A stretch of DNA of 64,000 nucleotides from Chryseobacterium sp. MYb264 (GTDB taxonomy: Bacteria > Bacteroidota > Bacteroidia > Flavobacteriales > Weeksellaceae): assembly GCF_035974275.1 (NCBI RefSeq), contig NZ_CP142422.1:4898001-4962000 (forward strand). The letters are read 5' to 3'. The notes under the pieces are model-generated. The model did not search any database and had not been told where the DNA came from. It was given only the letters and a program-made list of their open reading frames with translations. The translations under genes were made by a program, and so were the position numbers. Numbering within the stretch: position 1 is the stretch's first letter; each line of letters opens with the position of its first letter. Shown here piece after piece: positions 1 through 64,000 of the stretch.

Positions 1-28
1 AAATTTACCCATCATTTTAAATTAAGCT

Positions 29-1033
29 ATGTCAGAGATCAATCAAGCTGAAGATATCCGTCAATTGACGGAACAGGTAAAAGAAGCAAATTACTTTTTT
101 TCTCTTCTGAGACAGGAAATCAATAAGGTTATTATTGGGCAGGAATATATGATAGACCGCCTATTGGTAGGGCTTTTAGGGAATGGTCACGTTCTTTTGG
201 AAGGCGTTCCCGGCTTGGCTAAAACCTTGGCGATCAAAACTCTGGCAGACGCTGTTCATGGTGAGTTTTCAAGAATTCAGTTTACGCCCGATTTGCTTCC
301 TGCTGATGTTGTAGGAACAATGATCTATAATGTAAAAGACAACGATTTTTCGATAAAAAAAGGTCCTGTTTTTGCCAATTTCGTATTGGCGGATGAGATC
401 AACCGTGCGCCTGCAAAAGTGCAATCTGCTCTGTTAGAAGTAATGCAAGAAAAGCAAGTAACCATCGGTGATGAAACAATGAAACTTCCTAAACCATTTT
501 TGGTATTGGCAACTCAAAACCCAATCGATCAGGAAGGTACTTATCTGTTACCGGAAGCGCAAAGTGACCGTTTTATGCTGAAATGCACGATCGATTATCC
601 AAAATTTGAGGATGAAAGAGCCGTAATGAGAATGGTTTCAACATCACATCAGCCGACTGTAAAACCAGTGATTTCACTTGAGCATATTGTGGCGGCAAAA
701 GAATTAATTAATCAAATTTATCTTGACGAAAAGATCGAAAAATATATTCTGGATATGGTGTTTGCAACACGTTTTCCGGAAAATTACGGTCTTTCTGAAT
801 TGAAAAATTATATCAGCTTTGGAGCTTCTCCGAGAGCGTCTATTAACTTGGCAATCGCTTCAAGAGCACACGCATTTTTAAAAGGAAGGGCTTTTGTAAT
901 TCCTGAAGATGTAAAAGAGCTGGCAAAAGATGTGCTGAGACATAGAATTGGTTTAACGTTCGAAGCTGAAGCTGAAGAGATCTCATCAGAAGAAATTGTT
1001 AACAGAATTTTAGCTAAAATCCAGGCTCCGTAA
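29..1033 (+). CDS. MoxR-family AAA+ ATPase
   Basis: A 334-residue AAA+ ATPase of the MoxR class, the usual length for the family. Walker A GVPGLAKT is at residues 59-66, Walker B FVLADEINR at about 118-126, and a sensor-1 segment ATQNP follows. MoxR proteins are cytoplasmic chaperone-like ATPases that work with von Willebrand factor A (VWA) proteins, often in metal insertion or complex maturation. Here the gene heads a run that includes a DUF58 protein and two VWA membrane proteins, which is the standard Bacteroidota Bat arrangement. The ATG start has no clear Shine-Dalgarno sequence, as is normal in this phylum. Its stop overlaps the next start (TAATG). The family call is secure; the client is inferred from context. 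Confidence 0.95.
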   Translation: MSEINQAEDIRQLTEQVKEANYFFSLLRQEINKVIIGQEYMIDRLLVGLLGNGHVLLEGVPGLAKTLAIKTLADAVHGEFSRIQFTPDLLPADVVGTMIYNVKDNDFSIKKGPVFANFVLADEINRAPAKVQSALLEVMQEKQVTIGDETMKLPKPFLVLATQNPIDQEGTYLLPEAQSDRFMLKCTIDYPKFEDERAVMRMVSTSHQPTVKPVISLEHIVAAKELINQIYLDEKIEKYILDMVFATRFPENYGLSELKNYISFGASPRASINLAIASRAHAFLKGRAFVIPEDVKELAKDVLRHRIGLTFEAEAEEISSEEIVNRILAKIQAP

Positions 1034-1485
1034 TGAGTGAAGTGATCATTAGAAAAGCGGTTCAGGAAGATTGTGCTCCAATGTTGGAGCTAATCAAAGA
1101 ATTGGCTGATTATGAAAAAGCGTTGCATGAAGTAACCTTAACTTTGGAGCAATTCATTGAAGACGGATTCGGAAAATCGCCTGTTTGGGGAGCTTTTGTA
1201 GCCGAATTTAATGAAGAAATCGTTGGGATTTCTTTATATTATGACAGATATTCAACCTGGAAGGGAAGAAGATTGTATCTGGAAGATTTGGTAGTGACAG
1301 AAAAATTAAGAGGAAAACAAATTGGAAAGAATTTATTTGAAGCAACGATAGAACACGGAAAATCTAATCAATACAGCGGAATGGTTTTTCAGGTCTTAAA
1401 CTGGAACGAGCCGGCCATTAATTTCTACAAAAAATACAGTCCGAAATTTGATGATGAATGGTTTAATGTTTCAATTGAGTTTTAA
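1033..1485 (+). CDS. GNAT-family N-acetyltransferase
   Basis: A 150-residue protein of the GCN5-related acetyltransferase fold. The start has the typical form VIIRKAVQEDCAPML. The acetyl-CoA-binding core is around residues 90-105 (LEDLVVTEKLRGKQIGKNLF, with the R-G-K-Q-I-G-K pattern), and the C-terminal part contains NEPAINFYKKYS. It resembles the small diamine/thialysine acetyltransferase-like GNATs, but the substrate cannot be told from sequence. Its ATG shares a base with the stop codon of the MoxR gene, so the two are translationally coupled. It sits between moxR and the DUF58 gene, although no Bat function is known for it. Confidence 0.9.
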   Translation: MSEVIIRKAVQEDCAPMLELIKELADYEKALHEVTLTLEQFIEDGFGKSPVWGAFVAEFNEEIVGISLYYDRYSTWKGRRLYLEDLVVTEKLRGKQIGKNLFEATIEHGKSNQYSGMVFQVLNWNEPAINFYKKYSPKFDDEWFNVSIEF

Positions 1486-1530
1486 GTTATAAATTTCCTG
1501 CAAACTATCATCTAAAACCTGCAACCTAAA

Positions 1531-2394
1531 ATGAAAATAAAAGATATTGTAAAAAAAGTCAAGCAAATAGAAATTCGAACTCGCAAGAAGACGGAGGCTA
1601 CACTGATGGGGCAATATCACAGTGCTTTTAAAGGACAGGGGATGACTTTCTCGGAAGTTCGTCCTTATCAGTTTGGAGATGAGATCCGCAGAATCGACTG
1701 GAATAAAACAGCGCGTTTCCGCGAACCTTTTGTAAAGGTAATGGAGGAAGAAAGAGAGCTGACGATGATGTTGGTTGTCGATATTTCTGCCTCAATGGAT
1801 TACGGAACAAAAACTCAGTTGAAAAGAGAATATGTTGCAGAAATCGCTGCAAGTTTAGGATTTTCAGCGGCAGGAAATAATGATAAAGTGGGATTGATTT
1901 TATTTGCGGATAAAGTCTATAAAGTGATTCCGCCACAAAAAGGGAGAAAACATATTCTTTCTATTATCAGTACTATTTTAATGGCAGATTATGTTCCTGC
2001 AGTTTCAAAAATCGATAAGGCGATGGAGTACATGATGGGAATTTTCAAGAGGAAATCTTTGGTTTTTCTTTTCTCTGATTTTGAAGATGAATATGATTCC
2101 AAAATGTTGAGAGTGGCTTCCAAAAAACACCAATTGCTGGGAATGAGAATTTTCGATGAAAAGGATAATGAAATTCCAGACGTTGGTTATACCTTATTAT
2201 ATGATGCCGAAACGGGTAAGCAGGTTTGGGCAAATACTTCAAGCGCAAGATGGAGGTACACTTTTGCAGAAGCTCAGAAACAGAAAATAAGAAATTTGGA
2301 AGAGGATTTTGCCAACAGTTCGGCAAGTTTTATGAATATTAATACAGGGGAAGATTATTCAAAATTGTTGTATAATTATTTCCAGAAAAAATAA
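1531..2394 (+). CDS. DUF58 protein with VWA-like fold
   Basis: A 287-residue DUF58 protein. The N-terminal part has the family signature (GQYHSAFKGQGMTFSEVRPYQFGDEIRRIDW), and the C-terminal part is a VWA-like domain with a metal-site motif DISAS (D-x-S-x-S) near residue 88. No signal peptide or membrane segment is visible, so it should be cytoplasmic or peripheral. DUF58 proteins are found with MoxR ATPases and BatA/BatB across bacteria and are thought to be part of the same complex. It starts 45 nt after the GNAT gene and runs in the same direction. The precise biochemical role is not known. Confidence 0.93.
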   Translation: MKIKDIVKKVKQIEIRTRKKTEATLMGQYHSAFKGQGMTFSEVRPYQFGDEIRRIDWNKTARFREPFVKVMEEERELTMMLVVDISASMDYGTKTQLKREYVAEIAASLGFSAAGNNDKVGLILFADKVYKVIPPQKGRKHILSIISTILMADYVPAVSKIDKAMEYMMGIFKRKSLVFLFSDFEDEYDSKMLRVASKKHQLLGMRIFDEKDNEIPDVGYTLLYDAETGKQVWANTSSARWRYTFAEAQKQKIRNLEEDFANSSASFMNINTGEDYSKLLYNYFQKK

Positions 2395-2468
2395 AAAACG
2401 GGAGCGTATCAACAGGAATTGTTGAAGCTCTGGATTTCAGACTTTAAACTTTGAATCATTAATTAAAA

Positions 2469-3365
2469 TTGAAAAAATTATTATTTATATTTTGCTGTTT
2501 AATCTGTGTGAATGTTTTCTCACAGATACTTTCTTCCACCGTTGATAAGAAAACCATTGCTTTGGGAGAAGTAAACAGAATGGTGATCACGATCAATAAT
2601 CTTCATAATGAAGACGTTTCGGCTGCTCCAAAAAATGAGCTGTTGCCTTTTCATTTTGAAGAAACCAAAGACAGTATTGCCCAGAATCCGGATATTTATT
2701 ACCGAAGTATTGAATTTGCAGTGTATGAGGAAGGAAAATTTACGATTCCTGAGCTCGAATTTAAAGTAGGCAGTAAAATTTTAAAAACCATTCCTTATGA
2801 AATTGATGTCATTAATACGGCTCAGAAAAATGATCCTATTCATGACATTATGAAAAATAAAGAGCTTAAGCTGGAGGCCACAGATTATTGGGAGCTTTAT
2901 AAGTTTTATATTTTGGGTGTCATTGCTGTTATCTGCTTAATCATTGCGATCTTTATGATCATCAAATGGGGTAGGAAGTCAAAAAGCTCACCGGTTGTAA
3001 CCACCAATCAGACACTGAAAGAACTGGACTCACTGAAAAAGAAAAAATATGTGGAGAGCGGAAATTACCGTTCCTTCTATGTGGAACTTATCGATATTTC
3101 CAGGAAATTCATTACCCAACAATACCATTTACCGGCAGATGTTCTCTTAACGGATGATTTAGTTGATTTAATGAAAAAAAATAATACGATCTCTCAGGAA
3201 AATGAAAAGGTGGTGGAAGAGGTGTTTGTGAGAGGGGATTTGGTAAAATTCGCCAAGACCATTCCTGATAATAACATCATGGAAAAAGATTTTGCTGATA
3301 TCAGAGAGTTTGTAAAAAGATCTTCTAAAGATCTAGAATTTGAAAACTTAAGAAAAGATGTTTAA
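2469..3365 (+). CDS. Bat-cluster exported/membrane protein (BatD/DUF4381-like)
   Basis: A 298-residue protein with a signal peptide (MKKLLFIFCCLICVNVFSQ), a periplasmic beta-rich region to about residue 140, one transmembrane helix (about 145-167, ILGVIAVICLIIAIFMII), and a charged cytoplasmic tail. The best start is TTG at 2469, because no ATG lies upstream in frame and this start gives a complete signal peptide. It overlaps the next VWA gene by 8 nt. The layout matches the uncharacterised proteins between DUF58 and BatA in flavobacterial Bat clusters, which are related to the Ig-like/DUF4381 type. The detailed family is uncertain; operon membership is clear. Confidence 0.8.
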   Translation: MKKLLFIFCCLICVNVFSQILSSTVDKKTIALGEVNRMVITINNLHNEDVSAAPKNELLPFHFEETKDSIAQNPDIYYRSIEFAVYEEGKFTIPELEFKVGSKILKTIPYEIDVINTAQKNDPIHDIMKNKELKLEATDYWELYKFYILGVIAVICLIIAIFMIIKWGRKSKSSPVVTTNQTLKELDSLKKKKYVESGNYRSFYVELIDISRKFITQQYHLPADVLLTDDLVDLMKKNNTISQENEKVVEEVFVRGDLVKFAKTIPDNNIMEKDFADIREFVKRSSKDLEFENLRKDV

Positions 3366-4350
3366 TTTTGAGTTTTATAGTCCATGGTTTTTAGCGCTTT
3401 TTCTCCTTTTTATACCTTTATTTATTAGAGATATAAGCCGATGGAAAACGAAAGGGATTAAAGTTCCGACCGTTAAGAATATGGAAACAAGCAGTGGAAT
3501 TCTGCCTGTCCTTTTTTTACTGAAGTTATCAAAGTATATTATACTTTCAGCACTTATTGTTGCGATGGCACGTCCGCGTACGTTTACCATTTCTCAGGAC
3601 AGAGATGATACCAAGGGAATTGATATTATGCTTTCTGTAGATGTATCACTGAGTATGCTGGCTAAAGACCTGACGCCGGATCGGTTAACTGCACTTAAGG
3701 ATATTGCCATAAAGTTTGTTAATAAGCGTCCCAATGACCGTTTGGGGCTGGTGACCTATTCAGGAGAAGCGTTTACCAAAGTTCCGGTGACCTCGGATCA
3801 TCAGGTGGTTGTTGATGAGCTTAAAAATCTCAATCCGTTGGAGCTTCAACCCGGAACGGCCATTGGTGAGGGGCTTTCCGTTGCTGTTAATCATCTTAAA
3901 AACAGCAAGGCGAAGAGTAAAATCATTATTTTAATGACAGATGGGGTGAACACGATTGAAAATGCAATGCCTGCGCAGGTAGCTGCCGAATTGGCAAAAA
4001 GTAACGGAATCAAAGTCTATTCGATAGGGATTGGTACCAATGGATATGCTTTGATGCCCACTCAAACCGACATTTTCGGAGATTTGGTTTTTACGGAGAC
4101 TGAAGTGAAAATAGATGAACCTATTTTACGGGAAGTAGCAGAGATGACGGGTGGAAGATACTTTAGAGCAACTTCAAACAGTAGTTTGGAAGAGGTATAT
4201 AATGAAATTAATCAATTGGAGAAATCGGAGATTAAGGTTTCTAAATTATATAATTACGAGGAGTATTTTAAAATCTTTCTTTGGATCGCGTTAGGAATGC
4301 TGTTCTTTGATGCGTTACTGAGATGGGTGATCTATAAATTTTTAAGCTAA
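3358..4350 (+). CDS. batA: BatA-like VWA membrane protein
   Basis: A 330-residue VWA protein. The N-terminal region has two hydrophobic segments (about 8-20 and 55-70). The VWA domain follows, with a MIDAS motif DVSLS and the conserved LMTDGVNTIENAMP strand. A C-terminal helix (about 302-325) anchors it to the inner membrane. This is the BatA layout of the Bacteroides aerotolerance operon. It overlaps the upstream gene by 8 nt, and its stop codon overlaps the start of the next VWA gene (TAATG), so the three are translationally coupled. In Bacteroides the Bat proteins were linked to oxygen tolerance; the molecular role is still unsettled. Confidence 0.92.
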   Translation: MFNFEFYSPWFLALFLLFIPLFIRDISRWKTKGIKVPTVKNMETSSGILPVLFLLKLSKYIILSALIVAMARPRTFTISQDRDDTKGIDIMLSVDVSLSMLAKDLTPDRLTALKDIAIKFVNKRPNDRLGLVTYSGEAFTKVPVTSDHQVVVDELKNLNPLELQPGTAIGEGLSVAVNHLKNSKAKSKIIILMTDGVNTIENAMPAQVAAELAKSNGIKVYSIGIGTNGYALMPTQTDIFGDLVFTETEVKIDEPILREVAEMTGGRYFRATSNSSLEEVYNEINQLEKSEIKVSKLYNYEEYFKIFLWIALGMLFFDALLRWVIYKFLS

Positions 4351-5363
4351 TGGTAATGGATTGGTATTTAGGGAATTATTGGTACTTATTGTTGCTGTTG
4401 CTTTTACCGCTGCTGGCTGTTTTGTTAGTACATTATCTGAAATGGAAGAAAAAGAAAAGAAAGATTTTTGCGGATGATAAGTTTCATGAAGATTTATTTG
4501 AAAAGAAATCGTGGTTTACGAAGTTTTTTCCGGGATTATATCTGTTGGGAACATTATTCTTAATTTTTTCCATTATTGATCTGCTTAATGGTTCTGAAGA
4601 AGTAAAGACCAATCAGAAATTAAATAATGTCATCTTCATGCTGGATGTTTCCAATTCGATGAATGCTGAAGATATTGAACCCAGTCGTCTAACGGAAGCA
4701 AAAAATCTGATGATCAATACCATGCAGAAGATGAAGAATGACAAAGTGGGTATTGTGATCTTTGCAGGGGAAGCAACCTCTATAATGCCTCTAACAACGG
4801 ATTACAGCTCTGCAGAAACCTATATCAACGGGATTGAAACCAATTCGATGCAGATTCAGGGAACTGATTTTCTGAAAGCAATGCAGGCTGCCGCTGATAA
4901 ATTTAAAAATGTAGCAAAAGGGTCTAGAAAAATTGTTTTGCTGAGTGATGGGGAGGATAATGAAGGAAAAGATGATGCTGCGATAAGACTGGCCAATAAA
5001 GAAGGGATTACGGTAACCTCAGTGGGAGTCGGTACCGAAGAAGGGGCACCGGTTCCGGAATATGTATTTGGACAGTTAATGGGGTATAAATCGGATGCTG
5101 CCGGCCAGACAGTCATCTCCAAAAGGCAGACCGAAGCACTTAAAAAAATGGCAGAATCCACGGGGGGAAGTTATATAGATGGAAATAATATCAGCGAGGC
5201 TCCCGAAAGAATCATGGATGCGTTAAGCAGAAAGCAATCTTCGGGAACAACACTGGTGAAATCCCAGAATGCCAATCACTACTACCAGTATTTTCTGGCG
5301 GTATCGATATTCTTTTTCTTGCTTATCTTCCTTATCAACCCTAAAAGAGATTTTAATGTCTGA
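4350..5363 (+). CDS. batB: BatB-like VWA membrane protein
   Basis: A 337-residue paralogue of the preceding gene with the same plan: N-terminal membrane helices (about 8-28 and 58-76), a VWA domain with MIDAS motif DVSNS and the VLLSDGEDNEGKD strand, and a C-terminal membrane helix (about 310-330). The start ATG at 4350 overlaps the batA stop; a second in-frame ATG two codons later is also possible. BatA and BatB are expected to pair in the inner membrane and to be served by the MoxR ATPase. About 86 nt separate it from batC, and that gap contains a separate promoter-like element. Confidence 0.92.
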   Translation: MVMDWYLGNYWYLLLLLLLPLLAVLLVHYLKWKKKKRKIFADDKFHEDLFEKKSWFTKFFPGLYLLGTLFLIFSIIDLLNGSEEVKTNQKLNNVIFMLDVSNSMNAEDIEPSRLTEAKNLMINTMQKMKNDKVGIVIFAGEATSIMPLTTDYSSAETYINGIETNSMQIQGTDFLKAMQAAADKFKNVAKGSRKIVLLSDGEDNEGKDDAAIRLANKEGITVTSVGVGTEEGAPVPEYVFGQLMGYKSDAAGQTVISKRQTEALKKMAESTGGSYIDGNNISEAPERIMDALSRKQSSGTTLVKSQNANHYYQYFLAVSIFFFLLIFLINPKRDFNV

Positions 5364-5435
5364 TTTCTTTACTATATATAAGGATTTTAACCCAACTTTA
5401 ACAAATAAAACGCTGTTTCTTAACAATTAAAGGAA

Positions 5436-5443
5436 TAATTTTG
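5436..5443 (+). promoter_or_regulatory. Bacteroidota -7 element before batC
   Basis: TAATTTTG fits the TAnnTTTG consensus and lies only 6 nt before the batC ATG at 5450. A start of transcription at the usual distance would make the batC mRNA leaderless or nearly so. No good TTTG -33 box is visible at the right spacing, so this is a moderate call. Confidence 0.5.
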
Positions 5444-5449
5444 CACAGT

Positions 5450-6193
5450 ATGAATACTAAAATCATATTTTTATCGTTAATATTTGCTTTTACGTTCTCG
5501 GGATTGCTTTTTGGGCAGAACCATTACAGAACATTAGTATTCGAAGGCAATCAAAAATTTAATGCTAAAGATTATGATGGTGCGTCTGCCAAATACTTTG
5601 AAGCCATAAAGTCCAATAGAAAAGATTTTACAGCTCATTATAACCTGGCCAATGCACTATATAAAAGTAAAAAATATGAAGAAGCTAAGACCGAATTTGA
5701 AAGAGCACAGAAACTGGCTCAGACCATTCCGGATAAGGCCGCAGCGCTTCATAATATGGGCAATACTTATATGCAGCTGAATCAGCCTGAAGAGGCCGCA
5801 AAATTTTATAAGCAATCCCTGAAACAAGATCCCTACAATGAGGCTACCAGAAAAAACTATGAAATCGCTAAATTGAAGGAAAAAGAAAATCAACAAAAAA
5901 AACAGCAGAACAACTCAGGTAAAGGAGGCGGTGGCAACGACCAAAAACAGAATGATGATCAAAAAGGAAACCCGAATGATAAAAACCAGAATCAGGGAAG
6001 CGGTAAGCAGAACCAGGGTGAAAGTCAGCAGGGAAAAGATCCTAATCAGAATCAAAATAATGAAGGCAAAATGCCTAAAGATCTCGAAAACGCAATTCTA
6101 AATAAAGTAAGCGAAAAAGAAAGAGAAACCGCCAGAAGAATTTTGAACAAAAATTCTTATTCGATGCCTGAGAGCAACGAGAAAGATTGGTGA
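5450..6193 (+). CDS. batC: BatC-like TPR protein
   Basis: A protein of about 247 residues with a signal peptide (MNTKIIFLSLIFAFTFSGLLFGQ), three to four tetratricopeptide repeats (about 25-140, including HYNLANALYKSKKYEEAKTE and ALHNMGNTYMQLNQPEEAAK), then a long low-complexity K/Q/N/G-rich linker (about 142-210) and a short helical end. The ATG at 5450 is preferred over the TTG at 5441 because the TTG belongs to the promoter-like TAATTTTG. TPR proteins in this position are BatC, a periplasmic scaffold for the Bat complex. Its stop overlaps the batD start (TGATG). Confidence 0.88.
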   Translation: MNTKIIFLSLIFAFTFSGLLFGQNHYRTLVFEGNQKFNAKDYDGASAKYFEAIKSNRKDFTAHYNLANALYKSKKYEEAKTEFERAQKLAQTIPDKAAALHNMGNTYMQLNQPEEAAKFYKQSLKQDPYNEATRKNYEIAKLKEKENQQKKQQNNSGKGGGGNDQKQNDDQKGNPNDKNQNQGSGKQNQGESQQGKDPNQNQNNEGKMPKDLENAILNKVSEKERETARRILNKNSYSMPESNEKDW

Positions 6194-7929
6194 TGCATCA
6201 CAAATTGATTTACATATTAATCATGCTGTCTTCCGTATTTTTTTACGGACAGGTGAGCATAACGATTGATCCGGATAAGAATGATTATTCGGGGAAGGAA
6301 GTTGTAAATCTTACAGTCGTGCTGGAAATGAACGGGAGCGAGTATAATCAGCAGACCCCCATCCGTTTACCGGACCTGTCAAAATTCAATATTATAGGAA
6401 GCGGTTCTGTTAATAATACATATATCGATCCGGGTACCAATACGGTAATCACCCAGAGAATTTCACAAATAGCTCTTGAGCCAAAACAAAAAGGAAAAAT
6501 TAAAATAGGATCTGTTTTGGTTACTGTCAATAATAAAATTTATAAAACAGAACCTTTCGATATTCTTGTAAAAGATGTTGAAAAAAAATCGGTCGCTGCC
6601 AATAATTCCAATGATCTTTATCTGAATATGGAAATTGAGGATAGGGATGTCTATCGTGATCAGCCTACCATTGCTGTGTTAAAAGCGTATTCCAAGAACA
6701 TGGATAACCTGAGAAAGGTTAAAAATATCAACCTTCCTAAGCAGGAAAATATTAATGTTTATCCGGTAAGTTTTGCGAAATCTGAAATAGACCCTTCGGA
6801 TTCAGGAAATCTTGCTTCCCAGGTTCTGGCTGTTTTTATGGTATTTCCTAATGAAGCAGGCTATGTGGAAGTGCCGGCAGTTTCGGCATCTATAAGCTCT
6901 TATGCCCATAAAGGCAGAATTCTTTCCAATAAGGTTAAATTAAATGTACGCAAGCTTCCCGAAGGTTCCCCCGATTATTTTAAGGATGCGGTGGGCAGCT
7001 TCAGTGTAAAAGTATATCATTCATCCAAAGAAAAAATTGAGGCTAAAAAACCTATTAATGTGTATGTGAAAGTTTCCGGTGAGGGGAACTTATCGGATAT
7101 GCAACTGCCAAAAATCGAACATTCTCCGGATTACGACGTTTTCGCTCCTAAAGTGACTTCAAATGTTGCTCCTGGAACAACGGGGATTAAGGGTGAAATT
7201 TTAGCTAATTATGTGGTCATTCCTAAAAAGGCCGGAGAAATAACCATTAAAACAGAACCATTTGCCTTCTTTAATCCTTCCAAAAAGGAATATATCGATT
7301 TGGGACGGGAAACCCTTGCGGTGAATGCTTTTTCCCACGATCAGATTTTAGAGGCCCGTTCTACAGTTGAAAAAGTAAACGAGTATACCAATAATTTTCT
7401 GGAAACAGTCAACAGTCCGGTATTGAAAACGACTTCCTTTAAAGTGAAAGAAAAAAGCAAATTCAACTGGTCCATCCTTTTTGTGAATGCGGCAATCCTG
7501 ATCACTTTATTGGTAGGTTATCTTTTATTTAAGAACCGTCAAAAAAAGCGTAACTTAGTTAAGGAAAATGTACCTACCCGCTCATTAGGATCCATTGCTG
7601 AAACTGAAAATGAAATCAGAAGAAATTTTGAGACAGACTTAAATGATTATTTCAGTTATTTAGAAAATCTTAAAGATAGTGGAGATTATCAGAAGTTCTT
7701 TCAAACCGTTGATGAGCTGGATGCTGAGACCAGAGGCCAATATATGCAGGAGACTCCGGAAGAGTTCAGCATGTATCTGATGAAGAATAAAAATGCTGCA
7801 ATTGCTGATGAATACAGTAAGTTGTCTCAGAAAATCCAAATGGAAAAATATGCTCCTGTACCATCACCTGAAGGAATCGATGAACTTTTAAAAGCGATTG
7901 TTAATTTATATTCACAGATTAACAAATAA
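6193..7929 (+). CDS. batD: BatD-like oxygen-tolerance protein
   Basis: A protein of about 578 residues with a signal peptide (ends near VFFYGQ), several Ig-like beta-sandwich segments in the periplasm (to about 410), a transmembrane helix (about 427-447, ILFVNAAILITLLVGYLLF), and a helical cytoplasmic tail. This is the BatD (PF13584) architecture and length. The ATG at 6193 overlaps the batC stop and gives a clean signal peptide; the TTG two codons upstream is unlikely. It is the last gene of the Bat run, followed by 44 nt and a new promoter motif before marC. Confidence 0.9.
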   Translation: MHHKLIYILIMLSSVFFYGQVSITIDPDKNDYSGKEVVNLTVVLEMNGSEYNQQTPIRLPDLSKFNIIGSGSVNNTYIDPGTNTVITQRISQIALEPKQKGKIKIGSVLVTVNNKIYKTEPFDILVKDVEKKSVAANNSNDLYLNMEIEDRDVYRDQPTIAVLKAYSKNMDNLRKVKNINLPKQENINVYPVSFAKSEIDPSDSGNLASQVLAVFMVFPNEAGYVEVPAVSASISSYAHKGRILSNKVKLNVRKLPEGSPDYFKDAVGSFSVKVYHSSKEKIEAKKPINVYVKVSGEGNLSDMQLPKIEHSPDYDVFAPKVTSNVAPGTTGIKGEILANYVVIPKKAGEITIKTEPFAFFNPSKKEYIDLGRETLAVNAFSHDQILEARSTVEKVNEYTNNFLETVNSPVLKTTSFKVKEKSKFNWSILFVNAAILITLLVGYLLFKNRQKKRNLVKENVPTRSLGSIAETENEIRRNFETDLNDYFSYLENLKDSGDYQKFFQTVDELDAETRGQYMQETPEEFSMYLMKNKNAAIADEYSKLSQKIQMEKYAPVPSPEGIDELLKAIVNLYSQINK

Positions 7930-7943
7930 TCAATTTATTTTCA

Positions 7944-7951
7944 TATTTTTG
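7944..7951 (+). promoter_or_regulatory. -7 promoter element before marC
   Basis: TATTTTTG matches TAnnTTTG exactly and lies 22 nt upstream of the marC ATG, in the short gap after batD. A -33 TTTG at exact spacing is not evident. Confidence 0.55.
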
Positions 7952-7973
7952 CGAAATTTTTAATTACAAAGAG

Positions 7974-8576
7974 ATGGAAGTTTTCAATGATTTTTCAATA
8001 AAAGAAATTGTTACCTGCTTTATGGTACTTTTTGCAGTAATAGATATTATCGGTTCTGTTCCTATTGTGGTAAGCCTGCAGCAGAAATTCGGACAGATAG
8101 AGGCGGGCAGGGCTTCGGTCACCGCCGGTGCGATTATGATCGTTTTCCTTTTTGTGGGAAACAAAATCCTTAAACTCATTGGTGTAGACGTTAATTCCTT
8201 TGCTATTGCAGGGGCATTTGTTATTTTTATTATTGCGCTGGAAATGATATTAGGGATTGAAATCAATAAAAGTTCGGAAGCCAAATCAGCATCCATTGTG
8301 CCTATTGCTTTTCCACTCGTAGCCGGAGCCGGTACATTAACGACCACACTTTCCCTTAGAGCTGAATTTCATGATATTAATATTATTTTAGGTATTATTC
8401 TCAATACAATTTTCGTATATTTGGTGCTGAAATCTGCCAAATGGCTGGAGAAGAAAATGGGCGAGGCAACTTTATCTATACTGCAAAAAGTTTTCGGAAT
8501 CATACTCTTGGCAATATCAATTAAATTATTCACCGCAAATTTTGCACAGCTGGTGCAGAATTATATTAATTTTTAA
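7974..8576 (+). CDS. MarC-family integral membrane protein
   Basis: A 200-residue protein with six predicted membrane helices and the MarC/UPF0056 features: the N-terminal segment FAVIDIIGSVPIVVSL, the middle segment KLIGVDVNSFAIAGAFVIF, and SIVPIAFPLVAGAGTLTT. MarC was once tied to multiple antibiotic resistance, but that link was withdrawn and the function of the family is unknown. The full family length is present. It is followed after 5 nt by a small membrane-protein gene, probably co-transcribed. Confidence 0.93.
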   Translation: MEVFNDFSIKEIVTCFMVLFAVIDIIGSVPIVVSLQQKFGQIEAGRASVTAGAIMIVFLFVGNKILKLIGVDVNSFAIAGAFVIFIIALEMILGIEINKSSEAKSASIVPIAFPLVAGAGTLTTTLSLRAEFHDINIILGIILNTIFVYLVLKSAKWLEKKMGEATLSILQKVFGIILLAISIKLFTANFAQLVQNYINF

Positions 8577-8581
8577 GAATC

Positions 8582-8776
8582 ATGCAGAAGTTTTATAAAG
8601 TATTTTTGGTACTGTTTATCGTGTTTATCGCAATCAATCTCTATGCCCTGGATTGGCAGTCGGATGTTTTGTCTGAAGATAACCTGAAGTTTGTTTTCTC
8701 TATAGCTTCAGCTGTAATAGGCCTTATTGTTCTTTTCGTTATGGATACATGGAGCAGAATAGGCGTAAAAAAATAA
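8582..8776 (+). CDS. small two-helix membrane protein
   Basis: A 64-residue protein with two hydrophobic helices (about 6-24 and 38-56, SIASAVIGLIVLFVMDTW) and a basic end. No family is recognised. The gene starts 5 nt after marC and ends just before a strong terminator, so it is probably the second gene of a marC operon. Bacteroidota often have small unnamed membrane proteins in such places. Confidence 0.75.
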   Translation: MQKFYKVFLVLFIVFIAINLYALDWQSDVLSEDNLKFVFSIASAVIGLIVLFVMDTWSRIGVKK

Positions 8777-8801
8777 TTTTAAATTACATCTTATAAAATA
8801 T

Positions 8802-8832
8802 AAACCCTCTTTTCAGTCGAAAGAGGGTTTTT
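8802..8832 (+). terminator. intrinsic terminator of the marC unit
   Basis: An 11-bp stem (AAACCCTCTTT pairing with AAAGAGGGTTT) with a short loop, followed by T residues. It closes the marC transcript. Confidence 0.9.
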
Positions 8833-8861
8833 GTTGGTGTAAATTATTGGATGTAAAAAGT

Positions 8862-9690
8862 GGATCAAGTACAAAAGTTGGGGACCAGGCAAAAGAGTTT
8901 AGATAATGTAAGGTAAGATTTTTTGCTCTCGCAGATTTTGCAGATTTTGCAGATGATGCAGATTCTTTTCCTTACACTTTACATATTGAACACGAAGCCC
9001 CGCCAAGTTTTTTGACAACTCCCGTTTTAAGTCTCACCAAACCGTTCCACTTATAAAGGACCGCAAAGGTTAAACAAAGAAAATCAACGATACCATCTGT
9101 GGAAAATCTAAAGGCGATCTGTCGGAAATAAAAATATTCGAGCATCCGTGGCGATAATATGTAGCCCTCAATTTTATCTTTGATAAAATTCTTGCGACTT
9201 AAAAACATAAAGCATTAAAAAATATCTTTGCGGCTTTGCGAAAAACCAACAAATAGAGCAGCATCTGTTTAAATCTGCACGATCTGTGGGGAATAAAAAT
9301 ATTCGAGTATCCGTGGCGATAATATGCAGCCCTCAATTTTATCTTTGATAAAATCCTTGCGACTTAAAAACATAAAGCATTAAAAAATATCTTTGCGGCT
9401 TTGCGAAAAACCAACAAATAGAGCAGCATCTTTGAAAATCTGCACGATCTGTGGGGAATAAAAATATTCGAGTATCCGTGGCGATAATATACTGCCCTCA
9501 ATTTTATCTTTGATAAAATCCTTGCGCCTTAAAAACATCAAGTATTAAAAAAAATCTTTGCGTCTCTGCGAAAAACCAACAGAAACAGCAGCATCTGAAA
9601 ATCTGCGATCTGTGGGAAATAAAAATATTCGTGCATTCGTGGCAAAAAAATACATCTAAACAATTTCTCCCCAAGTTTTGAAACTGATCC
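8862..9690 (-). mobile_element. non-autonomous element, GGATCA family, copy A
   Basis: An 829-bp element without a credible gene. The left end starts GGATCAAGTACAAAAG, and the reverse complement of the right end starts GGATCAGTTTCAAAAC; over about 23 bases these terminal inverted repeats differ at 4 positions. It is flanked by an exact 8-bp duplication TAAAAAGT (8854-8861 and 9691-9698), the mark of transposition. The interior is a stretched 165-bp tandem repeat. Compared with the copy at 11857 it is in reverse orientation. No transposase is present, so it must have been moved in trans. Confidence 0.85.
9147..9645. repeat. 165-bp tandem repeat inside copy A
   Basis: The marker CGTGGCGATAATAT recurs at 9147, 9312 and 9477, exactly 165 nt apart, with a diverged fourth start at about 9638. 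Each unit holds a CGCAAAG-type motif (here CTTTGCG) and an 8-bp hairpin ATTTTATC-TTT-GATAAAAT. The same unit in the other orientation makes up the arrays at 56.5-57.7 kb and 59.8-60.5 kb. The 78-codon open frame on the minus strand here is a by-product of the repeat. Confidence 0.85.
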
Positions 9691-9698
9691 TAAAAAGT

Positions 9699-9986
9699 TT
9701 AAAGAATCTGAGTTGAAATAGTAATGTTAATTTTTGCTAGCGCAGATTTTTCAAATGACGCAGATTTGTTCGCTTAAACTTTACATATTGAAAACGAAGG
9801 TTCACCAAGTTGTTAGACAACCGACCTTTTTAAGATTCACAAAGCCGTTCTATTGATAAAAGATCACGAAGATTGAGCAAAAAAATAGCAGTAGTATCTT
9901 TGAATCTGTAGGAAATAAAAATATTCGTGCATTCGTGGGGAAAAAGCCACCTGAACAATTTTTCCTAAACTGTTAGACTTGATTCA
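9699..9986 (-). mobile_element. degenerate copy of the GGATCA element
   Basis: Directly abutting copy A is a second, older-looking copy. It contains the same internal words (GCGCAGATTTTT, TTTACATATTGAA, AAATATTCGTGCATTCGTGG). Its far end reads, in reverse complement, GAATCAAGTCTAACAG, a variant of the element terminus. The rest of the gap to 10133 shows no gene. Confidence 0.55.
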
Positions 9987-10133
9987 ATAAATGATGATCA
10001 ATGAATGCTTCGATCTGTACGATTCAGAGGTGCTAACTGTTAATAGCGCTGTATCTATTGACATTATCCAGCTCCGATAGGAGCGACCTGATAATAGACG
10101 AAATAAAATTAACGAGAAAGCCCGATATTCCCT

Positions 10134-10712
10134 TTATGGATTTTCCTTCAGTTTTTCCATTTCCTTTAAATAAGCAGAAAGCGGAGTTCCCGTTCGCTTT
10201 TTAAAGGCTAAAGTAAAAGCCTGTTCATTGTTATAGCCCAATTCATCAGCAATTACAGATAATTTGTAGGAACGGAATTTTCTGTCGTCACTCAAACGGT
10301 TAATGGCACATTCTATTCGTAAATCATTCAGATAGGTAGCAAAATTTTTACCTTTATAAATATTAATGATCTCCGATAAATAAGCCGTATTGGTAGTAAG
10401 TTTCTTTGACAGACTGGCCAGGGTAATTCCTTTTTCCAGATATTCACTGTCCTTTTCAAAAGTTTCCAGATCGGCAAGCACTTTATCGACTATATCTCTT
10501 GAAATCGTACAGAAAGTCTTGGTTTTTAGACTCTCTTTCAATTGATTTTCAATAAATTTTTTCTGAAGCTCAAGTTTTAATGTGTAGCTGTTCTTATATT
10601 GTTGTGGCTGGTTATATTTGGGGATATTTCCTGAATATTGTTTTACAAAATTGGTGTAAAGTATGTAAATAATTAATATAATTAGCAATATAAGCAATAA
10701 AATAACATCCAT
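10134..10712 (-). CDS. membrane-anchored AraC-type HTH protein
   Basis: A 192-residue protein. An N-terminal transmembrane helix (about 2-19, a run of L and I) is followed by a linker and a C-terminal AraC/XylS double helix-turn-helix (about 85-185), including LAYLSEIINIYKGKNF-like and VIADELGYNNEQAFTLAFKKRTG segments. In many flavobacterial regulators this TM plus AraC half follows a long TPR sensor region. Here only the membrane and DNA-binding part is present, so it may be a shortened descendant or an independent short form. It lies 55 nt downstream of the isochorismate synthase on the same strand, next to the mobile element. Confidence 0.82.
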   Translation of the reverse strand: MDVILLLILLIILIIYILYTNFVKQYSGNIPKYNQPQQYKNSYTLKLELQKKFIENQLKESLKTKTFCTISRDIVDKVLADLETFEKDSEYLEKGITLASLSKKLTTNTAYLSEIINIYKGKNFATYLNDLRIECAINRLSDDRKFRSYKLSVIADELGYNNEQAFTLAFKKRTGTPLSAYLKEMEKLKENP

Positions 10713-10767
10713 AATTCATCATTTAGTTATTATACAAAAATAGAGTTTTCCCGGTTATACTTTAATT

Positions 10768-11736
10768 TTAAATGAGTTCTAAATTTTTCAGAATCGCTTC
10801 CGATTTGAGTTCAGTTTCCGTCCATTCTTTTTCGGGATTGCTTTGGGCAGTAATACCACCGCCAACGAAAGAATGAACCGAGTTCTGATACAATTTTGAG
10901 CATCTTAAATTCACAAAATACTGAATGGTATCTTCATTTTCAATTCGAATATAACCAGAGTACAATTCGCGTGCAAATTTTTCGAACTTCTGAATGTTTT
11001 CTTTGCAAAATTCTTTTGGAATGCCGCAAACTGCAGGAGTAGGATGCAAATCGTTAATAATATTGTCTAAATCCTGAGGGTTTATTTTTGTTGTAAAATC
11101 CGTCCTGAGATGTTTAATATTTCCTGAAATATGATCATAAGTTTTAGATTCATCAATATGATCAGAATAATTATTTAAAATATTTCTAATATAAGATGAC
11201 ACGGGTTTTTGTTCTTCAATCTCTTTTTCAGACCAGTCTTCATAGACGGGAAGGGTTCCCGCAAGACTCATAGTTTCAAATTCATGTGTTTTTCGGTTGA
11301 ATTTCCCCAATACTTCTGAGAAAGCTCCCATCCATGAATTTTCGCCATCAATAAAGATATATCTGAAGGCGTTTGGATAAGATTTGCAGATATTATCAAA
11401 ACTTGCTTTTAAATCAATTGTATTGAAATTGGTGAAAATTTTTCTACGGGAATACACCATTTTAGGAAGATGATTTTCCTTAATCACCTGAATAACTTTT
11501 TCAAGCTGGCTCAGATATTCCTCTTTTTTTTCGGACTCAAATAGATTGTCGTCTTTGGGCAATAGCTCAGTCGTAATACTTGTATTATTAAACTTTTCAA
11601 TATTTATTTCGATGATATGTCCATTAAAATTCACCTGCCTGATTCCGTCAAATGAATAAAATTGTACGGAATTTTGATCGTTTTTTTCGTCAGTAGAATA
11701 GAGTTTTTCGTCGAAGGGAAGTTTAAAATAGATCAT
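10768..11736 (-). CDS. menF: isochorismate synthase (chorismate-binding enzyme)
   Basis: A 322-residue chorismate-utilising enzyme. Visible signatures are KMVYSRR, AFSEVLGKF, SLAGT, HPTPAVCGIP, ELYSGYIR, GGGI and the final E-x2-W-x-E-x3-K pattern. These fit isochorismate synthase (MenF/EntC) rather than anthranilate synthase. Isochorismate feeds menaquinone in this phylum, or a catechol siderophore in others. No siderophore genes are near, so menaquinone is the better guess. The chain is shorter than most MenF (about 380-430), with a reduced N-terminal domain, as is common in flavobacteria. Upstream of its start lies the inserted mobile element at 11857. Confidence 0.88.
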   Translation of the reverse strand: MIYFKLPFDEKLYSTDEKNDQNSVQFYSFDGIRQVNFNGHIIEINIEKFNNTSITTELLPKDDNLFESEKKEEYLSQLEKVIQVIKENHLPKMVYSRRKIFTNFNTIDLKASFDNICKSYPNAFRYIFIDGENSWMGAFSEVLGKFNRKTHEFETMSLAGTLPVYEDWSEKEIEEQKPVSSYIRNILNNYSDHIDESKTYDHISGNIKHLRTDFTTKINPQDLDNIINDLHPTPAVCGIPKEFCKENIQKFEKFARELYSGYIRIENEDTIQYFVNLRCSKLYQNSVHSFVGGGITAQSNPEKEWTETELKSEAILKNLELI

Positions 11737-11856
11737 CGGTTATATGCTTGGTCATCTTTTATTTGGGAATTTATATCGTCAGTCCCCAGATTTACATTTC
11801 TTTCTGCAAAGGTATTATTAGTCTTAAAAATGTCAAAATCATTTACTACTAATTTT

Positions 11857-12181
11857 GGATCAGTTTCAAAACTTGGAGAGAAATTGTTTAGATGTATTTT
11901 TTGCCACGAATGCAAGAATATTTTTATTTCCCACAAATCGCACAGATTTTTACAGGTGCTGCTGCTGGTATTTTTTGCTTAATCTTCGAGATCTTTTATC
12001 AATAGAACGGCTTGGTGAGCCTTAAAACGGGAATTTTCAAAAAACTTGGGGTGGCTTTGTGTTCAATATTTAAAGTGTAAGGAAAAGGATCTGCATCATT
12101 AGCAAAATCTGCGAGCGCAGAAAATTTCATCTTACATTATCTGAACTTTTTTGCCTAGTCCTCAACTTTTGTACTTGATCC
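11857..12181 (+). mobile_element. non-autonomous element, GGATCA family, copy B
   Basis: A compact 325-bp copy with a left end starting GGATCAGTTTCAAAAC and a right end whose reverse complement starts GGATCAAGTACAAAAG. Exact 8-bp direct repeats CTAATTTT flank it (11849-11856 and 12182-12189). It contains one incomplete copy of the unit (CCACGAATGC...AATATTTTTATTTCCCAC) and a right module with AACGGCTTGGTGAGCCT. It sits about 120 bp upstream of the isochorismate synthase start, so it may have cut that gene from its old promoter or partner. A 67-codon open frame reading through it is an artefact. Confidence 0.87.
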
Positions 12182-12276
12182 CTAATTTTTAAAGGTGCTT
12201 AGCGCTTATCTTAATCAGGCCGCACCCTTCAGATAAGAAGGAGAAGGCTTCGTTATTAATTTCTCGAAGCCCTATC

Positions 12277-13011
12277 TTACCGAAATTGATCTACCTCAGC
12301 CATCAGCGTCCTGAAATAGTTTTGGCATTTCGCGATATGGGTTCCGTACCACGAGAAGGCTTCTCCGTCAACAATGATTATTTTTTTATCAGGAAAAACG
12401 TCTTTCATTTCTTCAATATGTTTTTCTCTAAATGGAAAAGGCTCTGAAGACAGCATAATAATATCCGCTGCTGCTAAATCGCTGATCTGAATTTCCGGAT
12501 AGCGCTTTCTATCTTTAAAAATATTCTCAAAACCGGTTTCTGCCAAAATTTGATGAATAAAAGTATCTGAACCTATTGTCATATAAGGATTTTTCCAAAT
12601 GAGATAAGCTACTTTTATTTTTGAATTAATTTTAATATCATTTAAAATTTCGTAGATCTTAAGATTAAAAAGCTGAGCTTTTTCTTCTTTATTACAAATC
12701 TTCCCAAGGTTTTTAAGCAAATAATAATTGTCTTCAATATTTTCTACATTAGTCACAATTACCTTACAATCATCCATTAAAGATTCAACCTGTTCTTTAT
12801 TATTTTCTTCCTTATTGGCAAGAATCAGATCAGGTTTTAACGCCCTTATTTTATCGATGTTGATATTTTTTGTACCTCCGACAACGGGTACATTTTTTAC
12901 TTTTCCTTCGGGATGAATACAAAATTTTGTCCTTCCAATAATTTCCTTTTCGGTTAAACCTAAGTCAAATAAAGTTTCTGTGATGGAAGGAACGAGAGAG
13001 ACTATCTTCAT
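12277..13011 (-). CDS. helical-backbone metal/corrinoid receptor-like protein
   Basis: A 244-residue protein of the TroA/BtuF-like (helical backbone metal receptor) superfamily. It starts KIVSLVPSITETLFDLGL, the usual N-terminal strand and helix, followed by EIIGRTKFCIHP, then VPVVGGTKNINIDKIRALKPDLILANKEENN. No signal peptide or lipoprotein cysteine is present, so it is not a normal periplasmic binding protein. Cytoplasmic BtuF-like proteins of this length are widespread in Bacteroidota, with unknown ligand. Its ATG shares a base with the stop of the upstream membrane protein (TAATG), indicating coupling. Confidence 0.82.
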   Translation of the reverse strand: MKIVSLVPSITETLFDLGLTEKEIIGRTKFCIHPEGKVKNVPVVGGTKNINIDKIRALKPDLILANKEENNKEQVESLMDDCKVIVTNVENIEDNYYLLKNLGKICNKEEKAQLFNLKIYEILNDIKINSKIKVAYLIWKNPYMTIGSDTFIHQILAETGFENIFKDRKRYPEIQISDLAAADIIMLSSEPFPFREKHIEEMKDVFPDKKIIIVDGEAFSWYGTHIAKCQNYFRTLMAEVDQFR

Positions 13012-14402
13012 TAGCGTGTTTTAAATATGTATAAATAAAATCCTTCGTCCATAGGATAAATATACAAAATTTCACGTTTTTTCAAGTCTAATGTAGTATA
13101 AATAAAACTTTCGGTAAGACCTCTTGGAACAAATTTCTCACCCGAAGTGGAGACTAAGCCGATTTGGTTGATATTTTTACCGTTAAAATAAGTTTTATAA
13201 GTATCTGCATCTTTGCTCCTTAATGCCAGTAAAAATATTGCGTCATTCAGTCCGTATCCGTCATAAGTTAAAGAAGGGGAGTAGTATGCAACATAACCGG
13301 CATCCATAATAGAAACCCTGTCTTTTTTCGTCAGATGTTTTGTCCATTCTTTATAACTGGTGTTAAACCCTTTTTTTGTAACCTCCACGCCCTGCATACT
13401 TTCATAAAAATTAGTACAAAGATCGAACATCCGCAATACAGTAGCCACAAGGATAATCTTCTTGATGATGGACCATTTGTCCTGAAATTTTTCAGCGCTG
13501 AAGAATAAAAAGTAAGCTGTTAACGGAAATAAATATCTGATATAAATGCTCGATGAGTAGCTGGCGATATGGAAGGTGTAATAGTAAATCAGGATGAATA
13601 AAGGCAGGAGTTTTAAGTATTTTTTCTCTTCGAAAAGCTGAAGTAAAATGGGGCAAAAAACAATAAGATAGCCTATGAATACTTTGACACTCATCATATT
13701 GAAGGTCGATAGATGAGATTTTAATATCAGCGGTAACGGAATATAAAAGTCAAAAAATATCAGATAAAAGCCTGCAAAAAGTAAAATGCCAAGAGCAGAA
13801 ATACATAATCTCCGGAAAAAATCTTTTGAAAATATTTTTGAATTTAAAATATAAAATATCTGAAAAACAGCAAATTCCGGGCGGATTAAGGGCAGCAAAA
13901 TACTGTAGTAATTTTTATCCGAGTCAAACTTAATCAGGAATTGATAAAGGATTATAAGAGCCAAAACAGATTCGAGACCGTGGGTTGAATTTAAATACAG
14001 CCAGACAGTAAAAAAAATTCCGAACGAGATATTAAAGATTTTTGAAAAGATGTTTCCTCTGAAATCAAAAGCAGAGATGAGCCTATATATCAGAAAGAGC
14101 CCGATTAATGCATTGATAACGATAAATGAGTTTTCAGGTTTTATCTGTATGAAAGCGAATAAAGCGAGAATCCACATCCATAGTAAACTGGTTTGGCCGT
14201 TTCCCTGATATTCAGGATCCAGGTTATACCAGGGTTTGAAGTGTTCCGCGAAATTTTTAGAATACTGAAAGGTAATGAATGAATCATCAATGATTAAATC
14301 ATGTTTAATAAGCAGTAAAATAAGGAAAGTCAGACTGAAAAATGCAAATAATATTCTTTTCCACAATATATTTTGGCTGTGGGATAGATTACAATCAGTC
14401 AT
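13011..14402 (-). CDS. polytopic membrane protein, GT-C glycosyltransferase-like
   Basis: A 463-residue protein with about 10-11 hydrophobic helices. Just after the first helix is DDSFITFQYSKNFAEHF, which resembles the acidic-pair loop (D-D-x-F/Y-x4-R/Y) of GT-C sugar transferases that use polyprenyl-linked donors. The C-terminal third is soluble and contains MDAGYVAYYSPSLTYDGYGLND, also like this group. The donor and acceptor are unknown. It starts 10 nt after the mgtE stop and overlaps the next gene, so the three are probably one transcript. The GT-C assignment rests on motif and topology only. Confidence 0.65.
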   Translation of the reverse strand: MTDCNLSHSQNILWKRILFAFFSLTFLILLLIKHDLIIDDSFITFQYSKNFAEHFKPWYNLDPEYQGNGQTSLLWMWILALFAFIQIKPENSFIVINALIGLFLIYRLISAFDFRGNIFSKIFNISFGIFFTVWLYLNSTHGLESVLALIILYQFLIKFDSDKNYYSILLPLIRPEFAVFQIFYILNSKIFSKDFFRRLCISALGILLFAGFYLIFFDFYIPLPLILKSHLSTFNMMSVKVFIGYLIVFCPILLQLFEEKKYLKLLPLFILIYYYTFHIASYSSSIYIRYLFPLTAYFLFFSAEKFQDKWSIIKKIILVATVLRMFDLCTNFYESMQGVEVTKKGFNTSYKEWTKHLTKKDRVSIMDAGYVAYYSPSLTYDGYGLNDAIFLLALRSKDADTYKTYFNGKNINQIGLVSTSGEKFVPRGLTESFIYTTLDLKKREILYIYPMDEGFYLYIFKTR

Positions 14403-14412
14403 AATAAATAAT

Positions 14413-15735
14413 TTACAGCAATTTACCTGTTAAGAAAAGTCCTGCAACGGAAAAATAAATAATAAGCCCCGTAACATCTACCAAAGTAGCCACAAAAGGC
14501 GCGGAAGATGTCGCAGGATCCAGATTTAATTTTTTGAGAATAAAAGGAACCATCGAGCCGGAAAGGGTTCCCCAAAGGACGATGAGAACAAGAGAAACGG
14601 CGACACTGAGGCCTACAAATACCCAATGGATACCGTAGTTAAATAACCCTGTTTCATGCCAGACCATAATTCTAAGAAATCCTATCACTCCCAGAATTCC
14701 ACCGAGAAGAAGCCCTGTAAAAATCTCTTTTTTCATCACGTACCACCAGTCTTTCAAACCGATTTCCTGAAGCGCCATGGCTCTGATAATAAGGGTTGCA
14801 GCCTGAGAACCTGAATTCCCGCCACTGGAAATGATGAGCGGTACAAATAAAGCCAACACAACAGCTTTCTGAATTTCATCTTCAAAATAGCCCATTGCAG
14901 AGGCTGTAAGCATTTCAGAGAAGAAAAGAATAATCAGCCATGTTCCTCTCTTTTTTACCATTTCTACCAGAGAGGTCTGGGTATAAGGTAAATCTAACGC
15001 TTCCAATCCACCAAATTTCTGGATATCTTCTGTGTTTTGGGATTCAATCTGATCCAAAATATCATCAATGGTAACAATTCCTACCAAAACACCGGACTCT
15101 GTTACAATAGGGAGAGCGCCTCTGTCGTATTTTTCGAAATACTGTACAGCATCTTCTTTTGAGGTAGTGGTTGTTATGGCCACGAAGTGATTATCCGTTA
15201 TGTCCGAAATTAAAGTATCCTCTTCTGCCAACAGTAAACTTCCCAGGGCGATATCGTCAATCAGCCGGTTTCTTTCGTCGACAACGTAGAGGTAGTTCAT
15301 GGTTTCTACCTTGCTTCCTACCTTTTTGATCTGCTGAAGACATCTTTTTATGGTCCATTCCTTACGGATCTGGATATAATAAGGCGTCATCAAACGGGCA
15401 ATGGAGTCTGAATTATACCCTAAGAGTTTAAGGGCAATTCTCCTTTCCTGAGGATTCAGATGGTTGATGGAATATTTAATCAGTTCATCAGGGAAATCTT
15501 CAAAAAGAGCCGTCCTGTCATCGGGAGTCATGGCATTCAGAATTTCTGAAACCTCGTCACTTCCGATGCTTCTGATAGTTTCTTCCTGAAAATCAGGATC
15601 AAGGTGAGAGAATACTTCGGCTTTGTATTCTTTCGGAACTTTCAAAAACGCCAAAAGCCTCTCGTCAGCGTGAAGTTCACTAAGAGTCTCTGCAATATCG
15701 GCCGGGTTAAAGATAAGTTCGTCTTTAGAATTCAA
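14413..15735 (-). CDS. mgtE: MgtE magnesium transporter
   Basis: A 440-residue Mg2+ channel/transporter. An N-terminal MgtE superhelical domain (about 1-125) is followed by two CBS domains (about 130-255), which sense cytoplasmic Mg2+, and a five-helix membrane domain (about 265-440). Family motifs include [15 protein letters not shown] and [19 protein letters not shown]; the latter contains the pore aspartate. The only start that keeps the full N-domain is TTG at 15735, which lies 22 nt downstream of a promoter element TATTTTTG (minus strand, 15765 to 15758). It is the first gene of a three-gene minus-strand unit. Confidence 0.95.
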
Positions 15736-15757
15736 AACGTTAAGATTTTAGGATATG

Positions 15758-15765
15758 CAAAAATA
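15758..15765 (-). promoter_or_regulatory. -7 promoter element of mgtE
   Basis: The minus strand reads TATTTTTG, an exact TAnnTTTG, ending 22 nt before the TTG start of mgtE. It supports the TTG start, since the transcript would begin near 15752. Confidence 0.55.
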
Positions 15766-15841
15766 GGGCAAATTTTTAAAATTGGAGAATGTTGACATAA
15801 AATTAAGGATTTCTTAAGATTTCTGTAGGATATAAATAAAG

Positions 15842-15866
15842 AACATCCGCTAAAAAACGGATGCTC
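15842..15866 (-). terminator. terminator after the peptide cluster
   Basis: CATCCG (15844-15849) pairs with CGGATG (15858-15863). On the minus strand the hairpin is followed by a T-rich stretch. It lies about 40 nt beyond the last of the three peptide genes. Confidence 0.6.
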
Positions 15867-15903
15867 AAAAAAATTAAATTTAAAATAAAGTTCCATGTGG
15901 ATG

Positions 15904-16065
15904 TTATGAAAGGAGGGTACAGATCGGAATATCTGAATACACACATACTCCGTAGCTGCAGCATTGGAAAAAGTCACACTGATCGTCTGCAGTGCATTTT
16001 ACAATTTTTCCGCCACCGTTGATGGCTTTTTGCTGTTGTCGGTTTAATTTCTTTAAGTTTTTCAT
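15904..16065 (-). CDS. double-glycine-leader cysteine-rich peptide 1
   Basis: A 53-residue peptide. The leader MKNLKKLNRQQQKAINGG (residues 1-18) is of the Bacteroidota bacteriocin-like type that ends in Gly-Gly. The predicted mature part holds six cysteines at 24, 30, 35, 36, 41 and 49, spaced C-x5-C-x4-CC-x4-C-x7-C, which fits the inhibitor cystine knot pattern. It should be cut and exported by a peptidase-containing ABC transporter, but none lies in this window. Two paralogues with the same leader and cysteine register follow in the 5' direction. Its activity (antimicrobial, signal, other) is unknown. Confidence 0.8.
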   Translation of the reverse strand: MKNLKKLNRQQQKAINGGGKIVKCTADDQCDFFQCCSYGVCVYSDIPICTLLS

Positions 16066-16078
16066 AGTTTATCAGGAA

Positions 16079-16225
16079 TTAGTTAATTGCACATCTGATG
16101 TTGGAACATCGGTCTTCACAGCACCATAATCCTAGGCAATCATTGTCGGTTCTGCACCTTTTAGCTATGGCAGCGCCGGTGATAACGGCCTGTTCTTTTC
16201 TGGAAAGTTTTTTCAGATTTTTCAT
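16079..16225 (-). CDS. double-glycine-type leader cysteine-rich peptide 2
   Basis: A 48-residue peptide, the middle one of three paralogues. The leader MKNLKKLSRKEQAVITGA ends in Gly-Ala rather than Gly-Gly, a common variant of this processing site. The core has cysteines at 24, 30, 35, 36, 40 and 45: C-x5-C-x4-CC-x3-C-x4-C, with a Trp just before the CC pair. Start ATG and stop are both clear, and 13 nt separate it from peptide 1. Same family and export route as its neighbours; function unknown. Confidence 0.8.
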   Translation of the reverse strand: MKNLKKLSRKEQAVITGAAIAKRCRTDNDCLGLWCCEDRCSNIRCAIN

Positions 16226-16237
16226 ATTGTTCAGATT

Positions 16238-16381
16238 TTAAGGTTCAAGACAGGCAAATTCCATACAGGTTCCACCGCAGCACCATCCGTAGACGCATTC
16301 TGAATTACTTTTACATTTTTTCAATGCTCCACCATTGATCAGTTGCTGATCTTTTCGTGAAAGCTTCTTTAAATTTTTCAT
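16238..16381 (-). CDS. double-glycine-leader cysteine-rich peptide 3
   Basis: A 47-residue peptide, first of the three in the direction of transcription. The leader MKNLKKLSRKDQQLINGG is followed by a core with cysteines at 23, 29, 34, 35, 39 and 44 (C-x5-C-x4-CC-x3-C-x4-C), again with Trp before the CC pair. The three genes are 12-13 nt apart and so form one transcript. A weak -7-like TATTTTAG lies upstream on the minus strand. Such leader families are frequent in Chryseobacterium genomes, where they are listed as bacteriocin-like; no target is known. Confidence 0.8.
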   Translation of the reverse strand: MKNLKKLSRKDQQLINGGALKKCKSNSECVYGWCCGGTCMEFACLEP

Positions 16382-16609
16382 ATGATTTAGTTTTAATGTT
16401 GAACTAAAATAATAAAAAATTCCATATTATTCACTAGTCAATGAAAATATTTTTAATGTAAATGATTAATTTTTAGAATTATGCAATGTTTTTTTTGATT
16501 TACAGCAAATGTGAAACACTTGTGAATACAAGTGGAAAGAGAAGTTTTAAAGTAAATAAAACGTAAAGAAAAATGAAAAAGTTATAAAAAATTAATTTTA
16601 AACTATAAA

Positions 16610-17161
16610 CTAAAAACCTGTCTCCGAAGAAGATTTTATTTTTCTGAGTTTCTTTAGAATATCCTTAATGGCCCCATTGGTTCCGATTTTTACAGAGTTG
16701 CTGGTAGATCCTAAAAGGCGCATGTTCTTCCGATAGGTGTCGTAGTCTGTTTCGGTTAAAAGATTTCCTTCTGCATCAAAAAGCTTCATACTGACCACAA
16801 CCTGATTCGAGAAAACATACTTTCCAAGACCCACTTTAAAATACTTTACCTTGGGAACAACCACAAAATCCGCTTCGTTGTTAGTACTGTAATCGATGAT
16901 GGTTTTTGGGTCAATGCTATCGAAGGAGACCTGGGTTTCAGTCCTGATCATTTTATTTTTTCGTTCGCTGAGGTTATCTGAAACGGCACTGAAAAATGCA
17001 TGATTAGTGGGTTCCTTTATTTCCTCAATATCAGGTTCTACCTCGGGATTGAAGTATAGGATTTTTTTTATTTTATCGGTTGAGTTTTTCTGCGCTTTTA
17101 GAAGGGCAGTTCCCGAAAATAATAATAAAGCAAGCGTAACAAAAGATATAGATTTTCTCAT
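16610..17161 (-). CDS. exported protein of unknown function
   Basis: About 183 residues with a signal peptide (RKSISFVTLALLLFSGTALLKAQ). The ATG at 17161 is preferred to the GTG one codon upstream. The mature part has alternating beta strands and a segment DFVVVPKVKYFKVGLGKYV followed by VVSMKLFDAEGNLL, a layout seen in small envelope proteins of the CsgG/GNA1162-like kind, but no family is recognised with confidence. No lipoprotein cysteine. It is monocistronic between the peptide cluster and the divergent rpsO. The gap 16382-16609 shows no gene. Confidence 0.7.
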   Translation of the reverse strand: MRKSISFVTLALLLFSGTALLKAQKNSTDKIKKILYFNPEVEPDIEEIKEPTNHAFFSAVSDNLSERKNKMIRTETQVSFDSIDPKTIIDYSTNNEADFVVVPKVKYFKVGLGKYVFSNQVVVSMKLFDAEGNLLTETDYDTYRKNMRLLGSTSNSVKIGTNGAIKDILKKLRKIKSSSETGF

Positions 17162-17267
17162 CACTAATTCGAATGCAAAATTACTGCCTTTTAGTTGGAT
17201 ACCATAATTTATTTAAGAAATATTTAACATTTTTTTCTATCAAATTTGATACATGAAATCAATAATG

Positions 17268-17298
17268 TTTGTGATTTCAAAAAATAGTTGTAATTTTG
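17268..17298 (+). promoter_or_regulatory. rpsO promoter
   Basis: A -33 TTTG (17268-17271) and -7 TAATTTTG (17291-17298) are separated by exactly 19 nt, the consensus for the Bacteroidota housekeeping sigma factor. The rpsO ATG is 35 nt further on. This is the best-matched promoter in the window. Confidence 0.85.
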
Positions 17299-17333
17299 CA
17301 GCCGTTACATAATAATCATTAAACAATATTGGA

Positions 17334-17603
17334 ATGTACTTAACAACAGAAAAAAAAGCAGAAATTTTCGCAAAACATGGAAAATCTGCACAGGACACAG
17401 GAAGCGCTGAAGGACAGGTAGCTCTTTTCACTTTCAGAATTAACCACCTATCTCAGCACTTGAAGTCTAATCGTCATGACTTCAACACTGAAAGATCTTT
17501 GGTTAAATTAGTAGGTAAGAGAAAAAGCTTATTGGATTATCTTAAGAAAAAAGATATTACAAGATACAGAGCTATTATCGCTGAACTAGGTTTAAGAAAA
17601 TAA
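17334..17603 (+). CDS. rpsO: 30S ribosomal protein S15
   Basis: An 89-residue S15 of normal length. It binds 16S rRNA early in 30S assembly. The conserved core is visible: DTGSAEGQVALFTFRINHLSQHLK (about 22-45, containing the family's GS-x-E-x-Q signature), the middle HDFNTERSLVKLVGKRKSLLDYLK, and the end RYRAIIAELGLRK. It has its own promoter and terminator. pnp, its usual neighbour in many bacteria, lies 2.5 kb downstream, with an unrelated sugar permease on the opposite strand between them. Confidence 0.98.
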   Translation: MYLTTEKKAEIFAKHGKSAQDTGSAEGQVALFTFRINHLSQHLKSNRHDFNTERSLVKLVGKRKSLLDYLKKKDITRYRAIIAELGLRK

Positions 17604-17622
17604 TCTGCAAAGATTTACTAAT

Positions 17623-17653
17623 AAAAGCAATCTCGAAAGGGGTTGCTTTTTTG
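17623..17653 (+). terminator. rpsO terminator
   Basis: AAAAGCAA pairs with TTGCTTTT around a short loop, followed by T residues, 20 nt after the rpsO stop. Confidence 0.8.
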
Positions 17654-17689
17654 TTTACAGAGTTCCGAAATTATTTTTTTTAGAAGCTA

Positions 17690-17790
17690 TTTCCAGCTAT
17701 CCACTCTTACTCCTCGCGCCTAAGCTTTTCCATCCCTTGCTGCGGGGTAACCGTTTCTATCTGGGCTAGCAGGTGGTCATCCTTACTAAT
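17690..17790. repeat. GC-rich intergenic repeat (first of three)
   Basis: A locally GC-rich stretch (TATCCACTCTTACTCC, TGCTGCGGGGTAACC, ATCTGGGCTAGCAGG). It resembles the stretch at 47205-47315, which shares the order 'CGC...TAAGC/TAGGC ... TCC ... GGGGCTAG'. Neither is coding. It is probably a degraded dispersed repeat. Confidence 0.4.
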
Positions 17791-17851
17791 GATCAGACAA
17801 AAATTATACTGCCATTCCTTAGGAATCTGGACATAGTTTAGAAAAAAAATT

Positions 17852-18026
17852 AGTAACTGAAATGAAATCAAGTCTAAAACTTTGGGAGGCTTCGTGTTCA
17901 ATATGTAAAATTTAAAGGAAAAAATCTGCATTATTTGCAAAATCTGCGAGAGCAAAAAAAATCAACATTAAAATTTCAACCAGATTCTTTAACCTTTTTG
18001 CTTAGTCCCAATTTTTGTGCTTAGCC
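17852..18026 (+). mobile_element. degenerate short copy of the GGATCA element
   Basis: It starts with an AATCAAGTCTAAAACTTTGG variant of the left end and ends with TTTTTGCTTAGTCCC and GTGCTTAGCCCC, variants of the right end (TTTTTTGCCTAGTCC and GTACTTGATCC in copy B). The interior has TTCGTGTTCAATATGTAAA and AAAATCTGCGAGAGCA. The central unit is deleted and no target duplication is visible. An 82-codon minus-strand frame crossing it is an artefact. Confidence 0.6.
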
Positions 18027-18087
18027 CCTTAAATGGCCGTCTTCGTGGAAGAATAAATCTAGTTATAACTTCATTAAATATTCTTCA

Positions 18088-18120
18088 TAAAAAAATGAGA
18101 CACTAAAAAGCATCTCATTT
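18088..18120 (-). terminator. terminator of the fucP-like gene
   Basis: AAATGAGA pairs with TCTCATTT around a loop. On the minus strand it is followed by a run of T. A second small palindrome (AATCTC/GAGATT, 18131-18146) lies nearer the gene. Confidence 0.7.
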
Positions 18121-18159
18121 TATATTTTAAAATCTCAATAAAGAGATTCCTTTTTTTAA

Positions 18160-19575
18160 TTAATGTCCGGATTTAGATTCTCCGGCTTCCACATGACTCA
18201 GGTATTTCGTGCAATACGCTCCGAAAATCAAAATCATTAGGTAACACACCACCGGAATAATAAATGAATGCTGAACTCCAAAATGATCGGCTAAAAAACC
18301 CTGGAAAATAGGAACAATAGCACCTCCCAAAATAGCCATCACGACCAATGAAGACCCCTGGCTTGTATATTTTCCTAATCCTGAAATAGCCAGTGTATAG
18401 ATATTCGAGAACATAATTGAGTTGAAAATTCCGATTCCTAAAATACTGTACATTGCAATTTCCCCTTGATTAACCATCGCTGAAATCAATAAAATAACAT
18501 TGATTCCTGCAAAAATAGATAACGTTCTCGCCGGAGCTGCTTTTCCAACGAAGAAGGCAATGAAATTAAGGATGATAAATACCAAGAAAAAGCTGATCTG
18601 TGCAAAAGTAAGATCTACAATGCTGAAAATTACCAAAAATACCAAAGCTGCCGCTCCCAACATGAAGATTGCTTTTTTCGCCTGGCTCATCGAATGATTC
18701 AAAGAAATGGCGCCTAAGAAACGCCCGATCATTGCACCTCCCCAATATAAAGAAAGATAATTTTTACTGATTGCTTCATTAAATTTCATGGTTTCTTCCA
18801 GGAAGCTAATAATGAAACTTCCAACAGCAACTTCACCACCAACGTAGCAGAACATGGCGAAAACCCCAAATTTCAGGTGGTTGTATTTTAATGCTCCCCA
18901 ACCTTTTACTACTTCTTCTTCGTCCATCTGGAAAGAAGGTAGTTTTACTCTTGAGATCAATAAACCTACCAATAATAGGATTCCTGCGAAGATCAAATAA
19001 GGAATTCTTGTCGCCACAGCGCTGAATGAGCCGTCTGCTGCAGAGAAAAATTCAAAAATCAAATGACCTCCCAAAACCGGTGCGATTGTAGTTCCGAAGG
19101 CATTGAAAGCCTGCGTCATATTCAATCTACTCGATGCAGAATCTTCAGAACCCAAAAGGGAAACGTAAGCGTTTGCCGTAATCTGTAATACGGTAAACCC
19201 TAACCCTAAGATGAATAGAGCTCCTAAAAATAAAGGATAATAGGAGAAAGTGGCCGCCGGATAGAATAGAATACATCCGAAAGCTGCCAATCCGATTCCG
19301 AAAAGAATTCCTTTTTTATAACCCACTTTATTGATGGGATCACCTTGGGAAATCGAAATCAGAAAATAAATCAGTGAGCCGATAAAATAAGCTCCGAAGA
19401 AACAAAACTGCACGAGCATTGATTCGAAGAAACTTAAGTTAAAGAGCTGTTTTAGGTAAGGAATCAAGATGTCATTCATACAAGTGATGAATCCCCACAT
19501 AAAAAATAAAAGAGTAATGGTAATAAGCGGAATAGTGTAATTCCGGCCTTGCGATTTTACTTCATTATTGATCAT
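18160..19575 (-). CDS. fucP: FucP-family sugar:H+ symporter
   Basis: About 471 residues, 12 membrane helices, MFS superfamily, FHS (fucose-galactose-glucose:H+ symporter) family. Signatures are FFMWGFITCMNDILIPYLKQLFNLSFFESMLVQF at the N-terminus, FCFFGAYFIGSLIYF, and the second half YWGGAMIGRFLGAI. The N-terminal motif with GF-x-T-x2-N-D is typical of FucP/GluP. The substrate in this organism could be fucose, glucose or galactose. The ATG at 19575 is chosen; the GTG two codons upstream is unlikely. No sugar catabolic genes adjoin it. Confidence 0.9.
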   Translation of the reverse strand: MINNEVKSQGRNYTIPLITITLLFFMWGFITCMNDILIPYLKQLFNLSFFESMLVQFCFFGAYFIGSLIYFLISISQGDPINKVGYKKGILFGIGLAAFGCILFYPAATFSYYPLFLGALFILGLGFTVLQITANAYVSLLGSEDSASSRLNMTQAFNAFGTTIAPVLGGHLIFEFFSAADGSFSAVATRIPYLIFAGILLLVGLLISRVKLPSFQMDEEEVVKGWGALKYNHLKFGVFAMFCYVGGEVAVGSFIISFLEETMKFNEAISKNYLSLYWGGAMIGRFLGAISLNHSMSQAKKAIFMLGAAALVFLVIFSIVDLTFAQISFFLVFIILNFIAFFVGKAAPARTLSIFAGINVILLISAMVNQGEIAMYSILGIGIFNSIMFSNIYTLAISGLGKYTSQGSSLVVMAILGGAIVPIFQGFLADHFGVQHSFIIPVVCYLMILIFGAYCTKYLSHVEAGESKSGH

Positions 19576-19992
19576 AAACACACATATTTAGCAAAAGAGT
19601 TGTTAGGTCTCTTTTTAATTAAAGTCATCACAACGGTTTGAAAATCTTCTTGTTAAGCCATTTTTTAATCATAATTTTAACCTAATTCTTCAAGAAGCAT
19701 GGCAAATATAGTTGAAGTTCGTGTTTTTATGCAAACTTTATTTTATTTTTAATGTTAAATTTTATTTTTTACATTCATAAATGTTTTGTTATTTGTTTGA
19801 TAATTTAATTATTTTAATTCCATATTGGTAAAATATTTTCAACTTAATAATTTTGATGCCTGTTGTTTGTATTTCCCAAACTGAGATATTAATTGATTGA
19901 CCAGATGAAGCTTGAATAATCAAAATGATGCTTCGAAGATGGCCTGTTTTTATATTTTAATGCTAAAAATTTAAAACATCATTATAATATAT

Positions 19993-20000
19993 TACCTTTG
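19993..20000 (+). promoter_or_regulatory. -7 promoter element of pnp
   Basis: TACCTTTG fits TAnnTTTG and is 67 nt before the pnp ATG, leaving a 5' leader of about 60 nt. The rest of the 19582-20066 gap is very AT-rich, with no gene seen; it must also hold the divergent fucP promoter. Confidence 0.6.
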
Positions 20001-20066
20001 CAAACGAAAATTTAAAGAGTTTAAATAATAATCGTACTCAATACGGAGTACTATAGACGAAAATTT

Positions 20067-22331
20067 ATGAGTATACCTCAAGCGTTTACAGAAACAATTT
20101 CTCTTGCAGATGGAAGAGAAATTACCATTGAAACAGGTAAATTGGCAAAGCAGGCTGATGGATCTGTGGTAGTAAAATTAGGCGGAACAATGCTTTTAGC
20201 AACTGTTGTAGCTAATAAAGAAGCCAATCCTGGTGTAGATTTTTTACCCTTAACAGTTGATTACAGAGAAAAATTCTATGCAGGTGGTAGAATTCCCGGA
20301 AACTTTTTCCGTAGAGAAGCAAGACCTTCTGATCAGGAAATTTTAACGATGCGTTTGGTAGACAGAGTTCTACGTCCGCTTTTCCCTGAAGATTTCCATG
20401 CGGAAGTTCAGGTAATGATTTCTTTGATTTCTTATGATGGGCAAACAATTCCTGATGATTTAGCTGGTTTAGCAGCTTCTGCAGCGATTGCTATTACTGA
20501 TATTCCTTTCAACGGACCAATGTCTGAAGTAAGAGTGGTAAGATTCAACGGAGAATTGGCAATTAACCCAAGCTATGAAGCTTTAAAAGATTCAGAATTG
20601 GATATCATGGTGGGAGCTACTAAAGACTCCATCGTAATGGTAGAAGGGGAGATGAAAGAAATTTCTGAGCAGGAAATGTTGGAAGCTATTAATTTCGGTC
20701 ATGCTGAAATCAAGAAGCAAATTGAAGCTCAGGAAAGATTAGCAGAAAAAGTAGGAAAAGCTTTCCCTAAGAGAGAATATTCTCACGAAAATCACGATGA
20801 AGAAATTCGTGAAAAAGTGTGGAAAGAAACTTATGATAAAGTATATGAAGTAGCAAGAACTCCTTCCGGAAAAGAAGAAAGAGGAGAAAAATTCAAAGCG
20901 GTACGTGAAGAATTCCTTGCTCAATATGTAGATGATGCAGAAGAATTGGAAAGAGTAACGCCTTTCGTAAAAGTATATTATCATGATGTAGAGAAAGAAG
21001 CAATGCGTCAGATGATTCTTGAAGACAATATCCGTCTTGATGGTCGTGATCCTCAAACGATCCGTCCAATCTGGTCTGAGATTGATTATCTTCCTGGAGC
21101 TCACGGTTCTGCGATCTTTACAAGAGGTGAAACTCAGTCTTTAACGGCAGTTACACTTGGTTCTGTGAAAGATGCGAACATGGTAGACAGCGTAATCACT
21201 CAGCACGACGAAAAATTCTTCTTACATTATAACTTCCCTCCATTCTCAACGGGTGAAGCAAGACCTTTAAGAGGTACTTCAAGAAGAGAAGTAGGACACG
21301 GAAACTTGGCTCAAAGAGCTTTACAGGCAGTAATTCCTGAAGAAAATCCTTACACCATCAGAATTGTTTCTGATATCTTGGAATCTAACGGTTCGTCTTC
21401 AATGGCAACAGTTTGTGCAGGAACATTAGCATTAATGGATGCAGGTGTACAGATTACAAAACCGGTTTCCGGTATTGCCATGGGATTGATCACGGATACA
21501 AAATCCGGAAAATTCACCGTACTTTCTGATATCTTAGGTGATGAAGATCACTTGGGAGATATGGACTTTAAAGTAACAGGTACTGCAGACGGTATCACGG
21601 CTTGCCAGATGGATATCAAAATCCAGGGACTTTCTATGGATATCATGGAAAAAGCTTTGATGCAGGCTAGAGACGGAAGATTGCATATCTTAAATAAAAT
21701 CACGGAAACAATTGCTACTCCAAGAGAAGATGTGAAACCTCACGCTCCGAAAATGGTGGTAATGGAGATTCCGAAAGACTTCATTGGGGCTGTAATCGGG
21801 CCTGGTGGAAAAATCATTCAACAAATGCAGAAAGATACCGATACCGTTATCGCTATTGAAGAAATTGGAGAAATCGGACGTATCGAGATTGCAGGAACAG
21901 ACAGAGAGAAGATCAATGCTGCTGTTGCTAAGATTAACGAAATTACTTTTGTACCGGTTGTAGGCGAAGTTTATCAAGGTAAAGTAGTGAAAGTAATGGA
22001 TTTCGGTGCTTTCGTAGCGATTGCTAAAGGTACTGAAGGACTTCTGCATATTTCTGAGATCGAATGGGCGCGTTTAGACAAAGTTCCTTATGCAGAAGGT
22101 GATGAAGTGGAAGTGAAGTTCATGGGTTACGATGATCGTAAGAAAATGAAACTTTCAAGAAAAGTTTTGTTGCCAAGACCGCCAAGACCTGAGAAAAAAG
22201 AAGGTGAACAAAGAGGACCAAGACCAGAAGGACAGAACAACAGATCTGAAAGACCTAACAGACCGGAAGGACAAAGAAGACCGGAAGGAGACAAGCCTGC
22301 AGGAGACCAAAAACCTTCAACTGAAGCTTAA
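20067..22331 (+). CDS. pnp: polyribonucleotide nucleotidyltransferase (PNPase)
   Basis: A 754-residue PNPase, which degrades RNA 3' to 5' by phosphorolysis. Domains in order: RNase PH 1 (about 10-145), an all-alpha linker (to about 310) longer than usual and rich in charged residues, RNase PH 2 (about 325-460, with [18 protein letters not shown]), KH domain (about 555-615, GxxG motif IGPGGK), S1 domain (about 620-690, [15 protein letters not shown]), and a 60-residue disordered tail rich in R, P, E, G and Q that may bind RNA or partners. ATG start, own promoter and terminator. Confidence 0.98.
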
Positions 22332-22353
22332 GATTGTCACAATCAATTATATA

Positions 22354-22383
22354 TAAAGCCACCGAAGTTCGGTGGCTTTTTTA
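22354..22383 (+). terminator. pnp terminator
   Basis: A strong hairpin (AAAGCCACCGAA with TTCGGTGGCTTT) followed by T residues, about 20 nt after the pnp stop. Confidence 0.92.
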
Positions 22384-22466
22384 TGGCGTTATGGTATTTT
22401 CTTTTTATGATTTACCATAAAAAGTTCTATATTCTTTTTTATACTTTAGCGGCAAAATTTTAAACT

Positions 22467-22853
22467 ATGAAAAAAATAGTATTTTTAATTGCATTATTCT
22501 GCACATTATTTACTTATGCGCAAATTGCTCCGAAATTCGTTTATGCTGAAATTGTAGGAGAGTCCCGTTTTTTAAGTAATAAAGTGACTATATCTATTGA
22601 TTATGGTCAGGCAACTTCTTTTTTCGAGAATAACAAAGTGAAAAATGAAGACGGCAGCAATAAAAAATTTAATTCTATGGTTGATGCCATGAATTATATG
22701 GGTGCCTTGGGATGGGAATTTCAACAGGCTTATGTTGTAACAATTGGTCAACAAAATGTTTATCATTGGTTAATGCGTAAAAACTTTACAGAATTACCTG
22801 GTGATGTTCAGGAAGAAATGAAAAAGAATTTTCCCACTAAAAGAGATTTATAG
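22467..22853 (+). CDS. small exported protein of unknown function
   Basis: A 128-residue protein with a signal peptide (MKKIVFLIALFCTLFTYAQ). The mature part contains a beta-alpha-beta-like segment with FNSMVDAMNYMGALGWEFQQAYVV and ends in a basic tail. The 'ALN-x-MG-x-GWEF' phrase occurs in several small uncharacterised Bacteroidota exported proteins. Nothing catalytic is visible. It stands alone between pnp and the cold-shock gene. The following 350 nt hold only the cold-shock gene promoter and leader. Confidence 0.75.
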   Translation: MKKIVFLIALFCTLFTYAQIAPKFVYAEIVGESRFLSNKVTISIDYGQATSFFENNKVKNEDGSNKKFNSMVDAMNYMGALGWEFQQAYVVTIGQQNVYHWLMRKNFTELPGDVQEEMKKNFPTKRDL

Positions 22854-22951
22854 AGTATCTTATTTTTAAAATTTATTCTTGGACTTCTTTTAAATCATAT
22901 ATTAAAAATTGATAAAATAAATTGAATTTCAATAGTTTGAAAGGATGTATG

Positions 22952-22983
22952 TTTGCGAGGGCGATTAATTTTTCGTATATTTG
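22952..22983 (+). promoter_or_regulatory. promoter of the cold-shock-domain gene
   Basis: TTTG (22952-22955) and TATATTTG (22976-22983) are separated by 20 nt, a close consensus match. It puts the transcript start near 22989, more than 200 nt before the ATG. Confidence 0.75.
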
Positions 22984-22988
22984 TACAT

Positions 22989-23202
22989 TAATAATTAAAA
23001 AGGTCTCTGCCTTTGCTTTCTCTGGAATAGTTTAAAATTACTATTTTCTATCATCAGTTTTCGCTTTTACAGCAGACAATTTTACTATTAATTCCGATAG
23101 ACTTCGTTTTTAAAGTCATACGGAGACTTAGATACCTTTTTAGGCTTTCGGTAAAACGAAAGGTTTTTTATTCAGAATAACAATTAAATTTTAAAACAAT
23201 AT
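22989..23202 (+). promoter_or_regulatory. long structured 5' leader of the cold-shock-domain gene
   Basis: About 214 nt between the promoter and the start codon, with no ATG-initiated upstream frame. Near its end CTTTCG (23145-23150) pairs with CGAAAG (23157-23162) and is followed by T6, which looks like an intrinsic terminator placed 35 nt before the coding region. Long structured leaders control cold-shock genes in other bacteria by temperature-dependent folding. The terminator-like hairpin suggests premature termination that is relieved under some condition. This is inferred from sequence only. Confidence 0.6.
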
Positions 23203-23637
23203 ATGGCGGATTCTTTCTCTAAAAAAGAAAATTTTAAGAAAAAAGTTCAAAAAGCAAAAGAAAAGGCTCTAAAACGTGAAGAGCGTAAAACGAGCAACAA
23301 CAAAGGAAAAAGTCTTGATGACATGATCATGTACGTAGATGCCAACGGGCAGTTGACTTCTACACCTCCTGATCACGCTGAAAGAGAGGAAATTGATATC
23401 AACAACATCCAGTTGGGGGCTGCTCCTATCGAAGAAGAAGAAGTAAGAAAAACTGGAATCATCACATTTTTCAGCGAAAAAGGCTACGGATTTATCACAG
23501 AAGATAGATCAAAAGAAAATATTTTCTTCCACAGCAACAACTGTACAGAGCTTGTGAAAAAAGGAAATAAAGTGTCTTACGAAAAAGAAAAGTCTCCAAA
23601 AGGTTTTTCTGCAATAGACATTAAAATCGTAAAATAA
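23203..23637 (+). CDS. cold-shock-domain protein with basic N-terminal extension
   Basis: A 144-residue protein. The C-terminal 60 residues are a cold-shock domain with both RNA-binding motifs: KGYGFI (RNP1) and IFFHS (RNP2). The N-terminal half is a lysine-rich, probably disordered extension (about 1-45), then an acidic linker. Extended CspA-like proteins of this form are common in Flavobacteriia and are thought to act as RNA chaperones. It has its own promoter, a long leader (see 22989) and a strong terminator. Confidence 0.92.
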   Translation: MADSFSKKENFKKKVQKAKEKALKREERKTSNNKGKSLDDMIMYVDANGQLTSTPPDHAEREEIDINNIQLGAAPIEEEEVRKTGIITFFSEKGYGFITEDRSKENIFFHSNNCTELVKKGNKVSYEKEKSPKGFSAIDIKIVK

Positions 23638-23657
23638 TACACACTATTTTATATACT

Positions 23658-23686
23658 AAAGAGCTTCATGGTAATGAAGCTCTTTT
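23658..23686 (+). terminator. terminator of the cold-shock-domain gene
   Basis: AAAGAGCTTCAT pairs with ATGAAGCTCTTT around GGTA, followed by T residues. Confidence 0.93.
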
Positions 23687-23692
23687 TATTTT

Positions 23693-23835
23693 TAGGCTCT
23701 CGCAGATTTTGCAGAAAACGCAGATTTTAATTTTTTAATAATTATCAAAAATAATTCGCTAAAAATTCGCCCATTCGTGGCAAAAAATCAGCATCATCAT
23801 CTGTGAAAATCCGTGCGATTTGTGGGAAATACAAC
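23693..23835 (-). mobile_element. fragment of the GGATCA element
   Basis: Contains CTCTCGCAGATTTTGCAG, CCCATTCGTGGCAAAAAA and ATCATCTGTGAAAATCCG, all words of the element in reverse orientation. The left terminus is missing. No gene. Confidence 0.55.
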
Positions 23836-23850
23836 TCAAACATATTAGTT

Positions 23851-24927
23851 TTAATAAAGATTCTCTCTGATTTCAATTAAAACTTTCGTTGTTTTTTCCA
23901 AATCGGGAAACTCGGGAAGTGTCGAAACGGAATGATAATACTCAATAGAACTGATCAGGGCTTCTGCTTTCTCCATTACAGCTTCATACGGCCAGTTTCC
24001 GGCTTTGATGTCTAATAGTTCATCACGGTTTTCAACACGAATATTAAGTGAATTGGTTTTGAAAATCTGCTCACAAGACTGCAATAATCGGATGGTGTGC
24101 ATCATATTTTTACTGTCGTAATTTTGTCCGTGATGTTGATTCACGTTATAACGGTCTTCATTTCGCTCCGAAACCCATTTCCAATATTCGCGGTAATCTT
24201 TGCAGTATGTGGAGTAGGCATCAAGGTTGCAGAACAAGTAAGCAATCGGTTTTTCGTCTTTTGGAACCGATGAAACAGAAACCTGATTGGCTTCTTCATG
24301 TTGGATAATTCCTTTATAATTCAGATCTCCGGATTCGTTGTAGAAAAGGGCGAAGATTCCTTTGGTGTTGTCGATGTTTACCAAGCCGCATTTCTCCTGT
24401 AATAAACCACCCTGTCCTCCATTGTAGGGGAATGTTTTCAGCCATTTTTTTAACGGAATTGAGCCTTGATTTTGCAGGATATAACAAAAATCGAGAATAG
24501 ATTTTCTTTCTTTATCAATCGGATTTAGTATTTTTTTATTGAGTCCTTTTGCTTTTTTGATCTGAGAAACCGCATATCCCGCAAACGTATCTTTGCATAA
24601 TCTGGAAAGAAAATCTTCAGGTTTGAGTAAATCCATCAACGGATTTTTCTGCAAAATACAGTCCTCCGGACTTGCCAGAATTTCTAAAATATTTGGATTG
24701 TTTTTCTGTAATAATTCAATCAGTCTTCCGATTTCGTAGTATGTAATGTCGTTTGTTTCATTGGAAATTTGCGGAATATAATGTAAACCAAAAAAGTCTT
24801 CTTTCGGTAAATAATACACTCCGCGAATATCGGTATCTGAATTTTCCGTGGCCAATCCGAAAGAGCGGCTTCCGGAAATGGCTTCGAAGAGGATGAGGTT
24901 TTGGGATTTTATGTGATCTAATTCCAT
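23851..24927 (-). CDS. Pol-beta-type nucleotidyltransferase (YcgL/COG3541-like)
   Basis: A 358-residue protein with an N-terminal nucleotidyltransferase fold. The active-site pattern is GSRSFG (residues 19-24) followed by DTD (31-33). The remainder is helical and unassigned, and contains SGSRSFGLATENSDTD-type spacing typical of the large predicted nucleotidyltransferases of COG3541. Such proteins are often seen near RNA repair or stress genes, but here only a second nucleotidyltransferase adjoins. The two genes are 10 nt apart on the same strand. The substrate is unknown; tRNA or protein nucleotidylation are both possible. Confidence 0.85.
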   Translation of the reverse strand: MELDHIKSQNLILFEAISGSRSFGLATENSDTDIRGVYYLPKEDFFGLHYIPQISNETNDITYYEIGRLIELLQKNNPNILEILASPEDCILQKNPLMDLLKPEDFLSRLCKDTFAGYAVSQIKKAKGLNKKILNPIDKERKSILDFCYILQNQGSIPLKKWLKTFPYNGGQGGLLQEKCGLVNIDNTKGIFALFYNESGDLNYKGIIQHEEANQVSVSSVPKDEKPIAYLFCNLDAYSTYCKDYREYWKWVSERNEDRYNVNQHHGQNYDSKNMMHTIRLLQSCEQIFKTNSLNIRVENRDELLDIKAGNWPYEAVMEKAEALISSIEYYHSVSTLPEFPDLEKTTKVLIEIRENLY

Positions 24928-24937
24928 AATTTAATAT

Positions 24938-25717
<780 letters not shown>

Positions 25718-25865
25718 TTATCTGCGCAATCTTTTTACACATGGTGTTTGATACAACGATCTTTTTCGAGATTTTCCAAAGAACAATCAAAGTCCGCATC
25801 TGATTTAGAAAAAGAACAATCTCTAAAAGGTTTTGTAATAAGAGAATAGAAGTTTGCTAAGCAAA

Positions 25866-26180
25866 AATGTGGAATCACATTACAACAATGTAAAACTACA
25901 AGACAAAAATGTAAAGTTACAACGCAAGAAAGTAAAACTACATCGCAAGAATGTGGAATTACATCGCAACAATGTAAAACTACAATGCAAAAATGTAAAG
26001 TTACAATGCAAGAAAGTAAAACTACATCGGAAGAATGTGGAATCACATCGCAACAATGTAAAGTTACATTAGAAGAAAGTAAAGTAACAATGCTAAAAAG
26101 TGAAACTACATCGTGCCAATGTAGAATGACATCGAGAAAAAGTGAAAATACATTGCAAAAAAATAAAGTTACATCCTAAA
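25866..26180. repeat. 21-bp tandem array, 15 units
   Basis: Fifteen units of exactly 21 nt without a single indel. Each holds a near-palindrome of the form TGTAAAGTTACA or TGTAAAACTACA, then a spacer such as ATCGCAAGA. Units 1-4 and 5-8 also match as an 84-nt super-repeat. The last units are more diverged. One plus-strand frame is open from 25850 through all 15 units to a TAA in the last, with a 7-residue period, but it has no start codon near its beginning. The array lies 67 nt downstream of the gene at 26248, on its 3' side. Confidence 0.93.
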
Positions 26181-26247
26181 AATGCAACTTTACTTTGAAA
26201 AAATATTGAAATTCTGTCATTCAATATTTTTCGATTTTAAAAATAAA

Positions 26248-26970
26248 TTATTTTCTTTTGGTAAATTCGATGGCAGAGACGGTGGTGTATTCCCGGGAAG
26301 TGGCTCCGTATAGACTTTTTACGTATTTCTTAATCTTTAGGGAGATGGCATAGACTCCGGTTTCTTCTGCATACAGAATTCTGTCGCGTTCTATGATTTT
26401 AGTGTTCAGCTCAGACTCGGTCTGGTCTACGACAAGGGTTGTCGCTTTTAATGAGTCATGATAGGTGTTGAGGTTTTGTAATTTGATGTTGTCTTCATTA
26501 GGCGTATAAGCGGGTAGGGTAGACAGCATCTGTAAGAGCAGACCAAAATTTTCAGCTTTTGAGGTAAAAGACTGTCGGGAAGTGGATGAGGTTTTGGGTG
26601 CTTCTTTGCCTTCTTCAACCGGTGTTTTGCTCTTCCTTGAACTGCCCTGAATGGTCTGAGTTAAAGATCTTGCCTGATTTAAAGTTCCCTGCGGTAAGCC
26701 TACAATTTCCAATACATTGATGATTTTGGTACAGGTGGAACTTAAATTTTCGAAAGCAGTCTGACGGGCAACGATGGCATTTTTATTAGCGCTTCTTTTG
26801 TCTCCAACTTCTGTCAGTTTTGCATCAGCATCGGTGTATAAAGTCTGAAGACTCGGCACTGTAATGTCGGCAATCGGTGGATTGTAAAGGCTGTAGGTAG
26901 AAACTTGTTGGGTAATTTTTTGAAGGTTCGCTACATTTTTAGCGTGACCTACTTCTGAGGTGCTTGACAT
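26248..26970 (-). CDS. protein of unknown function with internal duplication
   Basis: A 240-residue soluble, mostly helical protein starting MSSTSEVGHAKNVANLQK. No family of known function is recognised; similar GHAKNVAN-type starts occur in hypothetical proteins of flavobacteria. It appears to be two related halves joined by a Ser/Thr/Lys-rich linker (about 110-140). The N-half pattern YNPPIADITVPSLQTLYTDA matches YTPNEDNIKLQNLNTYHDSL in the C-half at the same relative position. No signal peptide. The 21-bp repeat array follows directly, suggesting a functional link or a shared insertion. Confidence 0.7.
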   Translation of the reverse strand: MSSTSEVGHAKNVANLQKITQQVSTYSLYNPPIADITVPSLQTLYTDADAKLTEVGDKRSANKNAIVARQTAFENLSSTCTKIINVLEIVGLPQGTLNQARSLTQTIQGSSRKSKTPVEEGKEAPKTSSTSRQSFTSKAENFGLLLQMLSTLPAYTPNEDNIKLQNLNTYHDSLKATTLVVDQTESELNTKIIERDRILYAEETGVYAISLKIKKYVKSLYGATSREYTTVSAIEFTKRK

Positions 26971-27080
26971 ATCAATTGTGTTTTGGGTTAGTGATTCAAA
27001 TATAGAAATTATTTTGAATGTGTGATAGGTTTTGTGTAAATATTTGATTTTTAGGATGTTATGTTGATTTGAGGTAATGG

Positions 27081-27110
27081 AAAAGACCGGAATTGCTTCT
27101 GGTCTTTTTT
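27081..27110 (-). terminator. terminator between the ATPase operon and the preceding unit
   Basis: AAAAGACCGGAA pairs with TTCTGGTCTTTT (one G-T pair) around a 4-nt loop, with T/A runs on both sides. It can end the ATPase operon on the minus strand. Confidence 0.65.
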
Positions 27111-27128
27111 AATTTTGTGGTCTTTTGC

Positions 27129-27195
27129 TGGCGCAAGCGTCTCGCTTGTGATGTAGTATTTATTGGTAATGGGACGAGCGAGACGCTCGCAACAG
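27129..27195. repeat. REP-like inverted pair
   Basis: Two short GC-rich palindromes face each other: CAAGCG-TCT-CGCTTG (about 27134-27148) and CGAGCG-AGA-CGCTCG (about 27175-27189), about 26 nt apart. This is the form of a bacterial interspersed REP pair (BIME). It sits right after the stop codon side of the ATPase operon. Confidence 0.8.
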
Positions 27196-27206
27196 AGAGG
27201 TCTTAT

Positions 27207-30104
27207 TTACTTAGCGTAACCATAGAATTTTTCTTTATCTTTTATTAATTCCATAATCTCCTTTACGGTTGTTTCTATTTCTGGAGGTATTTTTAATTCT
27301 AAATTTTCTTCATTGGGATTATTTAATAACATGCTTATATAAAATAATACGGCATATTTCTCCTGTAGATTTTTACCAAAATCAAGATTTCTAAAAAGTT
27401 TGAGAACTAAATTTTTCTGTTGATGAATTAATAGATCTACAATAAAATCTTCTAAATTATCAGAGTCATCTTGTACAATTGAATAGACTCTACTTTCTAA
27501 ATTATTAAATATTCCGTTCCAAATTTCTGCAATAATCAAGTTTTGTGGATCAGTATTGTTTTGCGATAATAGATTAAGCGACTCTTTCTTTTTTATATTT
27601 TGATTGTAATAAAGTATAGCTAAATTATTTGTAGCATTTGTATTGTGATCTTTAATTGCCAATAAATAATATTTTTCAGCTTCTTTGTATTTTTCTTGTT
27701 TTTGGTATAGGAATGCTAAGTTAAATAAAGCATCCTTATCATTTTTTTCAATAGATTGAAGATAGTAATGTTCTGCTAAATCATGTTTTTCTTGTTTTTG
27801 GTATAGGAGTGCTAGGTTAAATAAAGCATGGTTATCATTTTTTTCAATAGATTGAAGATAGTAATCTTCTGCTAGATCATATTTTTCTTGATCTTCGTAG
27901 ATAGTGCCTAAGTTGTTTAGTGCTTTATTATCACCTCTCTCGATAGCTTCAAGATATAGTTTTTCTGCTTGTTCATAGTTTTTTTCATTTTGATAAAGTA
28001 TGGCTAGGTTAAATAATGAGCGAGAATCATTTTTTTCAATTGCTAATTGATAATATTTTTTAGCAAGATTGGATTTTTTTTGTTTATTATATATAACGCC
28101 TAGATTATTTAAAGAGTCAATATTACCTTTTTTAATTGTTAATAAATAATATTTTTCTGCTCGTTCGTAGTTTTCTTGTTCCTGATATAGTCGAGCTAAA
28201 TTAAATAATGCGCCGTCATCTTCATTGTTTTCATCAATTGCCATTAAGTAATATTTTTCTGCTAGATCATATTTATTTTGCTTTTGATAGAATATGCCTA
28301 GGTTGAAAATAGCATTAATGTCATTATTTTTAATAGCTTTAAAGTAGAATTCTTCAGCTTTTTCATATTTATGTTCTTTTTCATAAATTATTGCCAAATT
28401 ATTTAAGGCCTCATCGAAACCATTTTTCAAGGCAAGTATGAAATATTTTTCCGCTTGTTTATACTTTTCTTGATTTTGATAAATTATGGCAAGGTTATAT
28501 GACGCATCACTAAATCCTTTTTTGATTGCTTGTAAATAGTAATGTTCTGCTTTACTATAATTTTCTTGGTCTTCATAAATTACTCCTAAAAAATTAAATT
28601 TAACTCCATCTTCTTCGTTTTCTAAAGAATTTACTAAGTCAAGAGCATGTTTGTGATTATTTTTTTCAAGTTCTTCAATGGCTTGATTTAAAATTTCGTA
28701 TGATTTTTTTGGTAAATGTATTAGTTGTGATTTTTTGTTTTTAGAATTGATTTCTTCTGTCAAATTTAAAATTGAATCTCTTTGTATAAGGGATATATAT
28801 TTGCTTTGGCTCAGCGCTTTAGATAAAATTAAGGCATTGTCATAATCTATTTTTTTATTTACCAATAAATCAATATGATTATTAACCAGATTTTTAAAAT
28901 CATTAGCATCATACCAATTTTCTAAAAATATGCTAAGACATTTTGCTTTTCTTTTTTGTTTGGGATTGCCCTGCGTGAAAATTAACCACATATTAAAAAA
29001 ACGTTCTGAAATTCTATACAGATGGTTTTTTTTTGAGGTTCCAATTTTATCAACAATACCTTTTAATACCAAAGTTTTTAGATTTGCAGAAACGAGTTTG
29101 CTTTCCAAACGAGTTTTTTCAACCAGTTGTTTAGTGGTGCAGGCTTCCCATATGAAAGCCATCTCCAAAACAATCTTTCTTAATTGAGCGGGAAGGTAAT
29201 TTAATCTTTCTTGGTATAAAGGTGTAACATGATCCATGATTTTTTTCAGATAATCATATCCATGAGATTGTGAGTTCTGTAATACAATCTGTATAAAAAA
29301 CTGAAGGGTTCTTGGTAAACCATCTGTTAAAATTCTAATATTTTCCAGCTTACCAGGATTGTTTTTAATGAAATCTTTTAATTCTGTGATGTCAAGCGAA
29401 TCTGCCCAATGATTTAGAAGTAAAAGCATTTCTTCTTTACTCAGACTCTCTAATCTATGTTTTCTAAAAAATTCATAAAATGGCATATCATATTTCCAAA
29501 AATGTTCATCCATTCTGGTACTTCCTGCAATTATTTCTATATCATTGTAGTTAATTAGAGTTTCTCGGAGTAAATTTCCATCGTCACTGAAGTTCTCAAT
29601 AATTCTGTCAAAATTATCTAAAAGTAGAACTATCTTCTTTTTATGTTTTATGCAAGTTTTATGAATTACATCATATAGATGTCTTGTATAATTTTGAGTT
29701 GTATCAAATTCTTCAAAATCTTTTCTATTCTCATTTATAGCGAATTGATGTTGTAACTCTTCAATTACTTGTTCCCATAAATCAAATAGGCGATAAATAC
29801 CAGCTTGTTCTTCCGCAAGATTTATTGGGATGTATTTCTTGTTAAGTTCTCGATTTTCATTAATTTCTATTTCAATTCTTTTGAGAAGTGTTGATTTTCC
29901 GCTGCCTCTTCTTCCGAGTATTAGCTCATGTTGTAATGAGTCATTGGTGTCCTTATTCAATAAAGCTTGAGTAATTATAGTAAATTCAGCATCTCGAATA
30001 ATGAAATTTCGCTTGATTGATTCAAAATCGCTATTTGCGGACTGGTATAAGTTTAATTGATCTATGAACCAATTACTTCTTTTTGTATTGGAATTATGAT
30101 GCAT
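27207..30104 (-). CDS. P-loop ATPase with winged helix and ten TPR-like repeats
   Basis: A 965-residue protein. The N-terminal NTPase has Walker A GRRGSGKST (64-72) and Walker B IVLLLDNFD (about 158-166), as in ORC/STAND-type ATPases. A winged-helix-like region follows (about 320-390). Residues about 500-830 are ten repeats of 32 residues (one of 34), consensus L-x-x-x-Y-x-x-Q-x-x-Y-x-x-A-E-x-Y-Y-x-x-A-I, between TPR (34) and Sel1 (36) types. The C-terminal 130 residues are unassigned. It overlaps the upstream ATPase gene by 11 nt. The ATPase-switch-plus-repeat-sensor plan is that of STAND signalling or defence proteins, but no effector domain is recognised. Confidence 0.85.
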   Translation of the reverse strand: MHHNSNTKRSNWFIDQLNLYQSANSDFESIKRNFIIRDAEFTIITQALLNKDTNDSLQHELILGRRGSGKSTLLKRIEIEINENRELNKKYIPINLAEEQAGIYRLFDLWEQVIEELQHQFAINENRKDFEEFDTTQNYTRHLYDVIHKTCIKHKKKIVLLLDNFDRIIENFSDDGNLLRETLINYNDIEIIAGSTRMDEHFWKYDMPFYEFFRKHRLESLSKEEMLLLLNHWADSLDITELKDFIKNNPGKLENIRILTDGLPRTLQFFIQIVLQNSQSHGYDYLKKIMDHVTPLYQERLNYLPAQLRKIVLEMAFIWEACTTKQLVEKTRLESKLVSANLKTLVLKGIVDKIGTSKKNHLYRISERFFNMWLIFTQGNPKQKRKAKCLSIFLENWYDANDFKNLVNNHIDLLVNKKIDYDNALILSKALSQSKYISLIQRDSILNLTEEINSKNKKSQLIHLPKKSYEILNQAIEELEKNNHKHALDLVNSLENEEDGVKFNFLGVIYEDQENYSKAEHYYLQAIKKGFSDASYNLAIIYQNQEKYKQAEKYFILALKNGFDEALNNLAIIYEKEHKYEKAEEFYFKAIKNNDINAIFNLGIFYQKQNKYDLAEKYYLMAIDENNEDDGALFNLARLYQEQENYERAEKYYLLTIKKGNIDSLNNLGVIYNKQKKSNLAKKYYQLAIEKNDSRSLFNLAILYQNEKNYEQAEKLYLEAIERGDNKALNNLGTIYEDQEKYDLAEDYYLQSIEKNDNHALFNLALLYQKQEKHDLAEHYYLQSIEKNDKDALFNLAFLYQKQEKYKEAEKYYLLAIKDHNTNATNNLAILYYNQNIKKKESLNLLSQNNTDPQNLIIAEIWNGIFNNLESRVYSIVQDDSDNLEDFIVDLLIHQQKNLVLKLFRNLDFGKNLQEKYAVLFYISMLLNNPNEENLELKIPPEIETTVKEIMELIKDKEKFYGYAK

Positions 30105-31275
30105 TGTGTATAGGATTATTTTGTTTCCAATATTCTTTTAAGAATGGTGAGATGAAAGTATAACTTTGGGTATTTTCTACGATATAACCATCTTGTTCTA
30201 AATCATTAACAAAATCCATAAAGTTGTTTTCTTTTTCGTATTTCACGGCGATATTATAGAGTGTCTGTATACTAATGTTTTCCTTGTGAGCAATATGTGT
30301 CAAAATTTCATTAATAAAATTAAAATCTTCTTTTGGTAGGTAGTCCATTAGTCTTTTCTTCCAATCTGAAAAATGGTCATTGTTTTTAATAATTGTATTA
30401 AAAGCTTCATCTATGATGTCATTTGTTACAGTAGAGTTTTTAGTTTTAATAGCTTTTTTATCAATTTCATCAAGAATTAAATTTATAAAATAGGGTACAA
30501 AGTATTGAATTTTACTTTTGATATGTTCAATTAAGTTTTCATTGTATTGTATGGAAGCGCCATTAGTAACTTTATTTATGTATTCGGAAACCTCAACGTC
30601 CGTTAATGGTTGATAAATGATCTTGTATAAATCATTGACGTCTGAATTTCTTCCTGCAATTGCATTAACTACATAATGAATACCTATAGAGCCAGCTAAA
30701 ACAAATTGAATTTTTTTAAAATCATCTTCTTGTCTCCAATGGCGAAGGTTTTTTAGAATATTTAGTGCTGTGTCTTTTTGATCTTTTAGAAAAAGATTGT
30801 GTAACACTTCTGGTAACTCATCTATCAATAAGACAATATTTTCTCCATCCTTATCTAGCTGAGGAATTAAGCTATTGATTTCAGATAAATAGTCAATTCC
30901 AGTAGTTTCTATTTTTATACCTGAAGTGCTTATTTCAGATATCTTCATTTTTGCTATATAGTTTTGAATTAGCGTTTTACTTTTTTTAAATTTGCTTAGA
31001 CAGATAATTATCAAATCATAAATTGTTTTATAAAATTGCTTCTCATCATCAATTCCTTGTACATTTCTAAAAATCAGTTTGTAGTTTTCCTTTGGGTTTT
31101 CTGTTAGAAATTTCATGACAGAGGTTTTTCCAACTCTTCTTGGTGCTGCCAGAAGCACATTGTTTCCTTTTTCTATTTCTCTCCAAACATCATTTTCAAA
31201 GTCTTCTCTCCTGAAATAGAATTTGCCTGTCGCTTCTTTGCCGATTATTATACTAGGTGATATCCAATTTTCCAT
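30094..31275 (-). CDS. P-loop ATPase (archaeal-ATPase/ORC-like), partner of 27207
   Basis: A 393-residue ATPase. Walker A is APRRVGKTS (44-52), Walker B IVLLIDEL (147-154), with a sensor-like VLAGSIGIHYVV and a C-terminal winged-helix-like region ending in TFISPFLKEYWK. The body resembles ATPases of the archaeal-ATPase/AAA_16 type, which bind DNA or regulate signalling, and it has no repeats or effector. It is the first gene of a two-gene operon with a repeat-ATPase; the 11-nt overlap implies coupled synthesis and probably a complex. Its promoter lies in paired dyad repeats (31307-31353). Role unknown; a regulatory or anti-phage role is inference. Confidence 0.85.
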   Translation of the reverse strand: MENWISPSIIIGKEATGKFYFRREDFENDVWREIEKGNNVLLAAPRRVGKTSVMKFLTENPKENYKLIFRNVQGIDDEKQFYKTIYDLIIICLSKFKKSKTLIQNYIAKMKISEISTSGIKIETTGIDYLSEINSLIPQLDKDGENIVLLIDELPEVLHNLFLKDQKDTALNILKNLRHWRQEDDFKKIQFVLAGSIGIHYVVNAIAGRNSDVNDLYKIIYQPLTDVEVSEYINKVTNGASIQYNENLIEHIKSKIQYFVPYFINLILDEIDKKAIKTKNSTVTNDIIDEAFNTIIKNNDHFSDWKKRLMDYLPKEDFNFINEILTHIAHKENISIQTLYNIAVKYEKENNFMDFVNDLEQDGYIVENTQSYTFISPFLKEYWKQNNPIHNAS

Positions 31276-31306
31276 TTAACAGTTGTTTTATTGTTTATTT
31301 GATTTG

Positions 31307-31353
31307 ACAGCAAATATACTGCTAAATTTTTTAACAGCAATATTTTTGCTAAA
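31307..31353 (-). promoter_or_regulatory. operator-like direct repeats over the ATPase-operon promoter
   Basis: Two 20-bp direct repeats, ACAGCAA...TGCTAAA at 31307-31326 and 31334-31353, are spaced 27 nt start to start. Each is an imperfect dyad (AGCA...TGCT, 15 nt). The minus-strand -7 TATATTTG (31318 to 31311) lies inside the first, and a -33 TTG (31340 to 31338) inside the second, with 19 nt between. A regulator bound here would block the promoter. The ATG follows about 30 nt after the expected start. Confidence 0.7.
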
Positions 31354-31369
31354 AATTTCAATACATTAA

Positions 31370-31400
31370 AATAGCTCTCATTAATGAGAGCTATTTTTTT
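31370..31400. terminator. perfect palindrome with T run
   Basis: A 26-nt perfect palindrome centred on CTCATTAATGAG (31370-31395), followed by T7. As a terminator it would stop plus-strand transcription coming from the ATPase promoter region or from outside. No plus-strand gene precedes it. Confidence 0.6.
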
Positions 31401-31449
31401 ATTTTCTAAACTTCTTCTTTTTATTCCACGGTGCATTTTTCTGCACATC

Positions 31450-31660
31450 TCCCCGCTGCCGCACGAATCCTTTCGTGTGGCATTTTTATTATCCAATAAT
31501 TTTTTTAAAGTTTTTATCTTTATAAAAATATAATGATGAGTCATCATTATAAGTTCTACAATCCTGGGGTATATTTCATAAGTTTTGCTAAATATTTTAA
31601 ATGATTTTGGTTATTAAACCACACGATGCAATCGTGCGGCAGCGAGGGGAGAAATATAGG
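31450..31660. repeat. inverted pair of GC-rich REP-like hairpins
   Basis: The left arm contains CTGCCGCACGA...TCGTGTGGC (near 31460-31486). The right arm (near 31618-31650) has ACCACACGAT...ATCGTGCGGCAG followed by CGAGGGGAG. The arms are imperfect inverted copies of about 40 nt around about 130 nt of AT-rich DNA without a gene. It may be a BIME or a small inverted-repeat element. Confidence 0.75.
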
Positions 31661-31785
31661 GAGCTGAACAAAATTTAATTAAATACCTTGAAAAATACTT
31701 AAAATAAATATAAAATCGACAAGTAAAATTGCTAAAATATTATTGGAAGAGCTTTTGGATAATATTAACAAGACTAATTTAAAGA

Positions 31786-32181
31786 ATGATATATTATAAT
31801 GAGTCTTTAGGAGACACGTCTTTTCTATTGGCGGGCTTATTATATTCATTAACGAAAGAAGATTCAAATATTGATAAAACAATTTGGATTGATGATAGTT
31901 TGATTACTAAAGTTAATCGAGTTGATAATATAATACTAATTGAAGGAATTATGATTTGGGGTAAGAATAATACTACTGAACAATGGGTAGACCCTTTTAA
32001 ATTTAAAATGAATTTTAATAGCAATTTTATTGATCTTATATTTTTATTTAAAGACTCAGATTTAAGTGAAATATCTTATGAAAATTTTAGAGATAATCGT
32101 GATTATTATTCTAATGAAATTGAGAGCTGGAAACATAAATTTCATTATAAGGATAAACTTAATCACGGAAATAATGAATAA
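31786..32181 (+). CDS. orphan acidic protein of unknown function
   Basis: A 131-residue, Asn/Asp/Ile-rich soluble protein from DNA that is markedly more AT-rich than the surroundings. No family is recognised. The size, acidity and isolated position would fit an immunity or antitoxin-like protein, but that is only a guess. Just upstream, an open stretch of about 37 codons without a start (31690-31799, ending ILLEELLDNINKTNLKND...) overlaps its ATG and may be the tail of a lost partner gene. Low GC suggests transfer. Confidence 0.55.
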   Translation: MIYYNESLGDTSFLLAGLLYSLTKEDSNIDKTIWIDDSLITKVNRVDNIILIEGIMIWGKNNTTEQWVDPFKFKMNFNSNFIDLIFLFKDSDLSEISYENFRDNRDYYSNEIESWKHKFHYKDKLNHGNNE

Positions 32182-32645
32182 TAATGTTAAAATATAAAAT
32201 TTCGGCAATACATCCTTACACAAAAGACCGGTAGAAGCAAAAAAGATGCAAATTTAAATGTTAATATTCGTATGGGATTGCGTCTCACGATAAGAATTAA
32301 AACGTTAAGATGCATCCAAACCTACCGAATTAAGAATTTTTCGCCACAATTATGAAGATTTATTTTTGCATATTATTCATTTAATGTGACTTTATGGTGA
32401 ATATTACTCTTTGATTTTGCTTTTTTTATGTCATGTGTGGAAATTTTTAACACTTCATATATTTCTGATAATTCATTAAATCTATTATTTTTTTAATTTT
32501 TAATGCTTTAAATAATGCTTCATTCTTTATTTTTTTTTGAATTTTAATTAAATAATTCAACTTTAATCATCTGTAATTCAGTTGTTTATTTGTTTGATTT
32601 GTTAATTTTTATTAACAGATTTACAGCATATAAAAAACTATAGAT
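32182..32645. other. AT-rich intergenic region before susC
   Basis: No gene or clear repeat is seen in these 460 nt. It is very AT-rich and must hold the susC promoter. A TTTATTTGTTTGATTTGTTA stretch at 32584-32603 has TTTG words, but no full consensus promoter was found. Confidence 0.4.
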
Positions 32646-35549
32646 ATGAATAAAAAATTAGGTCTTATAACGACTGCTGTGCTTTTCTTTAGCGGGCAGT
32701 TGGTTGATGCTCAAACTAGTAAAAGAGATACTATACCAAAGGAAAAACATATCGACGAGGTTGTTATTTTAGGGTATAATAATAAAAGATTACTTAAAAA
32801 TAGTAATACTTCTGTTACTACAGTAACAACCGAAATGATTGAAAACCGCCCTAATGTTAATGTTCTTGCATCTATCCAAGGGCAGGCTCCTGGTTTGCAA
32901 ATTTCATTCAATTCGGGTTCTCCAGGGAGTAATAAAATAACGGCACTAATTAGAGGAGTAGGATCAATTGCAGGATCTAATTCACCATTATATGTTGTTG
33001 ATAATATTCCTGTTTCTGAAACTTATTTTAGAAGTATTAATCCTGATGATATTGCGAGCGCCTCAATTCTTAAAGATGCTGCTGCGACCTCAATTTATGG
33101 AAATAGAGGCTCAAACGGTGTCATTATAATTACCACTAAGACGGGAAAGTATAATTCAGGATTGAAAGTAGGGTATTCTTCTAACGTGGGGGTAAGTATG
33201 CTTCAAAAGCATAAATATAATATCGCTAACTCTCCTGAAACATTAAGACTTGAAAAGGCAAATAATACAGGATTAGGGGCTACTTTGACAGATGATGAAA
33301 TTGCTAACTATCCAACAACTCAATGGGATAAAATATTTTTTAGAAAGGGATTTACACAAAATCACTCACTAACATTACAGGGAGGAGGCGAAAATATATC
33401 CAATTTTACATCTTTAAATTATTTGGATCAGGAAGGTATCGTTAAGAATACAGATTTTAAGAGAATGTCGGTAAGAAATAATCTTCAGGGTAAATCAAAA
33501 AATGAAAAATTTAATTTCTCAACTAATATAGGTTTAACTTTTTCGAGAAGAAATCAGTTAGAACAAGAAACAAGAACTGATATTAATGCGAATGTGCTTC
33601 AAAACCCTTTGCAGGGTTTATTAACTTCATTGCCGTATTTAGATCCTAATGTATATGTAAGTGGACAACAGTTATTTGATCAGTTTGGCTCTCCAAGTTT
33701 TCAAATTGTTCCATACATGTTGATGGATTATTTAAATCCTGGAAATATTCCAAGTAGATTTGACGAATTTAGGTTGATTGCTAATGCGATGGGAAAATAC
33801 AAGTTTACTGAAAATTTAAGTGTTCAATTAATGACAGGTGTAGATTACTCGAATGAAACACGTATGTTTGCTAGAGCACCTTGGTCATACCTTGCTGCTG
33901 CTGGTAAACCTGCAAATGTAGAATTCGGAGGTCTTGAGCAAAGATCTGATACAAAAGATCTATCAATAAGTAATGTTTTAAAGTTGACTTATGAAAAAAC
34001 TTTTGCAGAGAAACACCATTTGGAGGTGAGCGCATTTACGGAGTATTTAAAATATCATAGAATTACGAGTTCTTTTACTCAGAACGGTTTGGATCCTAAA
34101 ACATGGGTTTTTGGTGCTGGAACGGGTTGGGTGAATTTTACGCCCACTCCTTCGCCAGGACTTTATAGATCTATCGCTACAGCTGGTAAAAATGACGCAG
34201 GATTATTTTCTTACTTTGGAGTATTAAATTATGATTATGGTAGCAAGTATGGTATTTCTGCGAGTATTAGAAGAGACGCTGCATATAAATTTGCTGATGA
34301 TAATAAATGGGGAACATTTTGGTCAGTGAGTGGTAGATGGAATATCGAGCAGGAAGAATTCATGAAGTCATCTTCATTTGGTCTTTTAAAATTAAGAGCA
34401 TCTTATGGAACACAGGGTAATCAGAATATTGTAGCCGCAGCCGCAGGATTGAATCCTATCTATTTAGGTGCAAATTTGGTAAGAGCATTAACTTCAACAG
34501 TAGGTTCAGGATATGGATTAAACCCACAACTAAGCACTACTATAGCAAAAGAGGATTTGAGGTGGGAAGTACAGAAACAAGCTAATATTGGTTTGGATTT
34601 CGATTACAAAAGTGGGGTAATTTCTGGATCAGTTGATGTATATGATAAAAGGACAAATGATTTGTATAGTATATCACCATTATCTGCTGTAACAGGTCAA
34701 TATATGATTAATAGTAATGTAGGGGATATGTATAATAAAGGTGTTGAACTGTCTTTAAGATCAAATATATTTAATAAAAAGAATTTTAAATTATCCATAT
34801 TTGCTAATGGTGCATATAATAAGAATAGGGTAACTAAGTTAGCTACTGGTAATACTATTCCAACTAATCCGTTTTTAACTACAAACAATACGAATACTCT
34901 TTACGGAAGAACTGCTGAGGGACATATGTTAGGTGAATACTTTATGGTTCCATATTTGGGAGCCGATCCTAAAGATGGAACTGCTCAGTTCTTAGACAAA
35001 AATGGAAATATAACAAAAACCCCTACCAATGATGACAGAAGATGGACTGGGAAATCCTTTTTACCAGTTTACCAAGGTGGATTTGGATTGAATGCCAATT
35101 ATAAGGGATTTTTCTTAGATATATTATTTTCATACGCTGCCAAAGTATGGAGGTATGATGCTGATTTAAGTAATTTAAGTAGTCCTTCAAATATTGGAGT
35201 ATTTCCAATTACAAGAGATGTGCTAAATGCTTGGACACCAAATAATACCAATACTGACGTTCCTGTTGTAACTGATATCACTGGTGCTAACAATGCTTCT
35301 ACTTTCTCAGATAGATTTCTGAAGGATGCTTCTTATATAAGATTAAGAAACGTCACATTTGGATATAATTTTGGAAAAGAAATATTAAAAGATACTGCTG
35401 TTTCACAGCTGAGATTGTATATACAAGCAGAAAACTTCTATACTTGGACAAAATGGAGAGGATTTGATGCTGAAGGAGGTTTATCTTCAAATCAGGGAGG
35501 TTTTCCAACTCCAAGAGTCGCCACTTTAGGAATCGATGTACAATTTTAA
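32646..35549 (+). CDS. SusC/RagA-type TonB-dependent outer membrane transporter
   Basis: A 967-residue TonB-linked outer membrane protein. Signal peptide to about residue 22 (ends LVDAQ), then a TonB-box-like stretch (DEVVILGY), a plug domain (about 45-170: NRPNVNVLASIQGQAPGLQI, LYVVDNIPVSETYFRSINPDDIASASILKDAAATSIYGNRGSNGVIIITTK), then a 22-strand barrel to the C-terminal aromatic residue. The usual carboxypeptidase-like beta-sandwich domain before the plug is missing, a variant common in Chryseobacterium. It works with the adjacent SusD to bind and import large nutrients; the substrate cannot be told, as no enzyme genes adjoin. Confidence 0.95.
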   Translation: MNKKLGLITTAVLFFSGQLVDAQTSKRDTIPKEKHIDEVVILGYNNKRLLKNSNTSVTTVTTEMIENRPNVNVLASIQGQAPGLQISFNSGSPGSNKITALIRGVGSIAGSNSPLYVVDNIPVSETYFRSINPDDIASASILKDAAATSIYGNRGSNGVIIITTKTGKYNSGLKVGYSSNVGVSMLQKHKYNIANSPETLRLEKANNTGLGATLTDDEIANYPTTQWDKIFFRKGFTQNHSLTLQGGGENISNFTSLNYLDQEGIVKNTDFKRMSVRNNLQGKSKNEKFNFSTNIGLTFSRRNQLEQETRTDINANVLQNPLQGLLTSLPYLDPNVYVSGQQLFDQFGSPSFQIVPYMLMDYLNPGNIPSRFDEFRLIANAMGKYKFTENLSVQLMTGVDYSNETRMFARAPWSYLAAAGKPANVEFGGLEQRSDTKDLSISNVLKLTYEKTFAEKHHLEVSAFTEYLKYHRITSSFTQNGLDPKTWVFGAGTGWVNFTPTPSPGLYRSIATAGKNDAGLFSYFGVLNYDYGSKYGISASIRRDAAYKFADDNKWGTFWSVSGRWNIEQEEFMKSSSFGLLKLRASYGTQGNQNIVAAAAGLNPIYLGANLVRALTSTVGSGYGLNPQLSTTIAKEDLRWEVQKQANIGLDFDYKSGVISGSVDVYDKRTNDLYSISPLSAVTGQYMINSNVGDMYNKGVELSLRSNIFNKKNFKLSIFANGAYNKNRVTKLATGNTIPTNPFLTTNNTNTLYGRTAEGHMLGEYFMVPYLGADPKDGTAQFLDKNGNITKTPTNDDRRWTGKSFLPVYQGGFGLNANYKGFFLDILFSYAAKVWRYDADLSNLSSPSNIGVFPITRDVLNAWTPNNTNTDVPVVTDITGANNASTFSDRFLKDASYIRLRNVTFGYNFGKEILKDTAVSQLRLYIQAENFYTWTKWRGFDAEGGLSSNQGGFPTPRVATLGIDVQF

Positions 35550-35575
35550 TAAGGACAAATAAAAAATTAAAAAAA

Positions 35576-37141
35576 ATGAAGAAAATAATATTAATAATTA
35601 TTTCAATTATAACGATCTCTATAATTAATTCATGTAAGGATGCATATGATATTATTCAGGACGGTGAATTTAGTGAAGCTGCTACTTTTCAAACAGTGAA
35701 TGATATGCAGAAATTTTTGAATAATACTTATGATAGAGTAGATGTGTCAAATGAAATTGCAATTTCATCAATTTTTACAGATGAATTAGGAATTGGTAGC
35801 CAAAATGGAGGACAAAATGTTAGTTTATATAATTTTGTTCTTACACCGGGAAATGGATTTGCTTCGGGAATTTGGTTAGCACATTATAGTGCTATCAATT
35901 CTGCAAACCGATTAATTGAAGGAGCTAAATTAATAACTCCTAGCTCGTCCGATCAGCAGGCTTACGATTCAATTTTGGCGCAAGCTTATGCGATCAGAGC
36001 ATTTGCTCATTTCCAACTTCTTTGTTATTTTGCACCTAATATTAAAGACAATAGTTCTTTAGGAGTTATATTAGTTACTAAAGTTCCTCAAAGTAATGAT
36101 AAACTTCCTAGAAATACAGTAGGTGAAGTCTTTGCGTCTATTGAAAGTGATCTAAATTTTGCTTATACTCATCTTGATCCTATAAAATTACCTTCTACAA
36201 GTTCTTCTGCTTATAAATTTGTTTCTAAAACATTTATTGACGCATTAAGAGCAAGAATGTATCTATACAGAGATAATTATACTTTAGCTGAGCAATATGC
36301 AGATACAGTTATCAATACTTCAGGATTAGTATTAACTACAGCAGGTACTGTTGAGACAAACGGTGATGGTGTAGCAAATACTGCATTTTATGGAAGTTAT
36401 ACAACACCTTCAACCAGCCCTTATAAGAGTATGTTACAGGATTTTACAAGAGGTGAGATTATCATGTCATTAGATCGTCCAGTTGGTAAATCAGCTATTG
36501 CTGGTCAATTCTATTTTAATAGAACTAATCTTACAGGAGGACCATATATGGATTTGAGTAGAGGAATTTATAATATCATTAATATTTCTGGCGATGTAAG
36601 AAAGCATGCATATATTGATCCTACATCTAAAATTGATCCAAACTACCAATCTCTTCCTTGGGGACAATATCTTTTGAATGATGTACTTTGTATAGATAAA
36701 TACTCTGGTAAGGCTGGAACTGCAAATGGGGCTGAATTGCTGAGTGATTTGAAGCTATTCAGGCTCTCTGAAATGTACTTTATTAAAGCTGAATGTAGGA
36801 TTGCGGCTAGTGACCTAGTAGGTGCTGCTTTAAGAATAAAGGCCGTTAGAGATGCTCGAAATTATATTGCTCCAGTAGTACTACCAGTATATGCAAATGC
36901 CTCCGCAGCATTAAAAGATATACTTAAAGAAAGAAGAGTTGAGTTAGCACTTGAAGGTCATAGATACCTCGATTTGAAAAGGCTAGGAACTGCAGCTGGT
37001 GTTACTAAAACTGAAAGAGATCCAAAAGACGTTGAAGGATATACGAATAAAGAAATTGATATTACAGATTATAGATTTACTTTACCAATCCCTTCGGATG
37101 AGATCAATGCAAATCCTATCCAACAAAACCCAGGATACTAA
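35576..37141 (+). CDS. SusD/RagB-type surface lipoprotein
   Basis: A 521-residue lipoprotein with lipobox cysteine C20 (IINSC). Near the N-terminus it has the SusD features FLNNTYDRV and WLAHYSAINSANRLIEGA; in the C-half RLSEMYFIKAECRIAA, RRVELALEGHRYLDLKRLG and the end LPIPSDEINANPIQQNPGY. SusD lids the SusC channel and binds ligand on the cell surface. It begins 26 nt after susC and is co-transcribed. A fragment of a second SusD lies 50 nt downstream (37192). Confidence 0.95.
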   Translation: MKKIILIIISIITISIINSCKDAYDIIQDGEFSEAATFQTVNDMQKFLNNTYDRVDVSNEIAISSIFTDELGIGSQNGGQNVSLYNFVLTPGNGFASGIWLAHYSAINSANRLIEGAKLITPSSSDQQAYDSILAQAYAIRAFAHFQLLCYFAPNIKDNSSLGVILVTKVPQSNDKLPRNTVGEVFASIESDLNFAYTHLDPIKLPSTSSSAYKFVSKTFIDALRARMYLYRDNYTLAEQYADTVINTSGLVLTTAGTVETNGDGVANTAFYGSYTTPSTSPYKSMLQDFTRGEIIMSLDRPVGKSAIAGQFYFNRTNLTGGPYMDLSRGIYNIINISGDVRKHAYIDPTSKIDPNYQSLPWGQYLLNDVLCIDKYSGKAGTANGAELLSDLKLFRLSEMYFIKAECRIAASDLVGAALRIKAVRDARNYIAPVVLPVYANASAALKDILKERRVELALEGHRYLDLKRLGTAAGVTKTERDPKDVEGYTNKEIDITDYRFTLPIPSDEINANPIQQNPGY

Positions 37142-37191
37142 TAATATTTTAAAAATTTGATTATTAGTGTTTAAGGAATATTGAAATATGA

Positions 37192-37302
37192 TTAGAACTC
37201 TCCTTTGAATGGGTACGCTGGTCAGACCTGAAACTGAAAGGCGAAAAATATAAACTGCCCTTCCCTCAGGGAGCGATTGACGCAAATGATCTATTAAAGT
37301 AA
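37192..37302 (+). pseudogene. remnant of a SusD C-terminus
   Basis: Thirty-six codons after an in-frame stop, then TAA. The translated text ELSFEWVRWSDLKLKG ... LPFPQGAIDANDLLK mirrors the SusD C-terminal signatures (ELALEGHRYLDLKR ... LPIPSDEINANP), with the usual 50-100 residues between them deleted. Its base composition is higher in GC than the adjacent SusD gene, so it derives from a different paralogue. Probably a relic of an older SusCD locus replaced by the present one. Confidence 0.65.
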
Positions 37303-37729
37303 TTCACGACTTCTGATTCTGCAACAAATTGAAACAGCATAAAAGTAAGCTGCTAAAAATGTAAATAGAAATATGGATAGCAGACAAGCAATACATCTGC
37401 ATTCCAATTGATCATAAAAACAAATTTTAATATATTTAGCAGAGGTTATTTTTTTATTAGAATAGCCTCTGTTTTGCTTTAAAAGTATACGACCCTTTTT
37501 GTTTTGAATCAACCCTCATCAACCACTGATTCCTTCAGTATGAATAGCGTCGGGTGAACCCCCGATGAATACATATTACATGATAATAAAACCCTGAAAG
37601 GGTTGAATAATTTAAAGGAAATTCCAAAGGCAAAATAATGTAAATATAAATTTTGAACCGTTGATTAATCAGCCCTCATGCAATTAAGTGTAAATTTTTA
37701 GGATTTAAGTAAATAAGCTAAGGTTTGTA
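37303..37729. other. gene-free region with small hairpins
   Basis: No gene is seen. It holds an imperfect hairpin AGCAGAGGTTA.../...TAGCCTCTGTTTTGCT (about 37438-37482), which may terminate the SusCD transcript, and a palindrome ACCCTGAAAGGGTT (37591-37604) next to a TCGGGTGAACCCCCGA stretch (37548-37563). Confidence 0.5.
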
Positions 37730-38650
37730 CTATTTAGCAGAAACCATGTTATTCTGAAAACTCTTCGGCGTTACCCCCGTAAACTGCTTAAACATTCTCG
37801 TAAAATAATTCACATCTGAAAATCCGGTCTGGTAAGCAGTTTCCTTAATGCTATTCTGGCTCGCCAACAATTCTTTAGCCCGATTAATTCTTTCCTGTAA
37901 AATAAACTCATTGGGGGAAGTTCCCAATTCATCTTTAAACATTCTAAAGAAATTCGATTTACTGACATAGGCTAATTTCGCGATGCTGTCAATAGAAAGT
38001 TTCTGATGGAGATTTTTTCTGATATAATCCACCACAAAACCGATTCTCGATTTATTTTTAACAATATTTTTCTCTACCATTTTCCTGGCCTGAGTCTGCA
38101 TCAGCCTGATCAGAAGCTCCTTCAGGGCAAAATCAGCCATAATGTCTTTTTGAGAATTATCATCCATCGCAATCCGCATAATATTGTTAGTGGCAGCGGC
38201 TAGAGATTGGTTGTTAAAGAGAAAATATTCTTCAAGATCGATATTCCATTGAGAGGTCTCGTCAATTTTTGGGAGGTCATAATTTAAATGGTTAAGAGAA
38301 TCTTCAATAAATTCAGGATTCAGGCTTAGAGAAATACATTGGGATGGGGTTTCATCCGCTTCAGGAAAATCTATCACCATGGTCTCTCCTGGTGATACAA
38401 GTACACTTTCCCCCGGAAAATAGTCGAAATAACTCGTTTTATCCAGTTTCATATGTTTTTTACCACGAAGCATGGCCGTAAAAGCTATTGTTTCAAAATG
38501 CAGTTTTACGTCGAAAGCGGCCTTATGTGTTTCATAAATGCTGAATTCACAATTGTTCAGATTGAATTTCGTCTGATTTTCAACCAAATGAATCAATTGG
38601 CTTTCCCGCTTCAATTCAGGAGTATTCAATAAAATCTTGTTATCATTCAT
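37730..38650 (-). CDS. AraC-family transcription regulator
   Basis: A 306-residue regulator. The N-terminal part (about 20-170) is a cupin-like sensor of the AraC_N type (FDYFPGESVLVSPGETMVIDFP). The C-terminal 100 residues carry both helix-turn-helix motifs: SIDSIAKLAYVSKSNFFRMFKDELGTSPNEFI and IKETAYQTGFSDVNYFTRMFKQFTGVTPKSFQ. It is transcribed away from the aldehyde dehydrogenase gene, with about 180 nt between the starts, so it probably regulates the alcohol/aldehyde module and itself. The inducer is unknown; an aldehyde or alcohol is inferred. Confidence 0.9.
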   Translation of the reverse strand: MNDNKILLNTPELKRESQLIHLVENQTKFNLNNCEFSIYETHKAAFDVKLHFETIAFTAMLRGKKHMKLDKTSYFDYFPGESVLVSPGETMVIDFPEADETPSQCISLSLNPEFIEDSLNHLNYDLPKIDETSQWNIDLEEYFLFNNQSLAAATNNIMRIAMDDNSQKDIMADFALKELLIRLMQTQARKMVEKNIVKNKSRIGFVVDYIRKNLHQKLSIDSIAKLAYVSKSNFFRMFKDELGTSPNEFILQERINRAKELLASQNSIKETAYQTGFSDVNYFTRMFKQFTGVTPKSFQNNMVSAK

Positions 38651-38831
38651 TTCTAAACATTTAGGAGTACCTGTTTACTCAAATATAGAAATTTCTGAGC
38701 TTATGATTTTGTTAATGAAATTATAAAATTCTGTTCAAGTACTATTTTGATATTTTTTTGTACGATTATGCTATTCGAATATCACAGGTAAGTGTAATTT
38801 GGTAACAGATAAAAAATTAAAACGTACGTAT

Positions 38832-40361
38832 ATGAGCACACTAACAGAAAAGGAATCAGCGACTACTTTACAGTGGCCTGAATTCAAAAACAGATATGAT
38901 AATTATATCAACGGACAATTTACAGCACCTGTTAACGGACAATATTTTGACGTCGTTTCGCCGGTGGACGGAAGAAATTTTACACAGGCAGCCCACTCTT
39001 CAAAAGAAGATTTGGAATTGGCAGTGAACGCAGCGGAAAAAGCATTCCAGACCTGGAAAGATACTTCATCTACGGAAAGAAGTATTATTTTAAATAAAAT
39101 TGCTGACAGAATTGAGCAGAATTTAGAATATATCGCAACGGTGGAAACGATTGATAACGGAAAAGCTGTTAGAGAAACATTGGCCGCGGATATTCCTTTG
39201 GCTGTGGATCATTTCAGATATTTTGCTTCGGTCATCAGATCTGAAGAAGGTTCTCACAACGAACTGGATAAAGATACGGTTTCACTTATTGTTCACGAAC
39301 CGCTAGGTGTTATCGCTCAGATCATCCCGTGGAATTTCCCGATTTTAATGGCAGTCTGGAAGTTAGCGCCGGCATTAGCTGCAGGAAACTGTGTAGTCCT
39401 AAAGCCAGCAGAAAGTACTCCGATTTCCATCATGGTCTTAATGGAATTAATCGGTGATTTGCTTCCTCCGGGAGTTGTAAACGTTGTAAACGGGTTTGGA
39501 GCTGAATTAGGAAGAGCGTTGGTGACCAACCCTAAAGTGAATAAGGCTGCATTTACAGGTTCTACGGCAACAGGTCGTTTAGTAATGCAATATGCAACAG
39601 AAAATATTATTCCGGTAACATTGGAATTGGGAGGAAAGTCTCCAAACGTTTTCTTCAGTTCGGTAATGGATGCAGATGACGAGTTTTTGGATAAAGCGAT
39701 CGAAGGAGCAGTACTTTTTGCTTTAAATCAGGGCGAAATCTGTACTTGTCCGTCCAGACTCCTGGTTCAGGAAGACATTGCAGATGCCTTCATTGCTAAA
39801 GTGGTGGAGAGAGTGAAAGCTATTAAAGTAGGAAATCCTCTTGATAAAACGGTGATGATGGGGGCACAGGCTTCTCAGATTCAAAAAGACAAAATCCTTT
39901 CTTATATTAAATTAGGGAAAGAAGAAGGTGCAGAAGTCCTTATAGGAGGAGATGTTAACAATGTTGGAGAAGGTCTGGAAAACGGATATTATATTCAGCC
40001 GACCATCTTCAAAGGAAACAACAGAATGAGAATCTTCCAGGAAGAAATCTTCGGACCTGTTTTGGCCTTTACCACGTTTAAAGATGAAGAAGAAGCTCTT
40101 AAAATCGCTAACGACACCATTTATGGATTAGGAGCAGGTGTGTGGACCCGAGATGCTCACCAACTTTACAATATTCCGCGTCACATTCAGGCGGGAAGAG
40201 TATGGGTTAACCAATACCATTCATATCCGGCCGGAGCCCCTTTCGGAGGGTATAAACAGTCGGGAATCGGGCGTGAAAATCACAAAATGATGCTCGATCA
40301 CTACCGTCAGACCAAAAATATGTTGATTTCATACAACAAAAACAAACTAGGTTTCTTTTAA
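38832..40361 (+). CDS. NAD-dependent aldehyde dehydrogenase (AldB/ExaC-like)
   Basis: About 509 residues. The ATG at 38832 is preferred over a TTG 33 nt upstream. ALDH signatures: [23 protein letters not shown], the catalytic-glutamate motif [11 protein letters not shown], and the catalytic cysteine in GEICTCPSR. The order with a DUF779 gene and a Zn alcohol dehydrogenase, and overall similarity, point to the acetaldehyde dehydrogenase group (AldB/ExaC) that oxidises acetaldehyde to acetate. It is probably controlled by the divergent AraC protein. Confidence 0.92.
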
Positions 40362-40376
40362 TTTTAAATATTAGGG

Positions 40377-40503
40377 CGTGCCCGTTTTCCCCGTCTCGGC
40401 AACGGGGAAAAACGGTCGGGCTATCCAGGGCTCCACTTCGTTCCGGTGTTCCGCTGCGCTCCACACTCTCGCTTTCAGCGAGACCCTTCCTATCCCTCAC
40501 GCA
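40377..40503. repeat. GC-rich intergenic repeat with hairpins (second of three)
   Basis: A GC-rich block with CCCCGTCTCGGCAACGGGG (a stem-loop near 40397-40415), CTCTCGCTTTCAGCGAGA, and an end CCTTCCTATCCCTCACGC. The last phrase is characteristic of a dispersed intergenic sequence in Bacteroidota. It is not coding, although a 97-codon minus frame crosses it. Confidence 0.65.
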
Positions 40504-40600
40504 AACAAAAGTTGTCCTTACCTTATCGAAATTTCCGGGTAAGAAGGAAAATTTATGCCTTTATTAAATCTTGACAAGATTTTCAAAAATAAAAAACTTA

Positions 40601-40792
40601 GAGGCTGTTTAAATTTTATTGCCAAAAATTTTTATAGCTATTTTGAGATGGATTTTTTGCTTCGTGTTTGCAGATTTAGCGGGCTAAATCAAAAATAGGA
40701 AGTGAGAAATACGCTCAAAAGAGCTATAAAATGGAGCAAAGATCAACTTTATTAATGATAATAAATAAAACGGTAAAATTTTAAATAGGCTC
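40601..40792. mobile_element. 192-bp MITE-like element
   Basis: The ends are inverted: GAGGCTGTTTAAATTTTATT on the left, and the reverse complement of the right end GAGCCTATTTAAAATTTTAC. The arms stay partly complementary inward (TTATAGCTATTTTGAG against CTCAAAAGAGCTATAA). TTA flanks both sides (40598-40600 and 40793-40795), a possible 3-bp target duplication. No coding capacity. The element is distinct from the GGATCA family. Confidence 0.65.
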
Positions 40793-40800
40793 TTAGTGAT

Positions 40801-40890
40801 CTTATTTAAATGGAACGCCTTTGCGACCTTAAAAATATGCGACCCAATGAGCAAAAAATCTTTGCTCCTTTGCGTTAAAAAAAATCTATT
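40801..40890. repeat. CGCAAAG-type repeat fragment
   Basis: Words CCTTTGCGACCTTAAAAATA and TCTTTGCTCCTTTGCGTT match the unit of the GGATCA element (reverse orientation). Only a fragment is present, and the termini are absent. Confidence 0.5.
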
Positions 40891-40940
40891 CACAAGATAA
40901 TACAAACAAAACTAAAAACTAACTCGAAAAAAATCAAAAT

Positions 40941-41975
40941 ATGATTCCAAAAACAATGAAAGCCGCAGTCGTTCAGGGCTACGGACAACCCTTAAAAATA
41001 GAAGAGGTTCCTGTAAAGGTTCCCGGAAGATATGAAGTACTGGTAAAGGTAATCGCCTGCGGGGTTTGCCATACCGATTTACATGCGGTGGATGGCGACT
41101 GGCCGGCGAAACCCAAAATGCCATTAATTCCGGGTCATGAGGGTGTCGGAATAGTGGTGGCCTGCGGACCCGAAGCTCAGGTGAAAGAAGGAGATGCGGT
41201 GGGCGTTCCGTGGCTGTATTCTGCCTGCGGATGCTGTGATTACTGTATTACGGGTTGGGAAACCCTTTGTGAAGCCCAGAAAAACGGAGGATACAGTGTA
41301 GATGGTGGTTTTGCAGAGTATGTAATTGCTGATTCAAGATATGTAGGACATTTGAAATCAGATGTCAACTTTTTAGAAATTGCTCCGATTCTGTGTGCCG
41401 GAGTTACCGTTTATAAAGGTTTAAAGGAAACCGAAACCAAGCCTGGAGAATGGGTAGCCATTTCCGGAATTGGTGGCTTGGGACATGTTGCGGTACAATA
41501 TGCCAAAGCAATGGGAATGCATGTTGCCGCGATTGATGTGGCAGATGATAAATTAGATTTAGCCAAAAAATTAGGCGCAGATTTGGTGGTCAATGCAAAA
41601 AACACAGATCCTGGAGAATATTTACATAAAGAAGTCGGCGGAATGCAAGGCGCTTTGATTACCGCAGTCTCACCAATTGCCTTTAAACAGGGAATCGATG
41701 TCCTGAGAAGAAAAGGAACCATCGCATTAAACGGACTTCCACCGGGTTCATTCGAACTCCCAATTTTTGAAACGGTACTCAAAAGAATTACCGTAAGAGG
41801 ATCTATTGTAGGAACCAGAAAAGATCTTCAGGAAGCACTGGATTTTGCTAACGAAGGTTTGGTAAAAGCAACGGTAACTTCTGCAAAACTGGAAGATATC
41901 AATGATGTTTTTGATAAAATGAAAGCAGGACAGATCGATGGCAGAATCGTTCTCGATATTGCCGGATCAAATTAA
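40941..41975 (+). CDS. adhP: zinc-dependent alcohol dehydrogenase (AdhP-like)
   Basis: A 344-residue medium-chain dehydrogenase. Catalytic zinc ligands: C43 (GVCHTD) and H66-E67 (GHEGVG). Structural zinc cysteines: C96, C99, C102 and C110. NAD-binding [14 protein letters not shown]. Close to AdhP, the ethanol-active, propanol-preferring type that interconverts alcohols and aldehydes. It follows the aldehyde dehydrogenase, separated by about 580 nt of repeats, and precedes DUF779. With ALDH it would take ethanol to acetate, unless it runs in reverse to detoxify aldehydes. Confidence 0.94.
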
Positions 41976-42242
41976 ATTTTATGGAATGTGAAGAGGTTCG
42001 GTGGAATATATTTCGCCGAACTTTTTTAACTTTATACAGGAAAAGTCATTGCAAGGAGTAAAGCGAGGAACTAATCTCAAAAATATTTACAAATCCTTGT
42101 CATTCCTTAGGAATTTCAGCAAAGAATTTTGAAAATATTTTTTTAATCATAAGCCTGGATTCCATGCTTCTCTTCGTTACGCTCTGAATGGCAAAAACTC
42201 TGCAAAGAAAAATTGTTATTAATTCAATAAAAATAAAGCAAA

Positions 42243-42626
42243 ATGGAAACTAAAATATCAAGACTTTCAGTCACCGAAAAAGCACTGGAAGTGGTTTGGG
42301 AACTCGAAAAAAAATATGGCGACCTCATGTTTTATCAGGCCGGTGGCTGTTGTGAAGGAACCCAGCCCCAATGTTTTGAAAAAGGAGGGTATTTCCCGAG
42401 AATGAATGACGCCATGATCGGAACCATCAACAGTCATGAATTCTGGATCGACCGCGATTTATTCGAATACTGGCAATATTCACATTTTACGTTAGATGTT
42501 GTCGATGGTTTCGGGCCGGGTGGGTTTTCCCTGGAGACCCCTTTAGGGAAAACATTTAAAGTAATTTACAGACTTTTTACCCCCGAAGAGCTTGAAAATT
42601 TAGAACCTGTAAAACGAAGTGAATAA
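42243..42626 (+). CDS. DUF779 protein
   Basis: A 127-residue protein of the DUF779 family, with the cysteine-rich signature FYQAGGCCEGTQPQCF (about 32-47) and the middle LDVVDGFGPGGFSLETPLGK. DUF779 genes are found next to acetaldehyde dehydrogenase genes in many bacteria, as here. The conserved cysteines suggest metal or redox handling, but no function is established. Its 5' gap (41976-42242) holds no gene and contains a short GC-richer stretch (GGATTCCATGCTTCTC near 42154). Confidence 0.9.
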   Translation: METKISRLSVTEKALEVVWELEKKYGDLMFYQAGGCCEGTQPQCFEKGGYFPRMNDAMIGTINSHEFWIDRDLFEYWQYSHFTLDVVDGFGPGGFSLETPLGKTFKVIYRLFTPEELENLEPVKRSE

Positions 42627-42629
42627 TTA

Positions 42630-42760
42630 ATATTAAAAGATCTGCTCAATCAGCAAAATCTGCGAGATAAAAATATATAAAGTTGTGAAAATTTACCTCA
42701 CGCAGGTTTGACAGATAACGCAGATGTTTGCGTTATAAAAATCATTAGTGAAATTTGTGT
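42630..42760 (+). repeat. fragment related to the GGATCA element
   Basis: Words CAGCAAAATCTGCGAGAT and TCACGCAGGTTTGACAGAT resemble the right module of the element. It lies between convergent genes; no ends are visible. Confidence 0.4.
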
Positions 42761-42769
42761 TTAAGCAAA

Positions 42770-43969
42770 TCAAACCTTCACAAATCGATTCACAAACATC
42801 GAAGCTACCAACTGTCCTACCGCATTTAAAACCGTTGCCAAAGGATCAACCAAAGTTCCGATGATCATCACCGCAGGAATGGCTTCCTGAGGTAATTTAT
42901 ATACTGAAATCATCAGCATTTCACCAATATAACCGCCATTCGGAATCCCACCGGCGACGATACTAACGAAAACAGTAATTCCTAATGCCAAAAGCAAATT
43001 CATAGGATCAAAAAAATCTCTTCCGATAATCAGAAAAGCCACGTAAATCTTAATGATGGATGACATCGACGAACCATTTTTATGCAAAGTCGTTCCAATC
43101 GGAATCACAATATTCGAGATCTGACTGGGAATCCCAATTTTTGAAGCAGCCTGTAAATTGGCGGGCATGGTCGCAAAACTGCTGCAGGTACTCAATGCCG
43201 TCAGCGTAGGAAAGATCGCATTTTTCCAAAAGCTTTTAACTCCGTGTGAGCCTTTTGCCATAAAAGCGTACAATGAAAAAAATACTATGAAATAGATCAC
43301 TCCGGCAATATAATAAAGTCCTAAAGGTTTAGCATAAAATCCGAAAAGCTGAGGTCCCAAAGTAGCCACCTGAAATGCGAAGTAAGCACCCAGACCAATA
43401 GGAGCGACTTTCATAATCAGTAAAAGCAATTCCTTCATTACTTCATATCCCGAGGCAATAAATGCTCGGAAGGGCTGTCCCTTTTCTCCTGCTTTTCTAG
43501 CAGAAAATCCTGTCATAAATGCAAAGATCAAAAGAGCCAGCATATTTTGTCTTGAAAAAAGCTGGGTAAATTCTCCAACGGTAAAAAATCCCACGATTCT
43601 GTTTCCCCAGCTGTCGTTATTAGCCGCTTCTTCCACAATTTCTGAGCTTCCGGAAACCCCTGAAACAGGAAATAAATACACTGCGAAAATCGTAAAAACT
43701 GCAGCCGTTACAATGAAAAAAAGAAAGGTCAGAGCCATGGTCATCATGATCTTTCCAAACCTGGATTGCTGTTCCTGCGAAGCAATAGAATTGGACACCG
43801 CAAAAAATACCAACGGAACTACGCTCACGAAGAGGAGATTCAGGAAAATATCTCCTAAAGGTTTCAGGTAATCAACAAAACCGGGCATAACAATGCCAAT
43901 GATGCTTCCAACTGTGATTCCTAATAACAAAAGTAAAATTCCTGAGTAGTTTTTCAACACTTCTTTCAT
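42770..43969 (-). CDS. dicarboxylate/amino acid:cation symporter
   Basis: A 399-residue DAACS (GltP/GltPh-type) transporter with 8 helices and two re-entrant loops. Signatures: the loop FATMPANLQ-type stretch TCSSFATMPANLQAA, the central NGSSMSSIIKIYV, and the end PAVMIIGTLVDPLATVLNAVGQL. The family imports glutamate, aspartate or C4-dicarboxylates with Na+ or H+. The motif variants do not define the substrate. An upstream minus-strand TATCTTTG (43991 to 43984) lies 14 nt before its ATG and may be its -7 element. Confidence 0.93.
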   Translation of the reverse strand: MKEVLKNYSGILLLLLGITVGSIIGIVMPGFVDYLKPLGDIFLNLLFVSVVPLVFFAVSNSIASQEQQSRFGKIMMTMALTFLFFIVTAAVFTIFAVYLFPVSGVSGSSEIVEEAANNDSWGNRIVGFFTVGEFTQLFSRQNMLALLIFAFMTGFSARKAGEKGQPFRAFIASGYEVMKELLLLIMKVAPIGLGAYFAFQVATLGPQLFGFYAKPLGLYYIAGVIYFIVFFSLYAFMAKGSHGVKSFWKNAIFPTLTALSTCSSFATMPANLQAASKIGIPSQISNIVIPIGTTLHKNGSSMSSIIKIYVAFLIIGRDFFDPMNLLLALGITVFVSIVAGGIPNGGYIGEMLMISVYKLPQEAIPAVMIIGTLVDPLATVLNAVGQLVASMFVNRFVKV

Positions 43970-44038
43970 GTGTGCTTTTTAATCAAAGATAGCTTTATTT
44001 TTAACATTGCGTTATATTATTTTCAGTGATAAAATGCT

Positions 44039-44046
44039 TAAATTTG
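44039..44046 (+). promoter_or_regulatory. -7 promoter element of the cbpA-like gene
   Basis: TAAATTTG fits TAnnTTTG, 16 nt before the cbpA-like ATG. It faces the divergent symporter promoter about 50 nt away. No clear -33 box. Confidence 0.5.
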
Positions 44047-44062
44047 AGTAAACATCGTTTCT

Positions 44063-44983
44063 ATGGCTTATATAGATTACTATAAAATTTTGGGCGTAGA
44101 CAAAAGCGCCACACAGGAAGATATTAAAAAAGCATATCGGAAATTAGCAAGAAAGCTGCATCCCGATCTTAATCCAGATGATAAAGAGGCTGAAAGAAAA
44201 TTCAAAGAACTTAATGAAGCCAATGAGGTACTCAGCAACGTGGAGAACCGTGCAAAATACGATAAATACGGTGAAAACTGGAAGCATGGCGAGGAATACG
44301 AAAAAGCTCAGCAACAGCAAAGGCAATATCAACAAAGTCAGAGCGGAAGTTACGGTAGCGGATTTTCAGGCGCTGATTTTGGAGAAGGAGAGGATTTTTC
44401 TGATTTTTTCCAAAGCATGTTTGGTGGAGCGGGAGGAGGCTTCGGAAGGAGTTCGAGAGGCAGTGCTTCGGGGAAATTTAAAGGTCAGGACGTCAGTGCA
44501 GAATTGAATGTAAGTTTAAAAGATGCTGCAACAACACATCCTCAGACTTTTGAGATCAATGGTAAAAAAGTGAGAATTACGATTCCTGCGGGGATCTATG
44601 ACGGACAGCAGATTAAACTGAAAGGTCATGGAAATCCGGGGGTGAACGGAGGTCCGCACGGAGATTTATACATCACCTTTAATATTGCGGCTGATCCTAA
44701 TTTTGAAAGAGTCGGAAATGATTTGAAAACGAAAGTTTCCATTGATTTGTATACGGCTGTTTTAGGCGGTGATGTAAAAGTAAATACATTCGACGGAAGT
44801 GTAAACCTGAAAGTAAAGCCCGAAACCCAAAACGGAAATACAGTGCGACTGAAAGGAAAAGGTTTTCCCGTGTATAAAAAAGACGGTGAATTTGGAGATT
44901 TATTTGTGACTTATGATGTGAAATTACCAACGAATCTCACTGAAACACAAAAAGAACTTTTTGAACAACTTAAAAATTCCTAA
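44063..44983 (+). CDS. cbpA: DnaJ-type co-chaperone (CbpA-like)
   Basis: A 306-residue type II J-protein. The J domain is at 1-70 with HPD at 33-35. A Gly/Ser/Phe-rich linker (about 95-145) and two C-terminal peptide-binding domains (from about 150) follow, with no zinc-finger cysteines; this distinguishes it from DnaJ proper. It stimulates DnaK. The following gene encodes the CbpM modulator 3 nt downstream, which confirms the CbpA type. Confidence 0.94.
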
Positions 44984-44986
44984 GCC

Positions 44987-45289
44987 ATGAGTGAAAGAAT
45001 ATCGCGAGAGGAACTCGCAAAAATATACAATATTGAGATCACTTTTTTTGATGAATTGGTGAATTCAGGATTAATTACAATTCAGACCGAAAATGAAATA
45101 CGCTATCTGATGTACGAAGATTTACCCAATTTTGAACGGTTTACGAACTGGCATTACGATTTGGAAATTAACCTTCCGGGATTGGAAGTGATTCATGAAA
45201 TGCTGAAAAAAATGGATGACCTCCGACAACGAAACCGTGAGCTGGCGAATAAACTTTCGGCAATCGGGGATAATTTTGTTGATGGTTGA
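44987..45289 (+). CDS. cbpM: chaperone modulator CbpM
   Basis: A 100-residue MerR-like protein of the CbpM family, with a winged-helix N-half (REELAKIYNIEITFFDELVNSGLI) and a C-terminal coiled helix (EVIHEMLKKMDDLRQRNRELANKL). CbpM binds the J domain of CbpA and blocks its action on DnaK. It starts 3 nt after cbpA; size and order match the known pair. Confidence 0.9.
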   Translation: MSERISREELAKIYNIEITFFDELVNSGLITIQTENEIRYLMYEDLPNFERFTNWHYDLEINLPGLEVIHEMLKKMDDLRQRNRELANKLSAIGDNFVDG

Positions 45290-45455
45290 TGGTTTGGAGT
45301 TAAATGGCGGAGGAGTCCTGAAGGGACGACTTACATCAGGATCGGATGCTAATCCGATTGAAAGATAAATGATATCATTATCCAGTCATACAGAAATGAT
45401 TTTAGCCAAAATATAATCCTCCCCCAATATAAATGTAAATTCTAAATTTTTAATT

Positions 45456-45463
45456 TAGCTTTG
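45456..45463 (+). promoter_or_regulatory. -7 promoter element of the YcxB-like gene
   Basis: TAGCTTTG matches TAnnTTTG, 20 nt before the ATG at 45483. Confidence 0.55.
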
Positions 45464-45482
45464 CAGATAGAAATTAATAATT

Positions 45483-46010
45483 ATGAGTGAAGAAAAGGTG
45501 ATTGTTTTAAAACCTAAAAGAAAAGATTTCGAAGATATTTATTTTAGCGGAAATCAGGGAAGTTTATTTTTTTCATCGACGACGAGAGGAAAAATGATTA
45601 CAACAATTGTGGTCGGTTTGATTTTGCTGATTATGTTTTTCTTCAAAGAGGATTTTTCGGAGGAGAAATTCGGGATTTTATATTTTGTTAGTTTTTTGTT
45701 TCTGCTTTGTGCAGTTTTCCTTTCGGTGAGCATTAACAAAGTTTCGAGATGGAAAAAACAGGTGACTAATTATTTGAATAAGTTAGAACACTGCAAAATT
45801 TACGAAATCAGATTCAATGACAATTTTTTCACCGTAAATATAGATGATGAAAAAGAAACCAGCGAATGGAAAGATTTTAATTATTTCGATAGCAATAACG
45901 AATTTATTACCGTTGAAGGAAAATACAGCTATATGTTCCCGAGGAAGTCGATGAGTGAGAAAGATTATAGCTTATTGAAACAGGTTATAAAGAAAAATAG
46001 CACAGAATAG
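45483..46010 (+). CDS. YcxB-like membrane protein
   Basis: A 175-residue protein with two membrane helices close together (about 37-55 and 64-84) and a C-terminal beta-rich domain whose last part (WKDFNYFDSNNEFITVEGKYSYMFPRKSMS) has the YcxB-like pattern of a strand, then FPRR/K-x-F/M. The family has no known function. Own promoter, and it shares a bidirectional terminator with the convergent PLP enzyme. Confidence 0.75.
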   Translation: MSEEKVIVLKPKRKDFEDIYFSGNQGSLFFSSTTRGKMITTIVVGLILLIMFFFKEDFSEEKFGILYFVSFLFLLCAVFLSVSINKVSRWKKQVTNYLNKLEHCKIYEIRFNDNFFTVNIDDEKETSEWKDFNYFDSNNEFITVEGKYSYMFPRKSMSEKDYSLLKQVIKKNSTE

Positions 46011-46015
46011 CATAA

Positions 46016-46045
46016 AAAAACTCAGAGCAAAACACTCTGAGTTTT
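46016..46045. terminator. bidirectional terminator
   Basis: AAAACTCAGAG pairs with CTCTGAGTTTT around CAAAACA, with A and T runs on the two sides, between convergent genes. Confidence 0.9.
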
Positions 46046-46067
46046 ATTTTTTATCATGAAAAGTCGA

Positions 46068-47051
46068 TTAGTCTAACCAACCCATTTCTCTCATCCAATC
46101 GTCGTTGTAGATTTTTCCAACGTATCTCGAACCATGATCGTGTAATAAAACAACAATTACATCATCTTTAGTAAACTGATCTTTCATCTGAACCAAAGAA
46201 GCAATGGCGCTTCCCGCGGAATAACCACAGAAAATTCCTTCATCTTTAGCCAGTTTTCTTGCATAGATCGCACCGTCTTTATCCGTTACTTTTTCGAAAT
46301 GATCAATTACCGACATATCGTAGTTTTCAGGAAGGATATCTTCGCCAATCCCTTCTGTGATGTAGGTATAAGCATTTCCTAAGTTCACTTCTCCAGTCTC
46401 ATGGATCTCCTTTAGGATAGAACCATACGTATCAACACCAATGACTTTAATATCAGCATTTTTCTCCTTGAAGAAGGTTCCACAACCAGTAATGGTACCG
46501 CCCGTTCCAGCTCCAACAACGAAGTGTGTCAGTTTTCCTTCCGTCTGTTCCCAGATTTCAGGAGCGGTAGACTCGTAATGAGCTGCTCTGTTGGATAAAT
46601 TATCATATTGGTTCACATACCATCCGTTTTCTGTTTCTTTCGCTAATCTTTTGGATACAGAGTAGTAAGAACGAGGGTCGGTAGGCTTCACATCTGTCGG
46701 ACAAACGATTACCTCAGCTCCCACGGCACGAAGAATATCACATTTTTCTTTTGACTGTTTAGAGTTGGTCACGAAAATACATTGGTAACCTTTAATGATG
46801 GCGGCAAGCGCCAATCCCATTCCCGTATTTCCGGAAGTTCCCTCGATGATCGTTCCACCGGGTTTCAGCCTTCCGTCTTTTTCGGCATCTTCAATCATTT
46901 TCAGAGCCATTCTGTCTTTTACAGAGTTTCCGGGATTGAAAGTTTCCACTTTGGCTAAAACCAATGCCGGGAAATCATCACCCAACACTTTATTAAGTTG
47001 TACCAAGGGGGTATTTCCTATCGTTTCAAGAATATTTTTTGCGTATTTCAT
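46068..47051 (-). CDS. cystathionine beta-synthase-like PLP enzyme
   Basis: A 327-residue fold-type II PLP enzyme. The PLP lysine is K45 in NPGNSVKDR; the substrate loop is TSGNTG (72-77); the phosphate loop is GAGTGGT. Segments AHYESTAPEIWEQTEGKL and VIGVDTYGSIL are closer to cystathionine beta-synthase than to O-acetylserine sulfhydrylase, although the C-terminal CBS regulatory domains of the animal enzyme are missing. It probably condenses serine or acetylserine with homocysteine or sulfide. Monocistronic on the minus strand. Confidence 0.88.
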   Translation of the reverse strand: MKYAKNILETIGNTPLVQLNKVLGDDFPALVLAKVETFNPGNSVKDRMALKMIEDAEKDGRLKPGGTIIEGTSGNTGMGLALAAIIKGYQCIFVTNSKQSKEKCDILRAVGAEVIVCPTDVKPTDPRSYYSVSKRLAKETENGWYVNQYDNLSNRAAHYESTAPEIWEQTEGKLTHFVVGAGTGGTITGCGTFFKEKNADIKVIGVDTYGSILKEIHETGEVNLGNAYTYITEGIGEDILPENYDMSVIDHFEKVTDKDGAIYARKLAKDEGIFCGYSAGSAIASLVQMKDQFTKDDVIVVLLHDHGSRYVGKIYNDDWMREMGWLD

Positions 47052-47204
47052 AAATGTTTTATAAGCCTCACAAAGATACAGTTTTCAAATGAGTTCGCTG
47101 AATTGAGTTCTGATAAATTCGGTTAAGATTTGTTAAGGCTGTATCAGAAAAAAGACGAAATAATTAATAAATCCACAATTGAGAATTAATTTTTTTAGGA
47201 GCTT

Positions 47205-47315
47205 ATTCCCGCTTTCCGTTACAATTCCTCATTACGCGTCTAGGCTTCGCTCCGTCACTCCATTCCGGGATTTTCACTGCAATCGGGGCTAGGGGCTTGG
47301 GTGGTTCCACTGGAA
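47205..47315. repeat. GC-rich intergenic repeat (third of three)
   Basis: A block with CTTATTCCCGCTTTCCGTTACAA, CTAGGCTTCGCTCCGTCACTC and GCAATCGGGGCTAGGGGC. It is related in order of words to the block at 17690, and the composition is far from the AT-rich setting. The rest of the 47052-47493 gap has no gene. Confidence 0.55.
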
Positions 47316-47493
47316 ATTAGTCATTACGAGGAGTAACGACGAAGCAATCTATTCAGCCTGCAATTTTCGTCAGATGGTTTCAACTTTGGTTCCTAATGAT
47401 GCGATGCTGAAAACTTTTATCGATAATAAATTTTAAACACCTGTAAAAATTCACTTGCACAGCAAAATTTACCATTCACCAGTCAATCCCTCA

Positions 47494-48723
47494 CTAACTA
47501 TACTTAATCGCCTTGACCGGAGAAATTTTACTGATCAGATAACTTGGGATAATTAAAGCCAACCCTGAAATAATCAAAATTCCTACAGAGATAGAAATAA
47601 TCGCAATAGGATTTAAATCTACGGGAACAGTGCTTACGTAATAATTTTCCGGATTCAGTTTAATAACACCAAAAAACTTTTGAATCAGGATCAGTCCAAG
47701 TCCGATGGCATTTCCATACAAAAGACCGGGAACCATGATAATTAAAGTATAATTAATAAATGTTGCACGGATCTGAGAATTACTGGCTCCCATTGTTTTC
47801 AGTAAACCTATAGAATTGGTTCTTTCAATAATCAGAATAAGAAGAACCATAATGATATTAATGACCACGACGATCAGCATAATAATGATGATCAATGCAA
47901 TATTGGTGTCAAATATGCTTATCCAGTCCGTAATTTGCGGAAACTTTTCAGTTGCTTTTTCAGCATAATTTTTGTAACCGATCAGTTTTTCAATATCCGG
48001 AAAATCTTTGTCGATGTCATTCACGTTTTTGAGAAAAATATCAATTCCTCCTGCCTCATCAGGCTTCATATCCTGAATTTTCCGAACATGATTGATATCC
48101 CCGATAACGAATTGTTCATCAATCATTTTGATATCGGTCTTATAAATCCCCAAGACTTCAAATTTTCTGTAAATCGGCTTTTGATCAGCTTTTGAAAAGA
48201 CTGTGACAATGCTGTCTTTTACCTTCAGGTGAAGATCGTTGGCTATTTTCTGAGAAATGGTAACCCCATTGTTATATCCTTTTTCTGTAACAACCGGAGT
48301 GTTTCCTGAAACAAGGAATTTCTTAAATCGTAAACTGTCGAAATCTTTTCCTATTCCTTTAAAAATAATTCCTGAAAAGTTATGTTCATTACGCATAATT
48401 CCTGTTACGGTAGCATATTTCTGAACGCTTTCCACATCAGAAAGCTCTTTGATTTTTGGAATATTCAATCCCTGATTATCAAGAACTGAAGTATTGTAAG
48501 AAGAATTGGAACGTGTAGAGCGTACGGTAATATGCCCGCTGAAATCTGCCAGTCTCTCTTTAATGGCTTTCTTGGAACCGAAACCTGTAGACACGGTAAT
48601 CAAAGAAACAATGATTCCCAGAGCCACCGAGAGGCGGCCAATGAAGATGATCACCCTCGAAAGGTTATTTTTGTTATCTTTGGAAAACGCTATTTTTCTG
48701 GAGAAATAGATGGGAAATTTCAA
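47494..48723 (-). CDS. LolC/LolE-type ABC transporter permease
   Basis: About 409 residues, starting at a TTG (48723) that gives the family start KFPIYFSRKIAF. A longer TTG frame to 48792 would add a basic extension that overlaps the divergent gene. Architecture: one N-terminal helix (IIFIGRLSVALGIIVSLI), a periplasmic MacB-like domain (about 60-260), and three C-terminal helices of the FtsX type. The family extracts lipoproteins from the inner membrane (LolCDE) or is of the MacB type. No ATPase gene adjoins. Confidence 0.87.
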   Translation of the reverse strand: MKFPIYFSRKIAFSKDNKNNLSRVIIFIGRLSVALGIIVSLITVSTGFGSKKAIKERLADFSGHITVRSTRSNSSYNTSVLDNQGLNIPKIKELSDVESVQKYATVTGIMRNEHNFSGIIFKGIGKDFDSLRFKKFLVSGNTPVVTEKGYNNGVTISQKIANDLHLKVKDSIVTVFSKADQKPIYRKFEVLGIYKTDIKMIDEQFVIGDINHVRKIQDMKPDEAGGIDIFLKNVNDIDKDFPDIEKLIGYKNYAEKATEKFPQITDWISIFDTNIALIIIIMLIVVVINIIMVLLILIIERTNSIGLLKTMGASNSQIRATFINYTLIIMVPGLLYGNAIGLGLILIQKFFGVIKLNPENYYVSTVPVDLNPIAIISISVGILIISGLALIIPSYLISKISPVKAIKYS

Positions 48724-48749
48724 GCTTATGAATTTAGATTTCAAAATTA
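48675..48749. promoter_or_regulatory. overlapping divergent promoters
   Basis: Plus-strand TATCTTTG (48675-48682) lies inside the permease coding region and can drive the DUF1343 gene. Minus-strand TAATTTTG (48749 to 48742) lies inside the DUF1343 signal-peptide coding region and can drive the permease. The two transcripts would overlap at their 5' ends by about 45 nt. The -33 boxes are weak. Confidence 0.5.
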
Positions 48750-49924
48750 AAAATTTACTTCTTATTTGCCTAATTTTTTTAGGAGTATTCAATCAATATT
48801 ATTCTCAGACTGAAGATAAAGCCGGATTTAAAACGGGAGCCGATCAGCCTGAGGTTTATTTGCCTTTGCTTAAAGGGAAAACAATCGGAGTTGTCACCAA
48901 CCAAACCGGATTAATGAGCGACAGAACCCATGTTGTAGATTTTCTGGTGAAAAACGGGATTAAAATCAAATCTATTTTTGCGCCTGAACACGGTTTCCGT
49001 GGCGATGCCGATGCCGGTGAAAAAGTGAAGAATGGAGTAGATGTGAAAACCGGAATTCCTATTGTTTCCCTATACGGAAATAATAAAAAACCAAAACCTG
49101 AGCAATTGAAAGGAATTGATATTATTGTTTTTGATATTCAGGATGTTGGCGTTCGTTTTTATACTTATATTTCGACATTAACGTATTTGATGGAAGCCGG
49201 AGCTGAAAATAATGTGGAAGTGATGGTTTTTGACAGACCAAATCCTCATGACGGCTATATTGACGGACCTGTTTTAAAGAAAAAATGGACAAGCTTCGTC
49301 GGAATGCATGAAGTTCCTGTTGTGTATGGATTAACAATCGGAGAATACGGGAAAATGGTAAACGGAGAAAAGTGGCTGAAAAATAAAGTTCAGGCAAAAT
49401 ACACTTTAATTACGATGAAAAATTATCATAAAAATCAGCGGTATGCTATTTTAGATAAACCTTCACCCAATTTGCCAAATGATAAATCTATCAACCTATA
49501 TCCAAGTTTATGTTTCTTTGAAGGAACGCAGGTTTCTGTTGGAAGAGGAACGAATTTACCTTTCCAGATTTACGGCTCGCCCTGGACGAAAGATTTACCT
49601 TATCAATTTACTCCAAAGCCTACTTCTGGTGCCAAAGATCCGTTTTTAAACGGAAAATTGTGTTATGGTGAAAATCTTTCTGATTATAAAAAAGATCTAA
49701 AAGAATTAAACCTGGAATGGGTAATTAAAGCCTATAAAAACTATAAAAATCCGCAACAGGATTTTTTCTTAAAGAATTTATTTTTTGATACCCTGGCGGG
49801 AAGTGATGAGTTGAGAAAACAAATTGTTGCCGGAAAATCTTTTCAGGAAATTAAATCTTCCTGGAAATCTGATTTAGCTCAATTTGAGAAAATTAGAAGT
49901 AAATATATTGTGTACGAAAAATAA
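48728..49924 (+). CDS. namZ: DUF1343 protein, NamZ-type exo-muramidase
   Basis: About 398 residues with a signal peptide (ends NQYYSQ). The DUF1343 signatures are clear: GVVTNQTGLMSDRTHVVDFL, FAPEHGFRGDADAG, DIQDVGVRFYTYISTL, DRPNPHDG, and FFEGTQVSVGRGTNLPFQIYGSP. DUF1343 proteins include NamZ, an exo-beta-N-acetylmuramidase that frees MurNAc in cell-wall recycling. The ATG at 48728 is chosen; an ATG 18 nt upstream is possible. The start is only 4 nt from that of the divergent permease. Confidence 0.88.
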   Translation: MNLDFKIKNLLLICLIFLGVFNQYYSQTEDKAGFKTGADQPEVYLPLLKGKTIGVVTNQTGLMSDRTHVVDFLVKNGIKIKSIFAPEHGFRGDADAGEKVKNGVDVKTGIPIVSLYGNNKKPKPEQLKGIDIIVFDIQDVGVRFYTYISTLTYLMEAGAENNVEVMVFDRPNPHDGYIDGPVLKKKWTSFVGMHEVPVVYGLTIGEYGKMVNGEKWLKNKVQAKYTLITMKNYHKNQRYAILDKPSPNLPNDKSINLYPSLCFFEGTQVSVGRGTNLPFQIYGSPWTKDLPYQFTPKPTSGAKDPFLNGKLCYGENLSDYKKDLKELNLEWVIKAYKNYKNPQQDFFLKNLFFDTLAGSDELRKQIVAGKSFQEIKSSWKSDLAQFEKIRSKYIVYEK

Positions 49925-49926
49925 AG

Positions 49927-50019
49927 AAAAGTGAATGGTCAATTGTCAATTTTGCTCTGCAAGTCAATGTTTAAAATTCACGAGCGTAAGCGAATTCATG
50001 ACTGACCATTCACTTTTAA
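49927..50019. repeat. long imperfect inverted repeat
   Basis: AAAGTGAATGGTCA at the left is matched by TGACCATTCACTTT at the right, with GGTCAATTGTCA...TGACTGACC partly paired inside. It may be the shared terminator of convergent genes. The word ACCATTCACCAG near 47472 suggests a dispersed family. Confidence 0.7.
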
Positions 50020-50022
50020 ATA

Positions 50023-50229
50023 TCAGTCAAAATTCTGAGGCGGATTTTTATCGTTCTTTCCTTTATTCAAAATAAAAAGTCCGATTGACAATCCAATCAC
50101 GCCTGCTCCTGCTGTCATTAAGGCTCTTTCGAGCTTATCAGGCTGGTCATTTCCCAGAAAATTCATTAGAAATAAAATTCCGAATGTGATCAGGCTGATG
50201 ATGATATGGTTTCTTCCAAATAATTTCAT
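50023..50229 (-). CDS. small two-helix membrane protein
   Basis: A 68-residue protein with two hydrophobic helices (about 8-25, HIIISLITFGILFLMNFL; about 38-54, MTAGAGVIGLSIGLFIL) and a polar Asn/Lys/Pro tail. No family. It begins 1 nt after the DUF3575-like gene stop, so it is probably in the same operon as that gene and the thioredoxin-like gene upstream. Confidence 0.7.
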   Translation of the reverse strand: MKLFGRNHIIISLITFGILFLMNFLGNDQPDKLERALMTAGAGVIGLSIGLFILNKGKNDKNPPQNFD

Positions 50230-50230
50230 T

Positions 50231-50875
50231 CTATCTTAATTTATAAGAGATCATAATACCTCCGCGGTAAGGCAGAAACTCTCCACTGCGATCCCATTCG
50301 CGACCCATTCTGTCTTCCAGCTTGTCATAACGATCTCCGCTTACTTTATCATATCCTTTGTAGAAACTTTGCATGGATCCAATTCCTGCATAGATGTCTA
50401 CATTCCATCTTTCTTTAAATTTAAACTGATATCCGCCTACGATCCCCAGAATGAAAGTATATCCTTTTTGGTAAAGATTAGAGTTTACATAAGGTGTAAC
50501 TTCGCCATCTTTATGAGTGTAGAAACTATCACTCCAGTAGCTCCATTTCTGGATATTGAAAGATCCTCCCGTGATGTTTGCTCCAACATAAAATTTATCA
50601 AATGCCTTACTGAAATAATACCTTCCGTCGAAGCCTAATAAATAAGCCTGCGCATGCTTTCCCGCGAAAGATTTCCAGGGCGATATAAACAGGTCTCCTT
50701 GCACCGTTATGTTTTTGCTTACCTGATGTTCTATTCCTACATTAACAATTCCTACAGGAGCCAGCAATGCATTTCCTTTTATATAGACACTTTTTTCTGA
50801 TTGCTCCGCTTCCTGAGCATTCATTGTTCCTAATGCAGATGCGGTTAGGAAAGCTGCTAAAAATTTGTACCTCAA
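50231..50875 (-). CDS. DUF3575-like outer membrane protein
   Basis: A 214-residue protein with a signal peptide ending GTMNAQ and a beta-barrel-like mature part with alternating strands (VGIEHQVSKNITVQGDLFISPW, GFDGRYYFSKAFDKFYVGANI). The KNxxVQ...W...GRYYF pattern is that of DUF3575, seen in Bacteroidetes fimbrial and surface loci. The only start giving a signal peptide is TTG at 50875. It lies 20 nt after the thioredoxin-like gene. Exact function unknown. Confidence 0.8.
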   Translation of the reverse strand: MRYKFLAAFLTASALGTMNAQEAEQSEKSVYIKGNALLAPVGIVNVGIEHQVSKNITVQGDLFISPWKSFAGKHAQAYLLGFDGRYYFSKAFDKFYVGANITGGSFNIQKWSYWSDSFYTHKDGEVTPYVNSNLYQKGYTFILGIVGGYQFKFKERWNVDIYAGIGSMQSFYKGYDKVSGDRYDKLEDRMGREWDRSGEFLPYRGGIMISYKLR

Positions 50876-50895
50876 ACCCTATGTTTTTTAGTAGA

Positions 50896-52071
50896 TTATT
50901 TTATTTGATTTAATAACTCTTTCGCTAACTGTGAGTCTTTACCAGCTTGCACTGCAAGAGTTTCAGACATTTCAGCGTAGGTTTTCGCCATATCTTTATT
51001 ACCTGTTAAATAATAGAGTTTTGCCAGTATGTATGTATTTTCAGATGTTTCACCTCTCATCACTGATTTTTCGGCCCATTCTGCCGCCTTTTTTAAGGAA
51101 GCTGAATTTTTTACATGTTCAGAAAATACCCATGCTGTCTTTAATAATTCGTTGGTATCAAAAGAATCAGAGTTTTTATAGTATTCCAGGGCTGCCTTCT
51201 CGTATTCCGGATAGTTGGCATTCTGTTCATAATAGCTTAACTTGGTCTGGTTGAGCCTCACCTCAGCATCGTGCTTTCCCACCAGCGGTTCCGCATTTTT
51301 CATAAAAAAAACTTCATCAATTCTTTTATTTCTGTCATCAATAGATTGAGCTATAATTTTTGATAACTTGATCTGAGCATCAAATTCTTTATAGGTCTCC
51401 TCAGGAAGATGCTTAATGATATCAGATTTTTTATCAATGAAAATTTTATAATTTTTATCTTCAGGAGATTTTAGAAAAAATAACAAAAATCCGATGTCAT
51501 CTTTTGAAAGCTCTTCCGTTTTGTTTTTATTTTCAAAGTATCTTTCGGAAGCATTTTTGGCAAAATCATAATCTGAAGATGAATTGAGTTTCATAATATT
51601 GATAAGAAATTCCGGATCTTTCTCGCCTTTGGCAAAGCGCTCTTTCAGAGAACCCTTTTTATTGTTCGGAGAATTAACATCCTGAGCCATGGCTAAAAAC
51701 GGACTTTCTTCCATATATCCGTAGTTTTGTGATACCAGTTCGCCGTCACCATTTAGAAATAAATAGGTAGGGTAGGAGCGAACGCCGTACTTTGCTGCAA
51801 TTTCGCGGCCTTCCCCTTTTTCCATATCGAATCTTGCGTTGACAAAATTAGAATTGTAATAATCTCCGACGGATTTTTGGGTGAAAATATTTCTTTCCAT
51901 CATCTTGCATGGTCCGCACCATGAAGCGTAAGCATCCATAAATATAATTTTATTCTCCTTTTTTGCCTTCGCAATCAGTTCTTTAAAAGGTAATTCTTCA
52001 AAACGAATCGCTTCCTGAGCAAAAACAGCCGTTGCTGCAGACAAAAACAGAGTAGAGATGATCTTCTTCAT
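50896..52071 (-). CDS. exported thioredoxin-fold protein
   Basis: A 391-residue protein with a signal peptide (ends TAVFAQ) and an N-terminal thioredoxin domain (about 20-140) whose active site is WCGPC (C52 and C55). It has the DsbD-like 'ASWCGPCKMMERNIF' sequence typical of periplasmic thiol reductases. The C-terminal 240 residues are helical, TPR-like (LAKLYYLTGNKDMAKTYAEMSE). Probably a periplasmic disulfide reductase in an operon with DUF3575-like and small membrane proteins. Confidence 0.88.
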   Translation of the reverse strand: MKKIISTLFLSAATAVFAQEAIRFEELPFKELIAKAKKENKIIFMDAYASWCGPCKMMERNIFTQKSVGDYYNSNFVNARFDMEKGEGREIAAKYGVRSYPTYLFLNGDGELVSQNYGYMEESPFLAMAQDVNSPNNKKGSLKERFAKGEKDPEFLINIMKLNSSSDYDFAKNASERYFENKNKTEELSKDDIGFLLFFLKSPEDKNYKIFIDKKSDIIKHLPEETYKEFDAQIKLSKIIAQSIDDRNKRIDEVFFMKNAEPLVGKHDAEVRLNQTKLSYYEQNANYPEYEKAALEYYKNSDSFDTNELLKTAWVFSEHVKNSASLKKAAEWAEKSVMRGETSENTYILAKLYYLTGNKDMAKTYAEMSETLAVQAGKDSQLAKELLNQIK

Positions 52072-52275
52072 TCCTTCAAATAATTAAAAAGCGAATATAC
52101 TTAATTTCGTGCTAACAGGATGTTAAAGGGAGCTTAAAATATAGTCAAATCTTGGGGCTTCTTTGCGGATTAATTAAAACCTAAAATGAAAAATAATCTG
52201 TAAAAATTTAAATAAAATTAAAAATAGAAATAATAAAAATTGTTTTGTGAAATTTTAAACATAAAAACTATGAAA

Positions 52276-52303
52276 AAACCGCCTCAAATGAAGGCGGTTT
52301 AAA
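52276..52303 (-). terminator. terminator of the T9SS cargo gene
   Basis: AAACCGCCT pairs with AGGCGGTTT around CAAATGA, with six A to the left (T on the minus strand). Confidence 0.9.
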
Positions 52304-52320
52304 AAATATCCTAAGAAAAA

Positions 52321-54663
52321 CTAATTTTTAATAATTTTCTTAATGACGGTACTTGCGTTTTCCTGTTCGATCTTCAGAAGATATACCCCTTTTTCAAGAG
52401 TAGAGATAGGAATACTCTCATTGTTTTCAGAATGTAAAACCATTTGTCCGGCAGCATTGTAAAAACTTACTTTAAACCGGGCTTTGTTTTTTCCTGTTTT
52501 GATATGAATGTCATCCGCAGCAGGATTCGGATAGACTGCAATATCCTCTTTTCTGATTTGCGGATCAGAAGTTTGTAAAGAAGAGAAAGAAATAATGTCC
52601 TTTAAAACGCCTAACGAATACGTGCTCAGATAGACTTCTGCTGTAGTATCATTGATAAAACGAACCGCACCGTCCCGGATTATGGTGTCGAAGTAATCAG
52701 ATGAATTTTTTTCCTGCCATACCACTCCTGCATTATTGCTGTAGATGACTTTTGACGGACTGTTTGTGGTGGTGGCAGCAATCCCGACAATCTGCCCGTT
52801 TTGTACCGTAGAATATTCTACTTTGGTGATGGGACCATTATAAATTTTGCTCCATGTAGTTCCAAAATCTGTGGAACTGTAAATTCCGTTTGTTGTCGCA
52901 ATAGCGTATTGATTATTATTTAAAGGATTCTGTGCAATGCTGTTGATGTAATTCGGAAGATCAAGCCCCGGCACGGTAGTTTCCGTCCAGTTAATGCCTC
53001 CGTTGGTGGTTTTGAATATGCTGTTTCCAATCGTCACCATCGCACTTTCAGAATTACCCGGATTCATTTTTATTCCTGTTATGGCATAATCATAAGGATA
53101 TGTGGGGAAATTAAGATCAGAAATTACCGGACTGCTGAGATTGGTGAAATCGATTTTCGTTAAAGGGGTACTCCCATTATACGTAGCAAACCAGGCAATA
53201 GTAGGATGTTGAGGATCTGTCTCTGCAGCTGTTAACAGATTGTCGTAGGTATCGGTCACTTTAGTAGTCGTCGCTCCATAATCATTACTTATTTTTAGGG
53301 CTCTTGGAAATACGGTGGGATCAAAAATATAGGCTCTTCCGGCTATATTTTTGTCAAAAAAGAAAGGAGCCATAGTCTGTCCGTAAGGAAAAGTTCCCAA
53401 TGGATACACCGTTGTCGGATTTTCCTGATTGGTATTGAGATTTCTTACCGTATATCCCCATTGTACTCCGTAGATTAACTGATCCTGATTATTTTGATCT
53501 TTTAAAGTGTAGAGACTTCCCATATTGGTAAAAAACGGATTGGGAACAGTCGTAAGCGTGATTCCGCCATCGGTGGATATTTTTGGAAAACGCTCATTGG
53601 CGATCAGTACCTGATTGGTATTTTGAGGATTAAAAGCTGCCCCGTGAGGGTAAAAATAAGAGGTTCCGTCATCGAGACCATTGTGGAAAGTAGTTGTCCA
53701 TGTATTTCCTCCATTGGTGGTAACTGCAATTTTATGGGCTCCCATGGCCAGAACATGGTTGTGACTGTTGGGATCCACCATTAGCTTAACCATTCTCAAT
53801 GTTCCCAATGGGTCATTTGAAGACCAATCTATACCCACTTGCTCTGTCCAGCTGGCAGCGCCATCGGTGGTTTTATATACCGCCTGATGCATATTGGGCA
53901 TAGTACCGGGAACAAAATGTGAGGTTCCGGCGTAAATAACCGAAGGATCCTGAGGATCAACAGCGATAGACTCCAGAATAATATTGTTTAAAGTCTCTGT
54001 CCAGGTAGCTCCTGCGTCTGTGGAGGTAAGAAAACCTCCCTGAACAGGCTGCGGACCAGATCCTCTTGCGATATAAAGTATCTGTGGATTTTGAGGATTC
54101 ATTGTCGCGTCAGACAATTCCAGATCCCCGGAATCGTATACATTTATCCAGTTGGCTCCTCCGTCTGTGGTACGGTATAATTTTCGGTTCTGAGGCACCG
54201 GAGATCCCACACTTTGCATTACAATCATAAGGGCAGTATTCATATTGCCGTCATCATAAATGGAATAATTACCGATAGCATCGGTTTCACCGGGAGGAAG
54301 GTTAAACTGTTTAATAATCTGTAAGTTGCCTAAGCTTAGTACAGTAACTTTACTGTTGCCACTCGATCCGAAATCTTCAATAAAGCTAAGAGCCGTCCCG
54401 TTATTAATAAGGCGCATTTCCTTAATATTCGGTGCTTCTGTGGGGTAGGGCAACGTGTAGAGAACATTCCATGTACTTCCGTTGTCGGCGGACACCAGAA
54501 TGTGCTTATCCACATTCGTTGTTGCATAAATTCTGTTACCAATGGTTTTATCATAAACAAAATTCTGCATGCGCCCATATTGGGGATTACCTGTAAAACT
54601 TACCTGAGCAAGACTTATTTTGCCCACAACTGTTAATAATACCGTCAATAGTAATTTTTTCAT
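52321..54663 (-). CDS. BNR/sortilin-repeat protein secreted by the type IX system
   Basis: A 780-residue protein with a signal peptide (ends ISLAQ). The bulk is a beta-propeller with many Asp-box/BNR motifs of the S-x-D-x-G-x-T-W kind (SADNGSTW, TTDGGANW, STDAGATW, TTNGGNTW, TTNGGINW, STDFGTTW). The C-terminal about 75 residues are a type A T9SS sorting domain (IAVYPNPAADDIHIK ... GVYLLKIE). It is therefore exported to the surface or medium by T9SS. Similar propellers occur in sialidases and xyloglucanases, but catalytic residues are not identified here. The C-terminal domain fixes the export route. Confidence 0.92.
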   Translation of the reverse strand: MKKLLLTVLLTVVGKISLAQVSFTGNPQYGRMQNFVYDKTIGNRIYATTNVDKHILVSADNGSTWNVLYTLPYPTEAPNIKEMRLINNGTALSFIEDFGSSGNSKVTVLSLGNLQIIKQFNLPPGETDAIGNYSIYDDGNMNTALMIVMQSVGSPVPQNRKLYRTTDGGANWINVYDSGDLELSDATMNPQNPQILYIARGSGPQPVQGGFLTSTDAGATWTETLNNIILESIAVDPQDPSVIYAGTSHFVPGTMPNMHQAVYKTTDGAASWTEQVGIDWSSNDPLGTLRMVKLMVDPNSHNHVLAMGAHKIAVTTNGGNTWTTTFHNGLDDGTSYFYPHGAAFNPQNTNQVLIANERFPKISTDGGITLTTVPNPFFTNMGSLYTLKDQNNQDQLIYGVQWGYTVRNLNTNQENPTTVYPLGTFPYGQTMAPFFFDKNIAGRAYIFDPTVFPRALKISNDYGATTTKVTDTYDNLLTAAETDPQHPTIAWFATYNGSTPLTKIDFTNLSSPVISDLNFPTYPYDYAITGIKMNPGNSESAMVTIGNSIFKTTNGGINWTETTVPGLDLPNYINSIAQNPLNNNQYAIATTNGIYSSTDFGTTWSKIYNGPITKVEYSTVQNGQIVGIAATTTNSPSKVIYSNNAGVVWQEKNSSDYFDTIIRDGAVRFINDTTAEVYLSTYSLGVLKDIISFSSLQTSDPQIRKEDIAVYPNPAADDIHIKTGKNKARFKVSFYNAAGQMVLHSENNESIPISTLEKGVYLLKIEQENASTVIKKIIKN

Positions 54664-54770
54664 AATCTACTTTTATTTAATGTATACAAATGTATTTTTT
54701 CAATAATCTGTATAAAAAAATATGGATAGAAATAGTGAGACGGTCTTTGGAAAAAGTGTGACAGCTTTAT

Positions 54771-56405
54771 TTAAATCCCTGATATATAATCGAATAAGTT
54801 GCTTGAATTCGTTAATAACATTTTTCTTGAAATTCTTTCTTTTCTCTTCCTGCACGCTTCGATGGTGATATTAAAGATGGATGAAATTTCTTTTATGGAA
54901 AGATTCATATAAATATAACTGATGAATCGGATATCATTTAAGGTAAGATCGGGATGTTTTTCTTTTAGATTATCAATAAATTTACTGTTGATTCTTTCAA
55001 AATGCGTGAGAAAATCATCATGATAATCTTCCTTTGTGAGAATTTCTTTTAACTGATCCAGCTGCTTTGAGAACTGATCATTTTTAAGCACTATAGAATT
55101 CTTTTTTAATTTTAAAATATAGTTTTCTATTTTATCATTTCTCTGTGCAATATGAATGGCATTGGCGGCAAGCTTTCTGTTCCTGCTTTCAAGTTCATTT
55201 TTTAATTTTTCTTTTTCTAAAAGAGACTCGGTTTCTTTTTCCCTGATCTGCTTTTCCAGCAAAAGATTGTCATTTTCTTTATTTTTTAAATCTAAACTGA
55301 TAATTTGCTGATTTTTTTCCGCCAATGTCCTTTTCTGGCGATTTTTTAGATATATAATACGAAAAAAACAGCTTAAAAGAGCTAAAATCAGGAAACAGAA
55401 TGCGCCGATATAAAACTTTAATTTTTTCTCATTATAAAGTTCTTTTTGAGAATCCTGAAGCCTCAGCTTAATCTCGCTATTCTGATACATAGCCTTATTT
55501 TTAATGGCATTTACCGAATCCTTAACCACAATGATAGAATCTTTATAGGCCAAAGCCTTTTTGTAGTCTCCAGTCTCAAAATATAAATCTGAAAACTGAC
55601 TGTAGATCTCTTTTCTGTCCGGATAGTTTATATTCGTCTTTCTTGCTTCTATGGCGTATGACAATGCTTTTTCATATTCTTTTTTGCCTTGAAAAATTTT
55701 AGATAAAATCAGGAACGTCTCCATTCTGTTCACCTTTTGATTTTTTGCCTTCAGCGTTTCGCGAATCGGTTCTAAAAGGTGCAATGCCTTATCAAAATCC
55801 TTCCTCTGAAGAGAATTTTGTGCATCACTAATGGTGATATCGACCAGAATCAGGGGCTTTTTTAATGCTTGAGCCATAGATTTTGCGATCTGGATATACT
55901 CTGAAGCTTTATCGAGCTGATGGATCCTGTTGTAAAGATTGGCCAGATTATCGGCATAAATTGCAATTCCCAGGCTGTCTTTATTGTCTAATGCCAGTTC
56001 GTAGGCTCTTTTCTGATGCTTCTCAGATTCTTTGTATTTTTCCTGTTCAAAATAAACCAGTGCAATATTATTGAGAACTGTTTTTTCATTGTCTTTTGTA
56101 AGATGCTTCATGGCAATCGCGTAAGCCTGGAGGTAGTAGTCTAATGCCTCACTGTAATCGGACATTTCATAATAATTCAGTCCGATGCAGTTGGTTGCAA
56201 TAAACTCCTGATTATACCAGTTATTGGATTTAGCCAGAGTTTTCAGGTCAGCAAATATTTCCAAAGATTGGGTGTGGTCTTTTTTATAGAGGGCATCGAC
56301 TCCTTTTTTGATCAGGATGTTGGCATATTCAATAGAATTTTTCTTTTGTGCCATCCCAAGAACAGGGAATAAAATCAATAAGGATATTACAATATAATGC
56401 TTCAT
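54771..56405 (-). CDS. TPR sensor protein with LuxR-like HTH
   Basis: About 544 residues. Signal peptide (ends GMAQ), several TPRs in the periplasm (about 20-300), one membrane helix (about 330-350, FYIGAFCFLILALLSCFFRIIYL), a long coiled coil (about 355-440), and a C-terminal helix-turn-helix (DIRFISYIYMNLSIKEISSIFNITIEACRKRKERI) of the LuxR/GerE kind. It would sense a periplasmic cue and act on DNA from the membrane. ATG at 56405; a TTG one codon upstream is less likely. It lies 110 nt from the T9SS gene start but reads the same way, so it may govern it. Confidence 0.88.
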   Translation of the reverse strand: MKHYIVISLLILFPVLGMAQKKNSIEYANILIKKGVDALYKKDHTQSLEIFADLKTLAKSNNWYNQEFIATNCIGLNYYEMSDYSEALDYYLQAYAIAMKHLTKDNEKTVLNNIALVYFEQEKYKESEKHQKRAYELALDNKDSLGIAIYADNLANLYNRIHQLDKASEYIQIAKSMAQALKKPLILVDITISDAQNSLQRKDFDKALHLLEPIRETLKAKNQKVNRMETFLILSKIFQGKKEYEKALSYAIEARKTNINYPDRKEIYSQFSDLYFETGDYKKALAYKDSIIVVKDSVNAIKNKAMYQNSEIKLRLQDSQKELYNEKKLKFYIGAFCFLILALLSCFFRIIYLKNRQKRTLAEKNQQIISLDLKNKENDNLLLEKQIREKETESLLEKEKLKNELESRNRKLAANAIHIAQRNDKIENYILKLKKNSIVLKNDQFSKQLDQLKEILTKEDYHDDFLTHFERINSKFIDNLKEKHPDLTLNDIRFISYIYMNLSIKEISSIFNITIEACRKRKERISRKMLLTNSSNLFDYISGI

Positions 56406-56453
56406 CAATACGGTCTAAAATTTCAATCTGCGATTAAAATTACATAAAAATAC

Positions 56454-57970
56454 GCATCAAGTCTAAAACTTGGAACGAAATTGTTTAAGTGTCTTTTTTT
56501 GCCGCGAATGCACGAATATTTTTATTTCCAGCAGATTTTTAAGATTTAGAACCTATTAGCAGAAAATCAGAAATTTTAAAAATTGGGGTGCACTTCTATA
56601 CAGATCAGTTTTAAGCTTAGATAACTAAATTGTTAAAAAACTTTTGTGACTTTTGACTACGTAGAAATATCATTCATTGACTGAAAGGAGATAATCTTCG
56701 ATTCGTGGTTTAATTTTTTACCTCGGATTGTCTGATGTTGTTTTTGTTGGTTTTTCGCAAAGCCGCAAAGATATTTCTTAATGCTTTATGTTTTTAAGTC
56801 GCAAGGATTTTATCAAAGATAAAATTGAGGGCTGCATATTGCAGCTACGAATTCACAAATATTTTTTATTTTCAGCTGATATCACATATTTAGAACCCAT
56901 CATTTTCAAAAACTTAAGTGTACTTCTATGCAGCTTAATATTAAGCTTAGATAACTAAATTGTTAAAAAACTTTTGTGACTTTTGACTACGTAGAAATAT
57001 CATTCATTGACTGAAAGGAGATAATCTTCGATTCGTGGTTTAATTTTTTACCTCGGATTGTCTGATGTTGTTTTTGTTGGTTTTTCGCAAAGCCGCAAAG
57101 ATATTTCTTAATGCTTTATGTTTTTAAGTCGCAAGGATTTTATCAAAGATAAAATTGAGGGCTGCATATTGCAGCTACGAATTCACAAATATTTTTTATT
57201 TTCAGCTGATATCACATATTTAGAACCCATCATTTTCAAAAACTTAAGTGTACTTCTATGCAGCTTAATATTAAGCTTAGATAACTAAATTGTTAAAAAA
57301 CTTTTGTGACTTTTGACTACGTAGAAATATCATTCATTGACTGAAAGGAGATAATCTTCGATTCGTGGTTTAATTTTTTACCTCGGATTGTCTGATGTTG
57401 TTTTTGTTGGTTTTTCGCAAAGCCGCAAAGATATTTCTTAATGCTTTATGTTTTTAAGTCGCAAGGATTTTATCAAAGATAAAATTGAGGGCTGCATATT
57501 GCAGCTACGAATTCACAAATATTTTTTATTTTCAGCTGATATCACATATTTAGAACCCATCATTTTCAAAAACTTAAGTGTACTTCTATGCAGCTTAATA
57601 TTAAGCTTAGATAACTAAAGTGTTAAAAAACTTTTGTGACTTTTGACTACGTTGAAATATCATTCATTGACTGAAAGGAGATAATCTTCGATTCGTGGTT
57701 AAATTTTTGCCACAAATGCACGAATATTTTTGTTTCCCACTGATCGCGCAGATTTTCACAGATGCTGCCGCTGATATTTTTTTGCTTACTCTTTGTGGTT
57801 TTTCATAAGTAGAACGGCTTTGTGAGACCTAAAAAAGAGCAGTTATCAAAAAACTTGGGAGCCTTGTGTTCAAAAAAAATTCAGAAAGTAAATCTGTATC
57901 ATTTGAAAAATCTGCGAGAGCAAAAAATAATTTGCGTTTGGATGTTAGATTTATTTTTCAAATTGATTTT
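56454..57970 (+). mobile_element. repeat-expanded copy of the GGATCA element (left of the HNH-like gene)
   Basis: It starts GCATCAAGTCTAAAACTTGG, a variant left end; the right end near 57970 is less clear. The core is the 330-bp triplication (next entry) followed by the right module (AGAACGGCTTTGTGAGACC, AAATCTGCGAGAGCA). Plus orientation. No gene inside. The stretch 57971-58130 has no gene or repeat recognised. Confidence 0.65.
56611..57703 (+). repeat. exact 330-bp tandem triplication plus partial fourth copy
   Basis: Copies 56611-56940, 56941-57270 and 57271-57600 appear identical base for base. A fourth, partial copy (57601-57703) differs at a few sites (AAAG for AAAT, GTTG for GTAG). 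Each holds TTTTTCGCAAAGCCGCAAAG, the hairpin ATTTTATC-AAA-GATAAAAT, and a second module ACTTAAGTGTACTTCTATG / GACTGAAAGGAGATAATC. Perfect identity implies recent duplication. Not coding. Confidence 0.92.
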
Positions 57971-58130
57971 AAAAATATAAGTAGAATAAGTAGCAGACAA
58001 ATTTTAGTAAACTTCAATAAAACGCTCAAATAATTAAACTAAAATGAGAGCTATCTTTGATATTATAAAATTTCATGTTAAATTCGGGGCTGCGTTATAT
58101 TAAGTAAATTACCAAACAAATTTTCGGTTT

Positions 58131-59780
58131 ATGAAATTACCTACTGAATTAGGAGATGAATATGTAAACACAGTTCTTTCCGATCTCTCTCTGAAAGATC
58201 TTCCAAATGAAGAGTGGAAGCTGATAGAAGATTTTGAAAATTATGCTATTTCAAATTATGGACGGGTAAAAAGCTTGGAGCGTTGGGTTCCGCTTCCTGC
58301 CGGAGGAGAGCAAAAAATATTGGATAGGATTATGAAGCCGCAATTTTTCAGGTATTTTAATAAACATCTAAAGGCCCATCTTTATAATGTAAGATGTAAC
58401 CTCTGTATTGAAGGCAGGGTATATGGAAAATCAGTAGCCCGTTTGGTTTACTATCATTTTGTTGAAAAATTTGATATGGATGATCTTTCATTCCGTATGT
58501 CCTTTAAAGATGAAAATCGGTTTAATGTACATTTCAGCAATCTGGAGAGGCTAACTAGCGGTGAGGTTCGCAGTAAAGCTCTGAATACGGGCAGAGGAAA
58601 GAAAGGGAATTATAAGCAGGCAGTTAGCCAATATACAGTTGATGGAAATTTTGTTGCTACCTACGAAAGTATTTATGCAGCAAGTGAAACTTTGGGGATT
58701 CATCCAACCTATATTCTCCCGGTCATCAATAAAAAAAAGACTACCGCAGGAAAATTTAGATGGTTTACAAAAGATACTATGCCCACTAAAGAAGATTTTA
58801 TCCCTGAAACTAAAAATAAACAGGAAAAAATACTTAATACAAGCCTCTGGACAAAGCTGGGGCAACCACCCATTGATGAGAATAATCCTCCAGCCTGTAT
58901 GAATTTATCACTAAAGGATCTTTCCGGTGAAATATGGAGGCCGTTTCCTGATCTTGAGCAATATTTTGCCATCTCCAACAAGGGAAGAATAAAGCGACTA
59001 AACAGTTGGACGGAGAATAGAAACAAAACTTTTTGGAAAGAGCATATTATATCACTTTTTGTACTGAAGTCTGATAATAAATCATATTATTTCTATACTA
59101 AATTAACTTGTAATGGAAAGAGCTACAGCGTAGTCATTACCCGAATGCTTTATTATTGTTTTGTAGAAGAATTTGATCTTAAAAACAAAGATATGGTGAT
59201 CGTAAACAAGAATGATCCACAATGGGATTTAGATATTTCGAAATTAACCTTACAGTCTACTAATGATATCCTTACAGAAAGGAATAAACTATATGCCACT
59301 AAGATAAGAACGATACTTAATTCCAAAGAAGTATTCAATAATTCTCTTTGGGAAAAACTCGGTAAACCAGAGATTAATAAAGAGAATCCACCGGCTATTT
59401 TTGATTTGTCTTTGAGCGACTTACCAGATGAACACTGGAAACCATTACCCGGTTTTGAAGGTAAATATGCTATTTCAAATAAAGGAAGAGTAAAACGGTT
59501 CAGTGGATGGGGAGTAGGCAATTATTTTTATGGAGAGGAACAGATTATCTCTCTCAATTTAAAGAAGACTGAATCTCCTTCTCTTTATTTTCATATTCAT
59601 AAGAAGGAAGATGCAAACCCCAAAAGTCTTGTAAGGTTGCTTTACTATTGTTTTGTTGAAGAATTTGATCTGAGGAATACAACGTTGAGGGTGGTTAATG
59701 AAAATCAGGGGCTACTGGAGATAGATTTGTCAAAACTGCTATTATGCCCTATGGTAACTGCCTTTAAGAAAAAAAAATAA
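58131..59780 (+). CDS. three tandem NUMOD4/degenerate HNH modules
   Basis: A 549-residue protein. Three modules of about 110 residues each begin with a NUMOD4 signature: EEWKLIEDFENYAISNYGRV (about 23-42), EIWRPFPDLEQYFAISNKGR (about 265) and EHWKPLPGFEGKYAISNKGR (about 430). Each continues to a segment that takes the place of an HNH_3 domain, L/MLYYCFVEEFDL, but the catalytic H-N-H residues of that domain are not kept. Module 1 is followed by a NUMOD1-like DNA-binding repeat (VDGNFVATYESIYAASETLGI). A phage/homing endonuclease relative that probably binds DNA but may not cut it. Mobile-element repeats flank it on both sides. Confidence 0.8.
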   Translation: MKLPTELGDEYVNTVLSDLSLKDLPNEEWKLIEDFENYAISNYGRVKSLERWVPLPAGGEQKILDRIMKPQFFRYFNKHLKAHLYNVRCNLCIEGRVYGKSVARLVYYHFVEKFDMDDLSFRMSFKDENRFNVHFSNLERLTSGEVRSKALNTGRGKKGNYKQAVSQYTVDGNFVATYESIYAASETLGIHPTYILPVINKKKTTAGKFRWFTKDTMPTKEDFIPETKNKQEKILNTSLWTKLGQPPIDENNPPACMNLSLKDLSGEIWRPFPDLEQYFAISNKGRIKRLNSWTENRNKTFWKEHIISLFVLKSDNKSYYFYTKLTCNGKSYSVVITRMLYYCFVEEFDLKNKDMVIVNKNDPQWDLDISKLTLQSTNDILTERNKLYATKIRTILNSKEVFNNSLWEKLGKPEINKENPPAIFDLSLSDLPDEHWKPLPGFEGKYAISNKGRVKRFSGWGVGNYFYGEEQIISLNLKKTESPSLYFHIHKKEDANPKSLVRLLYYCFVEEFDLRNTTLRVVNENQGLLEIDLSKLLLCPMVTAFKKKK

Positions 59781-59785
59781 GATAG

Positions 59786-60813
59786 GGGATCATTATCAAA
59801 ACTTGGAGAGAAATTGTTTAGATGTATTTTTTGCCACGAATGTACGAATATTTTTATTATCCACGGATGGCGCAGATTTTTACAGATGCTGCTGTTTCTG
59901 TTGGTTTTTCGCAAAGACGCGAAGATTGGTTTAATGCCGTATATTTTTAAGACGCAAGGATTTTATCTAAGATAAAATTGAGGGCTGAACATAATGGCCA
60001 CGAATGCACGAATATTTTTATTATCCACAGATGGCGCAGATTTTTACAGATGCTGTTGTTTCTGTTGGTTTTTCGCAAAGACGCGAAGATTGGTTTAATG
60101 CCGTATATTTTTAAGACGCAAGGATTTTATCTAAGATAAAATTGAGGGCTGAACACAATGGCCACGAATGCACGAATATTTTTATTATCCACGGATGGCG
60201 CAGATTTTTACAGATGCTGCTGTTTCTGTTGGTTTTACGCAAAGCCGCAAAGCTATTTTTTAATGCTTTATGTCTTTACGTCGCAAGGATTTTATCAGAG
60301 ATAAAATGGAGGGGTTTTAATATCGCCACGAATGCACGAATATTCTTATTTCTCACAGATTTCTCATATTTAGAGCCCATCATTAGAAAATCAAAGATTT
60401 TCAAAAACTTAGGTGCACTTCTATGCAGCTTAACATTAAGCTTAAATAACTAAAGTGTTAAAAAAACTTTTGTGACTTTTGACTCCGTCGAAATATCATT
60501 CATCGACTGAAAGGAGATAATCTTCGATTTGTGGTTAAATTTTTGTCACGAATGCACGAATATTTTTATTTCCCACAGATCGCAGATTTTCCAGATGATG
60601 CTGCTGATCTATTTTTACTTAATCTTCGTGATCTTTTACAAGTAGAACGGCTTGGTGAGCCTTAAAAATGGGGAGTTGTCAAAAAACTTGGTGAGCCTTG
60701 GTGTTCAATATTTAAAGTGTGAAAAAAGAAACTGCGTCACTTGTAAAATCTACGAGCGTAAAAAAACGTTCTGATGAGCTAAACAATTTTTTTCCAAGTT
60801 TTAAGATTGATCG
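59786..60813 (+). mobile_element. repeat-expanded copy of the GGATCA element (right of the HNH-like gene)
   Basis: The left end GGATCATTATCAAAACTTGG lies 5 nt after the HNH-like gene stop. A left-type end is also found inverted near 60776-60813 (CGATCAATCTTAAAACTTGG in reverse complement). Inside is a 164-nt tandem array with GCCACGAATG at 59833, 59997, 60161 and 60325, exactly 164 nt apart, then the 330-unit second module and the right module. No target duplication is visible, so this copy is composite. Confidence 0.7.
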
Positions 60814-60889
60814 ATCTAAAACTGATTCTTATATTAAACCCCTTATAGAACATAAAAAAGATCTCCTTTCGGAGATCTACAAACACAAA

Positions 60890-60928
60890 ATGATGAAAAA
60901 AAATTATTTCAGAATCTTCAAATTCTGA
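60890..60928 (+). CDS. Phe-rich leader peptide (putative)
   Basis: A 12-codon frame, MMKKNYFRIFKF, with three Phe (all TTC) and one Tyr, followed at once by two hairpins. This is the form of an amino-acid attenuator leader. No plus-strand biosynthetic gene follows within 700 nt, so it is orphaned or mis-called. It is the tail of a longer GTG frame (60719-60928) that crosses repeat DNA. Confidence 0.45.
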   Translation: MMKKNYFRIFKF

Positions 60929-60944
60929 AAAATAGCTTATTAAA

Positions 60945-61023
60945 ATAAACTACTACTACTACTTTGAGTGAATAACACTCAACACGTACTAACCGGAAAA
61001 TCAGAAGTAGCCATTCTGATTTT
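60945..61023 (+). promoter_or_regulatory. attenuator-like hairpins after the leader
   Basis: A CTACTACTACTACT run (60949-60962), then TTGAGTG-AATAA-CACTCAA (60964-60982), then a 10-bp perfect stem AAAATCAGAA...TTCTGATTTT (60997-61023) whose loop holds GTAG, able to pair with the upstream CTAC run. Mutually exclusive structures are plausible. The 61024-61611 stretch beyond holds no gene that I can see. Confidence 0.45.
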
Positions 61024-61611
61024 CATAAACACTACTATGAAATAAAATCTATTTTTCGATTTTACTGATCACGATCCGATCTATGGGGTCACGAGGGTAA
61101 AATATTCAATTGTTTTATTGATGCAAAGCTATAGCAAAAACGGGGATCATGCTTTACTACAATTTTACTTCACAGGTTAAGTGTTTGTCAATCAGTTTTT
61201 TTATTTTTAACGCTCGCTGTGTTTAAATATACTTTTTTACTTTGTGTATTTCTGAATGTCGGTATTTTTGTGTTTTGTGATGGATTAAGTGGAGGGGCGG
61301 ACCGTAAAGGGAAGGGGAGGAGTTGATCATTGTAGATCGTATTGGATCCGGGACTAAGGAATTTGATGTTATTTTTTTCAGGAATGTAAAACCTGCTATT
61401 TTCGTCGATTTAGATGCCCATCCCTGTGAGCTTTCAGCTTCTTTCTTGCTGTATTTCGTGAATTTCCGATCGTTGGACTGAGGTTATTGTGAGTTAATTT
61501 TTGTAAGGGAAGGGGGCCTCTAGACGCCATAACCTATTCCTCAGCAGGAGGATATCGTGCTGAAAAATAAAATGGGTGAGCTGGAGTTGATTCGGTTTTT
61601 GGAAAAGAAGC

Positions 61612-62052
61612 TTATCTTAAAATAATGGTATTGGTCATCGTAGTATGGTTGATCAGTTTTCCTTTTTCATCACGGATCTCGATTTCAGATACGTGCATTG
61701 ATTTACCTTTTCTGATGAATCTTGCCATAGCGGTTACAATTCCGTCTTTTTTACTTCTTAAATGGTTGGAGTTGATATTGGTTCCCACTCCATAATACTT
61801 AGAACCATCGATGAAGATATTAGACAGGCTTGAACCCATTGTTTCTGCCAACACGCAGCTCGCGCCGCCGTGCAAAATGCCGAAAGGCTGGTGAACCTTT
61901 GGCTGAACAGGCATTGTTGCAGTCATGGTTTCGTTTTCAAGATCGATATCGATGAATTTTATTTCCAAATTTTTAGCTAAAGTTACTTCACCTCCCCAGC
62001 TGTTTAAAAAATGTAATATTTCTTCTTTCGTCTTACCTTCTGTATAGTGCAT
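61612..62052 (-). CDS. PaaI-type hotdog thioesterase
   Basis: A 146-residue hotdog-fold enzyme with the motif HGGASCVLAETMGS (about 60-73, carrying the catalytic-site glutamate) and GVGTNINSNHLRS. PaaI relatives hydrolyse phenylacetyl-CoA or, as MenI, 1,4-dihydroxy-2-naphthoyl-CoA in menaquinone synthesis. Flavobacteria often place this gene beside isochorismate synthase; here that gene is 50 kb away. The menaquinone role is inference. The ATG start is clear. Confidence 0.9.
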   Translation of the reverse strand: MHYTEGKTKEEILHFLNSWGGEVTLAKNLEIKFIDIDLENETMTATMPVQPKVHQPFGILHGGASCVLAETMGSSLSNIFIDGSKYYGVGTNINSNHLRSKKDGIVTAMARFIRKGKSMHVSEIEIRDEKGKLINHTTMTNTIILR

Positions 62053-62090
62053 AATTATTAGTAATGGATAATTGATAATTTTGTTAGCTT

Positions 62091-62687
62091 CTAGCTTCTA
62101 GCTTCTGAATCGTTCCCCATGATATTCGGGTTCCAGTTTTCAGGGATTTTAGGAACAATATCATTTTTAATATAATACTCCTGAATTTCCGTCATGATTT
62201 CCGAAAAAGAAGCAGACGCAATTCTTTCATACGGAATGGTATATCCTAGATAAACGATATTTCTTTTGAAATCTCCTGCCGCCAGAACGATCGGGACTTT
62301 TGCTGCCAGCGCCATGTGGTAGAAGCCTTTTCTCCACTTAGGAACCCAGCTTCTTGTGCCTTCCGGAGTAATTACGAGGCTGAAATCTTCTTTCGCAAAC
62401 TGATCAGCAACAAATTTTACCAGATCATTCTTTTGGCTTCTGTCGATCCCGATTCCGCCCAATCCTCGCACCACACTTCCGTACCAGGCTTTGGTATGCG
62501 CATCTTTAATGATAATCTTAATTGGTTTTTCTAAAGACCAGTAGGCAAGGTTTCCTAAAATATATTCCATATTATGGGTGTGGGGTGCCACCACAAGGAT
62601 ACAACGGTTAAGACTGTTTGCATCGCCTTGTAGAACGACCTTCCAGCCCAATAATTTTAGCATTGCTTTGCCGATTAGTTTTTTCAT
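62091..62687 (-). CDS. 1-acyl-glycerol-3-phosphate acyltransferase family protein
   Basis: About 198 residues; ATG at 62687 rather than a TTG further upstream. The acyltransferase motifs are present, with a change: motif I is H36-x4-E41 (APHTHNMEYILG) in place of the usual H-x4-D. Motif III ITPEGTRS is normal. The family acylates lysophosphatidate or related lipids. The C-terminus (NDSEARS) is written by a small repeated stretch GCTTCTAGCTTCTAGCTTCT. An operator-like palindrome lies just upstream. Confidence 0.88.
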   Translation of the reverse strand: MKKLIGKAMLKLLGWKVVLQGDANSLNRCILVVAPHTHNMEYILGNLAYWSLEKPIKIIIKDAHTKAWYGSVVRGLGGIGIDRSQKNDLVKFVADQFAKEDFSLVITPEGTRSWVPKWRKGFYHMALAAKVPIVLAAGDFKRNIVYLGYTIPYERIASASFSEIMTEIQEYYIKNDIVPKIPENWNPNIMGNDSEARS

Positions 62688-62710
62688 AGATCTCGTATTA
62701 AAACAGAAAA

Positions 62711-62745
62711 GTATAACCAAACTTTGGTTATACTTTACAAATATA
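62711..62745 (-). promoter_or_regulatory. palindromic operator and promoter of the acyltransferase gene
   Basis: A perfect 23-bp palindrome (62711-62733) with arms GTATAACCAAA and TTTGGTTATAC around a single C. Just outside, minus-strand TATATTTG (62745 to 62738) fits the -7 consensus. The palindrome would cover the first transcribed bases, an ideal repressor site. Confidence 0.7.
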
Positions 62746-62762
62746 TTGAAATATTATTGCTC

Positions 62763-62825
62763 TTAAAACAAACCGCTGATTAAATCTACGATTTTCATTA
62801 CTATTTCCAGGGCTACTTGTACCAT
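62763..62825 (-). CDS. possible 20-residue amphipathic peptide
   Basis: An ATG-to-TAA frame of 20 codons, starting MVQVALEIVMK and ending VDLISGLF. Polar residues fall at 3, 7, 11, 14, 17 and 18, giving one polar face on an otherwise hydrophobic helix, the form of phenol-soluble modulins and small type I toxins. It lies upstream of the acyltransferase promoter on the same strand. A near-consensus -7 (TATATTCG on the minus strand) lies upstream. Too short to be certain. Confidence 0.35.
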   Translation of the reverse strand: MVQVALEIVMKIVDLISGLF

Positions 62826-62992
62826 TTGTTTATGTTTTTGATTTGGGTTATTAATTTTGTACGAATATACTATAATTTTCTGATATACAGTGATTAAAAA
62901 TTATATTTTTTTCATGGTCGTGAGAGAAGAAGTGTGTGAACTTCAAACGGTTGGGTCTTCCGTTCACACCTTCTGCCACTCTCTGCAGTTTA

Positions 62993-64000
62993 TTATTTGG
63001 TCTTTATAGAAATTTCGTTTTTACCTTCGTTTACTTTGATGTCTACATTTTTGCCTTTCATATGTTTAATGTTGCTTTTCATAGAATCAATTATCTGATC
63101 TGCCTGGTTGCTCGGAACTTTTTTCCCGTTAATAATGATGCTGTCGCTGTCGTCGTCATCAGAACTGTACTCAATCGTAGAACCATTTACGGTGATCTTG
63201 TTTTTTTCAATTCTTATGTTACCGTCTTCATCTCTGTCCTGATCATTATCGTTGATTCCGTCTCCGTTCAGATCTCCATCGAAATCAATTCCGTCTTTCT
63301 TTACAGGTATTACGATTGCTTTTGAAGGAATGACCAATTCATAATCAATATTATAATCTCTGAAACGGTGCTCGTAAGGATACTTGATGTAGTTTGGAAG
63401 AATGACTTTGTTGTTTACAATTTCTACCGGAATATTCACGTTTAGTGGAAGATTATATCCCTTCGCTTCTTTTTTAATAATTAAATAAGGTGTAGGAATA
63501 TTCGCTTTTCTGGTAACTTCTACATGTACCCAATCTCTTTTGTATACAGATACTTTATCAGAATAAAGATCATCATCATATCCTTTAAAGTTGGAAGGAA
63601 TCGTGATCTGTTTTACATCTACATACAAAGTATCAGATTTTGTACTGATCGCAATTTCTTCCGTATCTTCTTTATGGCCTTTCAGGAACATCTCTTTTTT
63701 CGCCATACTGAATCCGAAGTACGTACCCAAAGCAATCAGGGCAAGGAATAATGCGCCGATAACCCAACCTGTATTTCTTAATTTTGTTTTAGGTGAAATT
63801 AATTTAATACTTATCAATCCAAATAACATGGCGGGCAGTAAACTTCCTAATGTAATTAAGGCCATGATCACGTATTTCATGCTGTCATTATCGAAATAGA
63901 AATTCATTTCGCTGATCGGAGGGAAGTCACTGTCTGCGCCCATGAAACCGAACACTACAAAGACTCCGATTAAGCAAGAAATAGAGATGAATGCGAAGAT
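62993..64000 (-). CDS. PspC-domain-type membrane protein (5' part outside the window)
   Basis: The reading frame is open through the window edge at 64000, so only the C-terminal part (at least 335 residues) is seen. It has two or three membrane helices (about the first 85 residues, including MKYVIMALITLGSLLPAMLFGLI and GWVIGALFLALIALGTYFGF), then a beta-rich extracytoplasmic region, a Ca-site-like DFDGDLNGDGINDNDQDRD stretch, and a charged end. The layout, with SEMNFYFDN before the helices, matches long PspC-domain proteins of Chryseobacterium; the PspC domain itself would lie beyond the edge. Family call by recall of architecture. Confidence 0.7.
   Translation of the reverse strand: MFAFISISCLIGVFVVFGFMGADSDFPPISEMNFYFDNDSMKYVIMALITLGSLLPAMLFGLISIKLISPKTKLRNTGWVIGALFLALIALGTYFGFSMAKKEMFLKGHKEDTEEIAISTKSDTLYVDVKQITIPSNFKGYDDDLYSDKVSVYKRDWVHVEVTRKANIPTPYLIIKKEAKGYNLPLNVNIPVEIVNNKVILPNYIKYPYEHRFRDYNIDYELVIPSKAIVIPVKKDGIDFDGDLNGDGINDNDQDRDEDGNIRIEKNKITVNGSTIEYSSDDDDSDSIIINGKKVPSNQADQIIDSMKSNIKHMKGKNVDIKVNEGKNEISIKTK

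Follow-up and report, generated by a model that had tools for sequence, protein, structure and literature searches.

The window analysed here is a stretch of 64,000 nt, positions 4898001-4962000 of the single-contig 5.23-Mb genome of Chryseobacterium sp. MYb264. Three complete ORFs, each running from ATG to stop, lie in tandem on its minus strand and are separated by gaps of 12 and 13 nt. They encode precursor peptide 1 (16238..16381, type A, 47 aa), whose leader ends in GG, precursor peptide 2 (16079..16225, type A, 48 aa), whose leader ends in GA, and precursor peptide 3 (15904..16065, type B, 53 aa), whose leader ends in GG. The cores of peptides 1 and 2 have the cysteine pattern C5C4CC3C4C, and the core of peptide 3 has C5C4CC4C7C. 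An earlier note on this DNA had described tandem paralogous genes with an MKNLKKL leader ending in GG or GA; these were found as described. In each of them residues 17-18 are GG or GA, and the leader is kept in the genus. A terminator-like hairpin of 11 pairs with a T-rich tail is located just 3′ of peptide 3 on the same strand (15841..15866). Three terminator-like sites were counted on both strands of 15700-16700, against a mean of 0.5 in shuffles. Because of the gene spacing and the terminator, we infer that the three precursor genes form one operon with a single transcript.

The stretch directly upstream of peptide 1 is A+T-rich (16382..16450, minus strand, block end approximate) and is partly conserved in the alignment of the 47 array loci described below. 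It may be promoter-like, by position only. The common promoter pattern of Bacteroidota is TTG-N-TAnnTTTG. This pattern is absent from the block and was found upstream of the first gene of the array in 1 of the 47 loci, with 0.9 expected. No shared 7-mer beyond shuffles was detected upstream of 15 of the 29 genes that encode leader peptides in this genome. Elsewhere in the window (27207-31275), two adjacent minus-strand genes each have an ATPase-like N-terminus by eye, followed in one of them by many TPR-like repeats.

All three peptides carry a double-glycine-type leader (GG, GA and GG). They match the NCBIfam model NF047798 (leader_Chryseo, annotated as bacteriocin-like protein) at 25.8, 27.0 and 33.7 bits for peptides 1 to 3, all over the curated cut-off of 23.5. 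This model covers 18 leader positions only, and not the core, the exporter or the fold. The same leader is found in the CCPGW putative bacteriocin family (NF047792), but peptides 1 to 3 scored 19.5, 19.4 and 17.6 bits against the cut-off of 80 for that model and thus fall outside it. The positive control, L109 from Chryseobacterium viscerum, scored 116.8 bits and has the register C5C5CC4C6C, comparable to the window peptides. The genome contains 29 leader matches at E≤1, scattered along it, of which 17 are over the cut-off. The number of cysteines is even in 28 of these 29 peptides and in 45 of the 48 non-redundant cysteine-bearing leader peptides of related loci, those in the knottin register set aside, which is what paired cysteines predict. 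Two 94-aa leader peptides at genome positions 1108600 and 1109088 (L006 and L008) have four cysteines and long Gly/Val-rich stretches, and by eye are another, perhaps membrane-active, type. They lie in the region 1096000-1115000 (L035), where four further matches to the leader occur no more than 10 kb away. At each of the loci L105 and L089, eight leader peptides that differ in cysteine register are encoded no further than 12 kb from a single VKOR gene.

The cysteine spacings of peptides 1, 2 and 3 are 5-4-0-3-4, 5-4-0-3-4 and 5-4-0-4-7. By the spacing rule for the inhibitor cystine knot, which was taken from general knowledge, all three are knot-compatible. When the cores were shuffled with composition fixed, such spacing arose in 503, 633 and 574 of 20000 trials (2.5-3.2%). 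Among the array loci in the matches listed, together with the window (47 loci), 178 of the 181 array peptides keep knot-compatible spacing; these peptides had been picked by leader and not by cysteines, with 4 leaderless ORFs dropped beforehand. Since shuffled cores rarely fit and nearly all array peptides keep the spacing, the register is beyond chance. The six-cysteine, knot-compatible register that the earlier note had read in the three peptides is therefore present in all of them and conserved in the genus. Two of the three exceptions are the second array peptides of L052 and L080, which have five cysteines each, with a tyrosine where their relatives have a cysteine. In the third, at L082:5448, the array leader is joined to an unrelated core that lacks cysteine. 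Among the 29 leader peptides of the window genome, knot-compatible spacing is confined to the three from the window, and the 12 others with six cysteines all lack it.

Two AlphaFold2 models of the cores had mean pLDDT values of 67.7 and 71.3. With the type-B model, Foldseek against the PDB returned mostly knottins as weak matches (E 1.7-9.4), and with the type-A model it returned no match. PDB sequence searches with the peptides gave weak matches only, the best being cone-snail GXIA (E 0.016). Pfam searches gave weak matches (WAP, conotoxin, DUF7107 and others), those of the window peptides all being under the cut-offs. The spacing and the weak fold matches of one of the two models weakly suggest that the cores adopt a knottin-like fold. 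Thus, for the inhibitor cystine knot proposed in the earlier note, the spacing stands, while structure prediction lends the fold weak support. In the Foldseek list of the type-B model, squash inhibitors and derivatives of them occur often and rank near the top, and among 62 type-A members there is one weak match to CarbpepA_inh (E 0.0048). Both would suit extracellular enzyme inhibitors, with the knottin core blocking proteases of competitors, predators or hosts. However, fold resemblance is uninformative on function and these matches are weak, and we regard this reading as decidedly unlikely.

A scan with the alignment of the three peptides gave at least 75 loci, and the named relatives among the matches listed are all Chryseobacterium records. 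Of these at least 75 loci, 46 of those listed lie in the same genomic place as the window array. The genes rpsO, orf184 and mgtE are present in 45 of the 46, and L058, at a contig end, has mgtE alone. Together with the window, these 46 Chryseobacterium loci among the matches listed encode 181 leader peptides (161 unique) beside mgtE. The number of peptides per array in these 47 loci ranges from 1 to 8 and is mostly 3 to 5; the last gene of the array is of type B in 42 loci and of type A in 5. At E≤0.001 the type-A profile matched 158 of 173 genomes of the genus. The best match was at E≤1e-17 in 116 of the 173, which we regard as carriers of the array; the strongest match after these was at 3.9e-10, and the 42 weaker matches may rest on the leader. 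In a sample of the family (246 genomes, genus included), only 8 genomes outside the genus matched at E≤1e-5, the best at 4.5e-11.

Of the 57 genomes that lack a strong match, we examined 29, made up of the 15 with no match at all and 14 from the 42 with a weak one. In all 29, rpsO, orf184 and mgtE stay together and the array is missing. The gap between orf184 and mgtE in these genomes is 81-511 nt, and it contains no ORF with three or more cysteines in any of them. The array is therefore optional between two genes that are independent of it. One of these flanks, mgtE, encodes a divalent-cation transporter, and the other, orf184, had no Pfam family match. The earlier note had seen no immunity or transporter gene next to the array, and neither of these two scanned flanks encodes an exporter or a recognised immunity protein. 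Both were considered as immunity genes and ruled out, being side by side in 29 of 29 examined array-less genomes; neither looks like an immunity gene because both persist where the array is missing.

Selection was assessed by pairwise Nei-Gojobori counts with dS limits of 0.8 or 0.5, paralogue pairs included, which gave 57 and 19 pairs for type B and 270 and 55 pairs for type A. The averaged dN/dS was 0.11-0.25 for leaders, and at non-cysteine core positions it was 0.29-0.68 for type A and 0.09-0.21 for type B. Zero change at cysteine columns and the invariant cysteines (A2, A3) arise by construction, since six-cysteine peptides were picked. Leaders and cores are under purifying selection, which is looser in type-A cores. 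No class had an averaged dN/dS above 1 that would indicate positive diversifying selection, and averaging can hide single fast sites. The earlier note had taken the cores to be diversifying, which the averaged values below 1 in leaders and both core types do not support.

Purifying selection, the conserved place and the multi-copy arrays would suit equally well exported, pheromone-like signals that are sensed by the same or related cells and do not kill. The missing recognised immunity gene beside the array points the same way, as do 8 of 62 type-A members that weakly match the model of the EntF bacteriocin induction factor (best E 0.0015), a match that may reflect the leader alone. However, the two scanned flanks, mgtE and a protein without Pfam family, are neither receptor nor regulator, and 1 to 8 peptides per locus is much for one signal. 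We consider signalling an unlikely role.

The search of the genome for a C39-peptidase ABC transporter, which the earlier note had also proposed, gave four C39 matches. One of them lies 0.7 Mb from the array, in an operon-like set that consists of a VKOR-thioredoxin fusion, the C39-ABC transporter, another leader peptide and HlyD. The fusion protein has 502 aa with VKOR and Thioredoxin_4 domains, and the peptide of the set has 75 aa, six cysteines and the same leader as the array peptides. Of two other C39-ABC proteins, one has a radical SAM protein as its neighbour and the other a further HlyD protein; the fourth match is weak. At L036:6058-9580 the radical SAM protein adjoins a C39-peptidase ABC transporter, possibly a second, separate locus for modified peptides. 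The set 0.7 Mb away is likely the exporter of the array.

Among the matches listed, a VKOR gene is present in 18 of the 29 non-array loci of named relatives. In 16 of these 18 listed loci there are also a full-length C39-ABC gene (product 89.7-91.9% identical to that of the window genome) and HlyD. Six of the 18 have a leader peptide between VKOR and C39, and its register, C5C4CC4C12C, is almost that of the array peptides. Because these loci were detected by their similarity to the query peptides, the six demonstrate the existence of the link, and not its frequency. In the genus, VKOR is present in 162 of 173 genomes, comprising every one of the 116 carriers of the array and 46 of the 57 remaining genomes, in counts that ignore kinship. 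It is absent from 10 of the 15 genomes without any profile match, kinship again ignored. The N-terminal 130 residues of the VKOR protein (L034:8805-9194) resemble Peptidase_C39 weakly, in an alignment that starts at profile position 25; the Pfam C39 match (E 0.018, under the cut-off) was seen in one of three proteins. A profile comparison of this N-terminus with C39 was not significant (probability 0.65 on a scale to 100), and the search for PDB relatives gave none that was convincing.

The link of the leader family to the VKOR-thioredoxin protein bears on the alternative of a small secreted protein that binds metal or has some other fold, its cysteines serving as metal ligands or being paired without a knot. 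The array adjoins the gene of a divalent-cation transporter, mgtE, and the knot itself is predicted from spacing, both of which are in keeping with such a protein. Against it stand that link, the even cysteine numbers across the leader family, and the persistence of mgtE in all 29 examined genomes where the array is absent. We judge it improbable.

The bacteroidetocins of Bacteroidota, proposed as class IIf, have a GG leader and an ABC exporter with a double-glycine peptidase domain. According to PMC6671954, most of their regions contain a thiol oxidoreductase, the deletion of whose gene attenuates activity, their disulfides were inferred, and an immunity protein was not found. The same source gives mature peptides of about 42-48 residues with four cysteines in bacteroidetocins A and B and at least two in others, encoded beside the ABC exporter/peptidase and the gene of a five-TM protein. 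By that account, the window peptides differ in having cores of 29-35 residues with six cysteines and an array 0.7 Mb from the exporter, and in both size and exporter adjacency the array falls outside the bacteroidetocins.

On balance, if narrowly, we favour the reading that the array encodes GG-leader, C39-exported, disulfide-rich, bacteriocin-like peptides with a knottin-like core, which work in a bacteroidetocin-like manner. The three genes would be transcribed as one precursor-peptide operon, and the leader_Chryseo leader would be recognised and cut after GG or GA by the C39 peptidase of an ABC exporter. Export would follow the ABC-HlyD path encoded 0.7 Mb away, and the VKOR-thioredoxin protein would oxidise the six cysteines to three disulfides. 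This chain of export and oxidation is plausible because bacteroidetocins have comparable parts. The released core (29, 30 or 35 residues) would fold as a small knottin-like peptide with an extracellular action, most likely directed at competing bacteria that are probably related. By analogy, killing of other bacteria seems the most likely role, ahead of signalling or enzyme inhibition.

The chryseoviridin graspetides of Chryseobacterium, according to PMC8939145, have several precursor genes with tandem duplications, encoded with ATP-grasp enzymes. Genus and tandem precursors are alike in the window array, whereas its two scanned flanks are not ATP-grasp enzymes. Literature searches, in which subscription journals were mostly outside coverage, returned no paper naming NF047798, the CCPGW family or leader_Chryseo, and none on bacterial knottins by set phrases. 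The leader, a putative bacteriocin role and the CCPGW family with a comparable register are already in NCBIfam. To these the present analysis adds an array of knottin-register peptides that is conserved in the genus, its optional position next to mgtE and its tie to the VKOR-thioredoxin/C39 exporter. A broader and more tentative idea, which we hold to be doubtful, is a genus-wide knottin arsenal, in which knot-folded array peptides and scattered disulfide-rich peptides share one leader and one maturation machine, with the VKOR-thioredoxin fusion tying the disulfides during export. Possibly the fusion docks on the leader through a degenerate C39-like N-terminal domain.

Knottins are a scaffold valued for stability and are known mainly from eukaryotes. 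The solved examples considered here (squash inhibitors, cyclotides, cone-snail and spider peptides) are eukaryotic, whereas here the knot is predicted and its route would be bacterial, by GG leader and C39. If true, this would be a bacterial and genetically simple route to knottins, and a mechanism would be assigned to a family publicly annotated only as 'bacteriocin-like'. A single leader would be tied to dozens of distinct disulfide-rich cores within one Gram-negative genus.
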